DNA of 64,000 bases. Origin: Acidobacteriota bacterium (lineage in GTDB: Bacteria; Acidobacteriota; Terriglobia; Acidiferrales; UBA7541). How positions within the stretch are numbered: the stretch's first letter is position 1; every line of letters begins with the position of its first letter. The stretch covers positions 1 to 64,000 of the forward strand of contig QHZD01000020.1 of NCBI GenBank assembly GCA_003225315.1, in the 5' to 3' direction. Shown here piece by piece: positions 1 through 64,000 of this stretch. A model generated the notes under the pieces. The model did not search any database. It saw only the letters and a list, made by a program, of their open reading frames with translations, and was not told the DNA's origin. The position numbers were made by a program, and so were the translations under genes.

Positions 1-125
1 AAAACCTTTTCGCGCACTCCGAAAAGGCCGGCATCAAACACTACTTCGTTGAAAACGATGAACCGAAATCGGCGTTCGACGACATCAAGGTCAGCTACGA
101 CTATCTTCACGCGTTGAATTTCTAG
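1..125 (+). CDS. Sugar phosphate isomerase/epimerase, C-terminal fragment
   Basis: An open frame enters from the left edge (codons begin at position 3) and stops at TAG 123-125. The visible 40 residues include AGIKHYFVENDEP and end in YDYLHALNF. I associate this ending with TIM-barrel sugar phosphate isomerase/epimerase proteins (xylose isomerase-like fold), which often lie beside DUF1080 and Gfo/Idh/MocA genes. Only the last strand and helix are present, so the catalytic residues cannot be checked. A strong terminator follows six bases after the stop, so this is the last gene of an upstream unit. The family call is an inference from a short tail. Confidence 0.6.
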   Translation, partial: NLFAHSEKAGIKHYFVENDEPKSAFDDIKVSYDYLHALNF

Positions 126-130
126 CAGTG

Positions 131-156
131 GGACAGGCATTCTTGCCTGTCCTTTT
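131..156 (+). terminator. Rho-independent terminator
   Basis: A perfect 9-bp stem (GGACAGGCA / TGCCTGTCC) with a 4-base loop is followed directly by TTTT. It lies just after the stop of the isomerase fragment and before the ribosome site of the DUF1080 gene. Confidence 0.85.
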
Positions 157-176
157 CAGCCGGAGGAATCATCGGC

Positions 177-845
177 ATGCGCAAGCCACTCACAGTCACA
201 CCTCTGTTTGCGATTGCAGCTCTTTTATTCATCTCCGCCGCCCAGCCGCAAACTCCAGCTTGGAAACCGCTCTTCAACGGCAAGGATCTCACCGGCTGGA
301 AACACGTCGGCCCGGGCAACATGACCGTCGAAGACGGCCTCATTCGAACGCACGGCGGCATGGGCCTTCTTTATTGGACCGGCGGCAAGCTCTCCAATTG
401 CCGCATCCGCGTGGTCTACAAGATGCGCGACTTAAACGATAATTCCGGAGTCTTCATTCGCATTCCCATCGAGCCGCGCGAGGAATGGATGCCCGTTCAT
501 TACGGTTACGAAGTCCAAATCGACAATCATCCCGAAACTTCGAACGAAGACGAATATCACGTTACCGGCACGCTTTATTCCCTGACCAAGCCGCTCGCCA
601 AGCCTGGTAAGCCCGGCCCCGAGTGGAACACCATGGTCATCACGCTCGACGGCCCGCGCACCATCGTTGTTCTTAACGATGTCACCGTCACGGACTACAC
701 CGAAGGCCAGCCCGTTCCCGAGCGCAAATTCAATTTCGAACCGCAGCGCGGCTCTCGGCCCAATGAGGGCTACATCGGCCTCCAGAATCACAGCGACAAC
801 GACATTGTCTTTTTCAAGGAAGTCAGCGTCCAGCCGCTGCATTAG
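177..845 (+). CDS. DUF1080 protein (3-keto-disaccharide hydrolase family), secreted
   Basis: This is a 222-residue protein with an N-terminal signal peptide (about residues 1-24, hydrophobic core AIAALLFISAA). The DUF1080 hallmark FNGKDLTGW follows at about 33-41, and the concanavalin-like beta-sandwich ends in GYIGLQNH. The ATG at 177 is preceded by CCGGAGGAA. DUF1080 proteins are periplasmic or outer-membrane enzymes, and several act on 3-keto-glycosides. The nearby GMC dehydrogenases, their small subunits, isomerases and a Gfo/Idh oxidoreductase fit that role. The exact substrate cannot be read from sequence. Length is normal for a single-domain member. Confidence 0.85.
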   Translation: MRKPLTVTPLFAIAALLFISAAQPQTPAWKPLFNGKDLTGWKHVGPGNMTVEDGLIRTHGGMGLLYWTGGKLSNCRIRVVYKMRDLNDNSGVFIRIPIEPREEWMPVHYGYEVQIDNHPETSNEDEYHVTGTLYSLTKPLAKPGKPGPEWNTMVITLDGPRTIVVLNDVTVTDYTEGQPVPERKFNFEPQRGSRPNEGYIGLQNHSDNDIVFFKEVSVQPLH

Positions 846-861
846 ATTTTCGTTGTTGTAG

Positions 862-888
862 CTCAAGCCTTTAGGCCTGAGGCTTTTT
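862..888 (+). terminator. Probable rho-independent terminator
   Basis: An imperfect hairpin (CTCAAGCC, loop TTTA, GGCCTGAG, with one internal mismatch) is followed by GGC and TTTTT. It sits 16 bases after the DUF1080 stop and before the ribosome site of the next gene. Confidence 0.55.
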
Positions 889-926
889 CTTTGACTTTCG
901 GCTTCAATTTTTTTCAGGAGAACGCT

Positions 927-2288
927 ATGACCAAGGATCTCTCCCGCCGTCAATTTCTCCATCGCACCGCTGGGGCCGCTGGCGCGCTCGCGGCTTCGCC
1001 CGCCATTTTTCTTGAGCCGGAGCACATTCCTCTGCCCTTGCAATCGACGCCGCCGAGCGACCGCCTGCGCTTCGGCATCATCGGCATCGGCATGCAGGGT
1101 TCCGGCTTGCTTCGCGACGCCATCCAGCTCCCCGGAGTCGAATGCGTTGCTGCTTGCGATCTTTACGATGGCCGCCACACGCTCGCGCAGGAAATTGTCG
1201 GCAAGAAAATTCCCACTACGCGCCGCTACAAGGATCTTCTCGACAACAAGGAAATTGATTGCCTCATCGCCGCTGTCCCTGACCATTGGCACAAGCAAGT
1301 CGTGGTCGACGCCGTCAGCGCCGGAAAAGATATTTACTGCGAAAAACCCATGTCCCATTCCCCCGCCGACGGGGTCGCCATGGTCGCCGCAGCGAAGAAA
1401 ACCGGCCGCGTCGTGCAAATTGGTTCGCAGCGCGTCAGCTCCGTGATCTGTGCAAAAGCCAAAGAGCTTCTCGCCAACGGCATCGTCGGCACGCTCACTC
1501 TCGTTGAAGGTTCGCTGGGCCGCAACGATCCCACCGGCGCGTGGGTGTATCCTCCTCCTCCCGATCTTTCCCTCGGCAATTTCGATTGGGACACCTGGCA
1601 GGGCGACGCCACCAAGCGCGCTTGGGATCCGGACATGTCGCCCAAGTATTTCGCGCGCTGGCGCTGCTGGAAGGAATATGGCACCGGGCTCGCCGGCGAT
1701 CTTCTCGTCCATCTCGTCAGCGGCATGAACTTTATGCTCGGCTGGAACGAGCCTCCTAAGCGCGCCATGGCTCTCGGCGATATCCTGCGCTTCAAAGACG
1801 GCCGCAACATGCCCGATGTTCACGCCACGCTGTTCGATTACGGGCGTGCTCCCATTTATCTGCGCCTCAATCTCGGATGTGATACGCCGGAGATTTACCG
1901 CTTCCAGGGCTCTAAAGGCATTCTCGAAGTCACCGAATACGCCATCACTTATTTCCCGCAATCCGGCGAAGACGAATCTCCCAGCTATTACACTTCCGGC
2001 TATCCGCAAGCGATGCGCGAAGCCTATCTCAAAAAGTGGCACGAGGAGCACGACCCCAAGCCCGGCAAGGAACCCATCAGGGAGGGATTCAGCTATCGTG
2101 GCGAATCCTGGGACGCTGAAAAGCCCCACCTCTGGAGATTTTTCCAGGGCGCGCGCAACCATCAGCAAGTTACGGAAGACACCGTCTTCGGCCACAACGC
2201 CGCGCTCGCTTGCCACATGGCAAATCAATCCTATTTCCGCGGAGCCGCCGTCACCTGGGACGCCGCCTCCAACCAAATCAAATCCTAA
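927..2288 (+). CDS. Gfo/Idh/MocA family oxidoreductase, Tat-exported
   Basis: The protein has 453 residues from ATG 927, which is preceded by TCAGGAG six bases away. The open frame runs 36 bases further upstream, but that part lacks a ribosome site. A twin-arginine signal (SRRQFLHR at 6-13, then an Ala-rich core) is followed by a Rossmann fold with GIIGIGMQGSG at about 50-60. The EKP motif of the family is at 139-141. Such enzymes are NAD(P)-dependent sugar or polyol dehydrogenases or glycosidase-like redox enzymes, and Tat-exported members usually carry the cofactor out with them. The gene lies between DUF1080 and inositol oxygenase, in a sugar-oxidation neighbourhood. Substrate unknown. Confidence 0.88.
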   Translation: MTKDLSRRQFLHRTAGAAGALAASPAIFLEPEHIPLPLQSTPPSDRLRFGIIGIGMQGSGLLRDAIQLPGVECVAACDLYDGRHTLAQEIVGKKIPTTRRYKDLLDNKEIDCLIAAVPDHWHKQVVVDAVSAGKDIYCEKPMSHSPADGVAMVAAAKKTGRVVQIGSQRVSSVICAKAKELLANGIVGTLTLVEGSLGRNDPTGAWVYPPPPDLSLGNFDWDTWQGDATKRAWDPDMSPKYFARWRCWKEYGTGLAGDLLVHLVSGMNFMLGWNEPPKRAMALGDILRFKDGRNMPDVHATLFDYGRAPIYLRLNLGCDTPEIYRFQGSKGILEVTEYAITYFPQSGEDESPSYYTSGYPQAMREAYLKKWHEEHDPKPGKEPIREGFSYRGESWDAEKPHLWRFFQGARNHQQVTEDTVFGHNAALACHMANQSYFRGAAVTWDAASNQIKS

Positions 2289-2323
2289 CGCCAGGTTCAC
2301 CTCGCCCTGCTTAATTATGTGTA

Positions 2324-2345
2324 GGGGCGCAGCATGCTGCGCCCC
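2324..2345. repeat. Perfect 22-bp GC-rich palindrome
   Basis: Arms of 11 bases (GGGGCGCAGCA / TGCTGCGCCCC) abut with no spacer, 35 bases after the stop of the Gfo/Idh/MocA gene. No T-run follows, so a rho-independent terminator is not clear. It may be a REP-like intergenic palindrome or a cruciform that stabilises the 3' end of the mRNA. Confidence 0.6.
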
Positions 2346-2374
2346 TCTCGGCAAACTCGTCGCCAAAATTTTCC

Positions 2375-2402
2375 TTGACTTTTCTCGATTTCATACTATA
2401 CT
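2375..2402 (+). promoter_or_regulatory. Sigma-70-like promoter of element copy 1
   Basis: TTGACT (2375-2380), a 16-base spacer and TATACT (2397-2402). The predicted start is near 2409, on top of the near-palindrome GTAGATAACTAC (2410-2421), which could be an operator. The corresponding promoter in copy 2 has the same spacer length. Confidence 0.7.
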
Positions 2403-2430
2403 TAACGGTGTAGATAACTACGTGTGGGGC

Positions 2431-2457
2431 GCGGGAGCTTGCTCCCGCTTTTCTTTT
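2431..2457 (+). terminator. Strong terminator hairpin inside element copy 1
   Basis: GCGGGAGC, TT, GCTCCCGC form an 8-bp stem followed by TTTTCTTTT. It stands only about 25 bases after the predicted transcription start, so transcripts from the 2375 promoter may end after some 50 nucleotides unless the hairpin is bypassed. This could be an attenuator for the downstream small gene. Confidence 0.7.
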
Positions 2458-2604
2458 CAAGGCCGCCATTTCCGCCTTGCCGGCCCAGACCAACCAAAAT
2501 CGCGCCCTTTAGAATCAAACGGTTACGAAATGCTTTTTTTGTAACTCCTTTGTTTTGACACTCATGCATTTTCATGTGGGGGGTACCCCCTCACCGAGGA
2601 AAAA

Positions 2605-2985
2605 ATGAACACAAACTCTCACAGTTCCACGCTCTTGCCTCTTGTCAGAACCGGCGCCGAACCGGGCCGCTGCAACCATCGCTTCCCCAACGGTAAGCGC
2701 TGCCGCCTTCCTGGCTCGGATTCTCAACTCGGGCTTTGTCTCCGTCACTTCACCATGAGTGCCGCGGCCGAGCTCTCCCGCAGGCACGCTCATGATGACG
2801 CTGAAGATTTCTCCGCAGAACTCCTTGGCCAACCTTCCGAGCTGACGTCTACTGTACAGGTGAAGCAGTTTCTGTCTCGCCTTCTTCTGCTTGTTACTAG
2901 CGGGCGCATCTCCCCGCGTCGCGCCGCCGTTCTTGTCTACATTACCAATCAGCTCCATTTCTCACATACCAGCCCTCGCCGCTAA
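2605..2985 (+). CDS. Small Cys/His-rich (zinc-finger-like) protein, unknown function
   Basis: A 126-residue protein from ATG 2605, with GAGGAAAAA just upstream. Near the N-terminus it has C-x-H-x4-G-x-x-C ([11 protein letters not shown]) and then C-L-R-H eleven to thirteen residues later, a spacing that suggests a small zinc-binding knuckle. The remainder is helical and charged, with no membrane segment. I do not recognise a named family. It lies immediately downstream of the interspersed element at 2375-2595, which probably supplies its promoter. DNA or RNA binding is a guess from the knuckle and the basic residues. It could be the cargo or regulator of the element. Confidence 0.6.
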
Positions 2986-3107
2986 CAGGAAGCGCACTCC
3001 CGCCGACCGCCAGGCTCGAAGTGACGGGTGCCGGACATGGCCGCTGGGAGAAGCCTCCTATTGTGCGGCGAAGGGCAAGGGCTGATAATCGGAACAGGAG
3101 TACGGCT

Positions 3108-4004
3108 ATGAAACAGACCCAGGAACATTCACCTCTAAAGGAAGTTCAGGCGCCTCTCGAAGAAGACCAAGCGCCGCTGAAGGAGCTGGATGAGTGGGAC
3201 GATTTTGTCGCCACCCGCTACCGGCAGGGCAAATCGGAAGAAGAGTTCCGGAACTATAAAGCCGACGCCAATCCCACGGTGACGGAGTTCTACCGGCAAA
3301 ACCACAAATACCAGACGCTGGATTTCGTCCTGAAGAAGAAAGCCGAATACTGCGGCCTGAAGCGCGGGAAAAAGAGCATCTGGGAAATGGCCGAGTACCT
3401 GAACACTTTAGTGGACGACAGCGATCCCGATACCGATGTGACGCAGATCGAGCACCTGCTGCAGACCGCGGAAGCGATTCGCAAGGACGGCCATCCGCGG
3501 TGGTTCATACTCGCCGGCTTTGTGCACGATCTTGGAAAGGTTCTCTGCCTCTATGGCGAGCCGCAGTGGGCCGTCGTCGGCGATACGTTTCCCGTGGGCT
3601 GCGCATACTCAGATCAGGTGGTTTTTCCGGAGTTCTTTGCCGCCAATCCAGACAGCGGCAAGCCCGAGTACCAGACGCAATATGGAGTCTACGAGCCGCA
3701 CTGCGGCTTGGATAACGCGCACCTCTCGTTTGGACACGACGAATACATTTTTCGCGTGACGCAGAAATACCTGCCCGAAGAAGCGCAGTACATGCTCCGG
3801 TATCATTCGTTCTACGCGGCGCACAAGCATGGCGCTTACCGCCACCTGATGAATGACCACGACGAACCGATGTTCGAGTGGGTGCGCAAGTTCAATCCCT
3901 ACGACCTCTACTCGAAAGGCCGCGAGCGCCCCAACGTGAAGGAAATCCTGCCTTACTATCAAGAGCTCGTCTCTGAATTCTTCCCGGATAAAATCGACTG
4001 GTAA
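3108..4004 (+). CDS. MIOX: Inositol oxygenase
   Basis: A 298-residue protein from ATG 3108 (GGAACAGGAG seven bases upstream); an upstream in-frame extension to 3021 is unlikely. It matches the HD-type diiron myo-inositol oxygenase family (EC 1.13.99.1), which converts myo-inositol to D-glucuronate with O2. The expected iron ligands are present: His in IEHLLQTAE (about 116), HD in FVHDLGK (140-141), His in FGHDEY (210), His in RYHSFY (233) and Asp in NPYDLYS (266). The first 27 residues are an added charged segment with a short repeat (PLKE.., PLEE.., PLKE..). No signal peptide, so it is cytosolic. The family is best known from eukaryotes. Confidence 0.93.
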
Positions 4005-4088
4005 GCGGTCTTGAGGGCAATTGGGTGAACGCGCTCATCCTCAAAGGCCGAGGGTGGTGCCAGGAAATGGCAGGAGGAGCGAGCCGCG

Positions 4089-4385
4089 ATGCAGTATCTG
4101 GCAAGAGTGATCAAGCAGCACGAAGAAAAGCGGAAGGGGGAGAGGCTGTACACGACGGCAGAGGCGGCCAAGCGAGCCGGAGTATCGCGGCAAACGCTGC
4201 AGACGTGGATGGCAGTGGGAAAAATCAAAGGGCCGGAGCTGATCCGGCCGGTGCACATACGGCTGTGGAGCAAAGAAGATATCGCCCAGCTGAAGAAGGT
4301 GGGGAAACGGCCGGGAAGGCCCAGGCGAGAAGACGCAGGCAAAAAGAAGGCGCCTCCCCCAGTGTTGGGCGAATGGCTGAAGTGA
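4089..4385 (+). CDS. Small MerR-like helix-turn-helix protein
   Basis: A 98-residue protein from ATG 4089, with GGCAGGAGGAGC about ten bases upstream. The core YTTAEAAKRAGVSRQTLQTW is a MerR/excisionase-type winged helix-turn-helix. It is followed by the wing and LWSKEDIAQLKKV, then a basic tail (GRPRREDAGKKK). It lacks the long dimerisation helix and effector domain of full MerR proteins. It lies 84 bases downstream of inositol oxygenase on the same strand and converges on the gluconate dehydrogenase subunit gene. It probably binds DNA; the target is unknown. An overlapping longer frame (4025-4519) is less likely because it has no recognisable domain. Confidence 0.7.
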   Translation: MQYLARVIKQHEEKRKGERLYTTAEAAKRAGVSRQTLQTWMAVGKIKGPELIRPVHIRLWSKEDIAQLKKVGKRPGRPRREDAGKKKAPPPVLGEWLK

Positions 4386-4425
4386 AGTGCGGCCCGCCTG
4401 CGAAGGCGGACGCTGCAACGACTGC

Positions 4426-5022
4426 TCAGAATTCCGGCGGCGGCGGGCAGCCGAGGAACTCGCGCTGCGGGACATTCCCCATATATTGCAGGTCAGCGAT
4501 GCCGATCTTGCTGGTGTAGAAGCCATCGCAGGTCATATTGCGCAGGAAAGAAAAGAAAGCCACTCCCTGGCTGAGCGAGGGATCCTTCTTGCCGTTTTTG
4601 CGAAACGCAATCAAGTCCAGAATTTCCTTCTTCTGTTCCGGCGTGCATTCCATAAAGACTTTGCCGTAGCGGTCGCTGCAAGCGGCGTCCAGCCAGAAGA
4701 AACCGCCGCCGAGCCTTAGTTGATATTCGGGATTCTCGCTGGTGAGCAGATCGATGAACTCCGGCGCTCCCGCTTCCACAGCGCCGCCGGATTTTTCGTC
4801 CTTGGGGATGATGGTGTCGCAAAGAAATGTCAGCGTGGCGTACTGCGACGCCGAAAAATATTTCGGCGTGTACGCTCCCGCGGGAGCGGCAGCCTTTTCT
4901 TTGTGCACCATCTGGTGGACGTACTCAGCGGCCTCGGCGGGAATGACTTTCAGGACCGAGCCGGCGGCGGTGACAGCCAAAGTGCGCAGGATGTCGCGGC
5001 GAGAGATAGATTCGTTATGCAT
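4426..5022 (-). CDS. Gluconate 2-dehydrogenase subunit 3 family protein, Tat signal
   Basis: A 198-residue protein starting with a twin-arginine signal (SRRDILRTLAVTAAG) and carrying the subunit-3 core (F-L-C-D-T-I-I-P..., then EFIDLL, DAACSDRYG and DGFYTSKIGI). In gluconate, sorbitol and glucoside dehydrogenases this small subunit carries the Tat signal and brings its GMC-type flavoprotein partner through the membrane. It is the last gene of a five-gene minus-strand run and follows a GMC dehydrogenase (5064-6767) after 41 bases, its likely partner. The gap holds a small hairpin (CAGGG / CCCTG). Confidence 0.88.
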   Translation of the reverse strand: MHNESISRRDILRTLAVTAAGSVLKVIPAEAAEYVHQMVHKEKAAAPAGAYTPKYFSASQYATLTFLCDTIIPKDEKSGGAVEAGAPEFIDLLTSENPEYQLRLGGGFFWLDAACSDRYGKVFMECTPEQKKEILDLIAFRKNGKKDPSLSQGVAFFSFLRNMTCDGFYTSKIGIADLQYMGNVPQREFLGCPPPPEF

Positions 5023-5063
5023 GTGCGTTCCTCATTTGAAAGAGCAGGGTTGAAGCCCTGTCT

Positions 5064-6767
5064 CTACAAATTCCCTTTCTTGGCTTCGTCGAGGAGATAC
5101 TCGGACGCGCGCCAGGAGAGCGCCATGATGGTCAGCGTCGGATTCTTATCCGGGTTAGTGACCAGCGACGCGCCATCGGTGACAAACAAATTTTTCACGT
5201 CGTGCGCCTGGCAGAAGCCATTGAGCACGGACGTTTTCGGGTCGGCGCCCATGCGCGCGGTGCCCACTTCGTGAATAATCTTTCCGCCCGGCTCAATCCC
5301 GAAGGGATACTCGCCGTGAATAGTAGTTTTGGTGCGGTATTCGCCGCCCATGGTTTCCACGATGGCGCGAAACGTTTCTTGCATGTCCTTGGCCTGGAGC
5401 AATTCGTAGTCCGAGAACTTGAAGTGGAAGCGCAGCGCGGGAATGCCCCATTGATCGACAACGTCGGGATCGATCTCGCAGTACGTGTCCGGATTGGGCA
5501 GCATTTCGCCGCGGCCCGCGAACCCGATGTGCGTGCCGTAAACCTGGCGAGCGCGCTGCTTTAATGTGGCGCCGTAGCCTTCTTCATCGCGGCACAGGCC
5601 GTAGAACATGCCAACACCGGGCATCTCGCGTCCGCCGCCAAATTCGATGTGATAGCCGCGCGGAAAATCATTCTTGCGGTCGAATTTCCACCAGGGCATG
5701 TACATGTGCATGCCGCCAACCCCGTCGTGATTGTGCGGCGGCATCTTCTCGAGCTGCGGGAAGTAGCCGGAACCGCTGCTGCCGACCGAATCGGTGAGAT
5801 ACCTGCCGACGGTTCCAGAAGAATTGGCGATGCCGGTTGGAAATACTGTGGACTTGGAATTCAGCAACAGACGCGCGGATTCGCAGGCGCTGGCGGCCAC
5901 CACGATGGCGCGCGCGTTGATGCGCTTTTCCGTGCGCGTGGCTTTGTCCACGTACGAGACGCCTTCGGCTTTGCCTTCTTTGTTGACGATAATTTCGCGG
6001 GCCATCGCGCCGGTAATCAGGGTGAGCTTTCCCGTTTTCATCGCGGGCGGCAGCAGAACCTGGCTGGAGCTGAAATTGGAAGCCGTGATGCAGCCGCGGC
6101 CGCACTGGCCGCAATAATGGCAAGGCAGGCGGCCGTTGACCGAACGCGTGAGGATCGCGAGGCGCGACGGAATGCAAATAATGTTGAGCTTGTCGCACGC
6201 TTTCTTGACCATCAATTCCGTGCAACGCGGCTTGGGTGGAGGCAGAAAGACGCCGTCGGGCGCGCTGGAAACATTCTCTTTCGTTCCGAAAACACCGATG
6301 TAGCCTTCCACTTTGTCGTAATACGGCGCGAGATCTTGGTAAGTGATGGGCCAATCGTCGCCGAGACCGTCGCGCGTTGCCGACTTGAAATCAATGGGGG
6401 CAAAGCGCAGCGCGATGCGTCCCCAGTGATTGGTGCGGCCCCCCACGATACGGGAACGAAACCACTCAAAGCGCGAGCCGGGAGCGGAAGTGTACGGCTC
6501 ACCTTCGATTTTCCACGCGCCATTCGGAGCAAGGAACTCGCCGAAATTTTCGCGCGCATGGCCGCCGACGCCGGCGCCGCGATGCGGCGCTTCGTACGGC
6601 CACATCAGCATCTTGAAATCTTTTTCAGGATTTACGTTCGGCCCGGCTTCCAGCAGCGCGCAGTTCAGGCCACCCTCGGTGAGAATCTTGGCAGCCATGC
6701 CTCCGCCCGCGCCGGAGCCGATGATGCAAACGTCATATTGCTTTGGGGAACGGATTACTTGAGGCAT
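5064..6767 (-). CDS. GMC oxidoreductase (FAD-dependent sugar dehydrogenase, large subunit), first copy
   Basis: A 567-residue flavoprotein with an N-terminal Rossmann motif (IIGSGAGGGMAAK, about 15-27). A cysteine cluster C-x2-C-x2-C-x3-C lies at about 216-226 (CHYCGQCGRGC). The GMC C-terminal block includes HEVGTARMG and NPTLTIMAL. There is no signal peptide, so export by the Tat-signal small subunit is likely. The cysteine cluster suggests an iron-sulfur centre as in FAD-dependent glucose and glucoside-3-dehydrogenases (inference). It lies 14 bases from the second GMC gene. Likely substrate class: sugars or glycosides, with electrons passed to a cytochrome or quinone not encoded here. Confidence 0.9.
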   Translation of the reverse strand: MPQVIRSPKQYDVCIIGSGAGGGMAAKILTEGGLNCALLEAGPNVNPEKDFKMLMWPYEAPHRGAGVGGHARENFGEFLAPNGAWKIEGEPYTSAPGSRFEWFRSRIVGGRTNHWGRIALRFAPIDFKSATRDGLGDDWPITYQDLAPYYDKVEGYIGVFGTKENVSSAPDGVFLPPPKPRCTELMVKKACDKLNIICIPSRLAILTRSVNGRLPCHYCGQCGRGCITASNFSSSQVLLPPAMKTGKLTLITGAMAREIIVNKEGKAEGVSYVDKATRTEKRINARAIVVAASACESARLLLNSKSTVFPTGIANSSGTVGRYLTDSVGSSGSGYFPQLEKMPPHNHDGVGGMHMYMPWWKFDRKNDFPRGYHIEFGGGREMPGVGMFYGLCRDEEGYGATLKQRARQVYGTHIGFAGRGEMLPNPDTYCEIDPDVVDQWGIPALRFHFKFSDYELLQAKDMQETFRAIVETMGGEYRTKTTIHGEYPFGIEPGGKIIHEVGTARMGADPKTSVLNGFCQAHDVKNLFVTDGASLVTNPDKNPTLTIMALSWRASEYLLDEAKKGNL

Positions 6768-6781
6768 GGGACGCTATCTCC

Positions 6782-8467
6782 CTACAGATTATTTTTCTTG
6801 AGTTCAGAAACCGCAAAGTCGCAGGCGCGCGCCGTCAGCGCCATATACGTGAGCGAAGGGTTGACGCATGCCGCAGAAGTCATGCACGCGCCGTCGGTCA
6901 TGAAAAGATTTTTCGCATCATGCGTCTGATTGTGTTCGTTCAAGACGGAAGTTTTGGGATCGCGACCCATGCGCGCCGTGCCCATTTCGTGAATGCCCAG
7001 ACCGGGCGAGGAAATGTCTTGGTAGACATAAATATCCTTGGCGCCGGCTGCGGCGAGCATTTCCGCGGCCTGGACGGCAATGTCTCTCGACATCGCGTGC
7101 TCGTTGTCGCCCCAGGCGCAGTTAATTTTCAACGTGGGGATGCCCCAAGCGTCCAGCTTCTCCTTGTCCAGTTCGACGTAGTTATTGTGATAGGGCAGGC
7201 ACTCGCCGAAGCCGCCCAATCCCAAGCGCCACGGGCCGGGCATTTTGATGGAGTTCTTGAATTCCACGCCGATACCGGCCTTCGCGGCGTTGGCCGACCA
7301 GCCGTCGCGGCTTCCTCCGCCCTGGTAGCCGTAACCGCGGAGAAATTCTTTCTGCTTGGTCTTCACGTTTCGAAAACGCGGGACGTAAATACCATTTGGG
7401 CGGTTGCCAAAAGGCATTTTGTCTTCGTGGCCCGGCATTTCGCCGCCGGCTCCCGCGCCCATGTGATGGTCCATGAGATTGTGGCCGAGCTCGCCGCTGG
7501 AATTGGCGAGACCGTTGGGAAATTCTGGCGTGGCAGAATTCAGGAGAATGCGTGTGGATTCCAGCGTGGAAGCGCAAAGGAAAAACACGCGGGCCTTGAA
7601 TTCGAGAGGGCCCTTGGTTTGCGCATCGATCACGCGAACACCGCTTACACGGCGGGTTTTTGGATCAAAGATGAGGCTGTGGACGACGCTGTACGGCCGA
7701 ATCGTGAAGCGCCCGGTTTTTTGCGCCGCAGGAAGCGTGGAACTGAGACTGCTGAAATAGGAACCGGTGATGCAGCCGCGATGGCAAACGCCGCAATAGT
7801 GACAGGCAGCGCGCCCTTTGTGAACGCGCGTGAGCACGGCCGCGCGGCCGATGGTCATCATGCGATCATCAAAATGTTTGGCGAGCGCGTCGCGAAAATC
7901 CTGCTCGACACAGGTCATTTCCATCGGAGGCAGAAATTTTCCGTCGGGCAATTGCGGCAAGCCTTCGGACTGGCCGCTGATGCCGGCGAACTCTTCCACA
8001 TAGTCATACCAGGGTGCGATGTCGGCGTAGCGGATCGGCCAATCGACCGCGACTCCGTCCTTCAAATTCGCTTCAAAGTCGAGATCGCTCCAGCGATAGC
8101 TCTGGCGCCCCCAAGTGAGCGATTTTCCGCCCACCTGGCGGCCGCGAATCCAGGAAAAATGCTTGCCGGGAGCGGAGGTGTAAGGATTTTCTAGGTCATT
8201 GACGAAAAACTTGCTGGAGTATTCGTCGCAAGCGTAATAAACCTCGCGCTGAATGGGTTGCGTCCGCTGGCGTTCCGCGCGATTGTCCCATCCGCGATAT
8301 TTCAAGTCGTACACCGGAACGTGCTCGACGTAGTCCTTCTCAGGAACGATGGTGCGGCCAGCTTCCAGAATCAGCGTGTTCAGTCCTTTTTCGGTAAGCT
8401 CTTTGGCCGCCCAGCCGCCGGTGATGCCCGAGCCGACAATGATCGCGTCGTACGTATTGGTGGCCAT
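6782..8467 (-). CDS. GMC oxidoreductase (FAD-dependent sugar dehydrogenase, large subunit), second copy
   Basis: A 561-residue paralogue of the adjacent GMC protein. Rossmann motif IIVGSGITGGWAAKEL is at about 9-24, and the cysteine cluster CHYCGVCHRGC at about 222-232 has the same C-x2-C-x2-C-x3-C spacing. HEMGTARMG and NPSLTYMAL are near the C-terminus. No signal peptide. It lies 12 bases downstream of a Tat-signal small subunit gene (8480-9079), so each GMC gene here has its own small subunit. The two copies may be two enzymes of different specificity or a heteromeric complex. Confidence 0.9.
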   Translation of the reverse strand: MATNTYDAIIVGSGITGGWAAKELTEKGLNTLILEAGRTIVPEKDYVEHVPVYDLKYRGWDNRAERQRTQPIQREVYYACDEYSSKFFVNDLENPYTSAPGKHFSWIRGRQVGGKSLTWGRQSYRWSDLDFEANLKDGVAVDWPIRYADIAPWYDYVEEFAGISGQSEGLPQLPDGKFLPPMEMTCVEQDFRDALAKHFDDRMMTIGRAAVLTRVHKGRAACHYCGVCHRGCITGSYFSSLSSTLPAAQKTGRFTIRPYSVVHSLIFDPKTRRVSGVRVIDAQTKGPLEFKARVFFLCASTLESTRILLNSATPEFPNGLANSSGELGHNLMDHHMGAGAGGEMPGHEDKMPFGNRPNGIYVPRFRNVKTKQKEFLRGYGYQGGGSRDGWSANAAKAGIGVEFKNSIKMPGPWRLGLGGFGECLPYHNNYVELDKEKLDAWGIPTLKINCAWGDNEHAMSRDIAVQAAEMLAAAGAKDIYVYQDISSPGLGIHEMGTARMGRDPKTSVLNEHNQTHDAKNLFMTDGACMTSAACVNPSLTYMALTARACDFAVSELKKNNL

Positions 8468-8479
8468 GTGAGTCTCCCC

Positions 8480-9079
8480 CTACGCTTTCTTTTCCGCGGG
8501 CAAAGACACACAGCCGTGATGAGCGCCCGGAATAATTTCCAGTTTCAATTCTTGCGTGAAGCCGATCTCAGAAGTGTAGTAGCCGTGAAGCGTGATGCCT
8601 TTGAAGACGTTGAAGAAATCCCCTCGAAGCTGCTTGTCACGGTCCTCCGGAATGGTATTTCCGTGTCGTCGCCGTCGGCGAGCGCTTTGTGCGGCAATGG
8701 ATTCGTCCATGGAGCGAAGCAGTGTGACTTGTTGCGCGTGCGAAGCATCGACGAAATTCTTTCCGAACAGTTCGTTGCTTTGTTTGTCGACGCCGGCAAG
8801 ACCGTCGAGAAAGTTCTTCCGTTCTTCTTCATCGGCCCATTCGGTGAGGATGACGTCGATGAATTCATTGACGCGCGCGGCCTTGGCGCCGGGCGTATCC
8901 GTTTCAGGAATAATTTGATCGATCATCGCGACGACTGTGTCATTCTGATGCGGGTTGAGCGTACGCAGCGTGTAGCCGGACGCCGGGTGGGCATCGCGGA
9001 AAAATCCCAATAAATCAGTCGGTACTGCTGGTAAAACACCGCCAGCCAAAAGTAGTTTTAAAGCTTCACGCCTTTGCAT
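8480..9079 (-). CDS. Gluconate 2-dehydrogenase subunit 3 family protein
   Basis: A 199-residue protein. The start is set at ATG 9079 because GGGGAGGATC lies just upstream and the next residues form a twin-arginine-like signal (QRREALKLLLAGG). The open frame runs on to 9310 with no family similarity. The core matches subunit 3 (IDQIIPETDTPGAK, EFIDVI, GYYTSEIGF, PGAHHGC). It should escort and exit with the GMC protein encoded 12 bases downstream. An internal basic stretch (SARRRRRHGN) is not typical of the family. Confidence 0.88.
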   Translation of the reverse strand: MQRREALKLLLAGGVLPAVPTDLLGFFRDAHPASGYTLRTLNPHQNDTVVAMIDQIIPETDTPGAKAARVNEFIDVILTEWADEEERKNFLDGLAGVDKQSNELFGKNFVDASHAQQVTLLRSMDESIAAQSARRRRRHGNTIPEDRDKQLRGDFFNVFKGITLHGYYTSEIGFTQELKLEIIPGAHHGCVSLPAEKKA

Positions 9080-9159
9080 TGATCCTCCCCCGGCCCGATC
9101 ACACGCAGAATATTGTCGCTCCCCGCGGCGCAAAATCAAGCCCCGCGCGGAAGAGCGTG

Positions 9160-10290
9160 CTATTCGCCCAAAAGCTCCTTGCGCACGTTTTTCAAAACGT
9201 AAGCGGCCCGCTCGACTCCCACTTCCCCCGCGAGAATGGGGTCTTCGTTCTCGATGCTGAGAATGCCTTCGAAACCAATGTCCATGTAGGCTTTGACGAT
9301 CGACTTCCAAAGACCGGCGCCGTGGCCGTAGCCCACGGCTCGAAAAGTTTCCGAGGCCAGGTCCAGTTCGTTGGTCTCGAACGCAAAGTTCAGCACTCCG
9401 TACTTATTGACATTCTCGGGAAAAAAAACGGTGTCTTTCATGTGCGCGTGGAAAAGTGCGCCCTGTTTCCCCAGAAAGTGGATGACTTCAACAGGATCGC
9501 AACCCTGCCAGAAGAGATGGCTTAGATCGCAATTCGCGCCGATCTCTTCGCCGACGGCTTCGCGGAGTTTCATTAGCGTGCGCGGGTTATAAACGGCGAA
9601 ATTCGGATGCATCTCAAATGCGAGACGCTTGACGCCGTGTTCGCGCGCGTATTTCGCTGCATCCTTCCAATACGGAATGATTTTTTCTTTCCACTGCCAG
9701 TCCTGCATCTTGGCGTACTCGGGAGGCCAGCGATAGGTAATCCAGTTCGGCTGGGTATCCTGTGGAGTGCCGCCCGGACAGCCGGAAAAACCGACGATCA
9801 CTTTCACTCCCAACATTTCAGCAAGGAGAACGGTCTTGCGGAACGTATCGATATCTTTCTGGGCGTGCTGGGGATCGGGATGAATGGGATTGCCGTGGCA
9901 ACTAAGAGTGGCGACACGAATCCCGCGGTCCTCAAACTTTTTCAGCCAGGCTTTGGCCTGAGCGCGATCCTTGACGAGGTCGTCGAGCGGGCAATGCCGA
10001 TTATTGGGATAGCCGCCGGTGCCAATCTCCATGGCTTCCAGACCTAGGGCCGTGACTTTGTCCAACATAGCATCCAAGGAGAGATGGTCGTAAACGGGAT
10101 CGAACACGCCGATAGGGATTTTGCGCAAGTTGCCGGCTGGCTTTGCCGCAGGAGCGCCGGAAATTGGATCCTCGGAATTTGCCGCGTGTGCCAGCATCTC
10201 ACCGCCGGGAACCGCAGCCGCCAGCAAACCACTCGTGGCAGCCAAAAACTCCCGCCGGCCGATGGCGGAGTTCTCAGATTGCTTCTTCAT
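9160..10290 (-). CDS. Sugar phosphate isomerase/epimerase (TIM barrel), Tat signal
   Basis: A 376-residue protein from ATG 10290 (CGAGGAGACGC upstream). The frame extends to 10428, but that part spans the promoter. A twin-arginine signal (GRREFLAATSGLLAAA) is followed by an AP-endonuclease-2/xylose-isomerase-like TIM barrel. Metal-binding motifs are visible: EIGTGGYP, LSCHGN, FEMHPNF, NCDLSHLFWQGCD, FHAHMKD and SIENED. It is the first gene of the minus-strand operon with the dehydrogenase genes. Family members act as epimerases, isomerases or lyases on (keto)sugars, so acting on an oxidised sugar made by the GMC enzymes is plausible. Confidence 0.88.
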   Translation of the reverse strand: MKKQSENSAIGRREFLAATSGLLAAAVPGGEMLAHAANSEDPISGAPAAKPAGNLRKIPIGVFDPVYDHLSLDAMLDKVTALGLEAMEIGTGGYPNNRHCPLDDLVKDRAQAKAWLKKFEDRGIRVATLSCHGNPIHPDPQHAQKDIDTFRKTVLLAEMLGVKVIVGFSGCPGGTPQDTQPNWITYRWPPEYAKMQDWQWKEKIIPYWKDAAKYAREHGVKRLAFEMHPNFAVYNPRTLMKLREAVGEEIGANCDLSHLFWQGCDPVEVIHFLGKQGALFHAHMKDTVFFPENVNKYGVLNFAFETNELDLASETFRAVGYGHGAGLWKSIVKAYMDIGFEGILSIENEDPILAGEVGVERAAYVLKNVRKELLGE

Positions 10291-10341
10291 GCGTCTCCTC
10301 GACGAGCGCAGTAGTGGAGTGAGCACCAATGTTTCCGCCGC

Positions 10342-10369
10342 ATTATACGTCAATGTGACGCGTAAACAA
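10342..10369 (-). promoter_or_regulatory. Promoter with dyad operator for the sugar dehydrogenase operon
   Basis: Read on the minus strand: TTGTTT, 16 bases, TATAAT, ending 52 bases upstream of the ATG at 10290. The spacer holds the 13-bp dyad CGTCA-CAT-TGACG (10348-10360), a good position for a repressor site. Confidence 0.6.
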
Positions 10370-10429
10370 GCGTCGAAAATCGTTTTTCTAAAGGGTTCAG
10401 ACCGACGGGGAGAACCAGCAAAGAACACT

Positions 10430-10461
10430 TTGACTCTGGACTATACTCCAGGGTGTAGGTT
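10430..10461 (+). promoter_or_regulatory. MerR-type promoter/operator
   Basis: TTGACT (10430-10435), a 20-base spacer, and TAGGTT (10456-10461). The spacer carries the dyad CTGGA-CTATAC-TCCAG. The overlong spacer with a centred dyad is the hallmark of promoters untwisted by MerR-family activators, and the half-sites match those of ZntR/MerR-type operators. It lies 19 bases before merR, so the operon is autoregulated. Confidence 0.85.
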
Positions 10462-10480
10462 CTGGAGAGGAGCAAGAGCA

Positions 10481-10903
10481 ATGCAGATTGGCATGGTCGC
10501 TAAAAGAATTGGGCTCAGCGTTGATGCGATTCGCTTCTACGAGCGCAACGGTTTGCTTCCAGCGCCTCCCAGGACGCCTGGAGGTTTCCGGAGATACGGT
10601 GAAAACGAGGTGGAGACGCTGGCCTTTATCCGTCGCGTCCAGGGCCTGGGCTTCAGGCTCAGCGAGATTCGAGCGCTCTTGAGACTGCGGGCAAATCGCT
10701 TGCAGCCTTGTGCGCCGGTGCAGCGTCGATTGCAAGAAAAGCTCACGGATGTCCGGCAGAAACTTGCCGACCTTCATGGGCTCGAGAACGAATTGCGATT
10801 GGCTCTGCGCAGTTGCAAGCGAGAGCTGCACAAGCGGCACGCTCATTGCCCGATTTTAAGGGAAAGAAATCTGCGGAAGGCGGAGAGCAAAAGTGAAAGT
10901 TGA
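10481..10903 (+). CDS. MerR family heavy-metal-responsive regulator
   Basis: A 140-residue protein from ATG 10481 (TGGAGAGGAGC upstream). The N-terminal winged HTH (IGMVAKRIGLSVDAIRFYERNGLL) is followed by a long dimerisation helix. Metal-ligand cysteines lie at about 77, 112 and 123. The 35-residue step from the first to the second equals that of mercury MerR; the second step is 11 rather than 9, and extra histidines lie between (KRELHKRHAHC). Mercury, zinc or lead sensing are all possible. It starts the operon with the thioredoxin-like and MerT-like genes, overlapping the next gene by 11 bases. Confidence 0.9.
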   Translation: MQIGMVAKRIGLSVDAIRFYERNGLLPAPPRTPGGFRRYGENEVETLAFIRRVQGLGFRLSEIRALLRLRANRLQPCAPVQRRLQEKLTDVRQKLADLHGLENELRLALRSCKRELHKRHAHCPILRERNLRKAESKSES

Positions 10904-11216
10904 GGTTTTATATGTCGCGGAATGCCCTTCTCATCCAGCGGCTGTGCGCTTGGTCAAAGATATCCTGCTGGCAGAAGGTCTCGCGGAAAAAGTCCAAGAA
11001 GTGCTCGTCAAGGACGAAAGAATGGCTGGCGAGCTCAAATTCCCTGGCTCCCCGACCATCCGAATCAATGGACGAGACGTGGCGGGAGAGACGCAGAAGA
11101 CAAGAAATTTCGCGCTTAGTTGCCGTTTGTATCCCGGATCGAAACAAGCCGGTCTTCCGCCGGAGGAAATGATTCACCGGGCAGTGATCGAGGCCCTGCA
11201 AGAGGACAGAGCGTGA
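10893..11216 (+). CDS. Small thioredoxin-like protein of a mer-like operon
   Basis: A 107-residue cytosolic protein from GTG 10893, overlapping the end of merR by 11 bases. It opens with a beta-strand and a single cysteine (VEVLYVAECPSHP) and has FPGSPTIRINGRDV, the cis-Pro region of thioredoxin-like folds. A further Cys lies in LSCRLYPGSK. Similar small proteins sit between merR and merT-like genes in environmental mer operons. A role in binding or handing on metal or thiol adducts is inferred. Its stop overlaps the start of the MerT-like gene (GTGA). Confidence 0.75.
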   Translation: MKVEVLYVAECPSHPAAVRLVKDILLAEGLAEKVQEVLVKDERMAGELKFPGSPTIRINGRDVAGETQKTRNFALSCRLYPGSKQAGLPPEEMIHRAVIEALQEDRA

Positions 11217-11536
11217 AACAAGGAACGGGAATCTCGGCTTCACTGGCGGCGATCTTGAGTTCCGTCGCGACGATTAGTTGCTGCCTTCCGCTGGGATTCG
11301 CCGCCGCTCTCGGAGCTGGCGCAGCGAGCGCTTTCTTCACCACGCTGCGTCCGTGGCTTCTGGGACTCTCCGTTGTGCTGCTGGGCCTCGGATTCTGGCA
11401 GCAGCATCGCGCTAAACAGTGCGCGCTCCGGGGCAGATGGATTGGCAACGTGTTGCTTTGGGCCGCAGTGATTGTCGTCGTGGGGATGATTCTGTTCCCA
11501 CAGGAAATCGCCGGCATCATTGCGAATCGGTTCTAG
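11213..11536 (+). CDS. MerT-like metal transport membrane protein
   Basis: A 107-residue protein from GTG 11213, overlapping the upstream stop. It has three hydrophobic segments (about 8-40, 47-63, 80-100). The first contains the vicinal cysteine pair SCCLPLGFAAALG typical of MerT-type mercuric ion importers, which pass Hg(II) to the cytoplasm. The second pair of cysteines of classical MerT is reduced to one (KQCALRG). No merA or merP is seen in the operon, so detoxification would depend on another route. Confidence 0.78.
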   Translation: MKQGTGISASLAAILSSVATISCCLPLGFAAALGAGAASAFFTTLRPWLLGLSVVLLGLGFWQQHRAKQCALRGRWIGNVLLWAAVIVVVGMILFPQEIAGIIANRF

Positions 11537-11538
11537 AA

Positions 11539-12129
11539 ATGAAGAAGCGAGCAATCATTATCGCGGTGATGGTGTTCGTTTTGCTCCTTACGGTTGTGTA
11601 TCTTTGGGGGCCATCCTCGGTGCCCGCCGGCCAGGAACCTCTCGCGGTGCTCTCGAACGCAGATTTGCACGAGTTCGCCACTGCCTTTGACCGCGATACC
11701 GATGCTCTCCGGATCGTGCTGCTGTTGTCCCCAACTTGACCTGCCTGTTTGCGGGGGGCTTCCGCAGCCGAGCAAGTCCTTGCTCGGTACCCGAACCGGA
11801 AGGCGCGCGTGCTGGTTGTTTGGGAGCCGATCCTTGCGACCGATTGGAGGCCGCCAAGCGGCAGCACGCTGGCCCGGATTCCGGACCAGCGCGCGCGACA
11901 GTTTTGGGATCCGAAACATCTTGTCGCTGCAGAACTAGCTCGAATCGCGGAGCAGAAGCCGGGACAGTCGCACCCGGACTGCTGCGTAAGCAAAGGGTTT
12001 CATTGGGATGAGGCTTTGCTCTTCGCACCGCACTCACTCTGGAAAAGCGGACCAACTCCCGTGTTCTGGAACGGACCTGTTTATAGAATTGCTCCACCGC
12101 TGGAGAGGGCCGTGAACGAACAGCCGTGA
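11539..12129 (+). CDS. Predicted selenoprotein: membrane-anchored thioredoxin-like protein with in-frame TGA (Sec)
   Basis: One frame of 197 codons runs from ATG 11539, two bases after the merT-like stop, to TGA 12127-12129. It is interrupted only by TGA 11737-11739. Read through, the protein has an N-terminal anchor (about 5-22), then IVLLLSPT-U-P-A-C (U at 67, C at 70), which has the shape of a thioredoxin C-x-x-C motif. The thioredoxin-like body includes VLVVWEPILATDW and PDCCVSKG. The part after the TGA has no ATG of its own near its beginning, and both halves are needed for one domain. A candidate SECIS lies downstream of the TGA. It is the fourth gene of the MerR operon. The alternative is a pseudogene by nonsense mutation. 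Confidence 0.75.
11768..11787 (+). promoter_or_regulatory. Candidate bacterial SECIS hairpin
   Basis: CCGAGCAA, loop GTCC, TTGCTCGG: an 8-bp perfect stem whose apical loop begins with G. The loop starts 36 bases after the TGA at 11737-11739, near the far end of the usual 16-37 base window. The core GCAA-GTCC-TTGC resembles the upper stem-loop of the E. coli fdhF SECIS. A second, nearer hairpin (TGCGG / CCGCA, 11750-11766) with a G-rich loop also exists. Confidence 0.6.
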
Positions 12130-12165
12130 CGGACGTTAGGGCAGAATTTTGAACGAGTCTAACAA

Positions 12166-13068
12166 TTAGCGTGGTTTCAGCTGTTCTAGGGCTGGAATGG
12201 AGACCGGGACAGTAAGGGCACGCTCGGCGGCGGGTTTGCGGTTCTGAATGGCTTGGAAGAGCATATCGATCGCCATGCCCGTGTTGGGAGGAACAAAAAC
12301 AGTCGCCGCCAGCAGCCCGCTGCGCACCCATGCCTCGCCAGTTTTCGGCAAGCCATCGCAGCCGGTAAAGGGAAGTTTCAGCCAGCGCTCCTGTTCCGAT
12401 TCGTTCGGCAATTCTTCAAACGCTTTTCTGGCGCCGATGGCCATCGAATCATCCTGCGCGCCAATCACGTCAATGGTCGCTTTTTGCGAAGTGCTCAATT
12501 TGAGCCAGGAGCGCACTGATCGCTGGGCGCTTTCCTCGGTCCACTGCGCTCTCAGCAATGTGAAGTGAATATTTGAAGGTTTAGTCTCCTGCATTCCCGT
12601 AGTGCGTTCCTTGGCTGCCGAGTTTTCCGCCGGTCCCTGAATATAAAGGATGGAACCGCCCTTAGGCAGAAGCGCGGCAAATTGGCGGCCCTGAATACGG
12701 CCGATTTCCAGATGGTCGGAACTTACACCGAAAACGGGAGCGGAAGACGACCGGCGCAGTTCCGGGATGTAACTGGCGTCGCGATTCAACACCGCCCACC
12801 CGACGCCCGCGGCCACAGCCGCCCGGGCGACCTGCGGCAACGCAGTGCCGCCGACAGGTTCAAAGACAACGGCATCAGGACGCTGAGTCTCGTCAGCCTG
12901 AATTGCTTTCAGGATCTGCGTGCTCTGCGTAATGGCGTCGTTATCCGCATAGACGGTCTGGATGTCCACGCCCAATTGGCGGGCCATCTGCTCGGCCGAC
13001 TTCGCCTGTTCGACTTGATAGTCGTTGTCGTCCGTCGTGAGCGAAACTAAGAAGCGCAACTTTTTCAT
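12166..13068 (-). CDS. Type 1 periplasmic-binding-fold sugar-binding protein without signal peptide
   Basis: A 300-residue protein with the LacI/ribose-binding-protein fold: N-terminal LRFLVSLTTDDNDYQVEQA, PDAVVFEPVGGTALPQVARAA, GVSSDHLEIGRIQGRQFAALL, VIGAQDDSMAIGARKAF. It resembles ABC-type sugar-binding proteins, but the N-terminus MKKLRF lacks a hydrophobic signal and there is no DNA-binding domain. A cytosolic ligand-binding role is therefore possible. No ABC permease or ATPase gene is adjacent. It converges with the selenoprotein gene, 36 bases away. Function uncertain. Confidence 0.75.
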   Translation of the reverse strand: MKKLRFLVSLTTDDNDYQVEQAKSAEQMARQLGVDIQTVYADNDAITQSTQILKAIQADETQRPDAVVFEPVGGTALPQVARAAVAAGVGWAVLNRDASYIPELRRSSSAPVFGVSSDHLEIGRIQGRQFAALLPKGGSILYIQGPAENSAAKERTTGMQETKPSNIHFTLLRAQWTEESAQRSVRSWLKLSTSQKATIDVIGAQDDSMAIGARKAFEELPNESEQERWLKLPFTGCDGLPKTGEAWVRSGLLAATVFVPPNTGMAIDMLFQAIQNRKPAAERALTVPVSIPALEQLKPR

Positions 13069-13211
13069 GGCAGTTTGAAGGCCCTTCGCTTGGGCACCAT
13101 GTTAACAATACATCGAGCGGAATCGCAGTTACGGAAAAGTTGCGAGCAGCGTTTCTCCATTGAAAACGGCTTCCCGGCGGATGGATTCGAGCGCATCAGG
13201 GCCAGTGCGCA

Positions 13212-15539
13212 TCAAGGTTTGTCCGCTTCGAGACTCTCACGTTTCTTCAACCTGTTCGTCTCAATGAGTTTTTGATACGCCTCGAGGGCCTGCTGCGCCT
13301 CGTCCAACCGGCCGACTCGGCGATAAGCCTGGCTCAATTGAAAATAAGTAGCGTCACGATCCGGGGAAAGTTTTTTTGCAGCTTCCAGACTTTCGATGGC
13401 GCCAGCGGCGTCGCCTTGCTGCAGGAGCGCGCGGCCAAGTTCGAACCGCGCCATTTCATAATCGGGCTTGGCCTGAACCACTTCGCGCAAAAGCGCCGCC
13501 GCCTGGTCCGCGTGGCCCTGCATGAGAAGCGTGTAGCCAAGGTGATAGCTGGTGACGGGATCGCCGGGGCGAATCTCCAGTTCGGAACGGAATTCCGCGG
13601 CTGCCGATTCGAAATCACTCTGACGAAGATGCACCAGCCCCATGAAATAGTGCGCTTCGGGAAGCCGTGCGTCGATTTGCAGCGCCGTCTTGAATTCACT
13701 TAACGCGTTTGAATAATCTTTTTCTTGAGCATAAGCCTGACCGAGAAAAAAATGAACCGTCGGATTGTTGGCGTTTTGCTCGATCAATAGTCGGAAGATC
13801 CGCGTGGCCTGCTCGGGAGAGCGTGTTCGAACGAGGGCCGTGCCCCACGCAAGAAGCAATCCCGCGTCGTCCGGTGGCGCATTAACGAAAGGCTGGAGCA
13901 CTTCGGCGGTCTTCACAAAGTTGTCCGTCAGGAAATAGCTCATGCCGAGAAGCTGTCGGACAAGACGGTCATCTGGATGAGCCGCCAGCTGGCGCCCAAG
14001 GGGAGGCACCGCATCGGAATAAAGCTCGGCGCGATAAGCGGCGAGACCCCAGTTGCGGTCGAGCCCGGGAAGATCGGGCTTCCAGGCAGCGGCTTGCTTC
14101 AAGAATTCGGAAGCCTCCTTGAAGTTGGAAGCTTTGGCACGCATTACGCCCAGGTCGTTGTAGGAACTGGCGAGGATTTCTGAGGCGAAGGTACGGTATT
14201 GCTTGGCCTCCTTGGGTTCCACCACTGCTTGCTGAGGTGCGCGAGTCTGCTGGACGGCGGGATTTTCCTTCACGCCCCTCAGCGCCATCGCTTCCGCGGA
14301 TTTTTTCTGGTCCTGGGAGCCAGATTCGAGCAGGCCAGCAATGCGGTCGGAAGTGTGGCTATCGCCATCTGCAGGGGCCGCGGGTTCGTCGAAAATGTGC
14401 TGCACGTCGTATCGGAAATTCGCTTCGCGAGAGTGCTGAGATTTCGCAAGAGCGCCCTGGGCCTCCGCTAAACGCCCCAGCCGGCGCAAATTCTGCCCAA
14501 GCAAAAAGTAGGCGCGGCTGACGTCTCGAGGAGCTTCTTCGGGGTTGTGCAACAGTCGGACATAGTTTTCAAGGGCCTCGACGGCGAGTTGAAATCGCTT
14601 GGTTTCGCTGTAGGTTTCCCCAAGGTAGAGATACGCAGACGATTCCTCGGGATGTAGCCGCTTGGCATGCAGCAGAGCGGCCTCCGCGGCAGGAAAATCG
14701 CGCAGGGCCACGGTACAGATCCCGAGAAGGAAAAGCGAATAGTAATCGTCGGGGCGAAGCTTCAATTCGCGTTCAAATTCCCCCCGTGCTTGCGGATAGG
14801 CTTCCTCGCCGCGAAACTCAAGAATGGAGTAGCCGAGCAGGGCATGCGCGTTGGGGTATTTTGGATCAAGCTGGACAGCTTTGCGAAACTCGACGACTGC
14901 CGGTTCAGGAAAATGCGCGATGTTGTACGCGCGCCCAAACAAGACGTGAAGGGCAGCGGAATCTCCCATGGTTTCCTGTAAGTGCTTAAACCATTGCTGG
15001 GCGTCAGCCAAACGCTTGGCCTTGAGGTAGGCAATGCCGAGAAAGTACGAACTCTCAAAATCTGCCTCGAGTGCAACCGAGGCCTGCAGATCGCGCACAG
15101 CGGCGTCAAAATCTCCGCGGTAGAGGTCGATTCGCCCAAGCACATTCTGCGCGCGCGCGTGACGCGGATAATCCGCTGCGACTGTCTGCGCAAGTTGACG
15201 TGCTTTCTTGACATCACCAGCACGAAACCATGCCACGGCGGCATCCACGGCAACGTCCGGATCGCTGGGAGCAAATTTCATAGCCTGATCCAACTCACGG
15301 GCTGCTTGGTCAAAACTGGATTCGGAGAGGGAAAGATTCGCTAGCTGCCGCAGGCCGAGGGCGATCACCTGGTTGTAGTGGCGCTCCGCTTCTGAGAGGT
15401 CTCCGGCGGAGAGGGCGGACTTAGCCGACTCGAAATTACGCTTAAGCTGAGTCGCGGGATCGTCGGCGGGGCGAGTCGTTACGACGAAAGCCGCAGAAAA
15501 AACAAATAGCAACACGGCCTTCGAAAAACGATGCAGCAT
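13212..15539 (-). CDS. Large TPR protein, secreted
   Basis: A 775-residue protein made almost wholly of tetratricopeptide repeats (units such as PNAHALLGYSILEF, DRNWGLAAYRAELYSDAV and AHYFMGLVHLRQSDFESAAAEF). I start it at ATG 15539, where a signal peptide begins (LHRFSKAVLLFVFSAAFVV). The frame is open to 15584, overlapping the CRTAC1 gene. An Ala/Pro/Asp/Ser-rich linker near the middle (EPAAPADGDSHTSD) splits the repeats into two blocks. It is the last gene of the minus-strand TonB/TPR/CRTAC1 cluster, 19 bases after the CRTAC1 gene. It is probably a periplasmic scaffold; partner unknown. Confidence 0.82.
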   Translation of the reverse strand: MLHRFSKAVLLFVFSAAFVVTTRPADDPATQLKRNFESAKSALSAGDLSEAERHYNQVIALGLRQLANLSLSESSFDQAARELDQAMKFAPSDPDVAVDAAVAWFRAGDVKKARQLAQTVAADYPRHARAQNVLGRIDLYRGDFDAAVRDLQASVALEADFESSYFLGIAYLKAKRLADAQQWFKHLQETMGDSAALHVLFGRAYNIAHFPEPAVVEFRKAVQLDPKYPNAHALLGYSILEFRGEEAYPQARGEFERELKLRPDDYYSLFLLGICTVALRDFPAAEAALLHAKRLHPEESSAYLYLGETYSETKRFQLAVEALENYVRLLHNPEEAPRDVSRAYFLLGQNLRRLGRLAEAQGALAKSQHSREANFRYDVQHIFDEPAAPADGDSHTSDRIAGLLESGSQDQKKSAEAMALRGVKENPAVQQTRAPQQAVVEPKEAKQYRTFASEILASSYNDLGVMRAKASNFKEASEFLKQAAAWKPDLPGLDRNWGLAAYRAELYSDAVPPLGRQLAAHPDDRLVRQLLGMSYFLTDNFVKTAEVLQPFVNAPPDDAGLLLAWGTALVRTRSPEQATRIFRLLIEQNANNPTVHFFLGQAYAQEKDYSNALSEFKTALQIDARLPEAHYFMGLVHLRQSDFESAAAEFRSELEIRPGDPVTSYHLGYTLLMQGHADQAAALLREVVQAKPDYEMARFELGRALLQQGDAAGAIESLEAAKKLSPDRDATYFQLSQAYRRVGRLDEAQQALEAYQKLIETNRLKKRESLEADKP

Positions 15540-15558
15540 CGTAGAGCCGAAATGGGAC

Positions 15559-17388
15559 TTAACGGGCACCATTCGTCGCTCCACCTACCGGTGGCGGCAA
15601 GTTTTTGGTATCGCGGATGCCTGCACCCCCCACGATGGTGTAAATACAGTCGGCGGCCACGTTCTGGAGCGTTTCAACTGTACCGTTGGGCCAGCGAATC
15701 TCCACGGATTCCATTTTTTTCGCGGTGCCAAGGCCAAAGTGTAGACGCAAATCGTTTTGCGAGAGATAACTTCCTCCGCCGTGGACTTCATGGAACTGCT
15801 TGATACCTGCCGCGCGAATCGTCACGCGCGCGCCGATCGCCGCGCGGTTGCTTTTGGTGCCGATGAGCTTGAACAAAACGCGATGAAATCCGCTGGCGTT
15901 CATGTTCTTCAGGAGTGAAGGCGCCTCGCCAACATTTAGAAGCAGAACATCGATGTTGCCGGTGTTGAAGACGTCGCCAAAGGCCGCGCCGCGACGCGAA
16001 TGGAGAGGAAGAGCGGAGAGGCCGGACTCCTTGGAGACTTCATCAAAAGTACCGTCGCGATTGTTGCGATGCAGCAGCAGCGGTTCTCGAAAGCGTGGAC
16101 CAGTCTCCAAGGTGTCGATCTGTGGATAGACGTGGCCGTTAGCGACGAGAATATCGAGCCAGGTGTCATTGTCCATATCAAAAAAGCCGGTGCCCCAGCC
16201 TACATACGGGTAGCTGGGCTGTCCGACGCCGGAAGTCCAGCTCACGTCGTCGAATCCTTGCTGACCCACATTGTGATAGAGCGAGTTGGGCTGCTCCTCA
16301 AAATGGGTGACAAAGAAGCTCAGGCGGCCGCTGTGGTCATAATCGCCCCAGTCCACTCCCATGTTGCCAAGCTCCATCCCTTCGCCGCTGAGAGCCACGC
16401 CCGTAAGCATGCCCACGTCCGTAAAGGTCCCGTTGTGGTTGTTGTGGTAGAGGTAGTTGGGAACGGAATCGTTGGCGACCAGGAGATCGGGCCAGCCATC
16501 GTCGTCGTAATCAACCCACATGACGCCGAGACCGTAGTAGCCGATTTCATCATGGACGCCGGCTTTGACGGAAACTTCTTCAAACGTGCCGTCGCCGCGA
16601 TTGTGATAGAGGAAATCGCTTTCGCCTTCGAGGCCCCAGGGGCCGCACTGCACAAGGATGCCTTTGAAGCGGCAGAATTTGTTGCTACCGAATTGGGGAA
16701 GATTGTTCATGTCCAAATGGGAATAGCGAGAGACGAAGAGGTCGACGAAACCGTCGCGGTCGTAGTCGCCCCAGGCTGCGCCAGTCATGAAGCCACTGCC
16801 GCCGACTCCCGCCTTATCAGTGACGTCCTCGAATTTGCAGTTGCCAAGGCCGTGATAGAGTGCGCTGCCGCCGAAGCCAGTCACAAATAGATCGAGCTTG
16901 CCGTCATTATCATAGTCGGCGACAGCCACACCCATGCCCCAGCCGCGGTGCGTCAGCCCTGCTTCCTTGGTGATGTCTTTGAAGGTGCCGTCGGGCTCCT
17001 GGTGGTAGAGAGTGACCAGGGGGTCGCCGCCGGTGCGCATGCGTTCAACGGTGGAACCGTTCACGAGTACGATGTCGAGGCGGCCATCGTCATCGCAATC
17101 GAATAGGCCGGCGCCGCCGCTGGTGGAGTCGATCACGTAGTGTGCTTCCGGCGCAGCGATATGGACGGCTGTAAGGCCGACGTCTTTGGCGACGTCCTTG
17201 AAGGTGGGGACGGGCGGCAAGGCGCTGCGGTCTTTCTTGTCTTGCAGAGAGCGCTTCGCTGGCGGCGGGACAGGCACCGGAACACGCTGCGGGCCCTGGG
17301 GATGTGCCGTCAAAACCATGGGGATCAGCGGCGCCAGAATCGACAAGAAAATCAGGAAACCAATTGATCGAGGCGGGTAACCAGTCAT
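15559..17388 (-). CDS. CRTAC1 family protein (FG-GAP/VCBS repeats plus ASPIC/UnbV domain)
   Basis: A 609-residue secreted protein with a signal peptide or anchor near residues 8-26 (SIGFLIFLSILAPLIP). Six or more calcium-binding FG-GAP/VCBS units follow, with the DxDxDG pattern (DCDDDGRLDI, DYDNDGKLDLF, DYDRDGFVDLF, DYDDDGWPDLL, DMDNDTWLDIL). The C-terminal ASPIC/UnbV domain includes GARVTIRAAG, LHFGLGTAKK and IRWPNGTVETLQN. Such proteins form beta-propellers on the cell surface and often accompany TonB receptors and TPR proteins in Acidobacteriota. I take ATG 17388 as start because a TATAAT lies seven bases upstream, and no ribosome site is seen. Confidence 0.88.
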   Translation of the reverse strand: MTGYPPRSIGFLIFLSILAPLIPMVLTAHPQGPQRVPVPVPPPAKRSLQDKKDRSALPPVPTFKDVAKDVGLTAVHIAAPEAHYVIDSTSGGAGLFDCDDDGRLDIVLVNGSTVERMRTGGDPLVTLYHQEPDGTFKDITKEAGLTHRGWGMGVAVADYDNDGKLDLFVTGFGGSALYHGLGNCKFEDVTDKAGVGGSGFMTGAAWGDYDRDGFVDLFVSRYSHLDMNNLPQFGSNKFCRFKGILVQCGPWGLEGESDFLYHNRGDGTFEEVSVKAGVHDEIGYYGLGVMWVDYDDDGWPDLLVANDSVPNYLYHNNHNGTFTDVGMLTGVALSGEGMELGNMGVDWGDYDHSGRLSFFVTHFEEQPNSLYHNVGQQGFDDVSWTSGVGQPSYPYVGWGTGFFDMDNDTWLDILVANGHVYPQIDTLETGPRFREPLLLHRNNRDGTFDEVSKESGLSALPLHSRRGAAFGDVFNTGNIDVLLLNVGEAPSLLKNMNASGFHRVLFKLIGTKSNRAAIGARVTIRAAGIKQFHEVHGGGSYLSQNDLRLHFGLGTAKKMESVEIRWPNGTVETLQNVAADCIYTIVGGAGIRDTKNLPPPVGGATNGAR

Positions 17389-17395
17389 GAGCAAC

Positions 17396-17401
17396 ATTAT
17401 A
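17396..17401 (-). promoter_or_regulatory. Possible -10 box placing the CRTAC1 start codon at +1
   Basis: TATAAT on the minus strand is followed by seven bases and then the ATG at 17388, the spacing expected for a leaderless transcript. No good -35 box is visible, so this remains a weak call. Confidence 0.35.
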
Positions 17402-17489
17402 CCGAAACGGGTTTTGTCCCCCGTGCAGTTCACCTGGAAAACTCGTACGAGTCACGAGGAATCGTCCAGCCGCGGGAGACTAGAGGCCT

Positions 17490-18623
17490 CTACTGGGGCA
17501 AGGCAGGCAACGGACCGGACATTTTCGGCGCCATGTCCTCGGCCTTTTCATTCAGCTCGCCAACCCTGGCAAACTCCCGCTCTGCCGCTGCCACGTTTCC
17601 CATAGCGCGGTAGAGGCGCGCCAGCCGGTAATGGGCGTCGGGCTGAGCGGGATCCAACTTCTCCGCGCGCAGCAACGCAACCAGGGCCTCCTGGTATCTC
17701 TTTTGCTCCGAAAGAATGGCGCCGATGTCCAGATAGGCTATGCGAATGTCGTTCTTCAAGTGGATCGCCTTGTTGAGCAGGGGTAGCGCTTTTTCTGGAG
17801 CGTTTCTTTTCAGCTCGATGTCCCCCAGATAGGCCAAGGCTTGTGCGTTGGCAGGGTCAATGCTCAATTCAGCCTCTAAGGCGGCCTTGGCCTCGTCATA
17901 CTTGTGCTGCTTCCAATACAGGTAGCCGAGGCCGAAATGGACGTTAGGTTCGCGAGGGGCGGCCTTTGCGGCTGCTTCAAACTCGGGTATGGCCTCCACC
18001 GTTCGGCCCAAACCATCCAGTGCTTCGCCGCTCAGCATATGCACGGCTGCCGAGTCAGGATCTTGCTCTAGAATTTGGCGGAACTCATCCAACGCGCAGG
18101 AGTATTTCTTCGCCAACAAACAGCTTTGCGCCAATACGCGGTGCAGTTCTATATTTGTTGGATCAGATTTGGCGGGTAACTCGAGGTACTTCGCGGCGTC
18201 CGCAAAGCGATTAGCTCCATAGCAGCTTAGGCCCAGCAGCGTGAGCACTTGCAGGTTCTTAGAGTCATCCGCGAGGGCCGCGCTCAGCGGAGCGATTGCC
18301 GCATCGAAATGCTGCTGTTTGAATTCAGCCAGTCCCCAATTCAGGTGAACTCCCGGCAGCTTCGGATTCAGAGCGATCGCTTTTCTGTAGGCTGGAACCG
18401 CTTGCCCGTACTTTCCTTGCTTTGAGAGAACCAGGCCTAAGCTCGCGAACGCGGCCGCATCCCGTGGGTCCGCTTGCGTAATCTGACGCCAGCTCTTCTC
18501 CGCTTCGGCGAGTTTTCCCTGTTGTTCCAGCGCCAGCGCCTGGGTTGGAGTTGCTGTCTGGGCATTCGCGAGGGGGCCTGAGAACAATACGAAGGTGACA
18601 CAGCCTAGCTTCCACATCTTCAT
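17490..18623 (-). CDS. TPR protein, secreted
   Basis: A 377-residue protein with a signal peptide (about 1-21, ending PLANAQ) and about ten tetratricopeptide repeats. Examples are AEKSWRQITQADPRDAAAFASLGLVL, split across repeat borders, and YLDIGAILSEQKRYQEALVALL. It carries no extra domain. It lies between the CRTAC1 gene and another TPR gene, all on the minus strand, with gaps of about 100 and 130 bases, so separate promoters are possible. Probably periplasmic; role unknown. Confidence 0.8.
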   Translation of the reverse strand: MKMWKLGCVTFVLFSGPLANAQTATPTQALALEQQGKLAEAEKSWRQITQADPRDAAAFASLGLVLSKQGKYGQAVPAYRKAIALNPKLPGVHLNWGLAEFKQQHFDAAIAPLSAALADDSKNLQVLTLLGLSCYGANRFADAAKYLELPAKSDPTNIELHRVLAQSCLLAKKYSCALDEFRQILEQDPDSAAVHMLSGEALDGLGRTVEAIPEFEAAAKAAPREPNVHFGLGYLYWKQHKYDEAKAALEAELSIDPANAQALAYLGDIELKRNAPEKALPLLNKAIHLKNDIRIAYLDIGAILSEQKRYQEALVALLRAEKLDPAQPDAHYRLARLYRAMGNVAAAEREFARVGELNEKAEDMAPKMSGPLPALPQ

Positions 18624-18756
18624 AAGAGTATAAAAGTGAACTCAGCAGAGCCAGCGTATCCTTATATCATCTCCGGGGACAGTCCACCGTCAAGACGGAT
18701 CGAAAAGGCCTCCGGCCCCAAAGCCTAGGCTACAAAAACTTGCCGCGGCGGGGGTT

Positions 18757-19779
18757 CTACTCTCGCCGAATTTTCCCGTTCTTCACGAGGCCATCCAGCC
18801 AGCGTCGCGCGGTCGCGGCTTCCGGGCGATCGCTGTGGCTCTTCAGAAAATCACGCAGAGTCTGCGCCGCATCGTCGTAACGTCCTACAGCGGTGAGTGA
18901 CTGCGCAACAAGGAGCTCGATTTGGGGGGCCTTCCCGTTCGACTCGGCCAGCGCCTGCTGCGACGTTTTCAGCGCCTGATCATATTGCTGGCGATAGTAA
19001 TACGATTTGCCGAGCGCCCAATGCGTCTCCCACCCGCCAGTTTGCATCTGCAACGATTTCTCGAGCGGGGGAATGGCTTCGTCGTATTTCCCCTGGTCCG
19101 TGAGAGCCATTCCCAGTGCTCCCAGAACGCGCGCATTATTTGGTTCCAGCTGCGAGGCCTTTTCCAGAACACTTTGCGCTTGACTCCAGTTGCGCAGGCT
19201 GAGGTACAGCACGCCTTGCACAAACAGCACGTCGGGGTGTCCAGGCGCCAGCTTCGCCGCTTCATCAACGAACTTCTCGGCTTCCTTCGGCTTGTTGTCG
19301 CCTAACGCTTGCAATCCCTTGTCGAGAGCTTCCCTAACTTTTGGAGCGAGGAGCGGCTTACCGGGGACGCCGGCGCTTTCGTTTGAAGACGGCTCTCGTT
19401 GCAGGTAAACGTCGACTTCGGCTCTCACGGCGACGGGCACGGACACCTCTTTTTGCACGGTCTTGTATCCGGTCGCGCTGACAACGACCGTGTAATCGCC
19501 CAACGATCGCAGAATGAAGAACGCGCGCCCGTGTGAGATTGCGCCCTGGTCCGCTGGCACTCCTTCTCGGTAGAGTTTTACAGTCGCTGGAGCGGAGATG
19601 GCCTCCCCGGAACTGTCGCGCACGGTTACTGCGATTTCAGCTCTGTTGCCACGCAGAACAGTGCCCTCGGCGCCGCTGTCCTGGCATCGAGCGGGAAGAC
19701 GCAGCACAATAAGGCAAACAGCTAGAGTCAGCAGGAATCGGGCAAGCCGAAGAGGCCCGCGTTGCTTCGCAAGAGGCAT
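18757..19779 (-). CDS. Carboxypeptidase-regulatory-like domain plus TPR protein, secreted
   Basis: A 340-residue protein. The start is placed at ATG 19779, where a signal peptide begins (LARFLLTLAVCLIVLRLPARC); the longer frame to 19896 adds no recognised sequence. After the signal comes a beta-sandwich of carboxypeptidase-regulatory type (AEIAVTVRDSSGEAIS, then GDYTVVVSATGYKTVQKEV), then about five TPR units. The same domain order occurs in the protein at 52396-53436. It lies 159 bases downstream of the TonB receptor gene, after a strong terminator, so it probably has its own promoter. Confidence 0.82.
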   Translation of the reverse strand: MPLAKQRGPLRLARFLLTLAVCLIVLRLPARCQDSGAEGTVLRGNRAEIAVTVRDSSGEAISAPATVKLYREGVPADQGAISHGRAFFILRSLGDYTVVVSATGYKTVQKEVSVPVAVRAEVDVYLQREPSSNESAGVPGKPLLAPKVREALDKGLQALGDNKPKEAEKFVDEAAKLAPGHPDVLFVQGVLYLSLRNWSQAQSVLEKASQLEPNNARVLGALGMALTDQGKYDEAIPPLEKSLQMQTGGWETHWALGKSYYYRQQYDQALKTSQQALAESNGKAPQIELLVAQSLTAVGRYDDAAQTLRDFLKSHSDRPEAATARRWLDGLVKNGKIRRE

Positions 19780-19874
19780 AAATAACTGAGAAGAGCCGAT
19801 TAAAGAGTAGTCTCGCGCTTGGAGCGCGTCAAGGAACAAGGCCACCCCTGCGACATTTCCACGGGCATCTATGC

Positions 19875-19912
19875 AAAACAAAAGCCCCGCTCGCATTTTG
19901 TGCGAGCGAGGC
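19875..19912 (-). terminator. Rho-independent terminator of the TonB receptor gene
   Basis: On the minus strand a 12-bp stem (GCCTCGCTCGCA / TGCGAGCGGGGC, one G-U pair) with a 5-base loop is followed by TTTTGTTTT. It begins 26 bases after the receptor stop. Confidence 0.88.
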
Positions 19913-19938
19913 GAATTTGCAACCCTCCAATGGAAGTT

Positions 19939-22900
19939 TCAAAAGTACAGCTTCGCTCCAAGCTGGAAGATTCTTGGGTCGAAGGCAGAAGTAAGTTGGC
20001 CGAATTTGCTGTCTCCGAGGTTTGCGCTGACGTTGTTGAACTGCGTGTGGTTCCAAGTGTTGAAGCTCTCCACGCGGAACTCCAGCCGGCTGCCACGTGT
20101 TTCACTGAAAGTGAAGCTCTTGAAGAGCGACATGTTCCAGTTATCGCGGCCCGGTCCCCGAAGGGCGTTGTGGCCAAGCGTACCGAAGGCGCCGACCGCC
20201 GGAAGTGTAAAGGCCGTCGTATCGAACCACTGACCGATCGTGTGTGGATAGGAGATACTTCCAGTCAGGTTTGGCCTGTTCGTGGCATTTGGCAGGCCGT
20301 TGCCGCTCTGGTTGCCGCTGATTCCGACGTTGATTGGCAGGCCAGACTCGACGACCACGATGCCCGAAACCTGCCAGCCACCGACTGTGGACCGCAGTAA
20401 CCGGCTGGAACTGCGCCGGAAAACCGGGATGTCATAGATGAAGTTAAACGCCGCATTGTGCGTGCGATCATAACCGCTCGGTCCCACGTCGTATACCCAC
20501 CCGGCGTAGGGATTCGACACATTGGCGAGGTCACCCCCGCCGTTGCCACCTGTGCTCGGGTCGATCGCACGCGAAAGTGTGTAATAGGCGCGAAGCTGAA
20601 GGTCACGGCCTATCTGAGAGTTGAGGTCGACCTGCAACGCATTGTAATGCGAGTTGGCCTCATTGCCTGCCAGCCGAATGGAGTGGAAGCCGGGAAATGG
20701 CAGGCCCGGCGCCAAATTGTATTTGGTCGTACCGCCGATGAGTCCCGGCAGCGCACTGGCGCTCGGCAGATTGTATTCGCTGTAGTCGTTCTGATGGCGG
20801 TTCTGGTTTCCGACATAGGAAACCGACAGAACAGACTTAGCATTTAGCGCATGCTGCACACCGAAGCTGTACTGGTAACTCGCCGGAAGCTTGTAGTTGT
20901 TTACGCCGAGCCCAGTTATATCCGCGGCGTTAATCGGCTTGGCTGCCGCCGAACCGCTGGCAAGCGAAATACCCGGGTTCGTCATCTCCACGTTGTTGAG
21001 GGTGACGCCCAGGCTGAACGGAATATTGGGGCCGGCGTTGTACATGTCGTTGCCCTGGATGCGCTCGTACATTATGCCGAAGCCGCCGCGGACCACGGTC
21101 TTGCCGTTGCCGGTGAGGTCGTATGCGAAGCCAATGCGTGGACCAAAGGCGGCCCAGTGATTGTTCACCAGACCTTTGGGAACGCCGTTCTGGCCAGGGA
21201 TGCCAATACCGTTCAAGTACAGAGGAACGCCAGCCAGAATCGAGTTTGGGCTGGTTCCGAGGCCGGGACTGATGGCCGAACAGCCGGGATCCGTAGCCGG
21301 ATTGCCCGAACTGCAGATGGTACCGTTCGTGTTGAACGTGGCCTTATTAGCTGTGTTATAGAGGCTGGGATAGAAGTTCCCCATGCGGTTATTCGCTTCG
21401 TAAGTGTGCGGCACACCGTCCCAGCGCAAGCCGAGGTTGAGGGTCAGCCGGTGGTTCACGCGCCAGTTGTCCTGGACGTACATTGCCCAGGAAACGTTGT
21501 TCCAGAGGCCCTTGTCCTGCACCGCCAATTCGTTGTAGCTCTTGGCATCGCCGAGCAGAAAATCGGCCAGGTCGTTGCCTGGTTTACTCTTGGAACCGCT
21601 GGGAGTGGTAAACGTCCCGTCAAAGTTAAACGAGCCCTGCGTGGTGCCGAACAAATCCTGTACTTTTTTGTAGATGGCCCAGCTTCCGCCGAACTTGAGC
21701 TGATGAGCTCCCTTGGTCAGCGAAATATCATCGCGGATTTGGTAATCGTCAGCCTTGTTGCGCCACGGCCAACTGGCGATTTCGAAATGTGAGTTAATCC
21801 CGCCGTTCAAATCAATATTCGGGATGCGGCTGAGGTTGTTAGGACCGGTGAATAGTCTCGAATTCGTACTAACATAGCCAGTGGGAAGAGCCAAGCTGGC
21901 CAAGCCGGAACCCGCAAAAGGAATAATGTTGATACGGTTGCCGTTGTAGTTGAAAGAGGCCTCATTCAGCAGCGTCGGGCTGATCGCGTACGTCGTGTGG
22001 ATTACGCCGCTATACGACGGATTGCCGAAGGTATCGCCAACAGTAGGGACGTTGGCGCCACTCCACTGGCTGATCCCGAAGCCCTGAGACACCTGTTCGT
22101 CAACAAAGTGTCCAAAGACCGAAAACTTGCTACTGAAGTTGTGGTCGATTCGAACGATCTCTTCCCTGAGGTTCGTCGGGGAATTGTTTCCACCGATGAA
22201 GGTAGGATTTCCGTTGGCATCAACGGCATTGCTCTTCGGGAAAATTCCAGCGGTAAGCAGAGCCGACGCGTTTGCATTGATCATGCAGGAAGGAATCTTG
22301 TTGCCCGGGAACTGTGATCCTTGGACGACTCCCGCGGGAGCAACGCCACCCGGGCAATTGGCAAAGAGAACGCCAGGGGCAACTTGTGCAGTGGTCGGAA
22401 CATTGATGACGGCGGGGTTGGAGCTGAAATCACCACCGTAGGAAAGGGGGTTGGGAACGGTCTGGTTGGTGAGGCCGCCATTAATATACTTGCGCCACTC
22501 CATGTTGTAGAAGAAGAAGGTCTTCTTTCTGTCTGGATTGTAAAGTTTACCAAAAGTGACGGGTCCGCCAACGTTGAAGCCGAATACATTCACCCGTAGT
22601 TCTGCTACCTTTTGCGGCGGAGGATTAAAGAAGTTGCGGGCGTCCAAAGCGTCGTTGCGGTTGAACTCCCACGCCGAAGCATGAAGCGTGTTGGTCCCAG
22701 ACTTAAGGACCAGGGTCATCGTCCCTCCAGAGGACAGCCCATAATCCGCGCTGTAGTTCGAAGTGAGGGCCCGGAATTCTGCGATTGCGTCGGAAGAAGG
22801 CGCGATGCTCATGCCGCCAGCACCACCGCGGTCATCATCTTCGCCACCGTCGAGCAAATAGATGTTGTGGTTCTGACGCATGCCGTTAAATTCCACGCCG

Positions 22901-23484
22901 GCGTCTCCACCGACCGGTGTGTTGGGGGCGGAGGGATTGATCTGACTCGACGCTCCAGGCGCCAGAGCAGCAAGCTGGTAAATGCCTCGCCCGTTCACCG
23001 CGAGCTGCGCCAACTGCTGACCGGTGATGAGGTTGCTAACCTCGCCGGAGTCCGCTTGCACCCGGACGGCATTCGCTTCGACAGTGATCGTTTCCTGCGA
23101 CGCGCCCAAGGCCATCTGGAAATCCACACGGGTACGATCGCCGACGTTCAACACCAAGCCCTTTTGCTCTGCAACCTTGAATCCCGTGGCTTCGGCCTTA
23201 ATGTTGTAGTGGCCGACTGGCAGGTCGACCGCCACATACTGGCCCGCATCGTTTGTGGTAAACGTGTGCGTCAGATTGGTCTCCACGTGCGTAGCCGTAA
23301 TTTTCACATTAGCGATTATAGAGCCCGATGGATCTGTAACCGTTCCAACGATGGTGGCGTTCTGACCAAACGCCTGGGCCGCCGTACCTAAGACAAGCAT
23401 GCACAGAAGCAATGCGTGAGATAGACGGAATTGTTTCGCGGCAAAGGAACTTACCCGGGAAAACTGAGAAATAAGGAACGTCAT
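19939..23484 (-). CDS. TonB-dependent receptor, Oar-like, with carboxypeptidase-regulatory domain
   Basis: A 1181-residue outer-membrane protein from ATG 23484 (GGAGGAAAAG upstream). A signal peptide (LSHALLLCMLVLGTAAQAFG) is followed by a carboxypeptidase-regulatory-like domain (ATIVGTVTDPSGSI to NIKAEATGFK). Next come a plug region (VNGRGIYQLAALAPG, EFRALTSNYSADYG) and a long barrel ending in the aromatic signature QLGAKLYF. Size and order fit the Oar-like receptors abundant in Acidobacteriota, thought to import glycans or other large nutrients. A divergent LacI-family regulator and a strong promoter with direct repeats suggest control by a sugar signal. No TonB box is certain. Confidence 0.92.
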   Translation of the reverse strand: MTFLISQFSRVSSFAAKQFRLSHALLLCMLVLGTAAQAFGQNATIVGTVTDPSGSIIANVKITATHVETNLTHTFTTNDAGQYVAVDLPVGHYNIKAEATGFKVAEQKGLVLNVGDRTRVDFQMALGASQETITVEANAVRVQADSGEVSNLITGQQLAQLAVNGRGIYQLAALAPGASSQINPSAPNTPVGGDAGVEFNGMRQNHNIYLLDGGEDDDRGGAGGMSIAPSSDAIAEFRALTSNYSADYGLSSGGTMTLVLKSGTNTLHASAWEFNRNDALDARNFFNPPPQKVAELRVNVFGFNVGGPVTFGKLYNPDRKKTFFFYNMEWRKYINGGLTNQTVPNPLSYGGDFSSNPAVINVPTTAQVAPGVLFANCPGGVAPAGVVQGSQFPGNKIPSCMINANASALLTAGIFPKSNAVDANGNPTFIGGNNSPTNLREEIVRIDHNFSSKFSVFGHFVDEQVSQGFGISQWSGANVPTVGDTFGNPSYSGVIHTTYAISPTLLNEASFNYNGNRINIIPFAGSGLASLALPTGYVSTNSRLFTGPNNLSRIPNIDLNGGINSHFEIASWPWRNKADDYQIRDDISLTKGAHQLKFGGSWAIYKKVQDLFGTTQGSFNFDGTFTTPSGSKSKPGNDLADFLLGDAKSYNELAVQDKGLWNNVSWAMYVQDNWRVNHRLTLNLGLRWDGVPHTYEANNRMGNFYPSLYNTANKATFNTNGTICSSGNPATDPGCSAISPGLGTSPNSILAGVPLYLNGIGIPGQNGVPKGLVNNHWAAFGPRIGFAYDLTGNGKTVVRGGFGIMYERIQGNDMYNAGPNIPFSLGVTLNNVEMTNPGISLASGSAAAKPINAADITGLGVNNYKLPASYQYSFGVQHALNAKSVLSVSYVGNQNRHQNDYSEYNLPSASALPGLIGGTTKYNLAPGLPFPGFHSIRLAGNEANSHYNALQVDLNSQIGRDLQLRAYYTLSRAIDPSTGGNGGGDLANVSNPYAGWVYDVGPSGYDRTHNAAFNFIYDIPVFRRSSSRLLRSTVGGWQVSGIVVVESGLPINVGISGNQSGNGLPNATNRPNLTGSISYPHTIGQWFDTTAFTLPAVGAFGTLGHNALRGPGRDNWNMSLFKSFTFSETRGSRLEFRVESFNTWNHTQFNNVSANLGDSKFGQLTSAFDPRIFQLGAKLYF

Positions 23485-23602
23485 TCTTTTCCTCCACACC
23501 CGTATCTATATTAATGAGGCTGACATTGCAGAACGGACCCCAACCCCTAACCACCACACAGCAACCACGCAATTACGCGCGGAGCGGTTTTCAACTACCG
23601 TC

Positions 23603-23631
23603 TATATAGTCTTGCGGCAGACGCATGTCAA
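23603..23631 (-). promoter_or_regulatory. Strong sigma-70 promoter of the TonB receptor gene
   Basis: Minus strand: TTGACA (23626-23631), a 17-base spacer, TATATA (23603-23608). The predicted start near 23596 leaves a leader of about 110 bases before the ATG. Two direct repeats (23635-23670) lie immediately upstream of the -35 box. Confidence 0.82.
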
Positions 23632-23634
23632 GCG

Positions 23635-23670
23635 AAAATAATGATATTCCAAAGAAAAATAATGATATTC
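23635..23670 (-). repeat. Two 15-bp direct repeats upstream of the TonB receptor promoter
   Basis: AAAATAATGATATTC occurs at 23635-23649 and 23656-23670, exactly 21 bp (two helical turns) apart, beginning four bases from the -35 box. A partial match in the other orientation (GAATATCCCATTTTT) lies at 23901-23915, before the LacI-family gene. This is likely a protein-binding array, or an A/T-rich UP element. Confidence 0.7.
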
Positions 23671-23680
23671 TACGGCCACG

Positions 23681-23708
23681 AAAAACCGGAGGGCGTGGAG
23701 CCCTCCGG
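23681..23708 (-). terminator. Terminator-like hairpin upstream of the TonB promoter
   Basis: Minus strand: CCGGAGGGC, loop TCCAC, GCCCTCCGG, then TTTTT. It is a perfect 9-bp stem with a T-run, but no minus-strand gene is seen upstream (23709-23942). It may insulate the receptor promoter or end an unrecognised small RNA. Confidence 0.6.
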
Positions 23709-23810
23709 TCGAGGGACTGTTTTCAACAGTGGTGCTTTATCCATATAAATGTAGGACTATGCCGACTCTTAGGCGAAACTTCGCGCCAGGAGCTTGCATC
23801 CAAGCCTTGC

Positions 23811-23837
23811 TTGGCAACTGCCAAGTGGCGCTAGAAT
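23811..23837 (+). promoter_or_regulatory. Candidate operator/promoter of the LacI-family gene
   Basis: A dyad TTGGCA-AC-TGCCAA (23811-23824) overlaps a possible -35 box, and TAGAAT (23832-23837) could be the -10. The dyad has the size and symmetry of LacI-family operators. Autoregulation is inferred. Confidence 0.4.
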
Positions 23838-23942
23838 CTCGGCTTATTGGGAATCGGGCGCGCTTGCCGCGACACAATTCCCAATTCTGCGCCCCGTTTC
23901 GAATATCCCATTTTTAGAAGATGTGCGGAGAACCAAATAAAA

Positions 23943-25049
23943 ATGATGCTTCCGCCGAAAAAGAAGCCAGCGCATCGCGGCGAACCCAAGGTTACGCTCA
24001 AGACCATTGCGCAGCATCTCGGGCTGACTCCAGGGACGGTATCAGCTGCTTTGAACAACTCCGCTGCGGCACGTTCCATTCCCCAGCACACCAAAAATCG
24101 CATCATTGAAGCCGCGAAAACGCTCAACTATCGGCCTAACTTTTTTGCGCGCACCTTGCGCTTAAAGAGAACTTACACGATCGGCGTGATCGCTGAGGAA
24201 ATTGGCGACGCCTACGGCTCGATGGTGATCAGCGGTATCGAAGAGTATTTGCGCAAGAACAATTATTTCTTCCTCACCGTGATTCACCGGCATGATCCGA
24301 AGCTCCTGCAAACCTACGCGCAAATGCTGCTGACGCGTGGCGTCGAGGGTTTCATCACTACGGACACCTCGATCACTGAGAAGATTGCCCTGCCTACCGT
24401 TGCCGTGGCGGGACATCAGCCCGTCGATGGCGTAACCAACATCATCCTGGATCACACGCGGGCCGCGAGGCTGGCACTGGAACATCTTCGCGATCTGGGC
24501 CACGAGGAGATCGCCTTCATTAGAGGGCAGACGATGAGTTCGGATTCCACGGTGCGTTGGAGCGCGATTTGCGAAGTGGCCCAGGAAGTCGGCATTCGCA
24601 TTCGTCCCGAACTGACCATCCAACTGGAGGGCTTCGATTCGACGCCCGGCATTGGATATACTTTCTGCAAGCAACTCTTGGCCAGGAAGCATCCTTTCAC
24701 TGCGCTTTTTGCTTACAACGACATTGCAGCCATTGGCTCAATTTGGGCGATCCGCGAAGCAGGCTTGCGCGTACCGGAAGACGTTTCGATTGTAGGCTTC
24801 GACGATATCGCGGGCGCGGCCTACGCCAATCCGGGTCTTACCACGGTACGACAGCCACTCGTAAAGATGGGCCAAATCGCAGCGCAAACCGTCGTCGACC
24901 TCATTGAAGGGCGCGGCGAATACGTGCCGGAAATCGCCATCGAACCGGAATTTGTGGTTCGCCAGTCTACTGGGCCCGCCACTGTCCGCCAGCTTCGAAG
25001 CGTTAAAGCTGCCTCGCCACATCTGCAAACGGGCTATTTAGCCAAATAA
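23943..25049 (+). CDS. LacI family transcriptional regulator
   Basis: A 368-residue protein; two ATG codons at 23943 and 23946 are equally possible and GCGGAG lies upstream. The N-terminal LacI HTH (VTLKTIAQHLGLTPGTVSAALNN) with hinge helix (NYRPNFFARTL) is followed by a sugar-binding core: IGVIAEEIGDAYGSMVISGIEEYL, FAYNDIAAIGSIWAIREAG and VSIVGFDDIAGAAYANPGLTTVRQP. It is divergent from the TonB receptor gene, whose promoter carries paired repeats, so the receptor is the probable target. The ligand is unknown. Confidence 0.92.
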   Translation: MMLPPKKKPAHRGEPKVTLKTIAQHLGLTPGTVSAALNNSAAARSIPQHTKNRIIEAAKTLNYRPNFFARTLRLKRTYTIGVIAEEIGDAYGSMVISGIEEYLRKNNYFFLTVIHRHDPKLLQTYAQMLLTRGVEGFITTDTSITEKIALPTVAVAGHQPVDGVTNIILDHTRAARLALEHLRDLGHEEIAFIRGQTMSSDSTVRWSAICEVAQEVGIRIRPELTIQLEGFDSTPGIGYTFCKQLLARKHPFTALFAYNDIAAIGSIWAIREAGLRVPEDVSIVGFDDIAGAAYANPGLTTVRQPLVKMGQIAAQTVVDLIEGRGEYVPEIAIEPEFVVRQSTGPATVRQLRSVKAASPHLQTGYLAK

Positions 25050-25295
25050 AGGGCAAGTTCAGTTCCCTGCCGCTTTGCAAACCGCCGCGCTTCCACGATG
25101 CCCAAGCTCGACCGGGCCCCGCGAAATCGCCTGCCGTTTCCACAAAACAAGTACCGGAACGTTCATTGCAAAAAACCTGGCCGCAAGGTCAGTGTGACCG
25201 ATTGGGGGAGTACTGTACTTCCAAATCCTCGAAGCGAAGCCGGGAGCGTGGCTTACTGAAGCCAGTGCCATGCCCGGCCCTCGAAAGAGGTCTGT

Positions 25296-25772
25296 ATGAA
25301 AAACAGATGGATCGTCGTTGGAGTTGCCGGAGTCAGCGTTTTGCTTGGCGGCGCCACGGCAGCGGCGCATTCCTATAATCCAATCAAATGGATCAGGAAA
25401 GGTCCAAGCCCCACGGCCAGCGAACAGCTCGCCGGGAACAAAGAGCAGGAGAAAAAGTTGTCGCTGCAATTGCAGGCGGTTCTGCCTCCGCGCACCAGCC
25501 TGAAGGATGCTTGCGCGGGATTCAGAACCCTCAGCGATTGCGTCGCATCGCTCCACGTCAGCCGCAATCTCTCAATCAAATTCAATTGCCTGAAGTGGGA
25601 TGTGACCGGCGCGAAACCTGCCGGGGATGTCAAATCGTGCGCGGCTCCGTCGAATGACAAGGGCATGGACCTCAGCAAAGCAATCCGTGTGCTGAAGCCC
25701 GACGCCAATTTCCGGACCGAAGCCAAGAACGCCGAGAGGCGCGCGCGCGAGGACATCAAGGACGCTTCGTAG
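25296..25772 (+). CDS. Conserved hypothetical secreted protein
   Basis: A 158-residue protein from ATG 25296, with GAAAGAGG upstream. A signal peptide (IVVGVAGVSVLLGGATAAAH) is followed by a helical region with three cysteines (KDACAGF, LSDCVASL, FNCLKWDVTG), then a charged, helical C-terminus (EAKNAERRAREDIKDAS). I do not recognise a named domain. It is monocistronic and followed by a clear terminator. It is probably periplasmic; function unknown. Confidence 0.7.
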   Translation: MKNRWIVVGVAGVSVLLGGATAAAHSYNPIKWIRKGPSPTASEQLAGNKEQEKKLSLQLQAVLPPRTSLKDACAGFRTLSDCVASLHVSRNLSIKFNCLKWDVTGAKPAGDVKSCAAPSNDKGMDLSKAIRVLKPDANFRTEAKNAERRAREDIKDAS

Positions 25773-25803
25773 TCAGAGTTAGCCATCGCTTCCCTCTGTG
25801 TAA

Positions 25804-25832
25804 GGGCGGGCTTCAGTCCGCCCCTTTCTTTT
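25804..25832 (+). terminator. Rho-independent terminator
   Basis: GGGCGGGC, loop TTCA, GTCCGCCC (one G-T pair), then C and TTTCTTTTT. It lies 31 bases after the stop of the secreted hypothetical. Confidence 0.82.
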
Positions 25833-25960
25833 TCCAGTCCCCCGCTTTTGCATTTGTAGAGGCGCGGCCCGCTGTGGCGCCTTGCGCTGTTCTTGGCATT
25901 GAATGAGCGCCCGGTGCGTTGTGTAACCCATGTCTCCGGGCCGGACCCGGAAACAAGTGG

Positions 25961-26034
25961 CGCGCCAGGAGGGATTCGAACCCCCGACCCTTAGCTCCGG
26001 AGGCTAATGCTCTATCCATCTGAGCTACTGGCGC
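25961..26034 (-). tRNA. tRNA-Arg (anticodon CCG)
   Basis: A 74-base cloverleaf on the minus strand: acceptor GCGCCAG / CTGGCGC with discriminator G, D-arm GCTCAGATGGATAGAGC, anticodon arm TTAGC-CTCCGGA-GCTAA (anticodon CCG), and T-arm GGGGGTTCGAATCCCTC. CCA is not encoded. It reads CGG arginine codons. Confidence 0.97.
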
Positions 26035-26154
26035 GCAGCAGACCCTCTTGAATTGTTTCGAGAGGGGGCGACACGGAGGAACTTCAATCAACATTAACAT
26101 TCTATCCGGTATGAATGGCGGGCGCTAGCGGGCATTCACGAGGGGCGAGCCGGT

Positions 26155-26499
26155 TCAACCTTTGGCGCGGGACCGGATTTCCTTCGCCAGTCTTTCGATT
26201 TCATCGGTTTTGCGCAGCATGGCAACGGAAAGCACATGGACTGAATCGGTCTTTTCGACTTCGGCCTTCAGTTCGCTCGCCAGATCGTAAAGTTTCTCGA
26301 CATTTTTCTTAATTTCCTTTTGATTGGCCTCGAGTATCAGCTTGGGATCGGGCTTCGGGGCGCTCGGATCTTCTTCCTTTGGCAGCTGTGGGTTCTGCGG
26401 GGGCTTGGGGCGAGCCTGCGCGCTGGGCAGAAAAGCCACGACGCCGGCAGGCACGACGACGGAAACAATTCTTGTTAGAAAATCGCGTCTCGCTTCCAT
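26155..26499 (-). CDS. Conserved hypothetical protein with Tat-like signal and coiled coil
   Basis: A 114-residue protein from ATG 26499 (AAGGAGTTTCGACC upstream). It begins MEARRDFLTRIVSVVVPAGVVAF, a twin-arginine-like or signal-anchor segment. A Pro/Lys-rich linker (ARPKPPQNPQLPKEED) and a long amphipathic helix from about residue 50 to the end (LILEANQKEIKKNVEKLYDL...) follow. No enzymatic motif. It is divergent from the MscS gene. It may be an envelope-associated coiled-coil protein; function unknown. Confidence 0.68.
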   Translation of the reverse strand: MEARRDFLTRIVSVVVPAGVVAFLPSAQARPKPPQNPQLPKEEDPSAPKPDPKLILEANQKEIKKNVEKLYDLASELKAEVEKTDSVHVLSVAMLRKTDEIERLAKEIRSRAKG

Positions 26500-26594
26500 G
26501 GTCGAAACTCCTTGCTTAAGCTCATCCTCCCGCCACACGGGGGGAATACTTCCTTGTAGCTCTTCCAATGTTATACTCCCTCTCTCGTCAAGAA

Positions 26595-27473
26595 ATGCCT
26601 AGTTCCTTCAATCGCTGGCTGGAATTGACTCTTCCAAACGCGCTCCATCTTCTGGGGATTCTGGTCATCGCGCTGGTGGTGAACCGGCTGCTGCGCGCGG
26701 TGACGAACCTGGTGATCAAGCAGGCGTCGCCGCCAGGGCGCTCGGCGCAATTGCGCGAACAACAGACGCGCACGCTCGCTGGAGTGCTTTACGGCGCAGC
26801 CAGCAAAGTCGTCTGGGGAGTGGCGTTATTAACGGCCTTGCCGGAGTTTGGCATCAATGTTACGCCAGTGGCGGCCCTGGCCGGCCTGGCCAGCGTGGCT
26901 CTCGGGTTCGGCGCGCAGAACCTGGTGCGCGACATCATCACCGGTTTCTACATCGTCCTTGAGGATCAATACGCGGTTGGAGACACGATTCAATTCGCCG
27001 ACTACGCCGGGCGAGTGGAACACCTCACGCTGCGGCGCACGGTGATCCGCGACGCGCGAGGCGCATTGGTAACCATCGCCAATGGAGAGATTCGCACGGT
27101 GAGCAACCTCAGCCGCGACTGGTCGCAGGCATTCGTGGACGTCTCGCTCGCACCGGAAAGTCCGGTCGAGAAAACATTGCAGGCGCTGGAAACCGCTGCG
27201 GCCGCGTTGCGGGGCGACCCGGCATGGTCGCAAGCGCTGGTAGACGGGCCGCGGATCCTTGGCGTGCAGAGCTTTGACCGGACTTCGACGACCGTGCGAT
27301 TGCAGGTTCGCACGGCGCCGACGCGACAGGATGAAGTAGCACGCGAACTGCGGCGGCGCATCCAGATCGAATTCCAAAAACACGGTATACCCATCTCGAG
27401 CGTGTATCGCATCGAATTGGCGGGCGTTTCCCACTCCTCGCCGGAAGCCGCCCAAGCGGGCGGTGCGAGTTAG
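26595..27473 (+). CDS. Mechanosensitive ion channel, MscS family
   Basis: A 292-residue protein with an N-terminal membrane helix (LHLLGILVIALVVNRLLRAV), a second one around GAASKVVWGVALLTALPEF, and the pore helix region VAALAGLASVALGFGAQNLVRDIITGFYIVLED. The last matches the MscS TM3 signature. The cytosolic beta and C-terminal domains follow (VGDTIQFADYAGRVEHLTLRRT). The start is uncertain: ATG 26595 is used, but the frame opens at ATG 26568, which overlaps a TATACT that might be a -10 box. It releases solutes on osmotic downshock. It lies 17 bases before the next gene. Confidence 0.88.
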   Translation: MPSSFNRWLELTLPNALHLLGILVIALVVNRLLRAVTNLVIKQASPPGRSAQLREQQTRTLAGVLYGAASKVVWGVALLTALPEFGINVTPVAALAGLASVALGFGAQNLVRDIITGFYIVLEDQYAVGDTIQFADYAGRVEHLTLRRTVIRDARGALVTIANGEIRTVSNLSRDWSQAFVDVSLAPESPVEKTLQALETAAAALRGDPAWSQALVDGPRILGVQSFDRTSTTVRLQVRTAPTRQDEVARELRRRIQIEFQKHGIPISSVYRIELAGVSHSSPEAAQAGGAS

Positions 27474-27490
27474 AGCAAGGAGAATCGGCC

Positions 27491-27946
27491 ATGGCCCAGA
27501 TTACGTATGACGAAGTAAACTTGATGCTGCGCTTGTACGACATGAGGCGGGAGCCGCGGCTGCGCCAGGCGCGCGCCTGGTTCGTGGAACACTTTCATCC
27601 GCAATCTCCGGAAGAGATGATGAAGAGTTATCCGCAAGGGAGCGAGGAAAACACGTACATCCGCATGGTGATCAGCTATTGGGACATGGTGGCGGGCATC
27701 GTCAACCGCGGGCTGATCAATGACGAATTATTTTTCGACAGTAACGGCGAGATTTGGGTGGTGTGGGACCGCATGCGATCGATCGTTCCGACATGGCGAG
27801 CAGCCTTCAAGAATCCGCTTCTTTTCCACCACATAGAAGAAACTTGCAAACGATTGGAAGCGTGGCGGGAAAAGCGGGCGCCAGGATCCACCGCGGCCAT
27901 GCGGCAAATGATGGCGCAGTCAAAATCCGGAGCAAAGATTGCGTAG
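27491..27946 (+). CDS. Conserved hypothetical protein (151 aa)
   Basis: A soluble, largely helical 151-residue protein from ATG 27491 (GCAAGGAGAATC upstream). Distinctive segments are YDEVNLMLRLYDMRREPRLR, WFVEHFHPQSPEEM, YIRMVISYWDMVAGIVNRGLI and FHHIEETCKRLEAWREKR. No named domain is recognised with certainty; the layout vaguely resembles DUF4760-type helical proteins. It follows the MscS gene after 17 bases and may be cotranscribed. It converges on the GGDEF gene. Confidence 0.65.
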   Translation: MAQITYDEVNLMLRLYDMRREPRLRQARAWFVEHFHPQSPEEMMKSYPQGSEENTYIRMVISYWDMVAGIVNRGLINDELFFDSNGEIWVVWDRMRSIVPTWRAAFKNPLLFHHIEETCKRLEAWREKRAPGSTAAMRQMMAQSKSGAKIA

Positions 27947-27992
27947 AACACCGGAAGAAGAAAAGTTTTCCGGAGCGAGCCATGTCTGACGA

Positions 27993-28961
27993 TCAGCGGC
28001 GCATCCGGATATGCTCCTGTTCCTGCGGCTCTGGAGCAAGTGAGGGCATGGTGGGGCTAGCGAGTTTCACGCAATTACGTCCAGCCGCCTTGGCAGCATA
28101 AAGAGCTACGTCAGCCTCGTGGAGAAGCTCTTCCACGGGGCGGAAGCCCCACTCCTGGCTCAGCAATAGCCCGAGACTCATGGTAATGGGAATCGGACCA
28201 CTGGACGACGGCATTGGTTTTTGGGAGATGGCTTTGCAAATCTCCTCGGCGCGGGCAAAGGCGAAGGCCGGTTTGCAGTTGTTAAGGACTATCAGGAACT
28301 CCTCGCCGCCATACCTTCCGACGAAATCGTAAGACCGCACGGAAGCCAGCAGCCGCTTGGCCGTTTCTTTCAGGACGTCGTCACCGGTGACGTGGCCGTA
28401 GGTATCGTTCACGCTTTTGAAGTGATCCAGGTCGCACATCAAGATGGCCGTGGAGACATGTTCGCGCCTGGAACGGGCAAGTTCGCGGCCCAGCAGATCC
28501 ATAATCACGCCGCGATTCCAGAGCGAGGTCAGCCCGTCATGGGTGGCCTGGAATCGCATCTCCTCGCGGGCCTCGATCAAGCGGTCTTCAAGATTGAGGA
28601 TTCGCAAGCCGGTGCGGAGGCGCGCTTTCAGCTCTTCCGGGTCAAACGGTTTGATCAGATAATCATCGGCCCCAGATTCGAGCCCTGCGACGACGTCTTC
28701 TTTCGATTCCTTTGATGTAAGCAACACCATATAGACGTAGGACTGGTGTTTCGTTTTCCGCACTTCGCGGCAAACGCCCGGACCATCCAGCTCTGGCATT
28801 ACCCAGTCCAGCAGCGCGAGCCTTGGCCCATCTGGCAGACACAACTGCTCCGCCGCCAGGCGGCCATTCTCCACGGCGGTCACTTCGTAACCCGCACGCT
28901 CCAGCGTTTTCAGGAGCAATTTCCGCGACATCATTTCATCATCGGCGACCAGAATCCTCAT
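27993..28961 (-). CDS. Response regulator with GGDEF diguanylate cyclase domain
   Basis: A 322-residue protein. The start is ATG 28961, overlapping the stop of the HPt gene (ATGA). Residues 1-120 form a receiver domain with the phosphoacceptor Asp at about 52 (LALLDWVMPELDG) and the conserved Lys in YLIKPFDPEE. After a coiled linker comes a GGDEF domain (LTSLWNRGVIMDLL, DLDHFKSVNDTYGH), with the active-site motif as RYGGEEF. It should make c-di-GMP when phosphorylated. The neighbouring HPt protein is the likely phosphodonor, and YfiR lies upstream in the same operon. Confidence 0.93.
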   Translation of the reverse strand: MRILVADDEMMSRKLLLKTLERAGYEVTAVENGRLAAEQLCLPDGPRLALLDWVMPELDGPGVCREVRKTKHQSYVYMVLLTSKESKEDVVAGLESGADDYLIKPFDPEELKARLRTGLRILNLEDRLIEAREEMRFQATHDGLTSLWNRGVIMDLLGRELARSRREHVSTAILMCDLDHFKSVNDTYGHVTGDDVLKETAKRLLASVRSYDFVGRYGGEEFLIVLNNCKPAFAFARAEEICKAISQKPMPSSSGPIPITMSLGLLLSQEWGFRPVEELLHEADVALYAAKAAGRNCVKLASPTMPSLAPEPQEQEHIRMRR

Positions 28962-29311
28962 CCATGCACCTCTGCCATGCATGCGTCCAATTGCAGCAGG
29001 AGATCTTTGCTTACGCTCTCGAACACGGAGCAAGCTTCCTGGAACTTGGAAATCTCTCGATTCTGGCCCAACTGCTCGAGACGGGCGGCGGCATCCGCGG
29101 CGGAAGTTGCCGCCAGGTTGGAAAGCATTCCTTTCAAGGTATGGGCCTCGGCAGTGACACGATCCCCATCCATGGAATCGACGGCATCGCGCAGAGCCTG
29201 GAGATGTCCGGGAAACTCATCCTTGAAAATCAATAAGAGTTCACGCATGAGTCCGTGGTCATTTTCGACGCGCGCCAATAGTTCAGCGAGATCAATGATT
29301 GCGTTGGGCAT
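28958..29311 (-). CDS. Histidine phosphotransfer (HPt) protein
   Basis: A 117-residue protein from ATG 29311 (GGGAGGGGGAAA upstream). It is an all-helical HPt domain with the phosphohistidine in AEAHTLKGMLSNL (His at about 57). It relays phosphate between a hybrid sensor kinase, not encoded here, and a response regulator, most likely the overlapping REC-GGDEF protein. The stop overlaps that gene's start by four bases, pointing to coupled translation. Confidence 0.88.
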   Translation of the reverse strand: MPNAIIDLAELLARVENDHGLMRELLLIFKDEFPGHLQALRDAVDSMDGDRVTAEAHTLKGMLSNLAATSAADAAARLEQLGQNREISKFQEACSVFESVSKDLLLQLDACMAEVHG

Positions 29312-29363
29312 GTACGCTTTCCCCCTCCCGGCTAAATCTTGAAAGCCGGCGCGGATTGGCATG

Positions 29364-29978
29364 TCAGCTCTTCGCAGCTTCCGCCTGATTCACAATGCGT
29401 CGCGCCAAGGCGAGCAGGCGCGAACTGATTTTCAAGTGGGCCTTGTTGGCAGCCTCCAGATTCACGTCAAATTGAATCGCGCCTGGCTGGCTGGAGAAAC
29501 TTACGATTCCGCCAGCGTCAAGAAACTCTGGTGTTTCCCCGACGGTAAGCACCATTCGGCCGCGCACCGCGTCCAGCGACTGGTTGTATCTCTTCCGCTC
29601 CGAGCGGCTTACGAACAAAATCTGGCAAGCGGACAGTTCCTGTAGCTTTCGTACCCAGCGAATTTCGATACGCCGCCCCTGTACGGCTGTGCCCCGGGTT
29701 ATCTCTGCCAGCGAAGTTCCAAAGGTAAACTCGCCAAAAACACAAACCAGAAAGGGTGCTGTCACCGGTGGCAGCGCTTCCGAGGACCATTCTACAAAGC
29801 TGGGAAAATTTGCCAGATAGTTGGCCTTGGCACGGTATTCGATGGCGGAGGAGTCCTGCGCACGGAGCGGCGCTGAAACCAACGGGAGTGAGAACGCTAA
29901 GCTGACGGACAGTAGTGACCTGATGGTTGGCCTAAGGGTGCTGATCGGATTTCGATTTCTGCGCTGAAGGTTAGACAC
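29364..29978 (-). CDS. YfiR/HmsC-family periplasmic protein
   Basis: A 204-residue protein from GTG 29978 (GGGGGGATTCTT upstream). The signal peptide (LLSVSLAFSLPLVSAPLRA) is followed by the YfiR (DUF4154) core: IEYRAKANYLANFPSFVEW, FLVCVFGEFTFG, CQILFVSRSERKR and VLTVGETPEFLDAGGIVSF. YfiR-type proteins sense periplasmic redox or envelope state and restrain a membrane diguanylate cyclase. Here the cyclase in the operon is a cytosolic REC-GGDEF protein, so a membrane partner must be elsewhere. It starts the three-gene operon, 52 bases before the HPt gene. Confidence 0.86.
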   Translation of the reverse strand: MSNLQRRNRNPISTLRPTIRSLLSVSLAFSLPLVSAPLRAQDSSAIEYRAKANYLANFPSFVEWSSEALPPVTAPFLVCVFGEFTFGTSLAEITRGTAVQGRRIEIRWVRKLQELSACQILFVSRSERKRYNQSLDAVRGRMVLTVGETPEFLDAGGIVSFSSQPGAIQFDVNLEAANKAHLKISSRLLALARRIVNQAEAAKS

Positions 29979-30407
29979 AAGAATCCCCCCGAAAACAAAG
30001 GCACGCTTATGTCCAAGCCTAAACGCATCCGTCGAGCTAAACGATTGATAAGAATTAAGTTCGGCGAAGGGTTTCTTGCACCGCTTTGGGGCAGGATGCC
30101 CGCGATGGAACGAACTCCAGAAAATGGTTCAATTTGAAACTGGCGGTCAAATTGGTAGGCTTTGCGGGTTGAATGCCGCATCAGAGTGCGCGCCTGTACA
30201 CATTCGCGCGGCATGAAAGAAGAGGACGTGCGCGCGCTGGTGCAGAGACATACCAGGGGGCGCGACCTGGGATTTCTTGGCGAACCCCGCGTGAATGTTT
30301 TGGAACTGAATCTGGAGATGGACAGCCTTCATGCCGCGCGATAACCCGATGCCCGCAAGCAAATTAATGGGTGCCTTCCGAGTCGTGATTCGAAGAGAAA
30401 GGCATGG
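29979..30407. other. Intergenic region, no supported gene
   Basis: About 430 bases between yfiR and tRNA-Cys. A 43-codon frame on the plus strand (ATG 30213 to TAA 30344, starting [13 protein letters not shown]) has coding-like composition but no convincing ribosome site. It may be a remnant of a longer gene. No riboswitch or terminator that I could defend was found. Confidence 0.4.
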
Positions 30408-30481
30408 AGGCGCGGGTGGGATTCGAACCCACGAATGGAGGTTTTGCAGACCTCTCCCTTGGGCCACTTGGGTACCGCGCC
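30408..30481 (-). tRNA. tRNA-Cys (anticodon GCA)
   Basis: A 74-base cloverleaf on the minus strand: acceptor GGCGCGG / CCGCGCC with discriminator U, anticodon arm GAGGT-CTGCAAA-ACCTC (anticodon GCA), and T-arm GTGGGTTCGAATCCCAC. CCA is not encoded. It lies 70 bases downstream of galT on the same strand. Confidence 0.97.
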
Positions 30482-30550
30482 GAATCTTTAAGTATAGCAA
30501 ATCTGAAAGAACTCTCCGGACATCCCAAACAAGGCCGCATTCGACAACGC

Positions 30551-31573
30551 CTATTTTTTCTCCGCAACAGCCTGAATTTTTGCTTCGCGCAAAAATCGCG
30601 CCGATTCTTCGGGAGGCGTTGGGTTGATGTAAAACCCCGTACCCCATTCAAAGCCCGCGACCTTGGTTAGCTTGGGAATGATTTCGATGTGCCAGTGGTA
30701 GTGGTCGTTGATCTCTTCGCTGATCGGAGACGTGTGGATCATGAAATTTAGCGCAGGACGGTCGAGCACCTGGTCAAGACGCATCAGCGTATCCTTCAGC
30801 ATCCGCGCCAGGCTTGCATACATGGAGCTCTGATTATTCTCATACGACGACCCATGGACCTTCGGCAGCAGCCACATCTCAAACGGAAAGCGCGGCGCAT
30901 AAGGGGCAAGCGTGATGAAATGTTCGTTCTCACCGATGACGCGTTCGCCGGTATCGCGCTCCTGACGGATGATGTCGCAGAAAATGCAGCGTTCCTTCTC
31001 ATCGTAATAGTGCCAACAGCTGTCGATTTCTTCGCGCACACGCCGCGGAACGATGGGCAGGGCAATTAACTGTGAGTGCGGGTGGTCGATGGTTGCACCG
31101 GCGGCTTCTCCGTGATTCTTGAAAATGAGAATGTAGCGGAAGCGCTTATCATTCTTCAGGTCCAGCATGCGGTCGCGATAGCCCCAGAGCACGTCCTCCA
31201 CGGCACGTTCCGGCAGGGTTGCAAGAGTTGCAACATGGTTCGGTGACTCGATCACCACTTCGTGCGCGCCGATTCCGTTCATCTTGTCAAAGAGACCTTC
31301 GCCCTCGCGGTCCAGCTCACCCTCAATGCCCAGCGCAGGAAATTTGTTGGGCACGACGCGGATGCTCCAGCCCGGAGTGTTTGGGCCGCCGCCGTTCCGG
31401 CCGTAGACGAGAATTTCCGGCGGAGTTCGAGATTCGTTGCCTGCGCAAAAGGGGCAGTTTTTCTCTTCTCTTGGGATGACGCTCTCACGGAGAAAATCGT
31501 TTGGCCGCTTCCCCCGTTCCGTTGAAATAATCACCCACCGGCCCGTGATCGGGTCCTTACGCAACTCCGGCAA
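30551..31573 (-). CDS. galT: Galactose-1-phosphate uridylyltransferase
   Basis: A 340-residue protein with a TTG start at 31573, preceded by GAGGAGGATTGC. It exchanges UMP between UDP-glucose and galactose-1-phosphate in the Leloir pathway (EC 2.7.7.12). The HIT-type active site HPHSQ is at about 164-168, with the nucleophilic second His. Zinc-site cysteines are in NCPFCAGNE (40-43). DPITGRWVIISTERGKRPNDF opens the protein as in the family. galK and galE are not in the window. It forms a run with the YraN-like gene, 108 bases upstream. Confidence 0.93.
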   Translation of the reverse strand: MPELRKDPITGRWVIISTERGKRPNDFLRESVIPREEKNCPFCAGNESRTPPEILVYGRNGGGPNTPGWSIRVVPNKFPALGIEGELDREGEGLFDKMNGIGAHEVVIESPNHVATLATLPERAVEDVLWGYRDRMLDLKNDKRFRYILIFKNHGEAAGATIDHPHSQLIALPIVPRRVREEIDSCWHYYDEKERCIFCDIIRQERDTGERVIGENEHFITLAPYAPRFPFEMWLLPKVHGSSYENNQSSMYASLARMLKDTLMRLDQVLDRPALNFMIHTSPISEEINDHYHWHIEIIPKLTKVAGFEWGTGFYINPTPPEESARFLREAKIQAVAEKK

Positions 31574-31681
31574 AGCAATCCTCCTCGATGATGTTCTGGT
31601 TCACCCGCGCAAGGCGAGCGACCAGGAGACTTTGGATTGTACCGCGTCTAGCAATTCCACGAAGACACTCCGCTCAGGCCG

Positions 31682-32155
31682 CTACATTTGAGGGCTGAAC
31701 GCATCCTTGTGCAACCGCACTACCGGCGGCTGTCCTGGGCAGTTATCAATCGCCATGACATCAAACCGGCAAGGACATTCGCCGACGTGACGCTCCGCCA
31801 GAAATCGCTGCGCGGTGCGAACTACAAGGTGCTGTTTCTCCCGCGTAACACTTAGTTCAGGCAGCGCCGGCAAGTCTTCGCGGATAGTGCGCGTTCTGAC
31901 TTCCACAAAGGCGAGCGTCTTGCCATCGTAACCCACGAGATCGATTTCGCCCTTGATGCTGCGCGGAGTGTAATTCCGGGCAACGAATATGTACCCCTGT
32001 CTTCGCAAATACCAGTAAGCGTAGGTTTCTCCGCGAATGCCGGTGCGCCGGGCTTCCAGCTTTTTTGCATCGCTGGAAAAACTCTCCTCTTCGCGCAGAC
32101 CTCGCCGAGCGGCCCAGTGCACCGCTTGAAACATCAGATTTGAGAATATCGGCAT
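31682..32155 (-). CDS. YraN family (UPF0102) nuclease-like protein
   Basis: A 157-residue protein with the UPF0102 core: RGETYAYWYLRRQGYIFVARNY, GEIDLVGYDGKTLAFVEVRTR. The E-I-D-L...V-E-V-R/K arrangement is that of Holliday-junction-resolvase-like PD-(D/E)xK folds, although the terminal Lys is Arg here. The N-terminus carries about 35 extra residues (PIFSNLMFQAVHW...); a shorter start at ATG 32134 is possible. Role: uncertain DNA-processing protein. Confidence 0.85.
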   Translation of the reverse strand: MPIFSNLMFQAVHWAARRGLREEESFSSDAKKLEARRTGIRGETYAYWYLRRQGYIFVARNYTPRSIKGEIDLVGYDGKTLAFVEVRTRTIREDLPALPELSVTREKQHLVVRTAQRFLAERHVGECPCRFDVMAIDNCPGQPPVVRLHKDAFSPQM

Positions 32156-32296
32156 GGTCCCGTCACCGATTCTTGAGCCCCGCGCAGTATAAACAATAAT
32201 CCCATGGCTGCCATAGTGCTTCTGGAACAGTTACGGGGCTCTATTCGGCCTCTCGCAGATTTAAGTGGGCATGAGGTTGTTTGCCCTGCCCCGCTG

Positions 32297-32602
32297 CTAG
32301 GATTGTCGGCCCGCGTACTTCCGGAGCACGTTGATTACTGCTCCTGATAAAAAATAAATGAAGCTTGTCCACCCGACAATCAGGATCCATGCAAAAACAA
32401 TGTTGGCCGTTCCCGAAAGAGGACTATGGAACAGAATTTTCCAGATCGGAAAGCCTACGTAGAGTCCTATTCTCGCTGCTTGGTAATTCTGCCACCAGTA
32501 CAGCTCAGTTCCAGGCTTATTGATCAGCGGCCAATATAACGCCTGGATAGTCACGAATAACGATATCCCCGCTATCGTCAAACGAAGTATGAGTTTTCCC
32601 AT
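32297..32602 (-). CDS. Hypothetical small membrane protein
   Basis: A 101-residue protein from ATG 32602 with a weak ribosome site. Two clear hydrophobic segments are visible (LRLTIAGISLFVTIQALYW; ANIVFAWILIVGWTSFIYFL), plus a weaker third (IGLYVGFPIWKILF). The C-terminus is short and basic. Not recognised. Lower GC and codon use somewhat unlike the neighbours suggest a lineage-specific gene. It follows the aminotransferase gene by 20 bases on the same strand. Confidence 0.55.
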   Translation of the reverse strand: MGKLILRLTIAGISLFVTIQALYWPLINKPGTELYWWQNYQAARIGLYVGFPIWKILFHSPLSGTANIVFAWILIVGWTSFIYFLSGAVINVLRKYAGRQS

Positions 32603-32622
32603 TGATCTTCAGCCGACCCTGG

Positions 32623-33969
32623 CTAGATCTTCTCCGCCTCGCGAAAACAATCTTCCAGTGTCCGCGCCGCAAAGTCGGCGTGTTCCTGATCGATCAGCAG
32701 TGGCGGTGAGAGGCGAATGGTGTTCTCACCGGCACCGAGCACCAGCAGGCCCTTGTGAAACGCCAGATCGACAATGGCATTGCGCAAGTCGGCAGCCTTT
32801 TCTTTCGTGCGCTGATCCCGCACAATTTCAATGCCGATCATCAATCCACGTCCGCGCACGTCGCCGACGATCTTGAAGTTCTTTGTCCAATCGGCCAGTC
32901 GTCCGAAGAGGTAATCTCCCATGCGTCGCGCGTTTTCCTTGTACTCGCCCTCGATCAGTTCCATGGTGGCCAGCGCCGCCGCAATACACACCGGGTTTCC
33001 GCCGAACGTCGTTCCGTGCGAGCCTGGCCCCCAGCGCATCACGCTTTCTCTTGCGATGATCGCGCCAAGTGGCATGCCGCTCGCAATGCCCTTCGCGGAA
33101 CAGAGAATGTCAGGTTCGATCCCGGCGTGTTCACTGGCCCACCACTTTCCTGTGCGGCCCATTCCCGACTGCACTTCGTCCACGATGAACATTATTCCGT
33201 GCTGGCGGCAGATCCGCTGCAATTCCTGCAGGAAGAACTTCGGCGCCGGCACGTATCCACCTTCGCCCTGAATGGGCTCGATGATGATGCCAGCGACGTC
33301 TTCGGGATCGAACAACCGCTTGAAAATCTGTCCTTCGAGTTGCTCGAGTATCTCCGCGCCGCAGGTCTCCGCAGTGTGGCCGTGCGCGCAGCGATAAGCG
33401 TACGGGTAGGGAATGTGCTCGATGCCGCTGAGCAACGCGCCAAAGCCTTTGCGCTGCGTCGATTTCGATGCCGTCAACGACAGCGCGCCCATGGACCGGC
33501 CATGGAAGCAACCGTAAAACGCAATCAGCTTGTCGCGCTTTGTGGCGTGTCTCGCCAGCTTGATGGCACCTTCAATCGCCTCGGTGCCCGAATTGGTGAA
33601 AAAGACTTTCTTGCTTTCCGCGCCCGGCATCGTCCGGCCCAGGCGCTCGGCCAGTTGCGGCATGCTCTCGTAATAAAAATCAGTGCCGGACATGTGAATG
33701 AGCTCGGCCGCCTGCTTCTGAATCGCGGCGACAACCTTCGGATGGCAGTGTCCAGTCGAGCAAACGGCAATCCCCGCCGCGAAGTCGAGGAAATTGTTAC
33801 CGTCCACGTCTTCCACGATAGCGCCATGACCACGCTTGGCCACCAGCGGATAGTCGCGCGTGTACGACGGCGACATGAATCTCGCATCTTGCTCCAGAAC
33901 CCGCTTGGCGTTCGGCCCGGGCAGCGCCGTCACGAGCCGGGGCGTTTTTACCTCTAATGTCGTTGGCAT
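32623..33969 (-). CDS. Class III aminotransferase (acetylornithine/4-aminobutyrate type)
   Basis: A 448-residue PLP enzyme from ATG 33969 (TGGAGGAA upstream). Fold-type I class III motifs are present: FLDFAAGIAVCSTGHCHPKVV, FFTNSGTEAIEGAIKLAR, FYGCFHGRSMGALSLTAS, FIVDEVQSGMGRTG, and the PLP lysine in CSAKGIASGMPLGA. Sequence does not decide between ornithine, acetylornithine, lysine or 4-aminobutyrate as substrate. An insertion with two cysteines (YRCAHGHTAETCG) occurs near residues 190-205. No arginine-biosynthesis genes are adjacent, so a catabolic role is possible. Confidence 0.88.
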   Translation of the reverse strand: MPTTLEVKTPRLVTALPGPNAKRVLEQDARFMSPSYTRDYPLVAKRGHGAIVEDVDGNNFLDFAAGIAVCSTGHCHPKVVAAIQKQAAELIHMSGTDFYYESMPQLAERLGRTMPGAESKKVFFTNSGTEAIEGAIKLARHATKRDKLIAFYGCFHGRSMGALSLTASKSTQRKGFGALLSGIEHIPYPYAYRCAHGHTAETCGAEILEQLEGQIFKRLFDPEDVAGIIIEPIQGEGGYVPAPKFFLQELQRICRQHGIMFIVDEVQSGMGRTGKWWASEHAGIEPDILCSAKGIASGMPLGAIIARESVMRWGPGSHGTTFGGNPVCIAAALATMELIEGEYKENARRMGDYLFGRLADWTKNFKIVGDVRGRGLMIGIEIVRDQRTKEKAADLRNAIVDLAFHKGLLVLGAGENTIRLSPPLLIDQEHADFAARTLEDCFREAEKI

Positions 33970-34166
33970 TTCTTCCTCCAGTGAAGAAACAAAGGTTGAG
34001 GTGAATCAACAACTTCGGGCAAGCGCAGGCCTCCAAGCGGATTTATCCGCCGGTGGCCTGTAGGAGAAAGAAAATTAGACTAAGTCTACGCCGTAGAGTT
34101 CTGGCCGCTGGGCGGCCGGCGGGAGGAACCCCGGGACATGCGAAGGGCGAATTTGAAGGTTAAGGC

Positions 34167-35606
34167 TCACTTGCGTTTCCAGCGGACGCTGCCATCTTTG
34201 GCGTCCTCAATCATTATACCATGATCCGCGAGTTCTTTGCGGATGCGGTCGGCGGTGGCGAAATCCCGCCTTTTCTTTGCGGCGTTGCGCTCCGCGACAA
34301 GCCGGTCGACTTCTGCATCCTCCGGTCCGCTCTCCGGGCCGCCGTATCCGAGCGCGCGAAGCTTTTCGCTGTCATTGTCTTCCACGACGGCGAAGACTTT
34401 GTCGAATGTGGCGAGAAACTCCAGGACCGCCGGAACGTCAGCCTGCCGGAATTCGCCCTTATCGATAGCGATATTCGCTTCGCGCACCAGGTCGAACATT
34501 GCTGCCAGCGCCCGCGCGGTATTCAAGTCGTCTGAAAGTCCGGCGTCAAACTCTTCCGCGGCCTTTACAATGCGCGCGGCCATTCCGTCTCGCTTGCCAT
34601 TGGGAAATTTTGCGCGCCTCAGTCTGTCGGCGAAATTCCGCAGCCGTTCCACAGAGCTGGCTGCCTGCTGCAGGCCATCGAAAGTGAAATTGAGCTGCTT
34701 GCGGTAAGGAACGCCGGCCAAGGCAAACCGCAAAGCCGAAGGCTTGTAACCCTTCGCGAACAAATCGCGCAGCGTGAAGAAGTTCCCCGCCGACTTGGAC
34801 ATCTTCTCGCCTTCGACAAGTAAATGTTCCGCATGCAGCCAGTAGCGCACGAAGGGCTTGCCCGTCGCGCCTTCGCTCTGCGCGATTTCGTTTTCGTGAT
34901 GCGGAAATGCCAGATCGATTCCGCCGGTATGAATATCCAGTGTGTCACCGAGATATTTCATGGCCATCGCGGAGCATTCAATGTGCCAGCCGGGACGCCC
35001 GCGGCCAATCGAGGTTTCCCAGAAGTGTTCTCCCGGTTTTGGCGCTTTCCACAACGCAAAATCCCGCGCGCTCTCTTTTTCGTAGCGATCGTTATCAACG
35101 CGTGCACCTGCTTGGATGCCGGTCAAATCGATCTTTGAAAGTTTTCCGTACTCGGGGAATTTCGCGATGCGGTAATAGATTGATCCGTCGCCGGGGTACG
35201 TGAATGACTTTTCCTGCAACCACTGGATTAACTTAACCATCTCATCAATATGGTCCGTCGCGCGAATCCAGTGCTCGGGCGCTTCGATGCTGAGCGCTTT
35301 GCAATCGTCGAAAAAAGCCTGCACGAATTTCGCGGTGTAGTCGCGGATACCTACGCCGGCAGCAGCGGCATTGGCGATGATGCGGTCATCCACATCGGTC
35401 AGGTTCATCACGTGGTTCAGCTTGAATCCGCGCAGCTTCAGAAACCGCCGCAAAATATCTTGAAAAACGAAGGTGCGGTAATTCCCGATGTGCGCGTAGT
35501 CGTAGACCGTCGGCCCGCACGTGTACATGCGCACTTCGCCCGCTTTTTGCGGAACGAAATTCTCAATTTTCCCGCTCAGTGTGTTGTGCAGCTGAATATC
35601 GGCCAT
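34167..35606 (-). CDS. cysS: Cysteine--tRNA ligase
   Basis: A 479-residue class I aminoacyl-tRNA synthetase. The start is ATG 35606, where the family N-terminus begins (MADIQLHNTLSGK); the frame to 35714 is not homologous. HIGH motif appears as AHIGN (about 38-42) after the zinc cysteine in YTCGPTVYDY, and KMSKS as GEKMSKSAGNF. Other zinc ligands are in CSAMAMKYLG and HHENEIAQSEG. It charges tRNA-Cys, whose gene (GCA) lies 4 kb downstream. Monocistronic by spacing. Confidence 0.96.
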   Translation of the reverse strand: MADIQLHNTLSGKIENFVPQKAGEVRMYTCGPTVYDYAHIGNYRTFVFQDILRRFLKLRGFKLNHVMNLTDVDDRIIANAAAAGVGIRDYTAKFVQAFFDDCKALSIEAPEHWIRATDHIDEMVKLIQWLQEKSFTYPGDGSIYYRIAKFPEYGKLSKIDLTGIQAGARVDNDRYEKESARDFALWKAPKPGEHFWETSIGRGRPGWHIECSAMAMKYLGDTLDIHTGGIDLAFPHHENEIAQSEGATGKPFVRYWLHAEHLLVEGEKMSKSAGNFFTLRDLFAKGYKPSALRFALAGVPYRKQLNFTFDGLQQAASSVERLRNFADRLRRAKFPNGKRDGMAARIVKAAEEFDAGLSDDLNTARALAAMFDLVREANIAIDKGEFRQADVPAVLEFLATFDKVFAVVEDNDSEKLRALGYGGPESGPEDAEVDRLVAERNAAKKRRDFATADRIRKELADHGIMIEDAKDGSVRWKRK

Positions 35607-35792
35607 GGGCTGTAAATGGTCTCTTTCCGCATACGAATAAGCGTTCGATTGTAGCCGAGGCGTTTGAAGCGTAGCAATGTCGAAGCGGCGCGATGTTGCG
35701 CGGAGGGGACTCAATGAGACTTGTTTAGTCCTAATTGACGTTGGCCGCTCCCGCGGTTAAAGTCCTCCTTCTCTTACGTGAAGGAGTTATCG

Positions 35793-37787
35793 ATGAATCG
35801 TTTTTTTTCGGCTGGCGCTCTGCCTGTTCTCATGGCCATCGCCTTGCCAATACTTGCTCAGGAGCCGCCCAAGAGCGCAGGGCCAAAGTTGCTAACGCCC
35901 GAAGCCTCCCTGAACCTGCGGAACATTTCTGACCTGCAATTCTCTCCGGACGGCAGCCGGCTTGCGTTTGTGGTCACGGAGCCTGCGAGGGGAGAGCGCC
36001 GCGCGCGTCACATTTGGATTTATGAGAAACAGTCCGGCACAATCCGGCAGTTCACCTCTTCCGCCAAGTCCGAATTCTTGCCGCGCTGGTCGCCTGACGG
36101 AAAACAACTCGCTTTTCTTTCCGACCGCGACGAACAGCAGCAGGTCTACGCGATGCGTGGGGACGGCGGCGAAGCCAGCCCCCTGACGAAAGGAAAGCGT
36201 GGCGTGAAGAATTTTGCTTGGTCGCCCAACGGCAAGCAAATCGCCTTCCTTGCTCCCGACGCAAAAACAGAAGCAGAAGAAAAAAAGGAAAAAGACAAAG
36301 ACGACGCTCACGTAGTGGATAAAGAAGATAAACATGCCCGGCTCTGGCTGCTCACTCTCGACACCGGAGAAGCAAAAGCACTTACCGAACCTAAATGGGA
36401 TATCCGCGAAGTTGTGTGGTATCCCTCTGGAACCAGCCTGATCCTTAGCGCCACGGATCACCCTGAGTCGGACCAGAACACCGAGCGCATTTTTTCCTTT
36501 CGCCTCTCGGATACTTCCACTGGCGACCGCAAAGCGGCCGAACCTATGACTTTGGCACTTGCTCCTCGCGGCCCCTTCGGCAATATCCGCATCGCGGCGG
36601 ATGGCAAAAGGATGGCATTTGTCGGTTGCCGCGAAGACGGTCCCTCGCCGCACGACTTGATCCTCGCTCGGCCTGGCGAAAAAGCCACTCAGAATCTCAG
36701 CGGCGCCAGTGTGGACCGGCCGGTCTTTGACTTTCGTTGGACCAGGGACGGCAGTCTGCTCGCTCTTGCGGAAGATGGCTTCCATACAAAATTCATCGCT
36801 TTCAGTGCGGAAGGCGCTCTCAAAGATGCCCCTGCGATGCCTGCCAATCCAAACGCTTTCAGCGTTTCCGAAACCGGCGAAGTTGCTTTTGCGGGGCAGA
36901 CTGCGACGACTCCCCAAGAATTATGGCTTTGGGACCAAAAGGGCGCGCCCAAGCAAATCTCTCACCTGAACGATTCCTGGAAGCAATACACGCTCAGCGC
37001 CCTAGAATTCTATAAATACAAATCCTTCGACGGCCAGGAAATCGAAGCGGCGCTCTTGAAACCACCTGGCTCTGGCGGCAAATCCAAGCTGCCGCTCATC
37101 ACCCTGATTCATGGCGGGCCTACGGGCGCATGGCAGGACTCCATCGAAACCTGGGGACAGCTCCTTGCGGCACGCGGTTACGCCGTTTTTTATCCGAATA
37201 TTCGAGGATCGAGCGGTTACGGCGAGAAGTTTATTGAAATGAATCGCGGCGATTGGGGCGGCGGCGATTACCGGGACGTTATAGCGGGCGTCGATGATCT
37301 CGTTGCGCGGGGCATCGCCGATCCCGACAAGCTGGCCATCGGCGGCTGGTCTTACGGCGGCTACATGTCCGAGTGGGCGATTACGCAAACGACGCGATTC
37401 AAAGCTGCCGTCTCCGGCGCCGGCCTCTCCAATCTCATTTCCGAATACGGTACCGAGCAGGGCCCTTCCTACGACGAGTGGTTCTACGGCCTACCGTACG
37501 AGCCGGAAAAGATCGCTGGATTTCTGAACAGCTCCCCCTTCGTTCATCTCAAGAATGTGAAAACGCCTACGCTAATTCTTCAGGGCGACGCCGATCCCGT
37601 CGATCCGCCCGGCCAGAGCCAGGAACTGTACCGCGGCCTCAAACGTTACGGCGTCGAGACCGAACTCGTTATGTACCCGCGGGAGCCGCATGGCTTTCAC
37701 GAAGAAAAACACCTTCTGGACCGCTTGAACCGCATCCTCGCCTGGTACGACAAGCTCCTAAAGCAAGGGACGACCGCCAGCAAGTAG
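35793..37787 (+). CDS. S9 family prolyl oligopeptidase-type peptidase, secreted
   Basis: A 664-residue protein from ATG 35793; GAAGGAG at the upstream in-frame GTG is its ribosome site. A signal peptide (FFSAGALPVLMAIALPILAQ) and an N-terminal beta-propeller with WD/TolB-like units (DLQFSPDGSRLAFVV, RWSPDGKQLAFLSDR) are followed by an alpha/beta-hydrolase domain. The Ser nucleophile is in GGWSYGGYMSEW, Asp in GDADPVDPPGQ and His in REPHGFHEE. A highly charged insertion (EAEEKKEKDKDDAHVVDKEDKHARL, split here by a propeller loop) lies near residue 170. Periplasmic peptidase. Confidence 0.93.
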   Translation: MNRFFSAGALPVLMAIALPILAQEPPKSAGPKLLTPEASLNLRNISDLQFSPDGSRLAFVVTEPARGERRARHIWIYEKQSGTIRQFTSSAKSEFLPRWSPDGKQLAFLSDRDEQQQVYAMRGDGGEASPLTKGKRGVKNFAWSPNGKQIAFLAPDAKTEAEEKKEKDKDDAHVVDKEDKHARLWLLTLDTGEAKALTEPKWDIREVVWYPSGTSLILSATDHPESDQNTERIFSFRLSDTSTGDRKAAEPMTLALAPRGPFGNIRIAADGKRMAFVGCREDGPSPHDLILARPGEKATQNLSGASVDRPVFDFRWTRDGSLLALAEDGFHTKFIAFSAEGALKDAPAMPANPNAFSVSETGEVAFAGQTATTPQELWLWDQKGAPKQISHLNDSWKQYTLSALEFYKYKSFDGQEIEAALLKPPGSGGKSKLPLITLIHGGPTGAWQDSIETWGQLLAARGYAVFYPNIRGSSGYGEKFIEMNRGDWGGGDYRDVIAGVDDLVARGIADPDKLAIGGWSYGGYMSEWAITQTTRFKAAVSGAGLSNLISEYGTEQGPSYDEWFYGLPYEPEKIAGFLNSSPFVHLKNVKTPTLILQGDADPVDPPGQSQELYRGLKRYGVETELVMYPREPHGFHEEKHLLDRLNRILAWYDKLLKQGTTASK

Positions 37788-38121
37788 TCACGACACATCT
37801 GGAATTCCGCCGCGCGCTTGTGGCGGTGCCAAACCAGCCACAAATTGTAGGGTAAGGCTTTACACGCACTTCACACCGTGTTACTGTTTTTTTCCGTACC
37901 GCCATCCTTGCGCCAGGCGGCTGGGCCTCTGACTGAGAACCTGCCAAACGTTTTGACAGGCAACCTGAGAAAGGTTGACTTGTCGCTCGAAAGACCCTCC
38001 CCTCGAGGAATACAACGTCGTCTCTCCTCGCGTTCAATTGCCACGGCCCCCTGGGTGGACAGAGTAACTGTTGTTGGCATCAAACTTGGTTTAGCGCGAT
38101 CTGAGGGACAAAGGGGACATC
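37788..38121. other. Intergenic region before smc
   Basis: 334 bases without a gene. It contains two adjoining dyads: CCTGCCAAACGTTTTGACAGG (imperfect, 37940-37960 plus flank) and CAACCT-GAGAA-AGGTTG (37961-37977). They may be a terminator-like or regulatory structure, though no T-run follows. No confident promoter for smc was found. Confidence 0.4.
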
Positions 38122-41100
38122 TTGCTGAAGCTGCGAAAAGTCGAAATCGTTGGCTTTAAGTCGTTCTGCGAGCGCACCGTAGTCACGTTCAGCGGGTCCG
38201 GCACAACGTGCATCGTCGGGCCGAACGGCTGCGGCAAATCCAACGTCGTGGATGCCATCTCCTGGGTTCTCGGCGAGCAGAGCCACAAATCGCTGCGCGC
38301 CGAACGCATGGCCGATTGCATTTTTAATGGCACCACCAAGCGCCCGCCGCTCGGACTCGCCGAAGTCACAATCACCATGGAAGATCCCGAGCTGGCTGAA
38401 GCTGCCCGCTTCGTGATCGAAAGCGCCGGGTCAGACTCAGCGACGGATTCCGCAACCGCCACCAACGAAAGTGGCGAAAACTCAGGTTTGACCGACAAAG
38501 CCGAAACTCTCTCGCTCGACCGCGCGCAGGCCCCTGAAACGCAAGAAGCCGCCGCTGACGGTTCAGCTCCCTCGGCTGAACCCGGTGGCAAGTTCAAGCG
38601 GAAGAAAAAGCAGGCGGACAAGCCGGTTCTAGCCACGAAACCGGGCGAAGTCGTTGTCAGCCGCCGCCTCTATCGCTCCGGCCAAAGCGAGTACTTGATC
38701 AATGGGCGCGTGGGAAGGCTTCGCGACATTCAGGAAATGTTCATGGGCGTCGGCCTGGGCCCGGACTCCTACGCCATCATCGAGCAGGGCCGCATCGGCT
38801 TGATTCTCTCCACCAAGCCCATGGAGCGCCGCGCCATCATCGAGGAAGCCGCTGGCGTCACGAAATTCAAGACTAAGAAGCGTCTCGCGGAAGCCAAGCT
38901 CGAATCTTCGAAGGTCAATCTCTCGCGCGTCAACGACATCGTGGTGGAAGTCGAAAAGCAGCTTGGCTCGTTGAAGCGCCAGGCCGCCAAAGCACGCCGT
39001 TATTCCGAAATTCGCGATCAGATGCGCAGCATCGTTCGCCAGATGCTGGCGGGAAAAGCGCGCGAACTGGACGCCGAAGCCGAACGCGTCTCCAAGCAGC
39101 TGAAAGAGCTAAACACCGCGGAATTGCAGCGCGCCGCCGCCATCCAACAGCAGGAAAGCGAACAGGATCGGTTGAATCAACGGATTTACGAGCTAGACGC
39201 GGAAATTCGGCAGAACCAGAATGTTTTGAATCTTACGGCGCTCGAGGCCGACCGCAGCGAGAATCGCATCGCCTTCAACCGGCAGCGCGCCGAGGAACTC
39301 GTCGGGCGTCATGCACAGGTGAATGCGGAACTGGCGCAAGCCACTGCCCAGGCTGTGGAATGGGAATCTCGCAGCACGTCGCAGGTGCAAGCGGTCACAT
39401 TGCTGCGCGAGGAATCGGGTGTTCTGACCGCTCGCGTGGAAGAACTCGCGAAACGCGCCGAGTCTCGTGCCACGCAGATCGCCGAATCTGAAGCGAAAAT
39501 TGAGGCATTGCGCCGCTCCTCATCGGAAGCCGGGGAAAGCCTGCTGCGTCTGCATGGGGAGCAGAAGCAAGCCGAAGAGGCGCTCGTGCACCAGACCGAA
39601 GCGCTCCGAAAGCTCGAAGCGAGCGAGCACGACTTTCTGGAAACTTCCATGCGCGCGCGCGATGACGCCGAGCGTGCAGCTTTCGACCATGAATCCGCCA
39701 CCGGTCAGCTCAACGCGCTAAAACAAAGTGCAGCCTACCTTCAGGCCAAGATCGCAGGATTTCGCGAGGAAGGCGACGCTCTGTCGAAAGAAGCGAGCGC
39801 GCTCCGCGATTCTTTGGCGGGCGTTCGCGCGCGGCATTCCACGCTGACACAAATCTTGAATGACCGCTCCTACACAGCGGACGCCGTGCAGAAACTCTTT
39901 GCAGCTAACGAGCGCGGCGGCAGCAAGGCTTTTCGCGCCGTCGGCGTGCTGGCCGATTACGCGGAGGTCGAGGAGAAGCACGAGGCCGCCATCGAGCAAT
40001 ACCTGCGCGACGAGCTGGAATATGTCGTCGTCGAAACTTACGACCACGCGCGCGCAGGCGTTTCGATGCTGCGTGATGAAGTGGGTGGCCAGGCTACCTT
40101 TTTCGTGGACTCGCTCCGCAACCTGCGCCTTTCTTCCGAATACGAACCGATCGTGAATTTCCGCGCGGAAGACGGCATCATCTCGCGTCTCGACAAGCTC
40201 GTGGAGTTCCGCGACCCCCTCGGCGCAGTTGCAAAACAGTTCCTGCCGCGGCTGCGCTCCGCGTATTTGACGGACAGCACGGCAGCAGCAGAAAAACTGG
40301 CGCGCGAAAACTCACAATACGCTTTCGTTACGCCTGACGGCACGTGCTACCAGGGCCGCACGGTCACGGGTGGCCGCCCGGACGAAGTGGGGCCGCTCGG
40401 CATGAAGCGCGAATTGCGCGCGCTGGACGCGGAAGTGATGCAGCTCGAACATCAGATGAGTGAAAAGCAAGCCGCACTTGAAACCACCGCTGCCGAGTTA
40501 CACTCAACGGAGCAGTCGCTCACGGAAATCGACGAAAAGCAGCGCGAAGCAGAACGCGAAGCCATCTCCGCCATGCATCGCCATAGCCAGATGCAGGGCG
40601 AACTGGCCCGCCTCGGCCTGGAACTCACCATTTGCCAGAATGAACTGGCGCGCGTTCGCCAGGAAGCGAAGAGCGCCCAGGAGCGGGCCGAGCGCGCGAA
40701 GAACCAGCATGCCGCCGCCGCGCTGAGCCGTGCCGAAGCCGATGCCGAAAGCTTCCGGCTTGCGGAGTCGCTCGTGCAGCTTCGCGGGTCCGTCCAAACG
40801 GAACAGAATGAGCTTGCCGCCGGCCGCGCCGCATTTGCTGCGCTAAACGAGCGCCTCATGGCCGCCGAAGCGCTCGCCGCCCGGCTGAACGAAGAACGCG
40901 CCGAACTCGAACGCCGCGAAGCCGCGCTTCAGCAACAGATGGCTTCCATCGGCGACGAAACATCAGCCCTCGTCAAGCAAAGCGAGGAGCTTTCCCTCCA
41001 GCTCGAAGGCCTGCGTGGTGAAAAGCTGCGCCTGGAAGTCCGCCAGCGGGAGCTCGAGCAGGAATGGGACGCCGCCCGCACGCGCGTTACACAGATGGAA

Positions 41101-41979
41101 GACCATCTCCGCATGGGACGCCAGTCGCTTCAGGAACTCCGCGAGCAGCGCAGCCAGGCGGAAGTCGAGCGCGCCAAGAATGACTCCGATCGCCAGCACT
41201 TGCGCGAGACGTGCATGACCGAAGTGAACACGCAGCCCGAGGATTTGATCGCCACCGAAGCCGCTTTCATGTCCGGCGAAGAGCTGGCCATTGCCGAAAC
41301 AAATTACCGTGAAATGAAGCAGCGCATAGAGTCCATGGGTCCGGTCAACATGATGGCCCTCGAAGAGTTCAACGAGTGCGAGCAGCGCTTCACGTTCCTC
41401 ACGCGCGAACGAGACGATCTGTTGCAGTCGATTGCGGATACGCAACAAGCCATCACCGAGCTCGACCTGGCCACCAAGGAAAAGTTCGAGCACGCGTTCT
41501 ACGCCATCAACAAGAGCTTTTCCGAAGCCTTCCACACGATTTTCGGCGGTGGCATGGCGGAGATGCGCTTGACCGAGCCGGACAGCTCCGGCGACGCGGG
41601 CATCGACATTGTTGCTTCACCTCCCGGAAAGCGCTTGCAAAACGTGTTGCTCCTCTCCGGCGGCGAAAAGGCCATGACCGCGCTGGCGCTGCTCATCGCC
41701 ATCTTCCGCTATCAGCCTAGCCCGTTCTGCATCCTGGACGAAGTCGACGCACCGCTCGATGAAGCCAATGTCGGGCGCTTTACGCGCCTGATCGCGGAGA
41801 TGAGCGGCCAGACACAGTTCATCATCGTGACCCACAACCGCAAAACGATGGAGATGGGCAGCGTTCTTTATGGCGTGACGATGCAAGAGCCAGGCGTCTC
41901 CAAGTTGGTCAGCGTTCGCTGGGAAGAATCCGAGATTACCTCGCCGAAACAGAAAGCCACAGCCGCTTCCGCGGCGTGA
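38122..41979 (+). CDS. smc: Chromosome segregation protein SMC
   Basis: A 1285-residue protein with a TTG start at 38122 (AAAGGGGACATC upstream). Walker A is GPNGCGKSN (33-41). Long coiled coils flank a hinge near residues 590-720 (AVGVLADYAEVEEKHEAAIEQYL). The C-terminal signature is LLSGGEKAMTALALL, and Walker B is FCILDEVDAPLDEAN. It condenses and segregates the chromosome with ScpA/ScpB. Odd feature: about 70 extra residues at roughly 95-170 in the N-terminal head, low-complexity and rich in Ala, Ser, Glu and Asp, ending in a basic patch (KFKRKKKQ) just before VSRRLYRSGQSEYLING. Confidence 0.96.
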   Translation: MLKLRKVEIVGFKSFCERTVVTFSGSGTTCIVGPNGCGKSNVVDAISWVLGEQSHKSLRAERMADCIFNGTTKRPPLGLAEVTITMEDPELAEAARFVIESAGSDSATDSATATNESGENSGLTDKAETLSLDRAQAPETQEAAADGSAPSAEPGGKFKRKKKQADKPVLATKPGEVVVSRRLYRSGQSEYLINGRVGRLRDIQEMFMGVGLGPDSYAIIEQGRIGLILSTKPMERRAIIEEAAGVTKFKTKKRLAEAKLESSKVNLSRVNDIVVEVEKQLGSLKRQAAKARRYSEIRDQMRSIVRQMLAGKARELDAEAERVSKQLKELNTAELQRAAAIQQQESEQDRLNQRIYELDAEIRQNQNVLNLTALEADRSENRIAFNRQRAEELVGRHAQVNAELAQATAQAVEWESRSTSQVQAVTLLREESGVLTARVEELAKRAESRATQIAESEAKIEALRRSSSEAGESLLRLHGEQKQAEEALVHQTEALRKLEASEHDFLETSMRARDDAERAAFDHESATGQLNALKQSAAYLQAKIAGFREEGDALSKEASALRDSLAGVRARHSTLTQILNDRSYTADAVQKLFAANERGGSKAFRAVGVLADYAEVEEKHEAAIEQYLRDELEYVVVETYDHARAGVSMLRDEVGGQATFFVDSLRNLRLSSEYEPIVNFRAEDGIISRLDKLVEFRDPLGAVAKQFLPRLRSAYLTDSTAAAEKLARENSQYAFVTPDGTCYQGRTVTGGRPDEVGPLGMKRELRALDAEVMQLEHQMSEKQAALETTAAELHSTEQSLTEIDEKQREAEREAISAMHRHSQMQGELARLGLELTICQNELARVRQEAKSAQERAERAKNQHAAAALSRAEADAESFRLAESLVQLRGSVQTEQNELAAGRAAFAALNERLMAAEALAARLNEERAELERREAALQQQMASIGDETSALVKQSEELSLQLEGLRGEKLRLEVRQRELEQEWDAARTRVTQMEDHLRMGRQSLQELREQRSQAEVERAKNDSDRQHLRETCMTEVNTQPEDLIATEAAFMSGEELAIAETNYREMKQRIESMGPVNMMALEEFNECEQRFTFLTRERDDLLQSIADTQQAITELDLATKEKFEHAFYAINKSFSEAFHTIFGGGMAEMRLTEPDSSGDAGIDIVASPPGKRLQNVLLLSGGEKAMTALALLIAIFRYQPSPFCILDEVDAPLDEANVGRFTRLIAEMSGQTQFIIVTHNRKTMEMGSVLYGVTMQEPGVSKLVSVRWEESEITSPKQKATAASAA

Positions 41980-42132
41980 AATCATGCTGTATCGAACTTG
42001 CGGCTCCGTTCGTTCCGAGCTACCGAGGATTTGTCCAGTTTTTGTTACGCACAAGTGAGCCCATGAGGCATTCTCGACAAGCCGCATAATTTTTTCTTAT
42101 TTTGTTTTCCAGAAATTTTCCTCAGCACGCCT

Positions 42133-42160
42133 TTGACTTCGCGTTGCGCTGCGCTAGAAT
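42133..42160 (+). promoter_or_regulatory. Promoter of purC
   Basis: TTGACT (42133-42138), a 16-base spacer, TAGAAT (42155-42160), about 30 bases before the GTG start. Confidence 0.65.
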
Positions 42161-42190
42161 GCTTCACACTTCGTCGGGGGAACTTTTTCT

Positions 42191-43090
42191 GTGCCGTCTG
42201 CTCCTGCCATGAGAGTTTTAAGGGAAACCCAATTCACCGGCCTGACGCCGGCCGCGCGTGGCAAAGTCCGTGACATCTACGATCTCGGCGATAAACTGCT
42301 CATTGTCGCTACCGACCGGCTTTCGGCATTCGACATAATCCTTCCGACTCCTATTCCCGACAAAGGCCGCGTCCTGACACAGCTTTCGCTCTTCTGGTTC
42401 CGTTTACTGGAAGATGCCATTCCAAACCACGTCCTCAGCGCCACGGATTTCCCTCCGCCTTTCGACAAGTTCAAGGACGAACTCGCAGGCCGTTCCATGG
42501 TCGTGCGAAAGACCCAGCCGCTGCCGATCGAATGTGTCGTGCGCGGTTATGTCTCCGGCTCGGGCTGGAAAGACTATCGAACCACTGGAAAAATCTGCGG
42601 CATTCCCCTGCCTACAGGTTTGAGCGAATCAGACCGCTTGCCGGAGCCCATCTTCACACCCGCAACAAAAGCCTTGTCCGGCCATGACGAAAACATTTCT
42701 TTTGAACGGGCGGCGTCTCTAGTGGGCAAGGAACTTGCCGAAAAAGTACGCGCCGTAAGCCTGGAAATCTACCGCCGCGCCGCCGCTTATGCCGAGCCAC
42801 GCGGCATCATCCTTGCCGACACGAAATTCGAGTTCGGCTTGCTCCACAACGAATTGATCTGGATCGACGAAGCCCTCACGCCTGATTCATCCCGCTTCTG
42901 GCCCGCCGCGCACTACAGTCCCGGCGGTCCTCAGGCTTCTTTCGACAAACAGTTTGTCCGCGACTATCTCGAGCGAATGCAGTGGCCGAAAACCCTGCCC
43001 GGCCCTGAACTTCCTCCTGAAGTCGTCGAGGCCACTCGTGCCAAGTACCGGGAAGCCTATCGCATCCTGGCTGGGCGCGACCTGGATTAG
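42191..43090 (+). CDS. purC: Phosphoribosylaminoimidazole-succinocarboxamide synthase
   Basis: A 299-residue protein. GTG 42191 is chosen because GGGGGAAC lies eight bases upstream; ATG 42209 has no such site. It catalyses the ATP-dependent addition of aspartate to CAIR in purine synthesis (EC 6.3.2.6). Family motifs are [25 protein letters not shown], split around Lys/Arg contacts, [14 protein letters not shown] and LADTKFEFG. The length matches the longer, eukaryote/plant-like bacterial branch. No other pur gene is adjacent. Confidence 0.95.
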
Positions 43091-43135
43091 TAACCGGGCC
43101 CTCACACCGTGAATTTATGAGCGGAGCGTGCTGTC

Positions 43136-43363
43136 GTGAAAGACCAATTGGAAGGGCTTGTCAGTCAGATGGTAGAGCGGGGAATTCTTTTTGACGAAGC
43201 GGTCGGCGAATTCGAAAAACGCTTTATCAAGCGCGTTCTGGACCGCGCCAATGGTAACCAGTCCCGAGCGGCTGAAGTTTTGGGCATTCACCGCAATACG
43301 TTGAGCCGCAAAATCGATGAGTACAAGCTCGACTCCAACGGCCACCGCCGGCATCCGCGCTGA
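43136..43363 (+). CDS. Fis-type helix-turn-helix protein
   Basis: A 75-residue protein from GTG 43136, 45 bases after purC (GAGCGGAGC upstream). It resembles the C-terminal HTH_8 domain of Fis and of NtrC-type regulators: FEKRFIKRVLDRANGNQSRAAEVLGIHRNTLSRKIDEYKL. Its free-standing form is like Fis. It may be a nucleoid-associated or global regulator. It probably shares the purC transcript, which ends at the strong terminator 26 bases downstream. Confidence 0.83.
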   Translation: MKDQLEGLVSQMVERGILFDEAVGEFEKRFIKRVLDRANGNQSRAAEVLGIHRNTLSRKIDEYKLDSNGHRRHPR

Positions 43364-43388
43364 CTAATCTCCGGCTTCTCTTAAACGA

Positions 43389-43430
43389 AAACGGCTCCCT
43401 GACGATCACGGGGAGCCGTTTCACTTTTCG
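43389..43430. terminator. Bidirectional rho-independent terminator
   Basis: An 11-bp perfect stem (AAACGGCTCCC / GGGAGCCGTTT) with an 11-base loop. It is followed by TCACTTTT on the plus strand and by TTCGTTT on the minus strand. It serves the convergent Fis-type gene and the secreted hypothetical at 43449-44831. Confidence 0.85.
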
Positions 43431-43448
43431 ACTCTGAACTCAATACGA

Positions 43449-44831
43449 CTAGCTTGGTTTTGCAGCCGGCTTTCTCGCTGCTGGTTTCCGTACCGGCGGC
43501 TTCTTCGGCGTGCCCTTCTCCTTCGGAATGTCCTCCGCCTTTACTTTAGCCTTGTCCCAATGCAAGAAGAATGCCGGTTCGGGATCGTAGGAAACAAGTG
43601 TGGCGGTAAAGTGAACGGCGCTGTCTTTTTCCACGCGCGCCGCTTCCGGCTGACCCACCACTTTTACTTCCATGTTGGGGGTTGTGGCGGCGTCGAACTC
43701 CGCATCACTCGTGACGAAGGCGATCTTCAGAACGATAGCGTCCGTGCCAGGCACGACTTCGATCACTTTGCCCGGCACTTCGGGAAATTCCAGGCCGCAG
43801 GCCGCCAGCCAGGTCAATTTAGCCTTGTCACTACCCGCTTTCAGATCGTTCACCACGGAAGCAATCGTCATGTCCTTTTGCGCGGCGGAGAGGTCTGCTG
43901 CGCTAGCCAGCGAATAGCTGCTCGGACGCTCTGCCGAACTTGAGGCGAGTTGTAGGAGTTCATTCAGCTCCGCATCGGTCAGGCTGTCGCATACAGTTCC
44001 GCCCTGATAGTTCACAATGAGCTTCCGCAAGTAGTCCTTCACCTTGGCAGCTTGTGCCTGCGTTGCGCCCTTGGCCGTCACAGCGCGTGCGATCGACCAG
44101 AATGCATCCATCTGTTGTGGCGGGTTCATGCACAGGTAAGCCTGCCCCAGACGATAGTTGAAGGTCAGATCATCCGGATTGAGCCCCAGCGCCGCCTTGT
44201 ACCCTTTCACTGCTGAAGAACAATCTTTGGCATTCATTGCCGCCTGAGCCGCGATGCCGTTCAGCGTGAGTTGGGAGACCGTCTTCTGTTTCGCCCAAGC
44301 GTCGTCCGTCACGTTATCCGGCTTCTTGACTTCTTCGAAGGTCTTCAATGCGGCAGCCGCAGCATCCTCTGCCGCCTTTGCGAGCGCGGTATCCTTGGAG
44401 GCGTTGGGGCCCACGGTACTATCCGAAATCATCGCGTAGTACGCCGTGGCATGCGAGTAGTACGCATTGAATCGCGTAAGCGCGTCCACCTTGTCACCGA
44501 GAGCAGCCAGCTTGTCGGCGATTTCGATCATTTTCAGGTAGTTCTTCTGCGCGCTGTAGGCCTGGTAGTAGAGCGGATAGATATAGACAAGCAGGTCGGA
44601 ATTCGGATACTTGGAGACAAAATCGTCAGCGCATTTGACAATTGCGGCAGGAACTTTTTCCGCGGCGCAAGCTTGCTCGGCGTTGTACTCCGCCTGCGTA
44701 TACTTTGGCCCCTTGGCCGCTGCGGCGTCTTGGCCTGCTGCCGGAGCTTGCGCGAGAGCTCTCACGCCGTTAAGAACCAAGCAAAGGGCAGCGACTATCG
44801 CGAGTCCCGTCAACCTTCGTGTTGCGTTCAT
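43449..44831 (-). CDS. Hypothetical secreted protein with TPR-like region
   Basis: A 460-residue protein from ATG 44831, eight bases after GAGGAG; an ATG six bases earlier is too close to that site. The signal peptide (LAIVAALCLVLNGVRALAQA) is followed by helical repeats (YIYPLYYQAYSAQKNYLKMIEIADKL, GLNPDDLTFNYRLGQAYLCMNPP). A beta-rich C-terminal part and a basic Pro/Ala tail (PVRKPAARKPAAKPS) complete it. No known domain is certain. Probably periplasmic. Confidence 0.72.
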   Translation of the reverse strand: MNATRRLTGLAIVAALCLVLNGVRALAQAPAAGQDAAAAKGPKYTQAEYNAEQACAAEKVPAAIVKCADDFVSKYPNSDLLVYIYPLYYQAYSAQKNYLKMIEIADKLAALGDKVDALTRFNAYYSHATAYYAMISDSTVGPNASKDTALAKAAEDAAAAALKTFEEVKKPDNVTDDAWAKQKTVSQLTLNGIAAQAAMNAKDCSSAVKGYKAALGLNPDDLTFNYRLGQAYLCMNPPQQMDAFWSIARAVTAKGATQAQAAKVKDYLRKLIVNYQGGTVCDSLTDAELNELLQLASSSAERPSSYSLASAADLSAAQKDMTIASVVNDLKAGSDKAKLTWLAACGLEFPEVPGKVIEVVPGTDAIVLKIAFVTSDAEFDAATTPNMEVKVVGQPEAARVEKDSAVHFTATLVSYDPEPAFFLHWDKAKVKAEDIPKEKGTPKKPPVRKPAARKPAAKPS

Positions 44832-44929
44832 TCCCATGTCTCCTCGCTCCACTCCGAGCTTGAGTTTCTGCTTCCGGTGCACCCCGGAATGCTTCTGCCG
44901 GGAATCGCATTGTTTCGGAAAACCTTGGG

Positions 44930-44959
44930 ATTATAGGGAAACCCGCACCTTATCTGCAA
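44930..44959 (-). promoter_or_regulatory. Possible promoter of the secreted TPR-like gene
   Basis: Minus strand: TTGCAG (44954-44959), 18 bases, TATAAT (44930-44935), about 100 bases before the ATG at 44831. The -10 is perfect; the -35 is weak. Confidence 0.45.
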
Positions 44960-45126
44960 GACGTTCCCATTTGCTGACTTGATGACTTGAGGAAAATTTT
45001 CATTCAATGAAGGTAGCGTCCCTTGTTTCCCTCAAGGCCACCAGGTGGCTCCCAAGTATTGCGGAAAACTCTAATGATAGGATGAGTGTCGCACAGAAAG
45101 AGTGGCCCGTACGAGGAAGAATTCTG

Positions 45127-45876
45127 ATGGTTCGGACAAGCAAACCAAATCAAGACCCGGGCGAAAAGAAATCTCTGTCAGGCGCCGTGGCGCTCATCAC
45201 CGGCGGAAGCCGCGGCATTGGCAGGGCCATCGCCCGCCAGCTTGCGATACTGGGAGCGTCCGTCGCGATTTGCGGCCGGGACATAGCCGCGCTCGAGGAA
45301 GCCGCGCTAGACGTGGCGAAACTTGGTGTCCCCGTTCATTCGCAAGTGGCCGACATTGCCAAATCGGGGGACATTGCTGATTTTGTCGCCAAAACGGAAA
45401 CCGAGCTAGGGCCCATTACGATTCTCGTCAACAACGCCGGGATTGGCCTCTTCGGCCCAGCCCACGAGAAGACCGAAGCCGATTGGGATCGCGTGCTGAC
45501 CACCAATCTTAAGAGCGTATTTCTCGTTTCCCGCGCTGTGGCGCCTTCCATGATCCGCCGCGGCTCGGGGGACATTATCAACATCAGCTCGCTGGCCGGA
45601 AAAAACACCTTTGCCGGCGGCGGAATCTATTGCGCGTCCAAGTGGGGCGTCGTCGGGCTTTCCGGCTGCATGGCGGAAGATCTCCGCGAGCACGGCATTC
45701 GCGTCAGCGTGATTTGCCCGGGAAGCGTCGCCACGGAATTCTCGACGCGCGGCGCAAAGGACACCTCTAAGGCGTTGTCCCCGGAGGACGTCGCTCACGC
45801 CGTGGAAGCCATCGTTACGCAAGGCCCGAGAAGCTTCCTGAGTGAGGTTCACCTTCGGCCTCTGCGGAAACCCTAA
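45127..45876 (+). CDS. Short-chain dehydrogenase/reductase, FabG-like
   Basis: A 249-residue protein from ATG 45127 (GAGGAAG upstream); the frame is open to 45007 without homology. Classical SDR features are present: cofactor motif TGGSRGIG near residue 26, NNAG near 103, and catalytic Ser in NISSLAGK with Y-x-x-x-K in YCASKWG. CPGSVATEFS follows. It resembles 3-oxoacyl-ACP reductases, but the substrate is open. It ends 31 bases before the MarR-gene promoter, so it forms a separate unit. Confidence 0.9.
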   Translation: MVRTSKPNQDPGEKKSLSGAVALITGGSRGIGRAIARQLAILGASVAICGRDIAALEEAALDVAKLGVPVHSQVADIAKSGDIADFVAKTETELGPITILVNNAGIGLFGPAHEKTEADWDRVLTTNLKSVFLVSRAVAPSMIRRGSGDIINISSLAGKNTFAGGGIYCASKWGVVGLSGCMAEDLREHGIRVSVICPGSVATEFSTRGAKDTSKALSPEDVAHAVEAIVTQGPRSFLSEVHLRPLRKP

Positions 45877-45907
45877 ATGTAAATACAGCGAAGCCGGTGT
45901 TTTCCTC

Positions 45908-45936
45908 TTGACAATAATCGTTATAACGACTATTAT
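45908..45936 (+). promoter_or_regulatory. Promoter/operator of the marR-yceI cluster
   Basis: TTGACA (45908-45913), a 17-base spacer, TATTAT (45931-45936). The spacer holds a symmetric CGTTATAACG core (45919-45928) flanked by ATAAT and ATTAT, a typical MarR-family operator, so binding would block the polymerase. The GTG start codon begins seven bases after the -10, so the transcript may be leaderless. Confidence 0.8.
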
Positions 45937-45942
45937 TGCGAG

Positions 45943-46404
45943 GTGCGTTCGCACTCCAAATCCTCCAGGCCGCCCATCTCGCTGGAAAACCGCGTTTTCA
46001 TCGCCCTTTTGCAATCCGCCGACGCCCTGACCCAGGAGGCGGAACATCTCGTCAAAGCCGCCGCTCTAACGGGCGCGCAATACAATGTTTTGCGTATTCT
46101 TCGCGGCGCCGAGCCTGAAGGCTTGGCCTGCAAGGGCATCGGCGACCGCATGATTTCCCACGACCCGGACATGACGCGCCTCCTCGATCGCATGGAAAAG
46201 CGCGGCCTGATCACCAGGGAGCGCCAGACGGACGACCGCCGCGTCGTGAAGACGCGCATCACGCCGCAAGGACTCAACCTACTAAAAATCCTTGACCAAC
46301 CGGTTCGCGACCTTCATAAACGCCAGTTCCGCCACATGTCCGCCGCGCGCCTGAAGATTCTTTTTGATCTGCTGGAAGAAGTCCGCAACCGCAAGGCTGC
46401 GTAG
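45943..46404 (+). CDS. MarR family transcriptional regulator
   Basis: A 153-residue winged-helix protein from GTG 45943: AAALTGAQYNVLRIL, KGIGDRMISHDPDMTRLLDRMEKRGLI, RERQTDDRRVVKTRITPQG (the wing). It lies directly on a promoter with a palindromic operator and heads a same-strand cluster with yceI (55 bases on), a nitroreductase and the DedA-rhodanese gene. Autoregulation and control of that cluster by electrophiles or oxidants is inferred. No ribosome site can exist if the start is leaderless. Confidence 0.9.
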   Translation: MRSHSKSSRPPISLENRVFIALLQSADALTQEAEHLVKAAALTGAQYNVLRILRGAEPEGLACKGIGDRMISHDPDMTRLLDRMEKRGLITRERQTDDRRVVKTRITPQGLNLLKILDQPVRDLHKRQFRHMSAARLKILFDLLEEVRNRKAA

Positions 46405-46458
46405 CAGGCCTTTCGGAGCAAGTTCCGATCACCAATCAAATACAAAGAGGAGAAAAAC

Positions 46459-47079
46459 ATGGGCCACTATCTATCTCGAATCGCAGTAACCGCCGGACTC
46501 GTAGCCGCTCTTTCGCTGCCCGCCGGAGCAGCCACTGCCGAATGGAAGATTGATTCGCAGCATTCGTCCGCGCAATTTTCCGTCCGCCATTTGGCCATTT
46601 CTACCGTGCGCGGAGCTTTCAGCAAGGTTACCGGCACGGTCGTGCTGGACGATAAGGACATCACCAAGTCCACCGTCGACGTGACCATTGACGTATCCAC
46701 CGTGGATACTCGCGAGCCTAACCGCGACAACGACCTGCGCAGCGACAAGTTCTTTGACGTCGCGCACTACCCCACCATGACTTTCAAGTCCAAGAAGGTC
46801 GAGCAAGTCGCTCCCGGTAAGCTCAAAGTCACCGGCGATCTCACCATTCGCGGCACTACAAAGGAAGTCGTGCTCGACGTGGACGGCCCGACACCTCCCG
46901 TGAAAGATCCCTGGGGCAATCAAAGGATTGCTGTAAACGCTTCGTCAAAAGTCAATCGCCAGGACTTTGGCGTGAAGTGGAACGCCACAATGGACAACGG
47001 CGGCGTGGTCGTCGGCGATGACGTCAATATCAACATCGACGCGGAAATGATCAAGCAAGCGCCAAAGCCGGGCAATTGA
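46459..47079 (+). CDS. YceI family periplasmic lipid-binding protein
   Basis: A 206-residue protein from ATG 46459 (AAAGAGGAGAAAAAC upstream). The signal peptide (IAVTAGLVAALSLPAGAATA) is followed by the lipocalin-like YceI barrel: WKIDSQHSSAQFSVRHLAISTVRG, split into its first strands, DLRSDKFFDVAHYPTMTFKS and GDLTIRGTTKEV. YceI proteins bind isoprenoid-type lipids such as polyprenols and are often next to MarR regulators. It is second in the MarR cluster. Confidence 0.93.
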   Translation: MGHYLSRIAVTAGLVAALSLPAGAATAEWKIDSQHSSAQFSVRHLAISTVRGAFSKVTGTVVLDDKDITKSTVDVTIDVSTVDTREPNRDNDLRSDKFFDVAHYPTMTFKSKKVEQVAPGKLKVTGDLTIRGTTKEVVLDVDGPTPPVKDPWGNQRIAVNASSKVNRQDFGVKWNATMDNGGVVVGDDVNINIDAEMIKQAPKPGN

Positions 47080-47182
47080 CGGGCGCCACCACTAAGGTTT
47101 GGGGCGGAGCGTTCTGTAACATGCACCGATCGCTCCCCCTGACTCATCAAATTAGAACGCTTCAAACGGAAGGAACCAACAC

Positions 47183-47788
47183 ATGAAGAAGCCGGCGCCA
47201 AGCGATTTCCCGGTTCACGAACTAATCCGCGAGCGTTGGAGTCCCCGGGCTTTCGCTGACAAGCCTGTTCCTAAAGACGTTCTGCGCAGCATTTTCGAGG
47301 CTGCCCGCTGGGCGCCGTCCAGCTTCAACGAACAGCCCTGGGCGTTTATCGTGGCCACGAAAGACGGCAAAGAAAATTTTGAGAAAATGCTGAGCGTCCT
47401 CGTAGACTTCAACGTCCAGTGGGCTAAGAGCGCTCCTGTACTGGCGCTTGCCGTCGCGAAACTGGCATTTGCTAATAACAACGCACTCAACCGCAACGCC
47501 CAATATGACACCGGCGCGGCAACAGCTCTTCTCTCCGTGGAAGCCACCGCGCGCGGCTTGGCCGTCCATCAGATGGCCGGATTTGATGCGGAAAAAGCGC
47601 GCCAGGTCTTTGAGATTCCCAAGGGATGGGAACCCCTCGCCGCGCTCGCCATCGGTTACCCGGGCGATCCGGCTTCTTTGCCTGCGCCCTTAAAAGACCG
47701 GGAGATGGCGCCCAGAACACGCAAACCGATTGCCGAATTTGTTATGTCCGGTCAGTGGGGGCATACTGCTCCTTTCGCAGCGAAATGA
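47183..47788 (+). CDS. Nitroreductase family protein
   Basis: A 201-residue flavoprotein from ATG 47183 (GGAAGGAACCAAC upstream). Nitroreductase features are ERWSPRAF, FEAARWAPSSFNEQPWAFIVA (FMN contact), NAQYDTGAATALLSVEATARGL and IGYPGD. It reduces nitro compounds, quinones or similar electrophiles with NAD(P)H. It lies in the MarR-YceI cluster, 103 bases after yceI and 25 before the DedA-rhodanese gene, consistent with a detoxification unit. Confidence 0.92.
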   Translation: MKKPAPSDFPVHELIRERWSPRAFADKPVPKDVLRSIFEAARWAPSSFNEQPWAFIVATKDGKENFEKMLSVLVDFNVQWAKSAPVLALAVAKLAFANNNALNRNAQYDTGAATALLSVEATARGLAVHQMAGFDAEKARQVFEIPKGWEPLAALAIGYPGDPASLPAPLKDREMAPRTRKPIAEFVMSGQWGHTAPFAAK

Positions 47789-47813
47789 AGGAGATCATCG
47801 GCCCAGCCCAGCC

Positions 47814-48767
47814 ATGCACCGTACGCTCGAATTCCTTCTCCATCACGGATACGTTCTGTTGCTCGGATGGGTTTTCGCCGAACAAATAGGACTTCCGCTT
47901 CCTTCGATGCCGCTGTTGCTCGCTGCAGGGGCTCTCGCCGGCACTGGCCACTTGAATTTTCTAGCCTCACTCTTTTACGTCATCCTCGCTGCCGTAACGG
48001 CGGACTCCATCTGGTACCAGCTTGGCCGCAGCAAGGGCATCCGGATCCTCCAGCTTCTCTGCAAGATTTCGCTGGAGCCGGATTCCTGCGTCCGCCGCAC
48101 CGAAGGCGTTTTTTCGAAGCAAGGCGCTCGGTCGCTTCTGCTTGCAAAGTTTTTGCCGGGCCTGAGCACCGTCGCCCCTCCGCTGGCGGGCATTTTTCAC
48201 ATGCGTCCGCGTCGTTTCCTGCTTTTTGACGCCGCGGGATCGCTCCTCTGGGCCGGCTCTTTCCTCGGCCTCGGCTACATTTTCAGCGGGGGGATTGAGC
48301 GCATAGCGGAGCATCTCGCCGCTCTTGGCGGCTGGCTTCTGGTGCTTCTGCTCGGCATCCTTGGCGCGTACATCACCTATAAGTTTGTCGCTCGCCAGCG
48401 TTTTCTGCGCGATCTGCGCATTTCTCGCATTACCGCGGATGAGCTGAAACAAAAACTCGACGCCGGCGAAGAGCTGGTCATCGTTGACCTGCGCCACTCG
48501 GTTGACTTTGAAGCTGACCCGGAAACCATTCCCGGAGCCTTCCACATGGACTCCAAGGACTTGGAGGGGGACAACGATCGTTTGCCGCGCGACCGCGAAA
48601 TCATTCTCTACTGTACTTGACCAAACGAAGCCACCAGCGCCCGTGTGGCGCTGCTCCTCAGAAAGAAAGGCATCACGCGGATTCGGCCGCTGCAGGGCGG
48701 TCTGGACGCCTGGCGCGAACGCGGCTACCCGCTCGAAACCCCCACGGTCACTGCAGATACAAAATAA
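47814..48767 (+). CDS. Predicted selenoprotein: DedA membrane protein fused to rhodanese, TGA at catalytic Cys
   Basis: The frame from ATG 47814 is 318 codons, broken only by TGA 48618-48620 (codon 269). Residues 1-195 form a DedA/SNARE-associated membrane domain (FAEQIGLPLPSMPLLLAAGALAG, KFLPGLSTVAPPLAG). Residues 205-310 form a rhodanese domain (ELVIVDLRHSVDFEADPETIPGA). The active-site loop reads ILYCT-U-PNEATSARVALLL, so the TGA stands where rhodaneses have the nucleophilic Cys. It is followed by the normal domain end, RIRPLQGGLDAWRERGYPLE, to TAA 48765. Without readthrough the rhodanese would lack its active site. A good SECIS hairpin follows. It is the last gene of the MarR cluster. Confidence 0.85.
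48635..48653 (+). promoter_or_regulatory. Candidate bacterial SECIS hairpin
   Basis: CAGCGCC, loop CGTGT, GGCGCTG: a perfect 7-bp stem with a 5-base loop having G in second position. The loop begins 22 bases after the TGA at 48618-48620. Distance, stem length, loop length and early G all meet the usual bacterial SECIS description. Confidence 0.75.
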
Positions 48768-48783
48768 GGCCTATTTGTATCCT

Positions 48784-49276
48784 CTACAGCCGCGGCAACA
48801 CAATCCCGCTCTGCGCCTGATACTTCCCTTTCTTGTCCTTGTAACTCACTTCGCAATCTTCATCCGACTCGAAGAAAATCACTTGGCACAGCCCTTCATT
48901 CGCATAAATCTTCGCAGGCAGCGGCGTGGTGTTGCTGATTTCCAGCGTCACAAATCCTTCCCACTCCGGCTCGAACGGCGTCACGTTCACGATAATCCCG
49001 CACCGCGCGTAGGTCGATTTCCCCACGCAGATCGTCAGCACGTTCCGTGGAATGCTTGAACTCCACAAACGATTTCGGATCGAACCGCTTCGGATCCACG
49101 ATCGTCGAATTCACGTTCGTGAAAATCCGGAACTCGTCCGCCACGCGGATATCGTAGCCGTACGATGATACTCCGTAACTGATCACTCCCTCTCGCACCT
49201 GCCGGTCCGTAAACGGCTCGATCATCTTTTGCTCCAGCGCTTTGCGCCGGATCCAGCGGTCTGGCTTGACGGCCAT
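48784..49276 (-). pseudogene. dcd: Broken dCTP deaminase gene (internal deletion plus frameshift)
   Basis: The N-terminal part from ATG 49276 matches Dcd ([51 protein letters not shown]). The C-terminal part in another frame continues the same protein ([19 protein letters not shown], the catalytic-Glu region [28 protein letters not shown]), ending at 48784. At the join near 49053-49060 about 20 residues are missing and the frame shifts by one base. The lost part is the strand with VCIIPPNSFAL in normal Dcd. Reading 493 bases gives about 164 codons against the usual 185-190. Either a true pseudogene or an assembly error. Confidence 0.8.
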
Positions 49277-49388
49277 CCATTCCTCCCTAGGAAGTGTAGC
49301 TTCGATTTGTCTTTTCGATTTGTTGCTGCGCCAAATTGTTTGGGTCGCGCGCGGCAAAAGATGTTCAGTGTAGATTACCCCTCCCGTC

Positions 49389-49417
49389 TTGACAACCTAG
49401 GCCACACCCTCTAGCAT
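49389..49417 (+). promoter_or_regulatory. Promoter of the HU-like gene
   Basis: TTGACA (49389-49394), a 17-base spacer, TAGCAT (49412-49417), 26 bases before the GTG start. Confidence 0.65.
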
Positions 49418-49443
49418 CTGCCTCGGAAGCGCGGGAGGATTGC

Positions 49444-49725
49444 GTGATCAAGCTGGACATCGTAAATGCCGTCGTGGCCACGACGAACATCAGCCGCACC
49501 AAAGCCGAGCAGGCGGTCGAAACCGTTTTCGAATCGTTGAAGCAGGCTCTTGGGCGTGGTCAGCGCATCGAACTCCGTCGCTTCGGTGTCTTCAGCGTGA
49601 AGCCGCGCAAGACCGGCATCGGCCGCAATCCCCGCACCGGCGAAGAAGTCAACATTCCGCCAGGCAAAGCTGTTCGCTTCAAACCCGGCAAAGAGCTTCA
49701 AGGTATCGACGAAAACAAGAAATAG
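49444..49725 (+). CDS. HU/IHF family DNA-binding protein
   Basis: A 93-residue protein from GTG 49444 (GCGGGAGGATT upstream). It has the full HU fold: helices VNAVVATTNISRTKAEQAVETVFESLKQAL (two helices), then RIELRRFGVFSVKPRKTGIGRNPRTGEEV with the G-x-N-P-x-T arm motif, and VRFKPGKEL. It bends and compacts DNA as a dimer. Sequence does not separate HU from IHF. It has a good promoter and probably stands alone. Confidence 0.95.
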   Translation: MIKLDIVNAVVATTNISRTKAEQAVETVFESLKQALGRGQRIELRRFGVFSVKPRKTGIGRNPRTGEEVNIPPGKAVRFKPGKELQGIDENKK

Positions 49726-49978
49726 GAATAGCCACTCTGCAGCCTCGCCCCCGCTATTTCAAGCGGACAACCTTCTCCACATTCGAAACTGGCGCGAACC
49801 CGCGCAGTTGTGCTGTACTGATGAAAGTGTCTGTCTATAAATCAGGGGTCGGAACTCTAGCCCCGACATTAAAAGCGCATTGCAATTGGGCTTTAGCCTC
49901 TGAGGAAAATCTCTTAGCTCCGCAAACGAATTGTGAGATCGTTTCTGGTGCGGATTTAATTACACTCGCAAACACTTC

Positions 49979-50989
49979 GTGAGTACGCCACCTCAAGAGA
50001 GTCCTCCACCATCCATTCCTATCAACTTGGATTGGCGCCCCATTCCCTATGGCCCATCAGGCTATACGATTGTTCCCCCCCGGCCCTCGCTAAAGTCGCT
50101 TTATCTTGCCGGCGTTCTCTTTCTCTTCACTCTTTGCACCTGCCTCGTTGCCGGCACCCAATTCGCCTTCGCCTACGCGCAAAATCAGGCCGTTTCTTTC
50201 GATGAGTTTCTCAACGCCTTCACCCTTTTTTACAAACACCCAGCAGCTCTTGCCGCCGGCCTGCCTTTCGCCCTCACTTTGCTCACCATCCTGCTCGCGC
50301 ATGAGCTCGGCCATTTCTTTGCCTGCCGTCATCATCACATTCGCGCCAGCTACCCTTTTTTCATTCCCTTTCCTTCGCTCATGGGCACCTTTGGCGCATT
50401 CATTTTGATTCGCTCCCCGATCCGCAGCACTCGCGCACTCTTTGACGTCGGTGCCTCCGGTCCGCTCGTGGGATTCATTCTGGCTGTTCCCGCGTTAGCG
50501 TACGGCGTGCTCCACGCAAAAATTGTCCTCGGCCTGGATAACCTGCAAAAGGTCGACTTAGCCTTCGGAACCCCACTCCTGTTGCGACTCTTCGCTTCCG
50601 CCCTGCATCCCGGGGTTCGCCCAGGCATGCTCTTGCTGCATCCCGTTGGCCGCGCCGCATGGGTTGGGCTCTTCGCCACGTCGCTCAACCTCCTGCCCGT
50701 CGCCCAGTTGGATGGCGGCCACATTCTGCGCTCTCTCAGTGCGCGGCTCCACCATCACATTTCCATGCTTCTTCCTCTGGCTCTCCTCTCGCTCGGGCTA
50801 TTTCGTTTCTGGGAAGGCTGGTACGTTTGGGGACTGCTCCTTCTCGGAATGCGTTTCCTTCGCGTCGCGCCCATTTACGATCCCACTCCGCTCGATCCGC
50901 TTCGCCGCTGGGGAGCATTTCTTGCGCTACTTGTCTTCCTCCTTTGTTTCATGCCCGCGCCCCTCTACTTTTCTCCAAATCCTCATTGA
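49979..50989 (+). CDS. Site-2 protease family (M50) membrane metalloprotease
   Basis: A 336-residue membrane protein from GTG 49979, without a strong ribosome site. A Pro-rich cytosolic start is followed by about seven hydrophobic segments. The zinc motif HELGH is in LLAHELGHFFACRHH, and the third ligand region is VAQLDGGHILRSLS. It resembles the large S2P-like proteases of plants and bacteria (EGY-type) rather than RseP, since no PDZ domain is seen. It cleaves membrane-spanning substrates; target unknown. It lies 62 bases before the permease gene. Confidence 0.88.
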   Translation: MSTPPQESPPPSIPINLDWRPIPYGPSGYTIVPPRPSLKSLYLAGVLFLFTLCTCLVAGTQFAFAYAQNQAVSFDEFLNAFTLFYKHPAALAAGLPFALTLLTILLAHELGHFFACRHHHIRASYPFFIPFPSLMGTFGAFILIRSPIRSTRALFDVGASGPLVGFILAVPALAYGVLHAKIVLGLDNLQKVDLAFGTPLLLRLFASALHPGVRPGMLLLHPVGRAAWVGLFATSLNLLPVAQLDGGHILRSLSARLHHHISMLLPLALLSLGLFRFWEGWYVWGLLLLGMRFLRVAPIYDPTPLDPLRRWGAFLALLVFLLCFMPAPLYFSPNPH

Positions 50990-51050
50990 CCGCTTCGAAT
51001 CTCCGGTTATGATGCCTTCGTTCTGAGCGCGCACCTACGCCGACAAACTC

Positions 51051-52394
51051 ATGCCCAAACTCGTCCGCACACTTCGCCTTCGCGATCTTCTTCTTCTTTT
51101 CATAGGCTCTGTCATTGGCTCCGGCATTTTTCGGACGCCCGGCCCCATTCTTCGCCAGGTTAACGGCTCCGTTGGCCTGTCCCTCCTGGTTTGGGTTGCC
51201 GGAGGAGTCCTCTCCCTGCTCGGCGCGCTCACCTATGCGGAGCTTGCCGCTGCCAATCCCGAAGCCGGCGGCCTCTACTGCTACATTCGCGACGGCTTCG
51301 GCCGTCTTGCGGCCTTCCTTTATGGCTGGTGTCTTTTCTTGGTGATCGCCAGCGGTTCGGTCGCCGCCTTGGCGCGTGCCTTCAGCGAATACCTCGCAAG
51401 AGTGATTCCGATTTCTCCCGTAGAGCAGACCATCGCAGCCGTCCTCATGATCGGAGTCGTAACCGTCATAAACGTCTGGGGCACGCGTAAGAGTTCGGAC
51501 CTGCAGAACTGGACCACCCTCGTCAAGATGGCCATCATCGTCATCCTTAGTGCCCTGCTGCTTGCTTTTGGCCACCATGCCCGCGACATTCCTTCCGCGT
51601 TCGGCGTCGTCCACCCAGGACTGGGCCTCTGGTCCAATTTCGGTCTGGCGATGATCGCGGTTCTTTGGGCTTATGAAGGCTGGCAATTCGGCACGTACAG
51701 CGCCGGCGAAGTCATTGATCCCCAGAAAGCCTTTCCGCGCGCTTTTCTAATGGGCTCCCTGATTCTCGTCGGGCTTTATCTCATCGCAGTTGTCGCTTAC
51801 CTGTTCGCCCTCGGCCCCGACGAAATGGCCATGAGCGAAACCATCGCCGCAACTTCTGTCACCGCTGTCCTCGGCTCATGGGCAGGTAAAATTGTGGCGC
51901 TCACCATTCTGATTTCCACTTTCAGCGCCGCCAATAGCGTGATCCTTACAGCTCCTCGCGTTTTCTACGCCATGGCCAACGACAAACTCTTTTTCAAAAA
52001 ACTCGCCGAAGTTCATCCGCGGTTCTTGACGCCGGCAGCGGCTATCATCGGACTCGGCATATGGTCGGCAGTTCTGGTGTGTGCAGGTGAGTTGGGCAGT
52101 TTCAGCGCGTTGATCGGTGGGGTGATCTTTATCGGCTGGATCTTCTACGGCCTTGGTGCCGCCGCCATTTTCCCCTTTCGCCGCGCTTCGGCGGGCCGGC
52201 CAATTCCCTATCGCGTTCCCGGTTATCCCTGGACGCCTATGCTCTTCGTTCTCGCCGCTGCCGCCATCGTCGGTAATGCCATCTATCTCGCCTTCCGCGA
52301 TCCTTCCCAATTCATGAACCTCGCCGCCGCCATCCTTCTGTTTCTTATTGGCCTTCCCGCCTACTTCTTCTGGCGCAAACGCGCCGCTGTTTGA
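51051..52394 (+). CDS. APC-family amino acid permease
   Basis: A 447-residue protein from ATG 51051 with twelve hydrophobic segments. The APC signature of helix 1 is LLLLFIGSVIGSGIFRTPG. Further typical elements are ELAAANPEAGGLYCYIRDGFG and WAYEGWQFGTYSAGEVIDPQKAFPRA. It resembles the LAT-type/serine-threonine exchanger branch, so uptake or exchange of neutral amino acids is likely, but the substrate is not shown. It ends one base before the convergent TPR gene. Confidence 0.92.
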   Translation: MPKLVRTLRLRDLLLLFIGSVIGSGIFRTPGPILRQVNGSVGLSLLVWVAGGVLSLLGALTYAELAAANPEAGGLYCYIRDGFGRLAAFLYGWCLFLVIASGSVAALARAFSEYLARVIPISPVEQTIAAVLMIGVVTVINVWGTRKSSDLQNWTTLVKMAIIVILSALLLAFGHHARDIPSAFGVVHPGLGLWSNFGLAMIAVLWAYEGWQFGTYSAGEVIDPQKAFPRAFLMGSLILVGLYLIAVVAYLFALGPDEMAMSETIAATSVTAVLGSWAGKIVALTILISTFSAANSVILTAPRVFYAMANDKLFFKKLAEVHPRFLTPAAAIIGLGIWSAVLVCAGELGSFSALIGGVIFIGWIFYGLGAAAIFPFRRASAGRPIPYRVPGYPWTPMLFVLAAAAIVGNAIYLAFRDPSQFMNLAAAILLFLIGLPAYFFWRKRAAV

Positions 52395-52395
52395 T

Positions 52396-53436
52396 TCACT
52401 CTTGCGGGTAAACCTTGGCCGCCATTTTCTGAACCGCTTCCCGCACTTGGCGGACGTGTTCGGCGCCTGAAGTGTTTGGCTCGAGTTTCAGATACGTATC
52501 CAGGCCTTGCAGTTGCGCACGATACTCGTGCTTTCGTCCATAAGCATCCGACAGCACTAAATAGGCTGGCCCAAAATTGGGATTTCGCAGGAGAGCTTCA
52601 CGCGCGCTTCTTTCCGCTTCGTCCGCGCGATCGAGACGCAGTTGCGCCATCCCCAGGATGACGTACCCGTCGGGCGAACTGTTGTCCAACTCCAATCCTC
52701 TGCGAACCGCCGTTTCCGCGTCCTCTGGTTTTCCCTGCAGGAAGAGTAGATACCCAATGCCAAAATCCGCCCAGGCGTACCTCCCGCCGCTCAAGTCAAT
52801 GGCCTTCAGGAAAGCCTGCATGGCATCATCGAAGTGGCCTAGCGTGGTCTGTACCACACCCACGTGATAATAGGCCTCGTAGTATTCGGGGAACGCCTGA
52901 GCGGCCTTCGTGAAGTGGCCCAGACTCCCAGCCAAGTCTCTCTTTCTCAGCCTTTCTACTCCCTTTTCATACTCGCTCTGCGCTTTTCCGGGAATGCTCA
53001 GCTCGCGTGCCGAGATCGTGTAACGGTTCCTCTCGGCAGGTGGCAAGCTCGACGAATTCAGGTAGAGCACCAGCTTCGCGGCGGTGCCGTCTACCTGCGT
53101 GCTTGTTTGCGCTGACTCGTAGCCTGGTTCATCAACGACGATCTCGTACGTGCTGGGAGGGAGGTTTCGCACTTCAAAGTGGCCTTCATAGTCCGTCAGG
53201 ATGCTGCGGAAGATTCCCGCGGCGTGCGATTTCAGTTTCACCGCGATCTGGCTCGCGGGCCGATTGCCCGCTTTCAGGAGCACGGTGCCGGAAATGATTC
53301 CCTCTGTCCGCTCAGAGGTGGAGGCTTGCGCCTTCGCCGTTGGCGCCCACGCAAACGCAGCCATGGTGACGAAAAGGTTGGAAAGAAATCCAGCTGCAAG
53401 ACACAACTTCTTTATGTTCTGCAATTTGCACAGCAT
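52396..53436 (-). CDS. Carboxypeptidase-regulatory-like domain plus TPR protein, secreted
   Basis: A 346-residue protein with an N-terminal signal (CLAAGFLSNLFVTMAAFAW). A carboxypeptidase-regulatory-like beta-sandwich (IISGTVLLKAGNRPASQIAV to YEIVVDEPGYESA) is followed by about five TPR units (YYEAYYHVGVVQTTLGHFDDAM, GYVILGMAQLRLDRADEAE). The domain order matches the protein at 18757-19779, so the two are paralogous in architecture. Probably periplasmic or outer-membrane associated. Confidence 0.82.
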   Translation of the reverse strand: MLCKLQNIKKLCLAAGFLSNLFVTMAAFAWAPTAKAQASTSERTEGIISGTVLLKAGNRPASQIAVKLKSHAAGIFRSILTDYEGHFEVRNLPPSTYEIVVDEPGYESAQTSTQVDGTAAKLVLYLNSSSLPPAERNRYTISARELSIPGKAQSEYEKGVERLRKRDLAGSLGHFTKAAQAFPEYYEAYYHVGVVQTTLGHFDDAMQAFLKAIDLSGGRYAWADFGIGYLLFLQGKPEDAETAVRRGLELDNSSPDGYVILGMAQLRLDRADEAERSAREALLRNPNFGPAYLVLSDAYGRKHEYRAQLQGLDTYLKLEPNTSGAEHVRQVREAVQKMAAKVYPQE

Positions 53437-54039
53437 CTCGACCTGCTGCGCACTTTTGAGGCGTTCCCTCAGGAGACTTGGCGGTTGGTGGAGTCAATCC
53501 GTACGGCCGCGAACAGCCACTTCCAACAGTCATTTCGGGCTGCGGTTGTGGTCTCGCCAGCGCGCATTGCACCATTTCCCCTGGTACCAACCGTCGCGTG
53601 CGCGGACCTATGCCCTAATTCGTGCATTGTGCGTGCCACAATGCCCATCATTTCATCCGCTGTCGTTCGCGCCACCTAAAAATGCCCCGGCACACAGTTG
53701 TAGCGATAGTCTTACGCCGCCATCTTCTTTTTTTTCATCGCCGTGTCTCCGGTCACTTTTCCTCAGAACATTTTTCTTGTAGCCATCTGAGCACTAGCCC
53801 ACGGTCTGGGTTTCTGTGAAACACCGCTTGAAAACCGTCTCAACACTGACACCGGCCCGCCACTTTGACTCACTTTGAGATTGAAACACCCTCGCCGCGT
53901 GTCGCGTTTTCTTTCGGGGCCCACCTGTGCCTCAAGCGAAGTCGGATTTCCACCGTTAGGTCTATTCCAGCATGCGCAACTTTGCAGTAGAGTTACGGGC
54001 CTTAACCCGAGGCTCTCGCCTCGTACAGGAGGTCCCCGA
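53437..54039. other. Intergenic region, no supported gene
   Basis: About 600 bases between a minus-strand TPR gene and a plus-strand gene. Several overlapping open frames (up to 190 codons) exist on both strands, but none has a domain, ribosome site or coding-like composition. A minus-strand frame (53469-53675) contains HELGH, but by itself this is not persuasive. The region should hold the promoters of both flanking genes; none was clear. Confidence 0.5.
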
Positions 54040-54813
54040 ATGAAAATCCGTCATGTCACGCTTCAAGACAAGTCTTCGATGAAACTCTCCCTCGATCAGC
54101 TCGATCAAGTAGTACAGGCTCTGCAAATCCAACTTGACCGTGATTTCACTCCCGTCTGGGGAGTTCACGCTCAGGTGCAGGCGCTTGATACGGGAGAAAC
54201 TGTCCCGGCTCGCGCCTGGCCAATGACCATTCTCGATCAATCCAGCGCCGGTTTGGGCGTGCATCTGGACAATAACGGCAAGCCTTTCGCCGAAATTCAG
54301 CGTGGCAACGATTGGAGCATCACCGCCAGCCACGAGCTTCTTGAAATGCTCGTCGACCCGCTGGGCCACAAACTCATCCGTGATCCGGACATCGATACGT
54401 CAGCCGGCGAACATCAAGTCGAGTACCTGGTGGAAGTCGGCGACCCCTGCGAAGTCTTCGCCTATCAAATCAATGGCATTTCCGTCTCGGATTTTATCAC
54501 CCGGGATTTTTACAACACCAAAGCCCACGCGGGAACTCAGTTTGATTTCCTGGGCCGCCTGAACAAAGCGTTGGAGGTTCCGGCGGGCTGCTACATCTCC
54601 TGGTTCGACCCGCAGGACGGCAAGTGGCACCAGAAGCAGACCGACGGGAGCTTTATCACCGCACGGCAGAAGGCGAACCTGGACAAGGGTCCGCGGGACG
54701 AGCGCGATGCCGCCTTCGGCGACGAAGACAATAAGCTGCGCCACGACCTGCAACGCATCCGCGCCAAGTATCGGCCTGGCGCAACCGCCAAGAAAACGGC
54801 TGGCACAACTTGA
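54040..54813 (+). CDS. Protein of unknown function with HELLE motif
   Basis: A 257-residue soluble protein from ATG 54040 (ACAGGAGGTCCCCGA upstream). It has no signal peptide. A central SHELLEMLVDPLGHKLI resembles an H-E-x-x-E metal or protease-like helix, and it is followed by VEYLVEVGDPCEVFAYQINGISVSDFITRDFY. The C-terminus is charged and helical (RHDLQRIRAKYRPG). I recall similar uncharacterised proteins but no established function. A metal-dependent hydrolase is possible. No partner gene is adjacent. Confidence 0.72.
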   Translation: MKIRHVTLQDKSSMKLSLDQLDQVVQALQIQLDRDFTPVWGVHAQVQALDTGETVPARAWPMTILDQSSAGLGVHLDNNGKPFAEIQRGNDWSITASHELLEMLVDPLGHKLIRDPDIDTSAGEHQVEYLVEVGDPCEVFAYQINGISVSDFITRDFYNTKAHAGTQFDFLGRLNKALEVPAGCYISWFDPQDGKWHQKQTDGSFITARQKANLDKGPRDERDAAFGDEDNKLRHDLQRIRAKYRPGATAKKTAGTT

Positions 54814-55011
54814 TCCATCCTTAGGCGATGAGCCAACCATTTCGCGCCGTTGTTCTGCGGTGCGCGAGGCGGCAAGTTCTCCAGAGCATCCGGCGCTGGC
54901 ACACCCCAGCGCCGGCCCGCTCATCTTACTTTCTGGCGGTTGGTCAGTTTGAATTTTCTGAATCGTGACAACGGGGGTCAATATTCAAACTGACCATTAC
55001 CTACTTTCTGC

Positions 55012-55039
55012 TTGACTTTTCCTTCATCTATGTTATAAT
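55012..55039 (+). promoter_or_regulatory. Sigma-70-like promoter of element copy 2
   Basis: TTGACT (55012-55017), a 16-base spacer, TATAAT (55034-55039). The predicted start coincides with the 12-bp palindrome GTAGATATCTAC. Transcripts would run towards the priA 3' end, antisense to it. Confidence 0.75.
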
Positions 55040-55258
55040 TTACTTGTAGATATCTACGCCTTCCCAATAGAGAGCATCAACCCCCGTTTTCATCCCGATA
55101 ACCGCCCTTTTCGGGTTTAACTCTTTTCTTTTGATGAAGTTAACATGTTGCTCCTCTGGGTAGTGGAATCTGCGGCCCTTTAGAATCAATCATTTAAGTG
55201 GAACCCATTTTGTAAGTCCTTTGTTTTGATATTCATCCATGTAATGGGGGGTGGGGGG
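55012..55258 (+). repeat. Interspersed promoter/palindrome element, copy 2
   Basis: It has the same ordered modules as 2375-2595: promoter (55012-55039), perfect palindrome GTAGATATCTAC (55046-55057), a weak hairpin followed by CTCTTTTCTTTT (55094-55132), GCCCTTTAGAATCAA (55175-55189), TTGTAAGTCCTTTGTTTTGA and a G-tract (GGGGGGTGGGGGGT). It lies between the HELLE-protein gene and the 3' end of priA, and its last bases touch the priA stop codon. No Cys/His-rich gene follows this copy. Confidence 0.75.
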
Positions 55259-57769
55259 TCACAACAGGCTTAAAGGGTCCATATCAACCAATACCGCCGT
55301 ATCGGGGATTTCCTTCGCTTCGCAATACGCTAACGCGCCGCTCAGCAACTTCGTCAGAACCGAGCGCTTCGGCGACTTCAGCAAAAACTGGAACCGGTGT
55401 TCTTTCTTCAATCGCGCCAGCGGCGCCGTGGCCGGTCCCAAAATGCGCACGCCCTTATCGTCGTGCGGTGAAAAATATTCCGAGAGTTGCCGCGACCAGC
55501 GGATGGTCTTCTCCAGGCTGGTATCGCGCACGATCACATTGGCCAGCGAAGTGAACGGCGGATACGCCATCATTCTCCGGAAGTGCAATTCGCGCTCGAA
55601 GAACGCGCTGTAATCCTGTCTCACGGCGTCCTGGATCGCGTAATGCTCGGGATAAAAGGTCTGAATCAGCACGCGCCCCTTCGATTCGCCGCGCCCCGCG
55701 CGCCCCGCCACTTGCGTCAGCAATTGAAACGTCCGCTCCGCCGCGCGAAAATCCGGCAGGCTCAGCGATGAATCGGCGCTGATGACGCCAACCAGAGTGA
55801 CCCGCTGAAAGTCGTGGCCTTTGGCAAGCATTTGCGTGCCGACAAGAATGTCCAGCGCCCCGCCCGCAAACGCGCCCAGCGTCTCTTGGTACTGCCGTTT
55901 CGTGCGCGCCGTGTCCCGGTCCAGCCGAGCGATGCGCGCGCCGGGGAATTCCTTGCGCAGCCGTTCTTCCAGGTGCTCCGAGCCCTCTCCAAAAAAATAA
56001 ACGTACTTCGATTGGCACTTCGGACAAACCTTTGGAATTGCTTGAATCGATCCGCAATAATGACATTCCAGCCGGTTGCGCTGCTTGTGATGCGTCATCG
56101 AGATGCTGCAGTTCACGCACTGCACGGAAGCGCCGCAGCTCCGGCACAGCACTGACCACGAATATCCGCGCCGGTTGATCAAAACGAGTGTTTGCGTTCC
56201 GTTCGCAAGGCACTCCTGAATTCCCGCGTGCAGAGCCGCGGAAATTGGGCTTGTCTGGTGCGTCTGCTGAAAATCTTCGCGCAGGTCAACAATTTCCACG
56301 GTCGCCAGCGATCGGTCCGCAACGCGCGAAGCGAGTGTCAGCAATTCGTATTTTCCTTCCCGCGCGTGATGATACGTTTCCATCGAAGGCGTCGCGGAAC
56401 CCAGCAGCGCCATCGCGCCTTCCATCTTCGCGCGCACGATGGCCACGTCGCGGCCGTGGTAGCGCGGCGTCTCTTCCTGCTTGTAACTGTTTTCTTGTTC
56501 TTCATCGACGATGACAAGCCCGATATTTTCCAGCGGCGCAAATACCGCCGAGCGCGTCCCGACCACGACGCGCGCCTCGCCGTTGCGCACGCGCCACCAC
56601 TCACGCGCCCGTTCCACGTCGCTCAGCGCCGAATGCAGCACCGCGACGCCCTCGAACCGCGCGCCAAACCATGACCGGCACTGCCGCCCAATCCACAATG
56701 TCAGCGCAATTTCCGGCACCAAAACGAGCGCCGTTTTTCCGCGCGCCAGAGCGTCCTGCACGGCTCGCAAATACACTTCAGTCTTCCCGCTGCCGGTCAC
56801 GCCGTGGAGCAACTGCACACCGAATTCGCCAAGTTCGAACCGCGCGCGAATCGCTTTCAGCGCGCTCTCCTGCTCTGCATTCAGTTCATGCGCGGGAGGT
56901 GTGAACATCGCATCAAACGGATCTTCCGCTGGATCAATGGGCTCCTCCCAACTTTCCAGCAATCCGTCGCGCAGCATTCGCTCAATGACCGCCCGCGTCA
57001 CCTGCGCCAGTTTCATCAACTGCGCCAGTGGCAAGGGCCCTCGCTCCGTCTCCAGCAATTCGCGGATCCTTTCTTCTCTGCGATTCCTCTGCGTGCGGCG
57101 TTCATCCCGACCCTGTCGGGACGTCTCTGCGTTGTCATTTTGTTTCTTGTCCGACAAATTCTCGGCTGCAGCACCCTTCCAAGCGATCACGCGCTGCGTC
57201 CTTCGGCTTCTTCCCTGCACCGTCTCTCGAATTTCAATGAGGCCGAGCCGTTGCAGTCGTTGCAACGCGGAAGCCTCAACACCGAGCTTTGCCGCCGGGC
57301 CGAGAGGCATCGTTCCTTTCCTTGCTTTCAACTTCGCGAGAAACGCCGCCTCAGCAGACGTAAGCCCATGCGACAATTCACCGCCGCTCAAGCTGTCCGC
57401 CGCGTCGCGTCCCGCCTCCGTCAAAATGATTTGCCGCTGCGATTTCAATTCTGTTACCGGCGGCAGCATTGCGCGGAATACTTCGCCGACCGGCGCCAGG
57501 TAATACGCCGCGATCCAGTGGGCCAGTTCGATCAGCTTCGGCGTCAGCGCGGGAACAAAATCCAGCACGCTGGTGATTTCGCGGATTTTCGTTTCTGGCG
57601 GCGCGGTCTCCGCAAGTTCGACAACAACTCCGACCATTGATTTTTTGCGGAAAGGCACGAGCACTCGGCTGCCAGGTTGCACCGTTCCTTGCAGCGATTC
57701 CGCCGCTGCATACGTGAATGTTGTGCGCAGCGGAACCGGCAGCGCGACGTTCCAAAATGGAGGAGTCAT
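55259..57769 (-). CDS. priA: Primosomal protein N' (replication restart helicase PriA)
   Basis: An 836-residue protein; ATG 57769 is chosen because the PriA N-terminus begins there (FWNVALPVPLRTTFTYA). The open frame to 57898 is not homologous. The 3'-DNA-binding domain is followed by Walker A (LLHGVTGSGKTEVYL), motif II as DEEQ (VIVDEEQENSYKQEE) instead of the usual DEEH, and zinc cysteines (CRSCGASVQCVNC, CHYCG, CPKCQ). The C-terminal helicase motif is VAGRAGRGE. It reloads the replisome at stalled forks. It is the last gene of the minus-strand housekeeping run. Confidence 0.95.
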   Translation of the reverse strand: MTPPFWNVALPVPLRTTFTYAAAESLQGTVQPGSRVLVPFRKKSMVGVVVELAETAPPETKIREITSVLDFVPALTPKLIELAHWIAAYYLAPVGEVFRAMLPPVTELKSQRQIILTEAGRDAADSLSGGELSHGLTSAEAAFLAKLKARKGTMPLGPAAKLGVEASALQRLQRLGLIEIRETVQGRSRRTQRVIAWKGAAAENLSDKKQNDNAETSRQGRDERRTQRNRREERIRELLETERGPLPLAQLMKLAQVTRAVIERMLRDGLLESWEEPIDPAEDPFDAMFTPPAHELNAEQESALKAIRARFELGEFGVQLLHGVTGSGKTEVYLRAVQDALARGKTALVLVPEIALTLWIGRQCRSWFGARFEGVAVLHSALSDVERAREWWRVRNGEARVVVGTRSAVFAPLENIGLVIVDEEQENSYKQEETPRYHGRDVAIVRAKMEGAMALLGSATPSMETYHHAREGKYELLTLASRVADRSLATVEIVDLREDFQQTHQTSPISAALHAGIQECLANGTQTLVLINRRGYSWSVLCRSCGASVQCVNCSISMTHHKQRNRLECHYCGSIQAIPKVCPKCQSKYVYFFGEGSEHLEERLRKEFPGARIARLDRDTARTKRQYQETLGAFAGGALDILVGTQMLAKGHDFQRVTLVGVISADSSLSLPDFRAAERTFQLLTQVAGRAGRGESKGRVLIQTFYPEHYAIQDAVRQDYSAFFERELHFRRMMAYPPFTSLANVIVRDTSLEKTIRWSRQLSEYFSPHDDKGVRILGPATAPLARLKKEHRFQFLLKSPKRSVLTKLLSGALAYCEAKEIPDTAVLVDMDPLSLL

Positions 57770-57846
57770 CCCGCCGTGTAGTGTATCAGCACGACGAAAT
57801 CCCGAAGAAAGCGCGGGACAGTTGAAAGCTCGTTGAAGAAAGAAAT

Positions 57847-58719
57847 TTAGCGGCTGATGAGAAAGATTCCAAAGAAAATCGTGACGATTCCCAGCCACTG
57901 CCAGCGCGAAACGTGTTCCTTGAGAAAAATCGCCGCAAGCCCGACGGTGACCGCTCCGTACAGCGAGCCAAGAACGCTAATAACGGCAACCTGCTCCATC
58001 TTCATTCCGAGATTGCTGAGAACAAACGCGCCGGTGTCAAAGACGCCCATGCCGAGGACCATCCAGCGCACCCCGCCGCGCGGAACACGCACGGGCTGCT
58101 TGGAAACAAGAATCACGGCCGCAATGAGCAGCGTGCTGGTCAGGCGGATCATCCACACCGTTTGCACCGCGCCGACTCGGTCGATGATGCGAATTCCCAG
58201 CAGCCAAAACAGCATGGCAAAACCAACCGACGCGAAGATGGCCCAGCCTATTCCATGGCCGCTCCTGCGCATGGCCTCGGCGTCGTTTTCGTCCGGTGTT
58301 TTTTCTCCGCCCGCAACAATCGCGACACCGGCCAAGGTGCAAATGATCCCCGCGATTCGCACTCCACTCACGCGCTCGCCCGTCATCCAGGAAAGCAGCA
58401 TCGTCAGAGCCGGATAGCTGGCCGAGAGCGGCGCCACCACGGCCATTTTTCCAATCTCAAACGCGCGGTAGAACCCGATCCCAGCCATGGCGTTGAAAAA
58501 TCCAGCCAGAAAACCCCAGGCCCAAGGCTGCCATCCGGAGCCGTCCGCGAGATGCCCCCAGCCGCCGAGAAGGGGCAAGGAAATAGTCAGCGTTACAAAC
58601 CCAATCAGCTGCATGTAAAGCATGGAACGGAGCGTGCCAATACGATGCGTGGCAAAACGCGCGATGAAATCCGCGCCGCCCCAGGTCAGCGCCGTCAGCA
58701 AGCCCAGCAGAATTCCCAT
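57847..58719 (-). CDS. EamA/DMT-family transporter
   Basis: A 290-residue protein with ten hydrophobic segments in two EamA halves. It begins MGILLGLLTALTWGGADFIARFA and ends WQWLGIVTIFFGIFLISR. Halves are linked by a short charged loop (GGEKTPDENDAEAMRRSGHG). DMT proteins export or import small metabolites; the substrate is unknown. It lies 77 bases upstream of priA and six bases after the uracil-DNA glycosylase gene, so it is probably cotranscribed. Confidence 0.88.
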   Translation of the reverse strand: MGILLGLLTALTWGGADFIARFATHRIGTLRSMLYMQLIGFVTLTISLPLLGGWGHLADGSGWQPWAWGFLAGFFNAMAGIGFYRAFEIGKMAVVAPLSASYPALTMLLSWMTGERVSGVRIAGIICTLAGVAIVAGGEKTPDENDAEAMRRSGHGIGWAIFASVGFAMLFWLLGIRIIDRVGAVQTVWMIRLTSTLLIAAVILVSKQPVRVPRGGVRWMVLGMGVFDTGAFVLSNLGMKMEQVAVISVLGSLYGAVTVGLAAIFLKEHVSRWQWLGIVTIFFGIFLISR

Positions 58720-58725
58720 GATGAG

Positions 58726-59613
58726 TTAGGAGGACTTGCCTTTCTTCACTTCGAGGCCGAGGACGGCCATCACTTTTTGAAGATCTTTCCAGACTTCGCT
58801 CTTTGCGGGCGGATTGCGCAGCAAATACGCGGGATGGTAGGTCGCCAGCAATTTCCTGCCGCGAAATTCCAGCCACTCTCCGCGAAACTGAGAAATTCCG
58901 CGGTTGGTCTGCAGCAATGTTTTTGCGGCGACGGCACCCAGGCAGACAATTACTTTGGGAGCGATGACATCGATCTGGCGAAAAAGAAATGGCGAGCAGG
59001 TGCTGACTTCGTCTTCTTCCGGCTGGCGATTTTCCGGCGGCCGGCACTTCACCACGTTGCAGATGTACACGTCTTTGCGCTGCAAGCCCATGGCTTCGAT
59101 CATCTGGGTCAACAGTTTTCCGGCGCGCCCGACGAACGGCAAGCCTTGCGCGTCTTCATCGGCGCCCGGCCCTTCGCCGACGAAAACGAGTTGCGCCTTG
59201 GGACTTCCGTCGCCAAAAACAATTTTGTGCCGCGTGCTGTGAAGCTTGCAGCGCGTGCATTCGCCCAAATCTTCGCGAACCTTCAGCAACGTGTCATCCG
59301 CAATTTTGTCCACGGCTTCGAAAAGCGATGGCCCTGCAGCAACCGGCAGGGACGCGATCTTCGGACTCAGCGGCGTCGCGACTGCCGCGGTCACTCGCAT
59401 TGTGGGTTTTCCAGCAGGCTTGGGCAAGGTCTGTTCCTTCTGAAGCTCTGGAGTTGAGAATTGGGCCATCGCGGAAGGCTCCAACCGCGGCTCGCTATCC
59501 GGTACCGCGACGGCGCCGCGGTCACGATAGAAGAGTTGGATTCCGAGGTCGTCGTAGAAAGCCAGCCGGTCGGATAGTTTTTTCTGGAAAGTTTCGGAAA
59601 TACGCTCGGCCAT
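58726..59613 (-). CDS. Uracil-DNA glycosylase, type 4 (Fe-S)
   Basis: A 295-residue protein. The catalytic part starts near residue 100 and has the family-4 motifs GEGPGADEDAQGLPFVGRAG and TYHPAYLLRNP. The Fe-S cysteines are in LGECTRCKL, NVVKCRPPENR and EVSTCSPFL. It removes uracil from DNA. Residues 1-100 form an extra low-complexity N-terminal region (SDRLAFYDDLGIQLFYRD, then Ala/Pro-rich), common in some bacterial relatives. It lies six bases from each neighbour in the run. Confidence 0.93.
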   Translation of the reverse strand: MAERISETFQKKLSDRLAFYDDLGIQLFYRDRGAVAVPDSEPRLEPSAMAQFSTPELQKEQTLPKPAGKPTMRVTAAVATPLSPKIASLPVAAGPSLFEAVDKIADDTLLKVREDLGECTRCKLHSTRHKIVFGDGSPKAQLVFVGEGPGADEDAQGLPFVGRAGKLLTQMIEAMGLQRKDVYICNVVKCRPPENRQPEEDEVSTCSPFLFRQIDVIAPKVIVCLGAVAAKTLLQTNRGISQFRGEWLEFRGRKLLATYHPAYLLRNPPAKSEVWKDLQKVMAVLGLEVKKGKSS

Positions 59614-59619
59614 GGCGGG

Positions 59620-60858
59620 TCAATCGCCGGAGCGCTTCGACGCAACCGTTCCGTGCAAAACGCTTCGCAGGCGAACGATTTCGTCCAAGATTCGCTGCGC
59701 CACTTCGCTCTTGCTCATTTTCGGAAGCGCGAGGTCGCGGCCGTCGCGGGAAAACAGCGTAACGATATTTGTGTCTTGATCGAATCCCGCGCCTTCGGCG
59801 GTGACGTCATTGGCGACGATGAGGTCGGCATTCTTGGCCGAAAGTTTCTTGCGAGCGTTCTCCGCTACATGATCCGTCTCCGCCGCAAAACCCACTACGA
59901 TTCTCTGGCCTTTGTTTTTCGCCACTTCTGCCAGAATGTCCGTGGTCGGCTCGAGAGAAATCGTCAGCGGCGCGTTACCCTTCTTGATTTTTTCTGCGTG
60001 CTGTTCCACGGGGCGGTAATCCGCCACCGCCGCCGCAAGAATCGCGATGGAACTATCGGCAATACGCTCCGAGACGGCCTGATGCATTTTTTTCGCCGTG
60101 CGTACGTCAACGCGCTCCACACCAGCGGGAACTTCCAAATTCACCGGGCCGCTGACCAGAATGACTTTGGCGCCGCGCAGCGCCGCCGCTTCGGCGACCG
60201 CATATCCCATCTTCCCGGAGGAGCGATTCGTGATGTAGCGGACCGGATCGAGGTCTTCGCAAGTCGGACCCGCGGTAATCAGGACTGTCTCTCCGTCCAA
60301 ATCGCGCTGCGTCTTCAACACTTCGCGCACGGCAGCGACAATGTCATCTTGTCCTGCGAGCCGTCCCGCGCCAATCATGCCGCAAGCGAGGTAGCCCTCA
60401 GCGGGGTCTACGACTCTTACGCCACGCGCGCGCAGCATCTCGACATTTTCCTGCGTGGCCGCGTGATTCCACATGTTCACGTTCATCGCCGGAGCAACCA
60501 CGACCGGCGCTGTCGATGCCAGGTACAACGTCGTCAAAAAATCATCCGCGATGCCGCGCGCAAATTTAGCGATGATATCCGCCGTGGCCGGCGCGACGAG
60601 CAGCAGGTCCGTACGCTGCGCCACCGCGATGTGTTCGATGGCGCTTTCGAGATTGGCTTCCCCGCCGGAAGAATCGCCAAACAAATCAGTGATGACCTTC
60701 TGCCCGCTCAGCGCCGCGAACGTCAGTGGCGTGACGAACTCCCGCGCCCCGCGCGTCATCACCACTTGCACGCTGAATCCGTCCTGCTGCAAGCGGCGCA
60801 CGAGTTCCGCGGCTTTGTAAGCCGCCACTCCGCCGGTCACACCAAGCGTGATTCGCAT
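59620..60858 (-). CDS. coaBC: Bifunctional phosphopantothenoylcysteine decarboxylase / phosphopantothenate-cysteine ligase
   Basis: A 412-residue enzyme from ATG 60858, preceded by GAGAGGCAGT; a GTG lies one codon earlier. The N-terminal CoaC flavoprotein domain has GVTGGVAAYKAAELVRRL, APAMNVNMWNHAATQ and LACGMIGAGRL. The C-terminal CoaB domain has ITAGPTCEDLDPVRYITNRSSGKMG, split between the phosphate and nucleotide sites, and AAVADYRP. It makes 4'-phosphopantetheine in CoA synthesis. It lies 19 bases after rpoZ, the common order gmk-rpoZ-coaBC-priA. Confidence 0.96.
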   Translation of the reverse strand: MRITLGVTGGVAAYKAAELVRRLQQDGFSVQVVMTRGAREFVTPLTFAALSGQKVITDLFGDSSGGEANLESAIEHIAVAQRTDLLLVAPATADIIAKFARGIADDFLTTLYLASTAPVVVAPAMNVNMWNHAATQENVEMLRARGVRVVDPAEGYLACGMIGAGRLAGQDDIVAAVREVLKTQRDLDGETVLITAGPTCEDLDPVRYITNRSSGKMGYAVAEAAALRGAKVILVSGPVNLEVPAGVERVDVRTAKKMHQAVSERIADSSIAILAAAVADYRPVEQHAEKIKKGNAPLTISLEPTTDILAEVAKNKGQRIVVGFAAETDHVAENARKKLSAKNADLIVANDVTAEGAGFDQDTNIVTLFSRDGRDLALPKMSKSEVAQRILDEIVRLRSVLHGTVASKRSGD

Positions 60859-60877
60859 CACTGCCTCTCGCGGCCCG

Positions 60878-61114
60878 CTACTTCCGCCGCTTGTTTCCTT
60901 CCTTGTCCACGTCGATCGAGGACGGCTCGGTGAAGTCGTACTCGATCAGGCTGTGCTCGAGCTCTTCGCACGCGATCCGCGTGGCCTTCAGTGTTCTGGG
61001 GTTTTCGATCAGCGGTGGCGCGCCTGCCATAATCTGCCGCGCGCGCCTGGCCGCCAGCACTACGTACGCAAACTGGCTCTCCGGAGCTTTCGTCTGCACA
61101 GTCATCTCTATCAT
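60878..61114 (-). CDS. rpoZ: DNA-directed RNA polymerase subunit omega
   Basis: A 78-residue protein; ATG 61114 overlaps the gmk stop (ATGA), favouring coupled translation, while ATG 61105 is also possible. The omega core is QFAYVVLAARRARQIMAGAPP and ATRIACEELEHSLIEYDF, with a basic tail. It helps fold the beta' subunit and assemble RNA polymerase. Its position directly after gmk is typical. Confidence 0.93.
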   Translation of the reverse strand: MIEMTVQTKAPESQFAYVVLAARRARQIMAGAPPLIENPRTLKATRIACEELEHSLIEYDFTEPSSIDVDKEGNKRRK

Positions 61115-61746
61115 TCCCTCCCAAACGATGCCAGAAGTTGTTCCACTCTCGCCCTCCGCCGCGCGCTCGTGCAGCGCAGGGCGATCACAATCGCCTGCAC
61201 TTCGCGGCCCGCGCGTTCCACATCCTCATTTACCACGCAAAAATCGTAATACTTGCCAAACTGAGCGATTTCGTCGCGCGCCTTGGCAAGCCGCCGCGCA
61301 ATTTCTTCCTCCGAATCCTGGCCGCGGTCGCGCAGCCTGCGCTCCAGCTCCTGGCGCGACGGCGGCAAAATAAAAATCGCGACGGACTCCGGGAGCTTTT
61401 GCTTTACCTGCGCCGCGCCCTGGACGTCGATCTCCAGCACCAGATCGAGCCCTTTCCTCCGCGATTCCTCCAGCCATTTCAATGGCGTGCCGTAAGAGTG
61501 TTTTCCGAAAACCCGCGCGTACTCGAGAAATTCGCCGCGCGCGACCATGGCGTCGAATTCCGCTTCCGTCACAAAATCATAGCATTTCCCGCTGGCCTCG
61601 GTCGCGCGGCGCGCCCGTGTAGTACACGAGATCGAAGGCATGGTGTTGGGCAGCCCCAGGATTCGCTGCACCAAAGTCGATTTCCCCGATCCCGACGGCC
61701 CCGACACGATCAACACCAGTGGCGCGATCTCAGTCTGCGTGCTCAT
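61111..61746 (-). CDS. gmk: Guanylate kinase
   Basis: A 211-residue protein from ATG 61746, overlapping the yicC stop (ATGA). P-loop GPSGSGKST is at 16-24. GMP-binding residues are in SCTTRARRATEASGKCYDFV and GEFLEYARVFGKHSYGT, and the lid region is RQELERRLRDRGQDSEEEIARRL. It phosphorylates GMP to GDP. Part of the overlapping chain yicC-gmk-rpoZ. Confidence 0.96.
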   Translation of the reverse strand: MSTQTEIAPLVLIVSGPSGSGKSTLVQRILGLPNTMPSISCTTRARRATEASGKCYDFVTEAEFDAMVARGEFLEYARVFGKHSYGTPLKWLEESRRKGLDLVLEIDVQGAAQVKQKLPESVAIFILPPSRQELERRLRDRGQDSEEEIARRLAKARDEIAQFGKYYDFCVVNEDVERAGREVQAIVIALRCTSARRRARVEQLLASFGRE

Positions 61747-62678
61747 TCGATGTTCTGCACCTGCTCGCGCAGTTTTTCGATCTCCGCTTTGATTTCCAGC
61801 GCCACTCCCGTGATCGCCAGCGCTTCGCTTTCCACGCCGGGCGTCTTGGAGAGCATGGTGTTGGCCTCGCGATGCATCTCCTGCAAAAGAAAGTCGAGTT
61901 TCTTTCCCAGCTCTCCGGCTCCATCCAGCAACTTGGTGAACTGCTGCAGGTGACTCTTCAGCCGGTCTAATTCTTCACTGATATCGCTGCGTTCCGCAAG
62001 CAGCGCCGCTTCCTGCGCGAGCCGCGCGGGCTCGATGCCGATTCCGCCGAGCAGCTCCTTCAGCCTGGTTTCCAGTCGACGCGCGAAAGCTGGACGCAAC
62101 GTCGCTGCGAGCCCGCGCACCTGGTCCACATAACCGCCGATACGCGCCAGCCGGTCGCGCAACTCCTCGACCAGATGACGGCCTTCCGTCCGGCGCATGT
62201 CATCCAGCTTCGCCAGGGCATCACGCAAGCCGCTGTCCAGGAGTTTTCCAAGCCGCTCCTGCTCTTCTTCCGTCTCCGGCAAGGAGGCGGCCACACCGGT
62301 AATTACTCCGGGCAATCGCAAGAGCGCGACGACGTCCATGTCCGTAGCAGCGCGCGTCTCCTGCCGCAGCGCTTCGGCGGCTTTCAGATAGGATTGCACC
62401 AATTCTTTGTTCACCTGAACCGGCGCGGCTTTTCCGGGCTCGACTCCGATGGTTACTTCCACATGCCCGCGATGAATTTTTTCGCGCACGATCTGCCGCA
62501 GCCGCAAATCGTAGAGATCAAACCCTTCCGGCATGCGCAGCTTGAGGTCCAGGAACCTGTGGTTCACGCTTTTGACGCTGACGCGCACGGCCCAGCCGTC
62601 CTGCTCCGCTCGCGCTTGCGCGTAGCCGGTCATGGAGAAACATTCGATTTTTTTCGTTGCCGGGGTCGTTTGGCTCAT
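61743..62678 (-). CDS. yicC: YicC family endoribonuclease-type stress protein
   Basis: A 311-residue protein from ATG 62678, overlapping the ABC exporter's stop. It has the YicC N-terminal domain (SMTGYAQARAEQDGWAVRVSVKSVNHRFLDL, first strands and helix) and the C-terminal DUF1732 domain (ERSDISEELDRLKSHLQQF, LGKKLDFLLQEMHREANTML). YicC relatives act as endoribonucleases or as adaptors for RNA decay. Gene order with gmk and rpoZ is widely conserved. Confidence 0.93.
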   Translation of the reverse strand: MSQTTPATKKIECFSMTGYAQARAEQDGWAVRVSVKSVNHRFLDLKLRMPEGFDLYDLRLRQIVREKIHRGHVEVTIGVEPGKAAPVQVNKELVQSYLKAAEALRQETRAATDMDVVALLRLPGVITGVAASLPETEEEQERLGKLLDSGLRDALAKLDDMRRTEGRHLVEELRDRLARIGGYVDQVRGLAATLRPAFARRLETRLKELLGGIGIEPARLAQEAALLAERSDISEELDRLKSHLQQFTKLLDGAGELGKKLDFLLQEMHREANTMLSKTPGVESEALAITGVALEIKAEIEKLREQVQNIE

Positions 62679-64000
62679 AAAGAGTTCGATGCGTCATTCA
62701 ACTTTGCCGGTGCGGCCTGCGCGAGCATGTCGTCATCGGCAAATTGCAAATCGTGGAGACGCGCATACGTTCCGCCGCGGGCCATCAATTCCGTGTGCGT
62801 TCCACTCTCGCGGATTTCTCCATCTTCCAAAACGAGAATCTTGTCTGCGCGGCGAATGGTGGCGAGACGGTGCGCGATAACGAAAGTAGTTCGCCCAACC
62901 ATCAGGTTGGCGAGCGCCTTCTGCACGAACATCTCGGACTCCGCGTCGAGTTCGGAAGTGGCTTCATCGAGAATGAGAATGGGCGAATCCTTCAAAATCG
63001 CGCGCGCGATGGCGATGCGCTGCCGCTGTCCGCCACTTAAACGTGTGCCGCGTTCGCCGATCACGGTGTCATAGCCTTGCGGCAGCTCGATGATGAAATC
63101 GTGCGCCAGCGCTGCTTGCGCCGCAGCGACGATTTTTTCCTTGGGAATATTGGCCAGCCCATAACAGATGTTGTTCCGAACGGTGTCATGGAACAGGATG
63201 TTTTCCTGCGTCACCATGGCGATCTGCCCGCGCAAAGAACGAAGCTGGGCTTCCCGGACGTCGCGGCCATCCATGCGAATGGCGCCGGAAGTGACGTCAT
63301 AAAAACGAGGCAAGAGATTGACGAGCGTGGTCTTGCCCGCGCCGCTTGAACCGACAAAGGCGACCAGCTCGCCTTTGCTGGCGCTGAATCGAACGTTGCG
63401 CAGGACGGGAGTGGAATCGTAAGAGAAACCGACGTCTTCAAAGCGAATCTCGCGGGAGAAAGCGGGAAGTTCGACGGCGCCGGGAGCGTCCTGCCGTTCT
63501 TCAGCGAGATCGAGGTAGGAAAAGACCTGGGCCGTAGCTCCCTGGGCTTGCTGGAACTGCTGATACACGGCGCCAATTCGTTTGACGGGTTCGTAGGATT
63601 TGAATAGCGCGTAAACGAAGGTGATGAACATCCCCGTGGTCATCAAGTTCAGTTTGATCCTGTCGCGAGCGTACAGCAGCAGCAAGGAGATGATGATGGG
63701 TTGAAGCAGATCCATCAGCGGTGAAGTGGCCACTTGCGCTCGGACCCAGCGCATGGTCTCGCGCAAAAGCCGCCTGGAAGCTGCCTGGAAATTCGCGATT
63801 TCGAAATCTTCCATGCCAAAGGCTTTTACGATGCGGTTGCCGCCGACGGTCTCCTGAAGAATCTGCGTGAGTTCGCCAAGGCGGGTTTGGCTGGTCTCCA
63901 CCGAGTGGCGAATGCGGCGGCCTAGTTTGCCGATAGGCCAGATCGTCAAAGGAAGAAAGACAGCGCAAGCGAGCGTCATCCTCCAATCGATGTACAGCAA
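62675..64000 (-). CDS. ABC exporter, ATP-binding/permease protein (MsbA-like), 5' end outside the window
   Basis: The last 441 residues of a half-size ABC exporter are present; the N-terminal membrane helices lie beyond the right edge. Visible parts are the end of the membrane domain (LMTTGMFITFVYALFKSYEPVKRIGAVY), Walker A (FVGSSGAGKTTLVNLLP), the signature RLSGGQRQRIAIARAI, Walker B ILILDEATSELD and the switch His in FVIAHRLATI. It resembles MsbA-type lipid A or lipid exporters; drug export is also possible. Its stop overlaps the yicC start by four bases. Confidence 0.92.
   Translation of the reverse strand: MLYIDWRMTLACAVFLPLTIWPIGKLGRRIRHSVETSQTRLGELTQILQETVGGNRIVKAFGMEDFEIANFQAASRRLLRETMRWVRAQVATSPLMDLLQPIIISLLLLYARDRIKLNLMTTGMFITFVYALFKSYEPVKRIGAVYQQFQQAQGATAQVFSYLDLAEERQDAPGAVELPAFSREIRFEDVGFSYDSTPVLRNVRFSASKGELVAFVGSSGAGKTTLVNLLPRFYDVTSGAIRMDGRDVREAQLRSLRGQIAMVTQENILFHDTVRNNICYGLANIPKEKIVAAAQAALAHDFIIELPQGYDTVIGERGTRLSGGQRQRIAIARAILKDSPILILDEATSELDAESEMFVQKALANLMVGRTTFVIAHRLATIRRADKILVLEDGEIRESGTHTELMARGGTYARLHDLQFADDDMLAQAAPAKLNDASNSL

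Follow-up and report, generated by a model that had tools for sequence, protein, structure and literature searches.

A predicted membrane-anchored selenoprotein that joins a CxU rhodanese to a DedA-fold domain in Acidobacteriota

Two kinds of protein resembling the one described here are already known: rhodanese selenoproteins with a CxU motif, and DedA-rhodanese fusions that carry cysteine. Closest to the rhodanese part is the family NF041203 (rhodanese_LYCAU), a '(seleno)protein' given in the excerpted text of PMC13188914 as rhodanese-like form 3, motif CxU. Like our protein it has a rhodanese domain with selenocysteine (Sec) in LYC-x-U; it is a 126-position model, whereas in our protein the motif is LYCTU and the rhodanese is joined to a DedA domain that has two more conserved cysteines. 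According to the same excerpt, rhodanese-like forms 1, 2 and 4 are also Sec rhodaneses, but with UxxS or UxxG and no CxU pair. TsoB (NF045694), listed there as a rhodanese/DsbD fusion-like selenoprotein, by its name joins a rhodanese to a DsbD-like membrane module and thus resembles our protein; however, it has two Sec residues (UxxxxU), its module is DsbD-like and not DedA, and our protein scores 16.3 bits against its cut-off of 805. The described DedA-rhodanese fusions, PA1209 of Pseudomonas aeruginosa (PMC12893004) and those within COG0586 (PMC10127716), have the same order as our protein, N-terminal DedA-like and C-terminal rhodanese. Unlike it, they are presented with no mention of Sec in the excerpts of these two papers, PA1209 being compared by its description. 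The Cys relatives of our gene, in Dyella and others, share this architecture. As a lead, an extract of a soil review (PMC11422209) mentions a role of DedA in selenite uptake, as indicated by mutants of Ralstonia metallidurans. Among the matches listed from the open-licence literature, as excerpted, we found no report of a Sec-containing DedA protein or of a Sec version of the fusion.

In this report, we analyzed a stretch of 64,000 nucleotides from an Acidobacteriota genome, hereafter the window, together with homologues of one of its genes. Our main finding is that this gene very probably encodes a membrane-anchored selenoprotein, a CxU rhodanese on a DedA-fold domain, which is the best explanation overall; insertion of Sec at its codon 269 we regard as almost certain. 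An earlier note on this DNA had called the gene a probable selenoprotein, and that proposal is now strongly supported by TGA or Cys at codon 269, a selected downstream frame, a hairpin specific to TGA genes and the presence of sel genes. What is new here is a set of exactly four conserved Cys/Sec residues (C83, C92, C267 and U269), two of which, C83 and C92, are missing from 16 of 19 plain DedA proteins. If the prediction is true, the DedA/VTT membrane protein superfamily joins the selenoproteome, selenium use is pointed to in mostly uncultured soil bacteria, and the pattern of the four residues makes the unexplained link between DedA and rhodanese testable.

The gene is a single frame from an ATG at 47814 to a TAA at 48765-48767, with one in-frame TGA, beyond which 48 codons follow in the same frame. 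The frame and the Pfam domains thus reproduce what the earlier note had described, a DedA-rhodanese fusion interrupted by one TGA and continued for 48 codons. Its features are as follows.

47814-48767, + strand: predicted DedA(VTT)-rhodanese selenoprotein gene, full product of 317 residues with Sec at 269 (frame, Pfam domains and homologues).
47898-48278, + strand: VTT/DedA membrane domain, residues 29-155 (Pfam PF09335, 58.7 bits against a cut-off of 33.9).
48060-48062, + strand: codon of C83, a DedA-loop Cys (Cys in 54 of 55 rows with one gap; 57 of 57 in a second alignment).
48087-48089, + strand: codon of C92, a DedA-loop Cys (Cys in 54 of 55 rows with one gap; 57 of 57 in the second alignment).
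48432-48719, + strand: rhodanese domain, residues 207-302 (PF00581, 53.5 bits against a cut-off of 22.2; fold match to 3tp9).
48612-48614, + strand: codon of C267 (TGT), the active-site-loop Cys (Cys in 55 of 55 and 57 of 57 aligned rows).
48618-48620, + strand: TGA predicted to be read as Sec, codon 269 (TGA in 58, Cys in 61 and another codon in 3 of 122 distinct loci).
48635-48653, + strand: putative SECIS-like hairpin with a 7-bp stem and a 5-base loop CGUGU, G being the second loop base (comparative folding; not kept in Cys genes).

The Pfam rhodanese match runs across the TGA, and a structure model with a mean pLDDT of 83.1 has the rhodanese fold (against 3tp9, Z 16.5, rmsd 1.6 over 106 residues). 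If a gene caller ends the frame at the TGA, residues 269-317 are lost, and with them the predicted active-site Sec and the remainder of the rhodanese domain. The protein scores 93.8 bits with NF041203, below the cut-off of 115, and all 57 aligned family members match this model at E 1e-10 or better; the C-x-U/C motif after LY is present, as LYCTU in the window. An AAGGAG lies about 20 bases upstream of the ATG (47788-47814), beyond the usual distance of a ribosome-binding site; the start is conserved in relatives.

Homologues were sought in 101 genomes (the window's own and relatives) and in a named genome collection. Distinct loci were defined by removing identical 420-base contexts only, near-copies such as L002 and L035 being counted twice, and L105, in which codon 269 is not covered, was left out of the count. 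Among the 122 distinct loci, codon 269 is TGA in 58, TGC or TGT in 61 and something else in 3; these last are poor or unrelated alignments, L108 looking decayed, L167 being an ordinary rhodanese with a different loop and L169 having its Cys one position off. Such recurrence of TGA at the same codon is more than chance. Codon 269 could be read in 33 genomes of the window's genus and is TGA in 30 of them and Cys in 3. According to record titles, the TGA forms belong to Acidobacteriota, five Rokubacteria bins (L054, L056-L059) and a deltaproteobacterial bin (L060), and the Cys forms to Dyella, other Proteobacteria bins, other Acidobacteriota and single bins of other phyla. One further TGA form, L053 (CAJCHZ010000043.1), is labelled Betaproteobacteria; the same contig is G006:C43, of the window's genus, and the label is probably wrong. 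In a phylum-wide sample of 396 genomes, 71 gave a homologue at E 1e-30, and 30 of these 71, the window's included, have a match with one internal TGA, irrespective of its position.

On a quick tree of 99 rows, calculated with residue 269 masked, at least 12 switches between Sec and Cys are required, and starred branches force 8 of these. These natural Sec and Cys versions are ready-made pairs for testing the benefit of selenium. The five Rokubacteria copies form one Sec clade (98 support), which is placed with weaker support among Acidobacteriota copies and may reflect horizontal transfer. A distant second lineage of DedA-rhodanese fusions (L159-L163, 35-39% identity) has Sec in four members and Cys in one. 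In the close relative L154 (G030:C385), a frameshift, perhaps an assembly error, puts the rhodanese part in another frame than the DedA part.

The frame downstream of the TGA is open in all 58 TGA loci: none has an in-frame stop within up to 42 codons 3' of it (one contig ends at 38), and over the same stretch the other two frames are stop-free in 27 and 36 of the 58. Among 41 TGA genes, pN/pS was 0.35 for the 41 codons that follow the TGA, compared with 0.31 for the 60 preceding ones, TGA genes of 55% identity or less and saturated pairs being dropped (672 and 806 of 820 pairs used) and fixed offsets being taken without alignment, a choice by which small indels add noise. As judged from these comparisons of sequences, the frame 3' of the TGA is under purifying selection. 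Could the gene still be a pseudogene, or a truncated DedA that ends at the UGA and is followed by a relic? There is a stop in frame, where ordinary annotation would end the gene; the close copy in G030 is split by a frameshift, and L108 appears decayed. However, a relic does not fit a genus with TGA in 30 of 33 genomes and Cys in the other three, nor a downstream frame that is open everywhere, selected and, after the TGA, frozen at synonymous positions; the chance that the gene is one is close to nil. The earlier note had asked for homologues with Cys at codon 269, and had named random substitutions after the TGA as the mark of a decaying pseudogene; the relatives carry Cys or TGA, with no random substitution. 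Sequencing error was also considered and was rejected, since TGA stands at the same codon in 58 of the 122 distinct loci and the downstream frame is selected. Global reassignment of UGA was rejected as well: 20 of the 58 distinct TGA loci themselves terminate at TGA, so that it is still a stop there and no wholesale reassignment has taken place.

The window's genome contains selA, selB, selC and selD, and the lack of Sec machinery that the earlier note had given as a ground for refuting its proposal is not what we observe. SelA was matched at 468 bits (567.5 bits to TIGR00474), SelB at 364 bits (cut-off 242) and SelD at 349 bits (cut-off 125), and a tRNA-Sec with anticodon UCA at 69 bits with Rfam (cut-off 47). 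The Rfam tRNA-Sec model matches all 14 controls, above the cut-off in 5, and the identification of selC therefore rests on a call by ARAGORN as well. No tRNA gene was found on the stretches read of the selA contig; selC lies elsewhere. Close to its start, the selD gene (L127, G000:C46:56403-57368) has one in-frame TGA, and its product is probably a selenoprotein too.

When genomes are sorted by the codon of the fused gene, SelA reaches at least 100 bits in 48 of 49 TGA genomes versus 10 of 14 Cys genomes, a table confined to genomes that have the fused gene and leaving out G029, a fragment without codon 269. In a second set, at E 1e-20, the counts are 6 of 6 versus 12 of 19. Fisher p values are 0.007 and 0.14, and 5e-5 when pooled, with the genomes treated as unrelated (kinship uncorrected); SelA occurs in most Cys genomes too. 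The one exception among TGA genomes, G026, has a SelA-like match of only 37.7 bits and a partial selB match of 248.6 bits, in an assembly that is 85% complete and in 800 contigs. A different decoding of the UGA, as Cys or another residue by a tRNA outside the true Sec system, might also be imagined: tRNAs that read UGA as Cys have been described, and Cys is the alternative residue wherever the alignment is sound. We consider it extremely improbable, given the complete set of selA, selB, selC and selD, the SECIS-like hairpin that UGA genes have and Cys genes lack, and the 20 distinct TGA loci, out of 58, that end with TGA.

The hairpin begins 14 bases downstream of the TGA, where the earlier note had placed it, with its stem at 48635-48641 / 48647-48653 and its loop at 48642-48646. 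Taken from the window alone, the sequence does not fold better than expected by chance (z -0.69; equalled or surpassed by 44 of 200 shuffles), and the significance of the hairpin comes only from comparison among homologues. Among 47 TGA genes of more than 50% identity, those of 50% or less being left out, codon 275 is AGC in 46, and codons 276 and 279 are GCC and GCG in all 47; the 61 Cys genes use several codons at each of these positions. The RNAalifold consensus of the 58 TGA sequences is a 5-bp hairpin at -8.36 kcal/mol, and that of the 61 Cys sequences has 2 pairs at -0.22 kcal/mol. For the 7-bp stem, 92.9% of cells are paired in TGA genes and 11 cells are changed on both sides, values reached by 0 of 500 shuffles in either case; in Cys genes 58.8% of cells are paired, and 29 of 500 shuffles are as high. 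The second loop base (alignment column 26) is G in 58 of 58 TGA rows.

Changes on both sides occur at two pairs, column 22-32 (GC 53, AU 3) and the outer pair. The latter, formed by third codon positions, is CG in 32, GC in 7, AU in 1 and UG in 1 of 56 distinct rows, the other 15 being unpaired; at the next stem pair, 8 rows are unpaired. That number of pairs is not unusual, since 73 of 500 shuffles reach two (further pair types are reached by 174 of 500), and the covariation is thus modest; codon freezing is stronger evidence for the predicted hairpin than covariation. A synonymous-codon shuffle over 42-base windows gave a mean z of -1.01 at the TGA in 55 Sec genes and -0.07 in 58 Cys genes, the stand-alone rhodaneses L164-L166 and the Cys rows L168, L109 and L110 being left out. 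This signal too is modest, and the tests made at the level of the alignment are more telling than those on single sequences or synonymous shuffles. The Rfam model SECIS_1 (RF00031) gave no match at the window and matched 0 of 14 control genomes. A covariance model of the hairpin found in the window's genome only its own element (80.1 bits; next 14.4 bits, E ~10); it reveals no further selenoprotein there, the selD region being unmatched.

The same element is seen outside the close family. Three stand-alone rhodaneses of other Acidobacteriota, L164 (4073-4126, - strand), L165 (4211-4264, + strand) and L166 (4070-4123, - strand), share the position of the TGA and have an almost identical hairpin, AGCGCCCGTG[TC]GGCG, which makes the element common to fused and unfused forms. 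In the L159-L163 lineage, three Sec rows keep the pairing through a change from G-C to A-U.

The predicted Sec is located in the active-site loop, which reads Y266-C267-T268-U269-P270-N271-E272-A273 (C-T-U-P-N-E-A-T-S from C267). Y266, C267 and residue 269 (Cys or Sec) are invariant in 57 aligned rows, and C267 and 269 also in 55; as C267 is Cys in every aligned homologue, the Sec site is a C-x-U pair. Alignments with known rhodaneses disagree on which of the two residues corresponds to the active-site Cys. With single sequences, 3tp9, 6pfz and 5ve3 place their active-site Cys on C267, with two extra loop residues, 6mxv (both domains) places it on residue 269, and 3k9r has no Cys there. Among profile alignments that reach the loop, C267 is matched by the Cys of 3tp9, 6pfz and domain 4 of 1yt8, and residue 269, in a gap-free loop, by that of 6mxv (both domains), 3iwh and domain 2 of 1yt8; domain 1 of 1yt8 has no Cys in the loop. 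In the model, a strand ends at 266 and a helix starts at 270. The earlier note had put the UGA exactly at the catalytic cysteine: its place in the active-site loop stands, but whether Sec replaces the nucleophile is undecided, the rhodanese alignments being split between C267 and 269.

The canonical active-site loop of rhodaneses is C-x-x-G-x-R. It is visible in 3tp9 and 5ve3 and missing in the window's protein, in which the loop has no Arg (3 of 55 rows have one, at 270) but does have Glu272, as do all 55 rows. The missing Arg and the invariant Glu would argue against a plain thiosulfate sulfurtransferase, and this loop does not favour the selenium-dependent sulfurtransferase of the earlier note. 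One form of that idea is a membrane-tethered enzyme in which U269 is the nucleophile that carries sulfane sulfur and C267 is resolving or structural. Its fold would be right, a helix that is modelled as beginning at 270 would set residue 269 at the helix N-terminus, and the gap-free alignments of 6mxv, 3iwh and 1yt8 domain 2 agree with it. We nonetheless think it doubtful: 3tp9, 6pfz and 5ve3, at the price of a two-residue loop insertion, and 1yt8 domain 4 align C267 to the active-site Cys, C267 is Cys in all aligned rows while the Cys/Sec swap takes place at 269 only, and the loop, as just mentioned, lacks Arg and has Glu272.

The only Cys/Sec residues of the window's protein are C83, C92, C267 and U269, and all four are conserved across the aligned family. 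The sequence around C83 and C92 is LCKISLEPDSCV. For comparison, 19 plain DedA proteins of related genomes were taken, with open frames of 211-297 codons and no evident rhodanese part. Both cysteines are present in 3 of them and both are absent from 16; the Cys pair thus does not need the fused domain. These three (L175, L176 and L183) have the same pair as the fused family, and a motif scan beside them gave no convincing CxU rhodanese, with one chance match. Lys and Arg are abundant both in the C83-C92 loop, for which the model has low confidence (block pLDDT 63-64), and in the linker that precedes the rhodanese domain. From these positive residues we infer that loop and linker, and with them both parts of the protein, probably lie on the cytosolic side.

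The re-entrant helix of the DedA domain differs from that of plain DedA proteins at one of its two basic residues, which we equated with R130 and R136 of YghB by spacing and our own alignment. The first is kept (K112; Lys in fused rows). At the second, position 118, all 55 fused rows have S, N, A, G or T, versus Arg in 19 of 19 plain DedA proteins. Matching basic residues are essential in COG0586 proteins according to the excerpt of PMC10127716, and the replacement of the second would make a different, or redox-linked, membrane function likely. This bears on the proposal that the work of the protein is done by its DedA part, as a flippase of lipid or undecaprenyl-phosphate (UndP), and that the Sec-rhodanese is a redox sensor that regulates it. 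DedA-rhodanese fusions do occur among the COG0586 DedA proteins, which that excerpt presents as thought to be UndP flippases, and one of the NCBIfam matches of our protein is the UndP transporter UptA, although its 41.8 bits fall short of the cut-off of 250. But a flippase whose second basic residue is never Arg or Lys in 55 fused rows, the first being Lys, is hard to reconcile with the reported need for the residues that match by alignment and spacing, and we judge this proposal distinctly unlikely.

The reading that we prefer remains a membrane-anchored CxU selenoprotein. Comparison of homologues supports its predicted Sec at 269, its hairpin, its machinery and its four conserved Cys/Sec residues. 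SelB and the Sec-tRNA(UCA) would decode the UGA at codon 269 with the help of the SECIS hairpin that begins 14 bases downstream, and the product would be a DedA-fold membrane domain with a cytosolic rhodanese-fold domain whose active-site loop holds C267-x-U269. As neighbours, C267 and U269 might be able to join in a selenenylsulfide and resolve it, or to hand on a persulfide; a redox or persulfide role of the pair seems to us somewhat more probable than not. The pair might also exchange with C83/C92 on the cytosolic face of the DedA domain, a step that is possible, if far from assured. The selenenylsulfide chemistry, this exchange and the substrate are points that we infer. More speculatively still, the protein could be a new membrane redox device, in which C83/C92 would trade electrons or sulfane sulfur with the C-x-Sec rhodanese, and selenol chemistry would drive or gate a membrane step. 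If this were true, it would be the first selenoprotein of the DedA superfamily, common to many soil Acidobacteriota and some Rokubacteria.

Upstream of the gene are members of the MarR, YceI and nitroreductase families, as the earlier note had said, each identified by family match and neighbourhood comparison.

45943-46404, + strand: MarR-family regulator, conserved neighbour.
46459-47079, + strand: YceI-like protein, conserved neighbour.
47183-47788, + strand: nitroreductase-family protein, ending 25 bases before the selenoprotein gene.

In the genus, this linkage is kept in the loci examined as far as contigs reach, whether the copy has TGA or Cys. Of 13 loci from other genera of the family, 5 have it in full and 2 in part; loci L002-L031 were left out of the comparison. 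What is observed of the MarR-controlled stress cluster proposed in the earlier note is the conservation of these neighbours, and the cluster is the same around Cys copies. In L136, L143 and L144, the nitroreductase gene lies downstream of the DedA-rhodanese gene. Around distant homologues the neighbours differ, except that L159 and L160 have a YceI-like gene 1.6-2.4 kb upstream, and by eye no common functional hint was found among the neighbours of ten of them. On the other side of the selenoprotein gene, the minus-strand gene at 48784-49357, which we take to be dCTP deaminase-like, is broken, with part of its middle missing and its two remaining parts in different frames. Its relatives have a single open frame of at least 190 codons in 9 of 9 cases checked, and the break in the window is an assembly error or a real loss.
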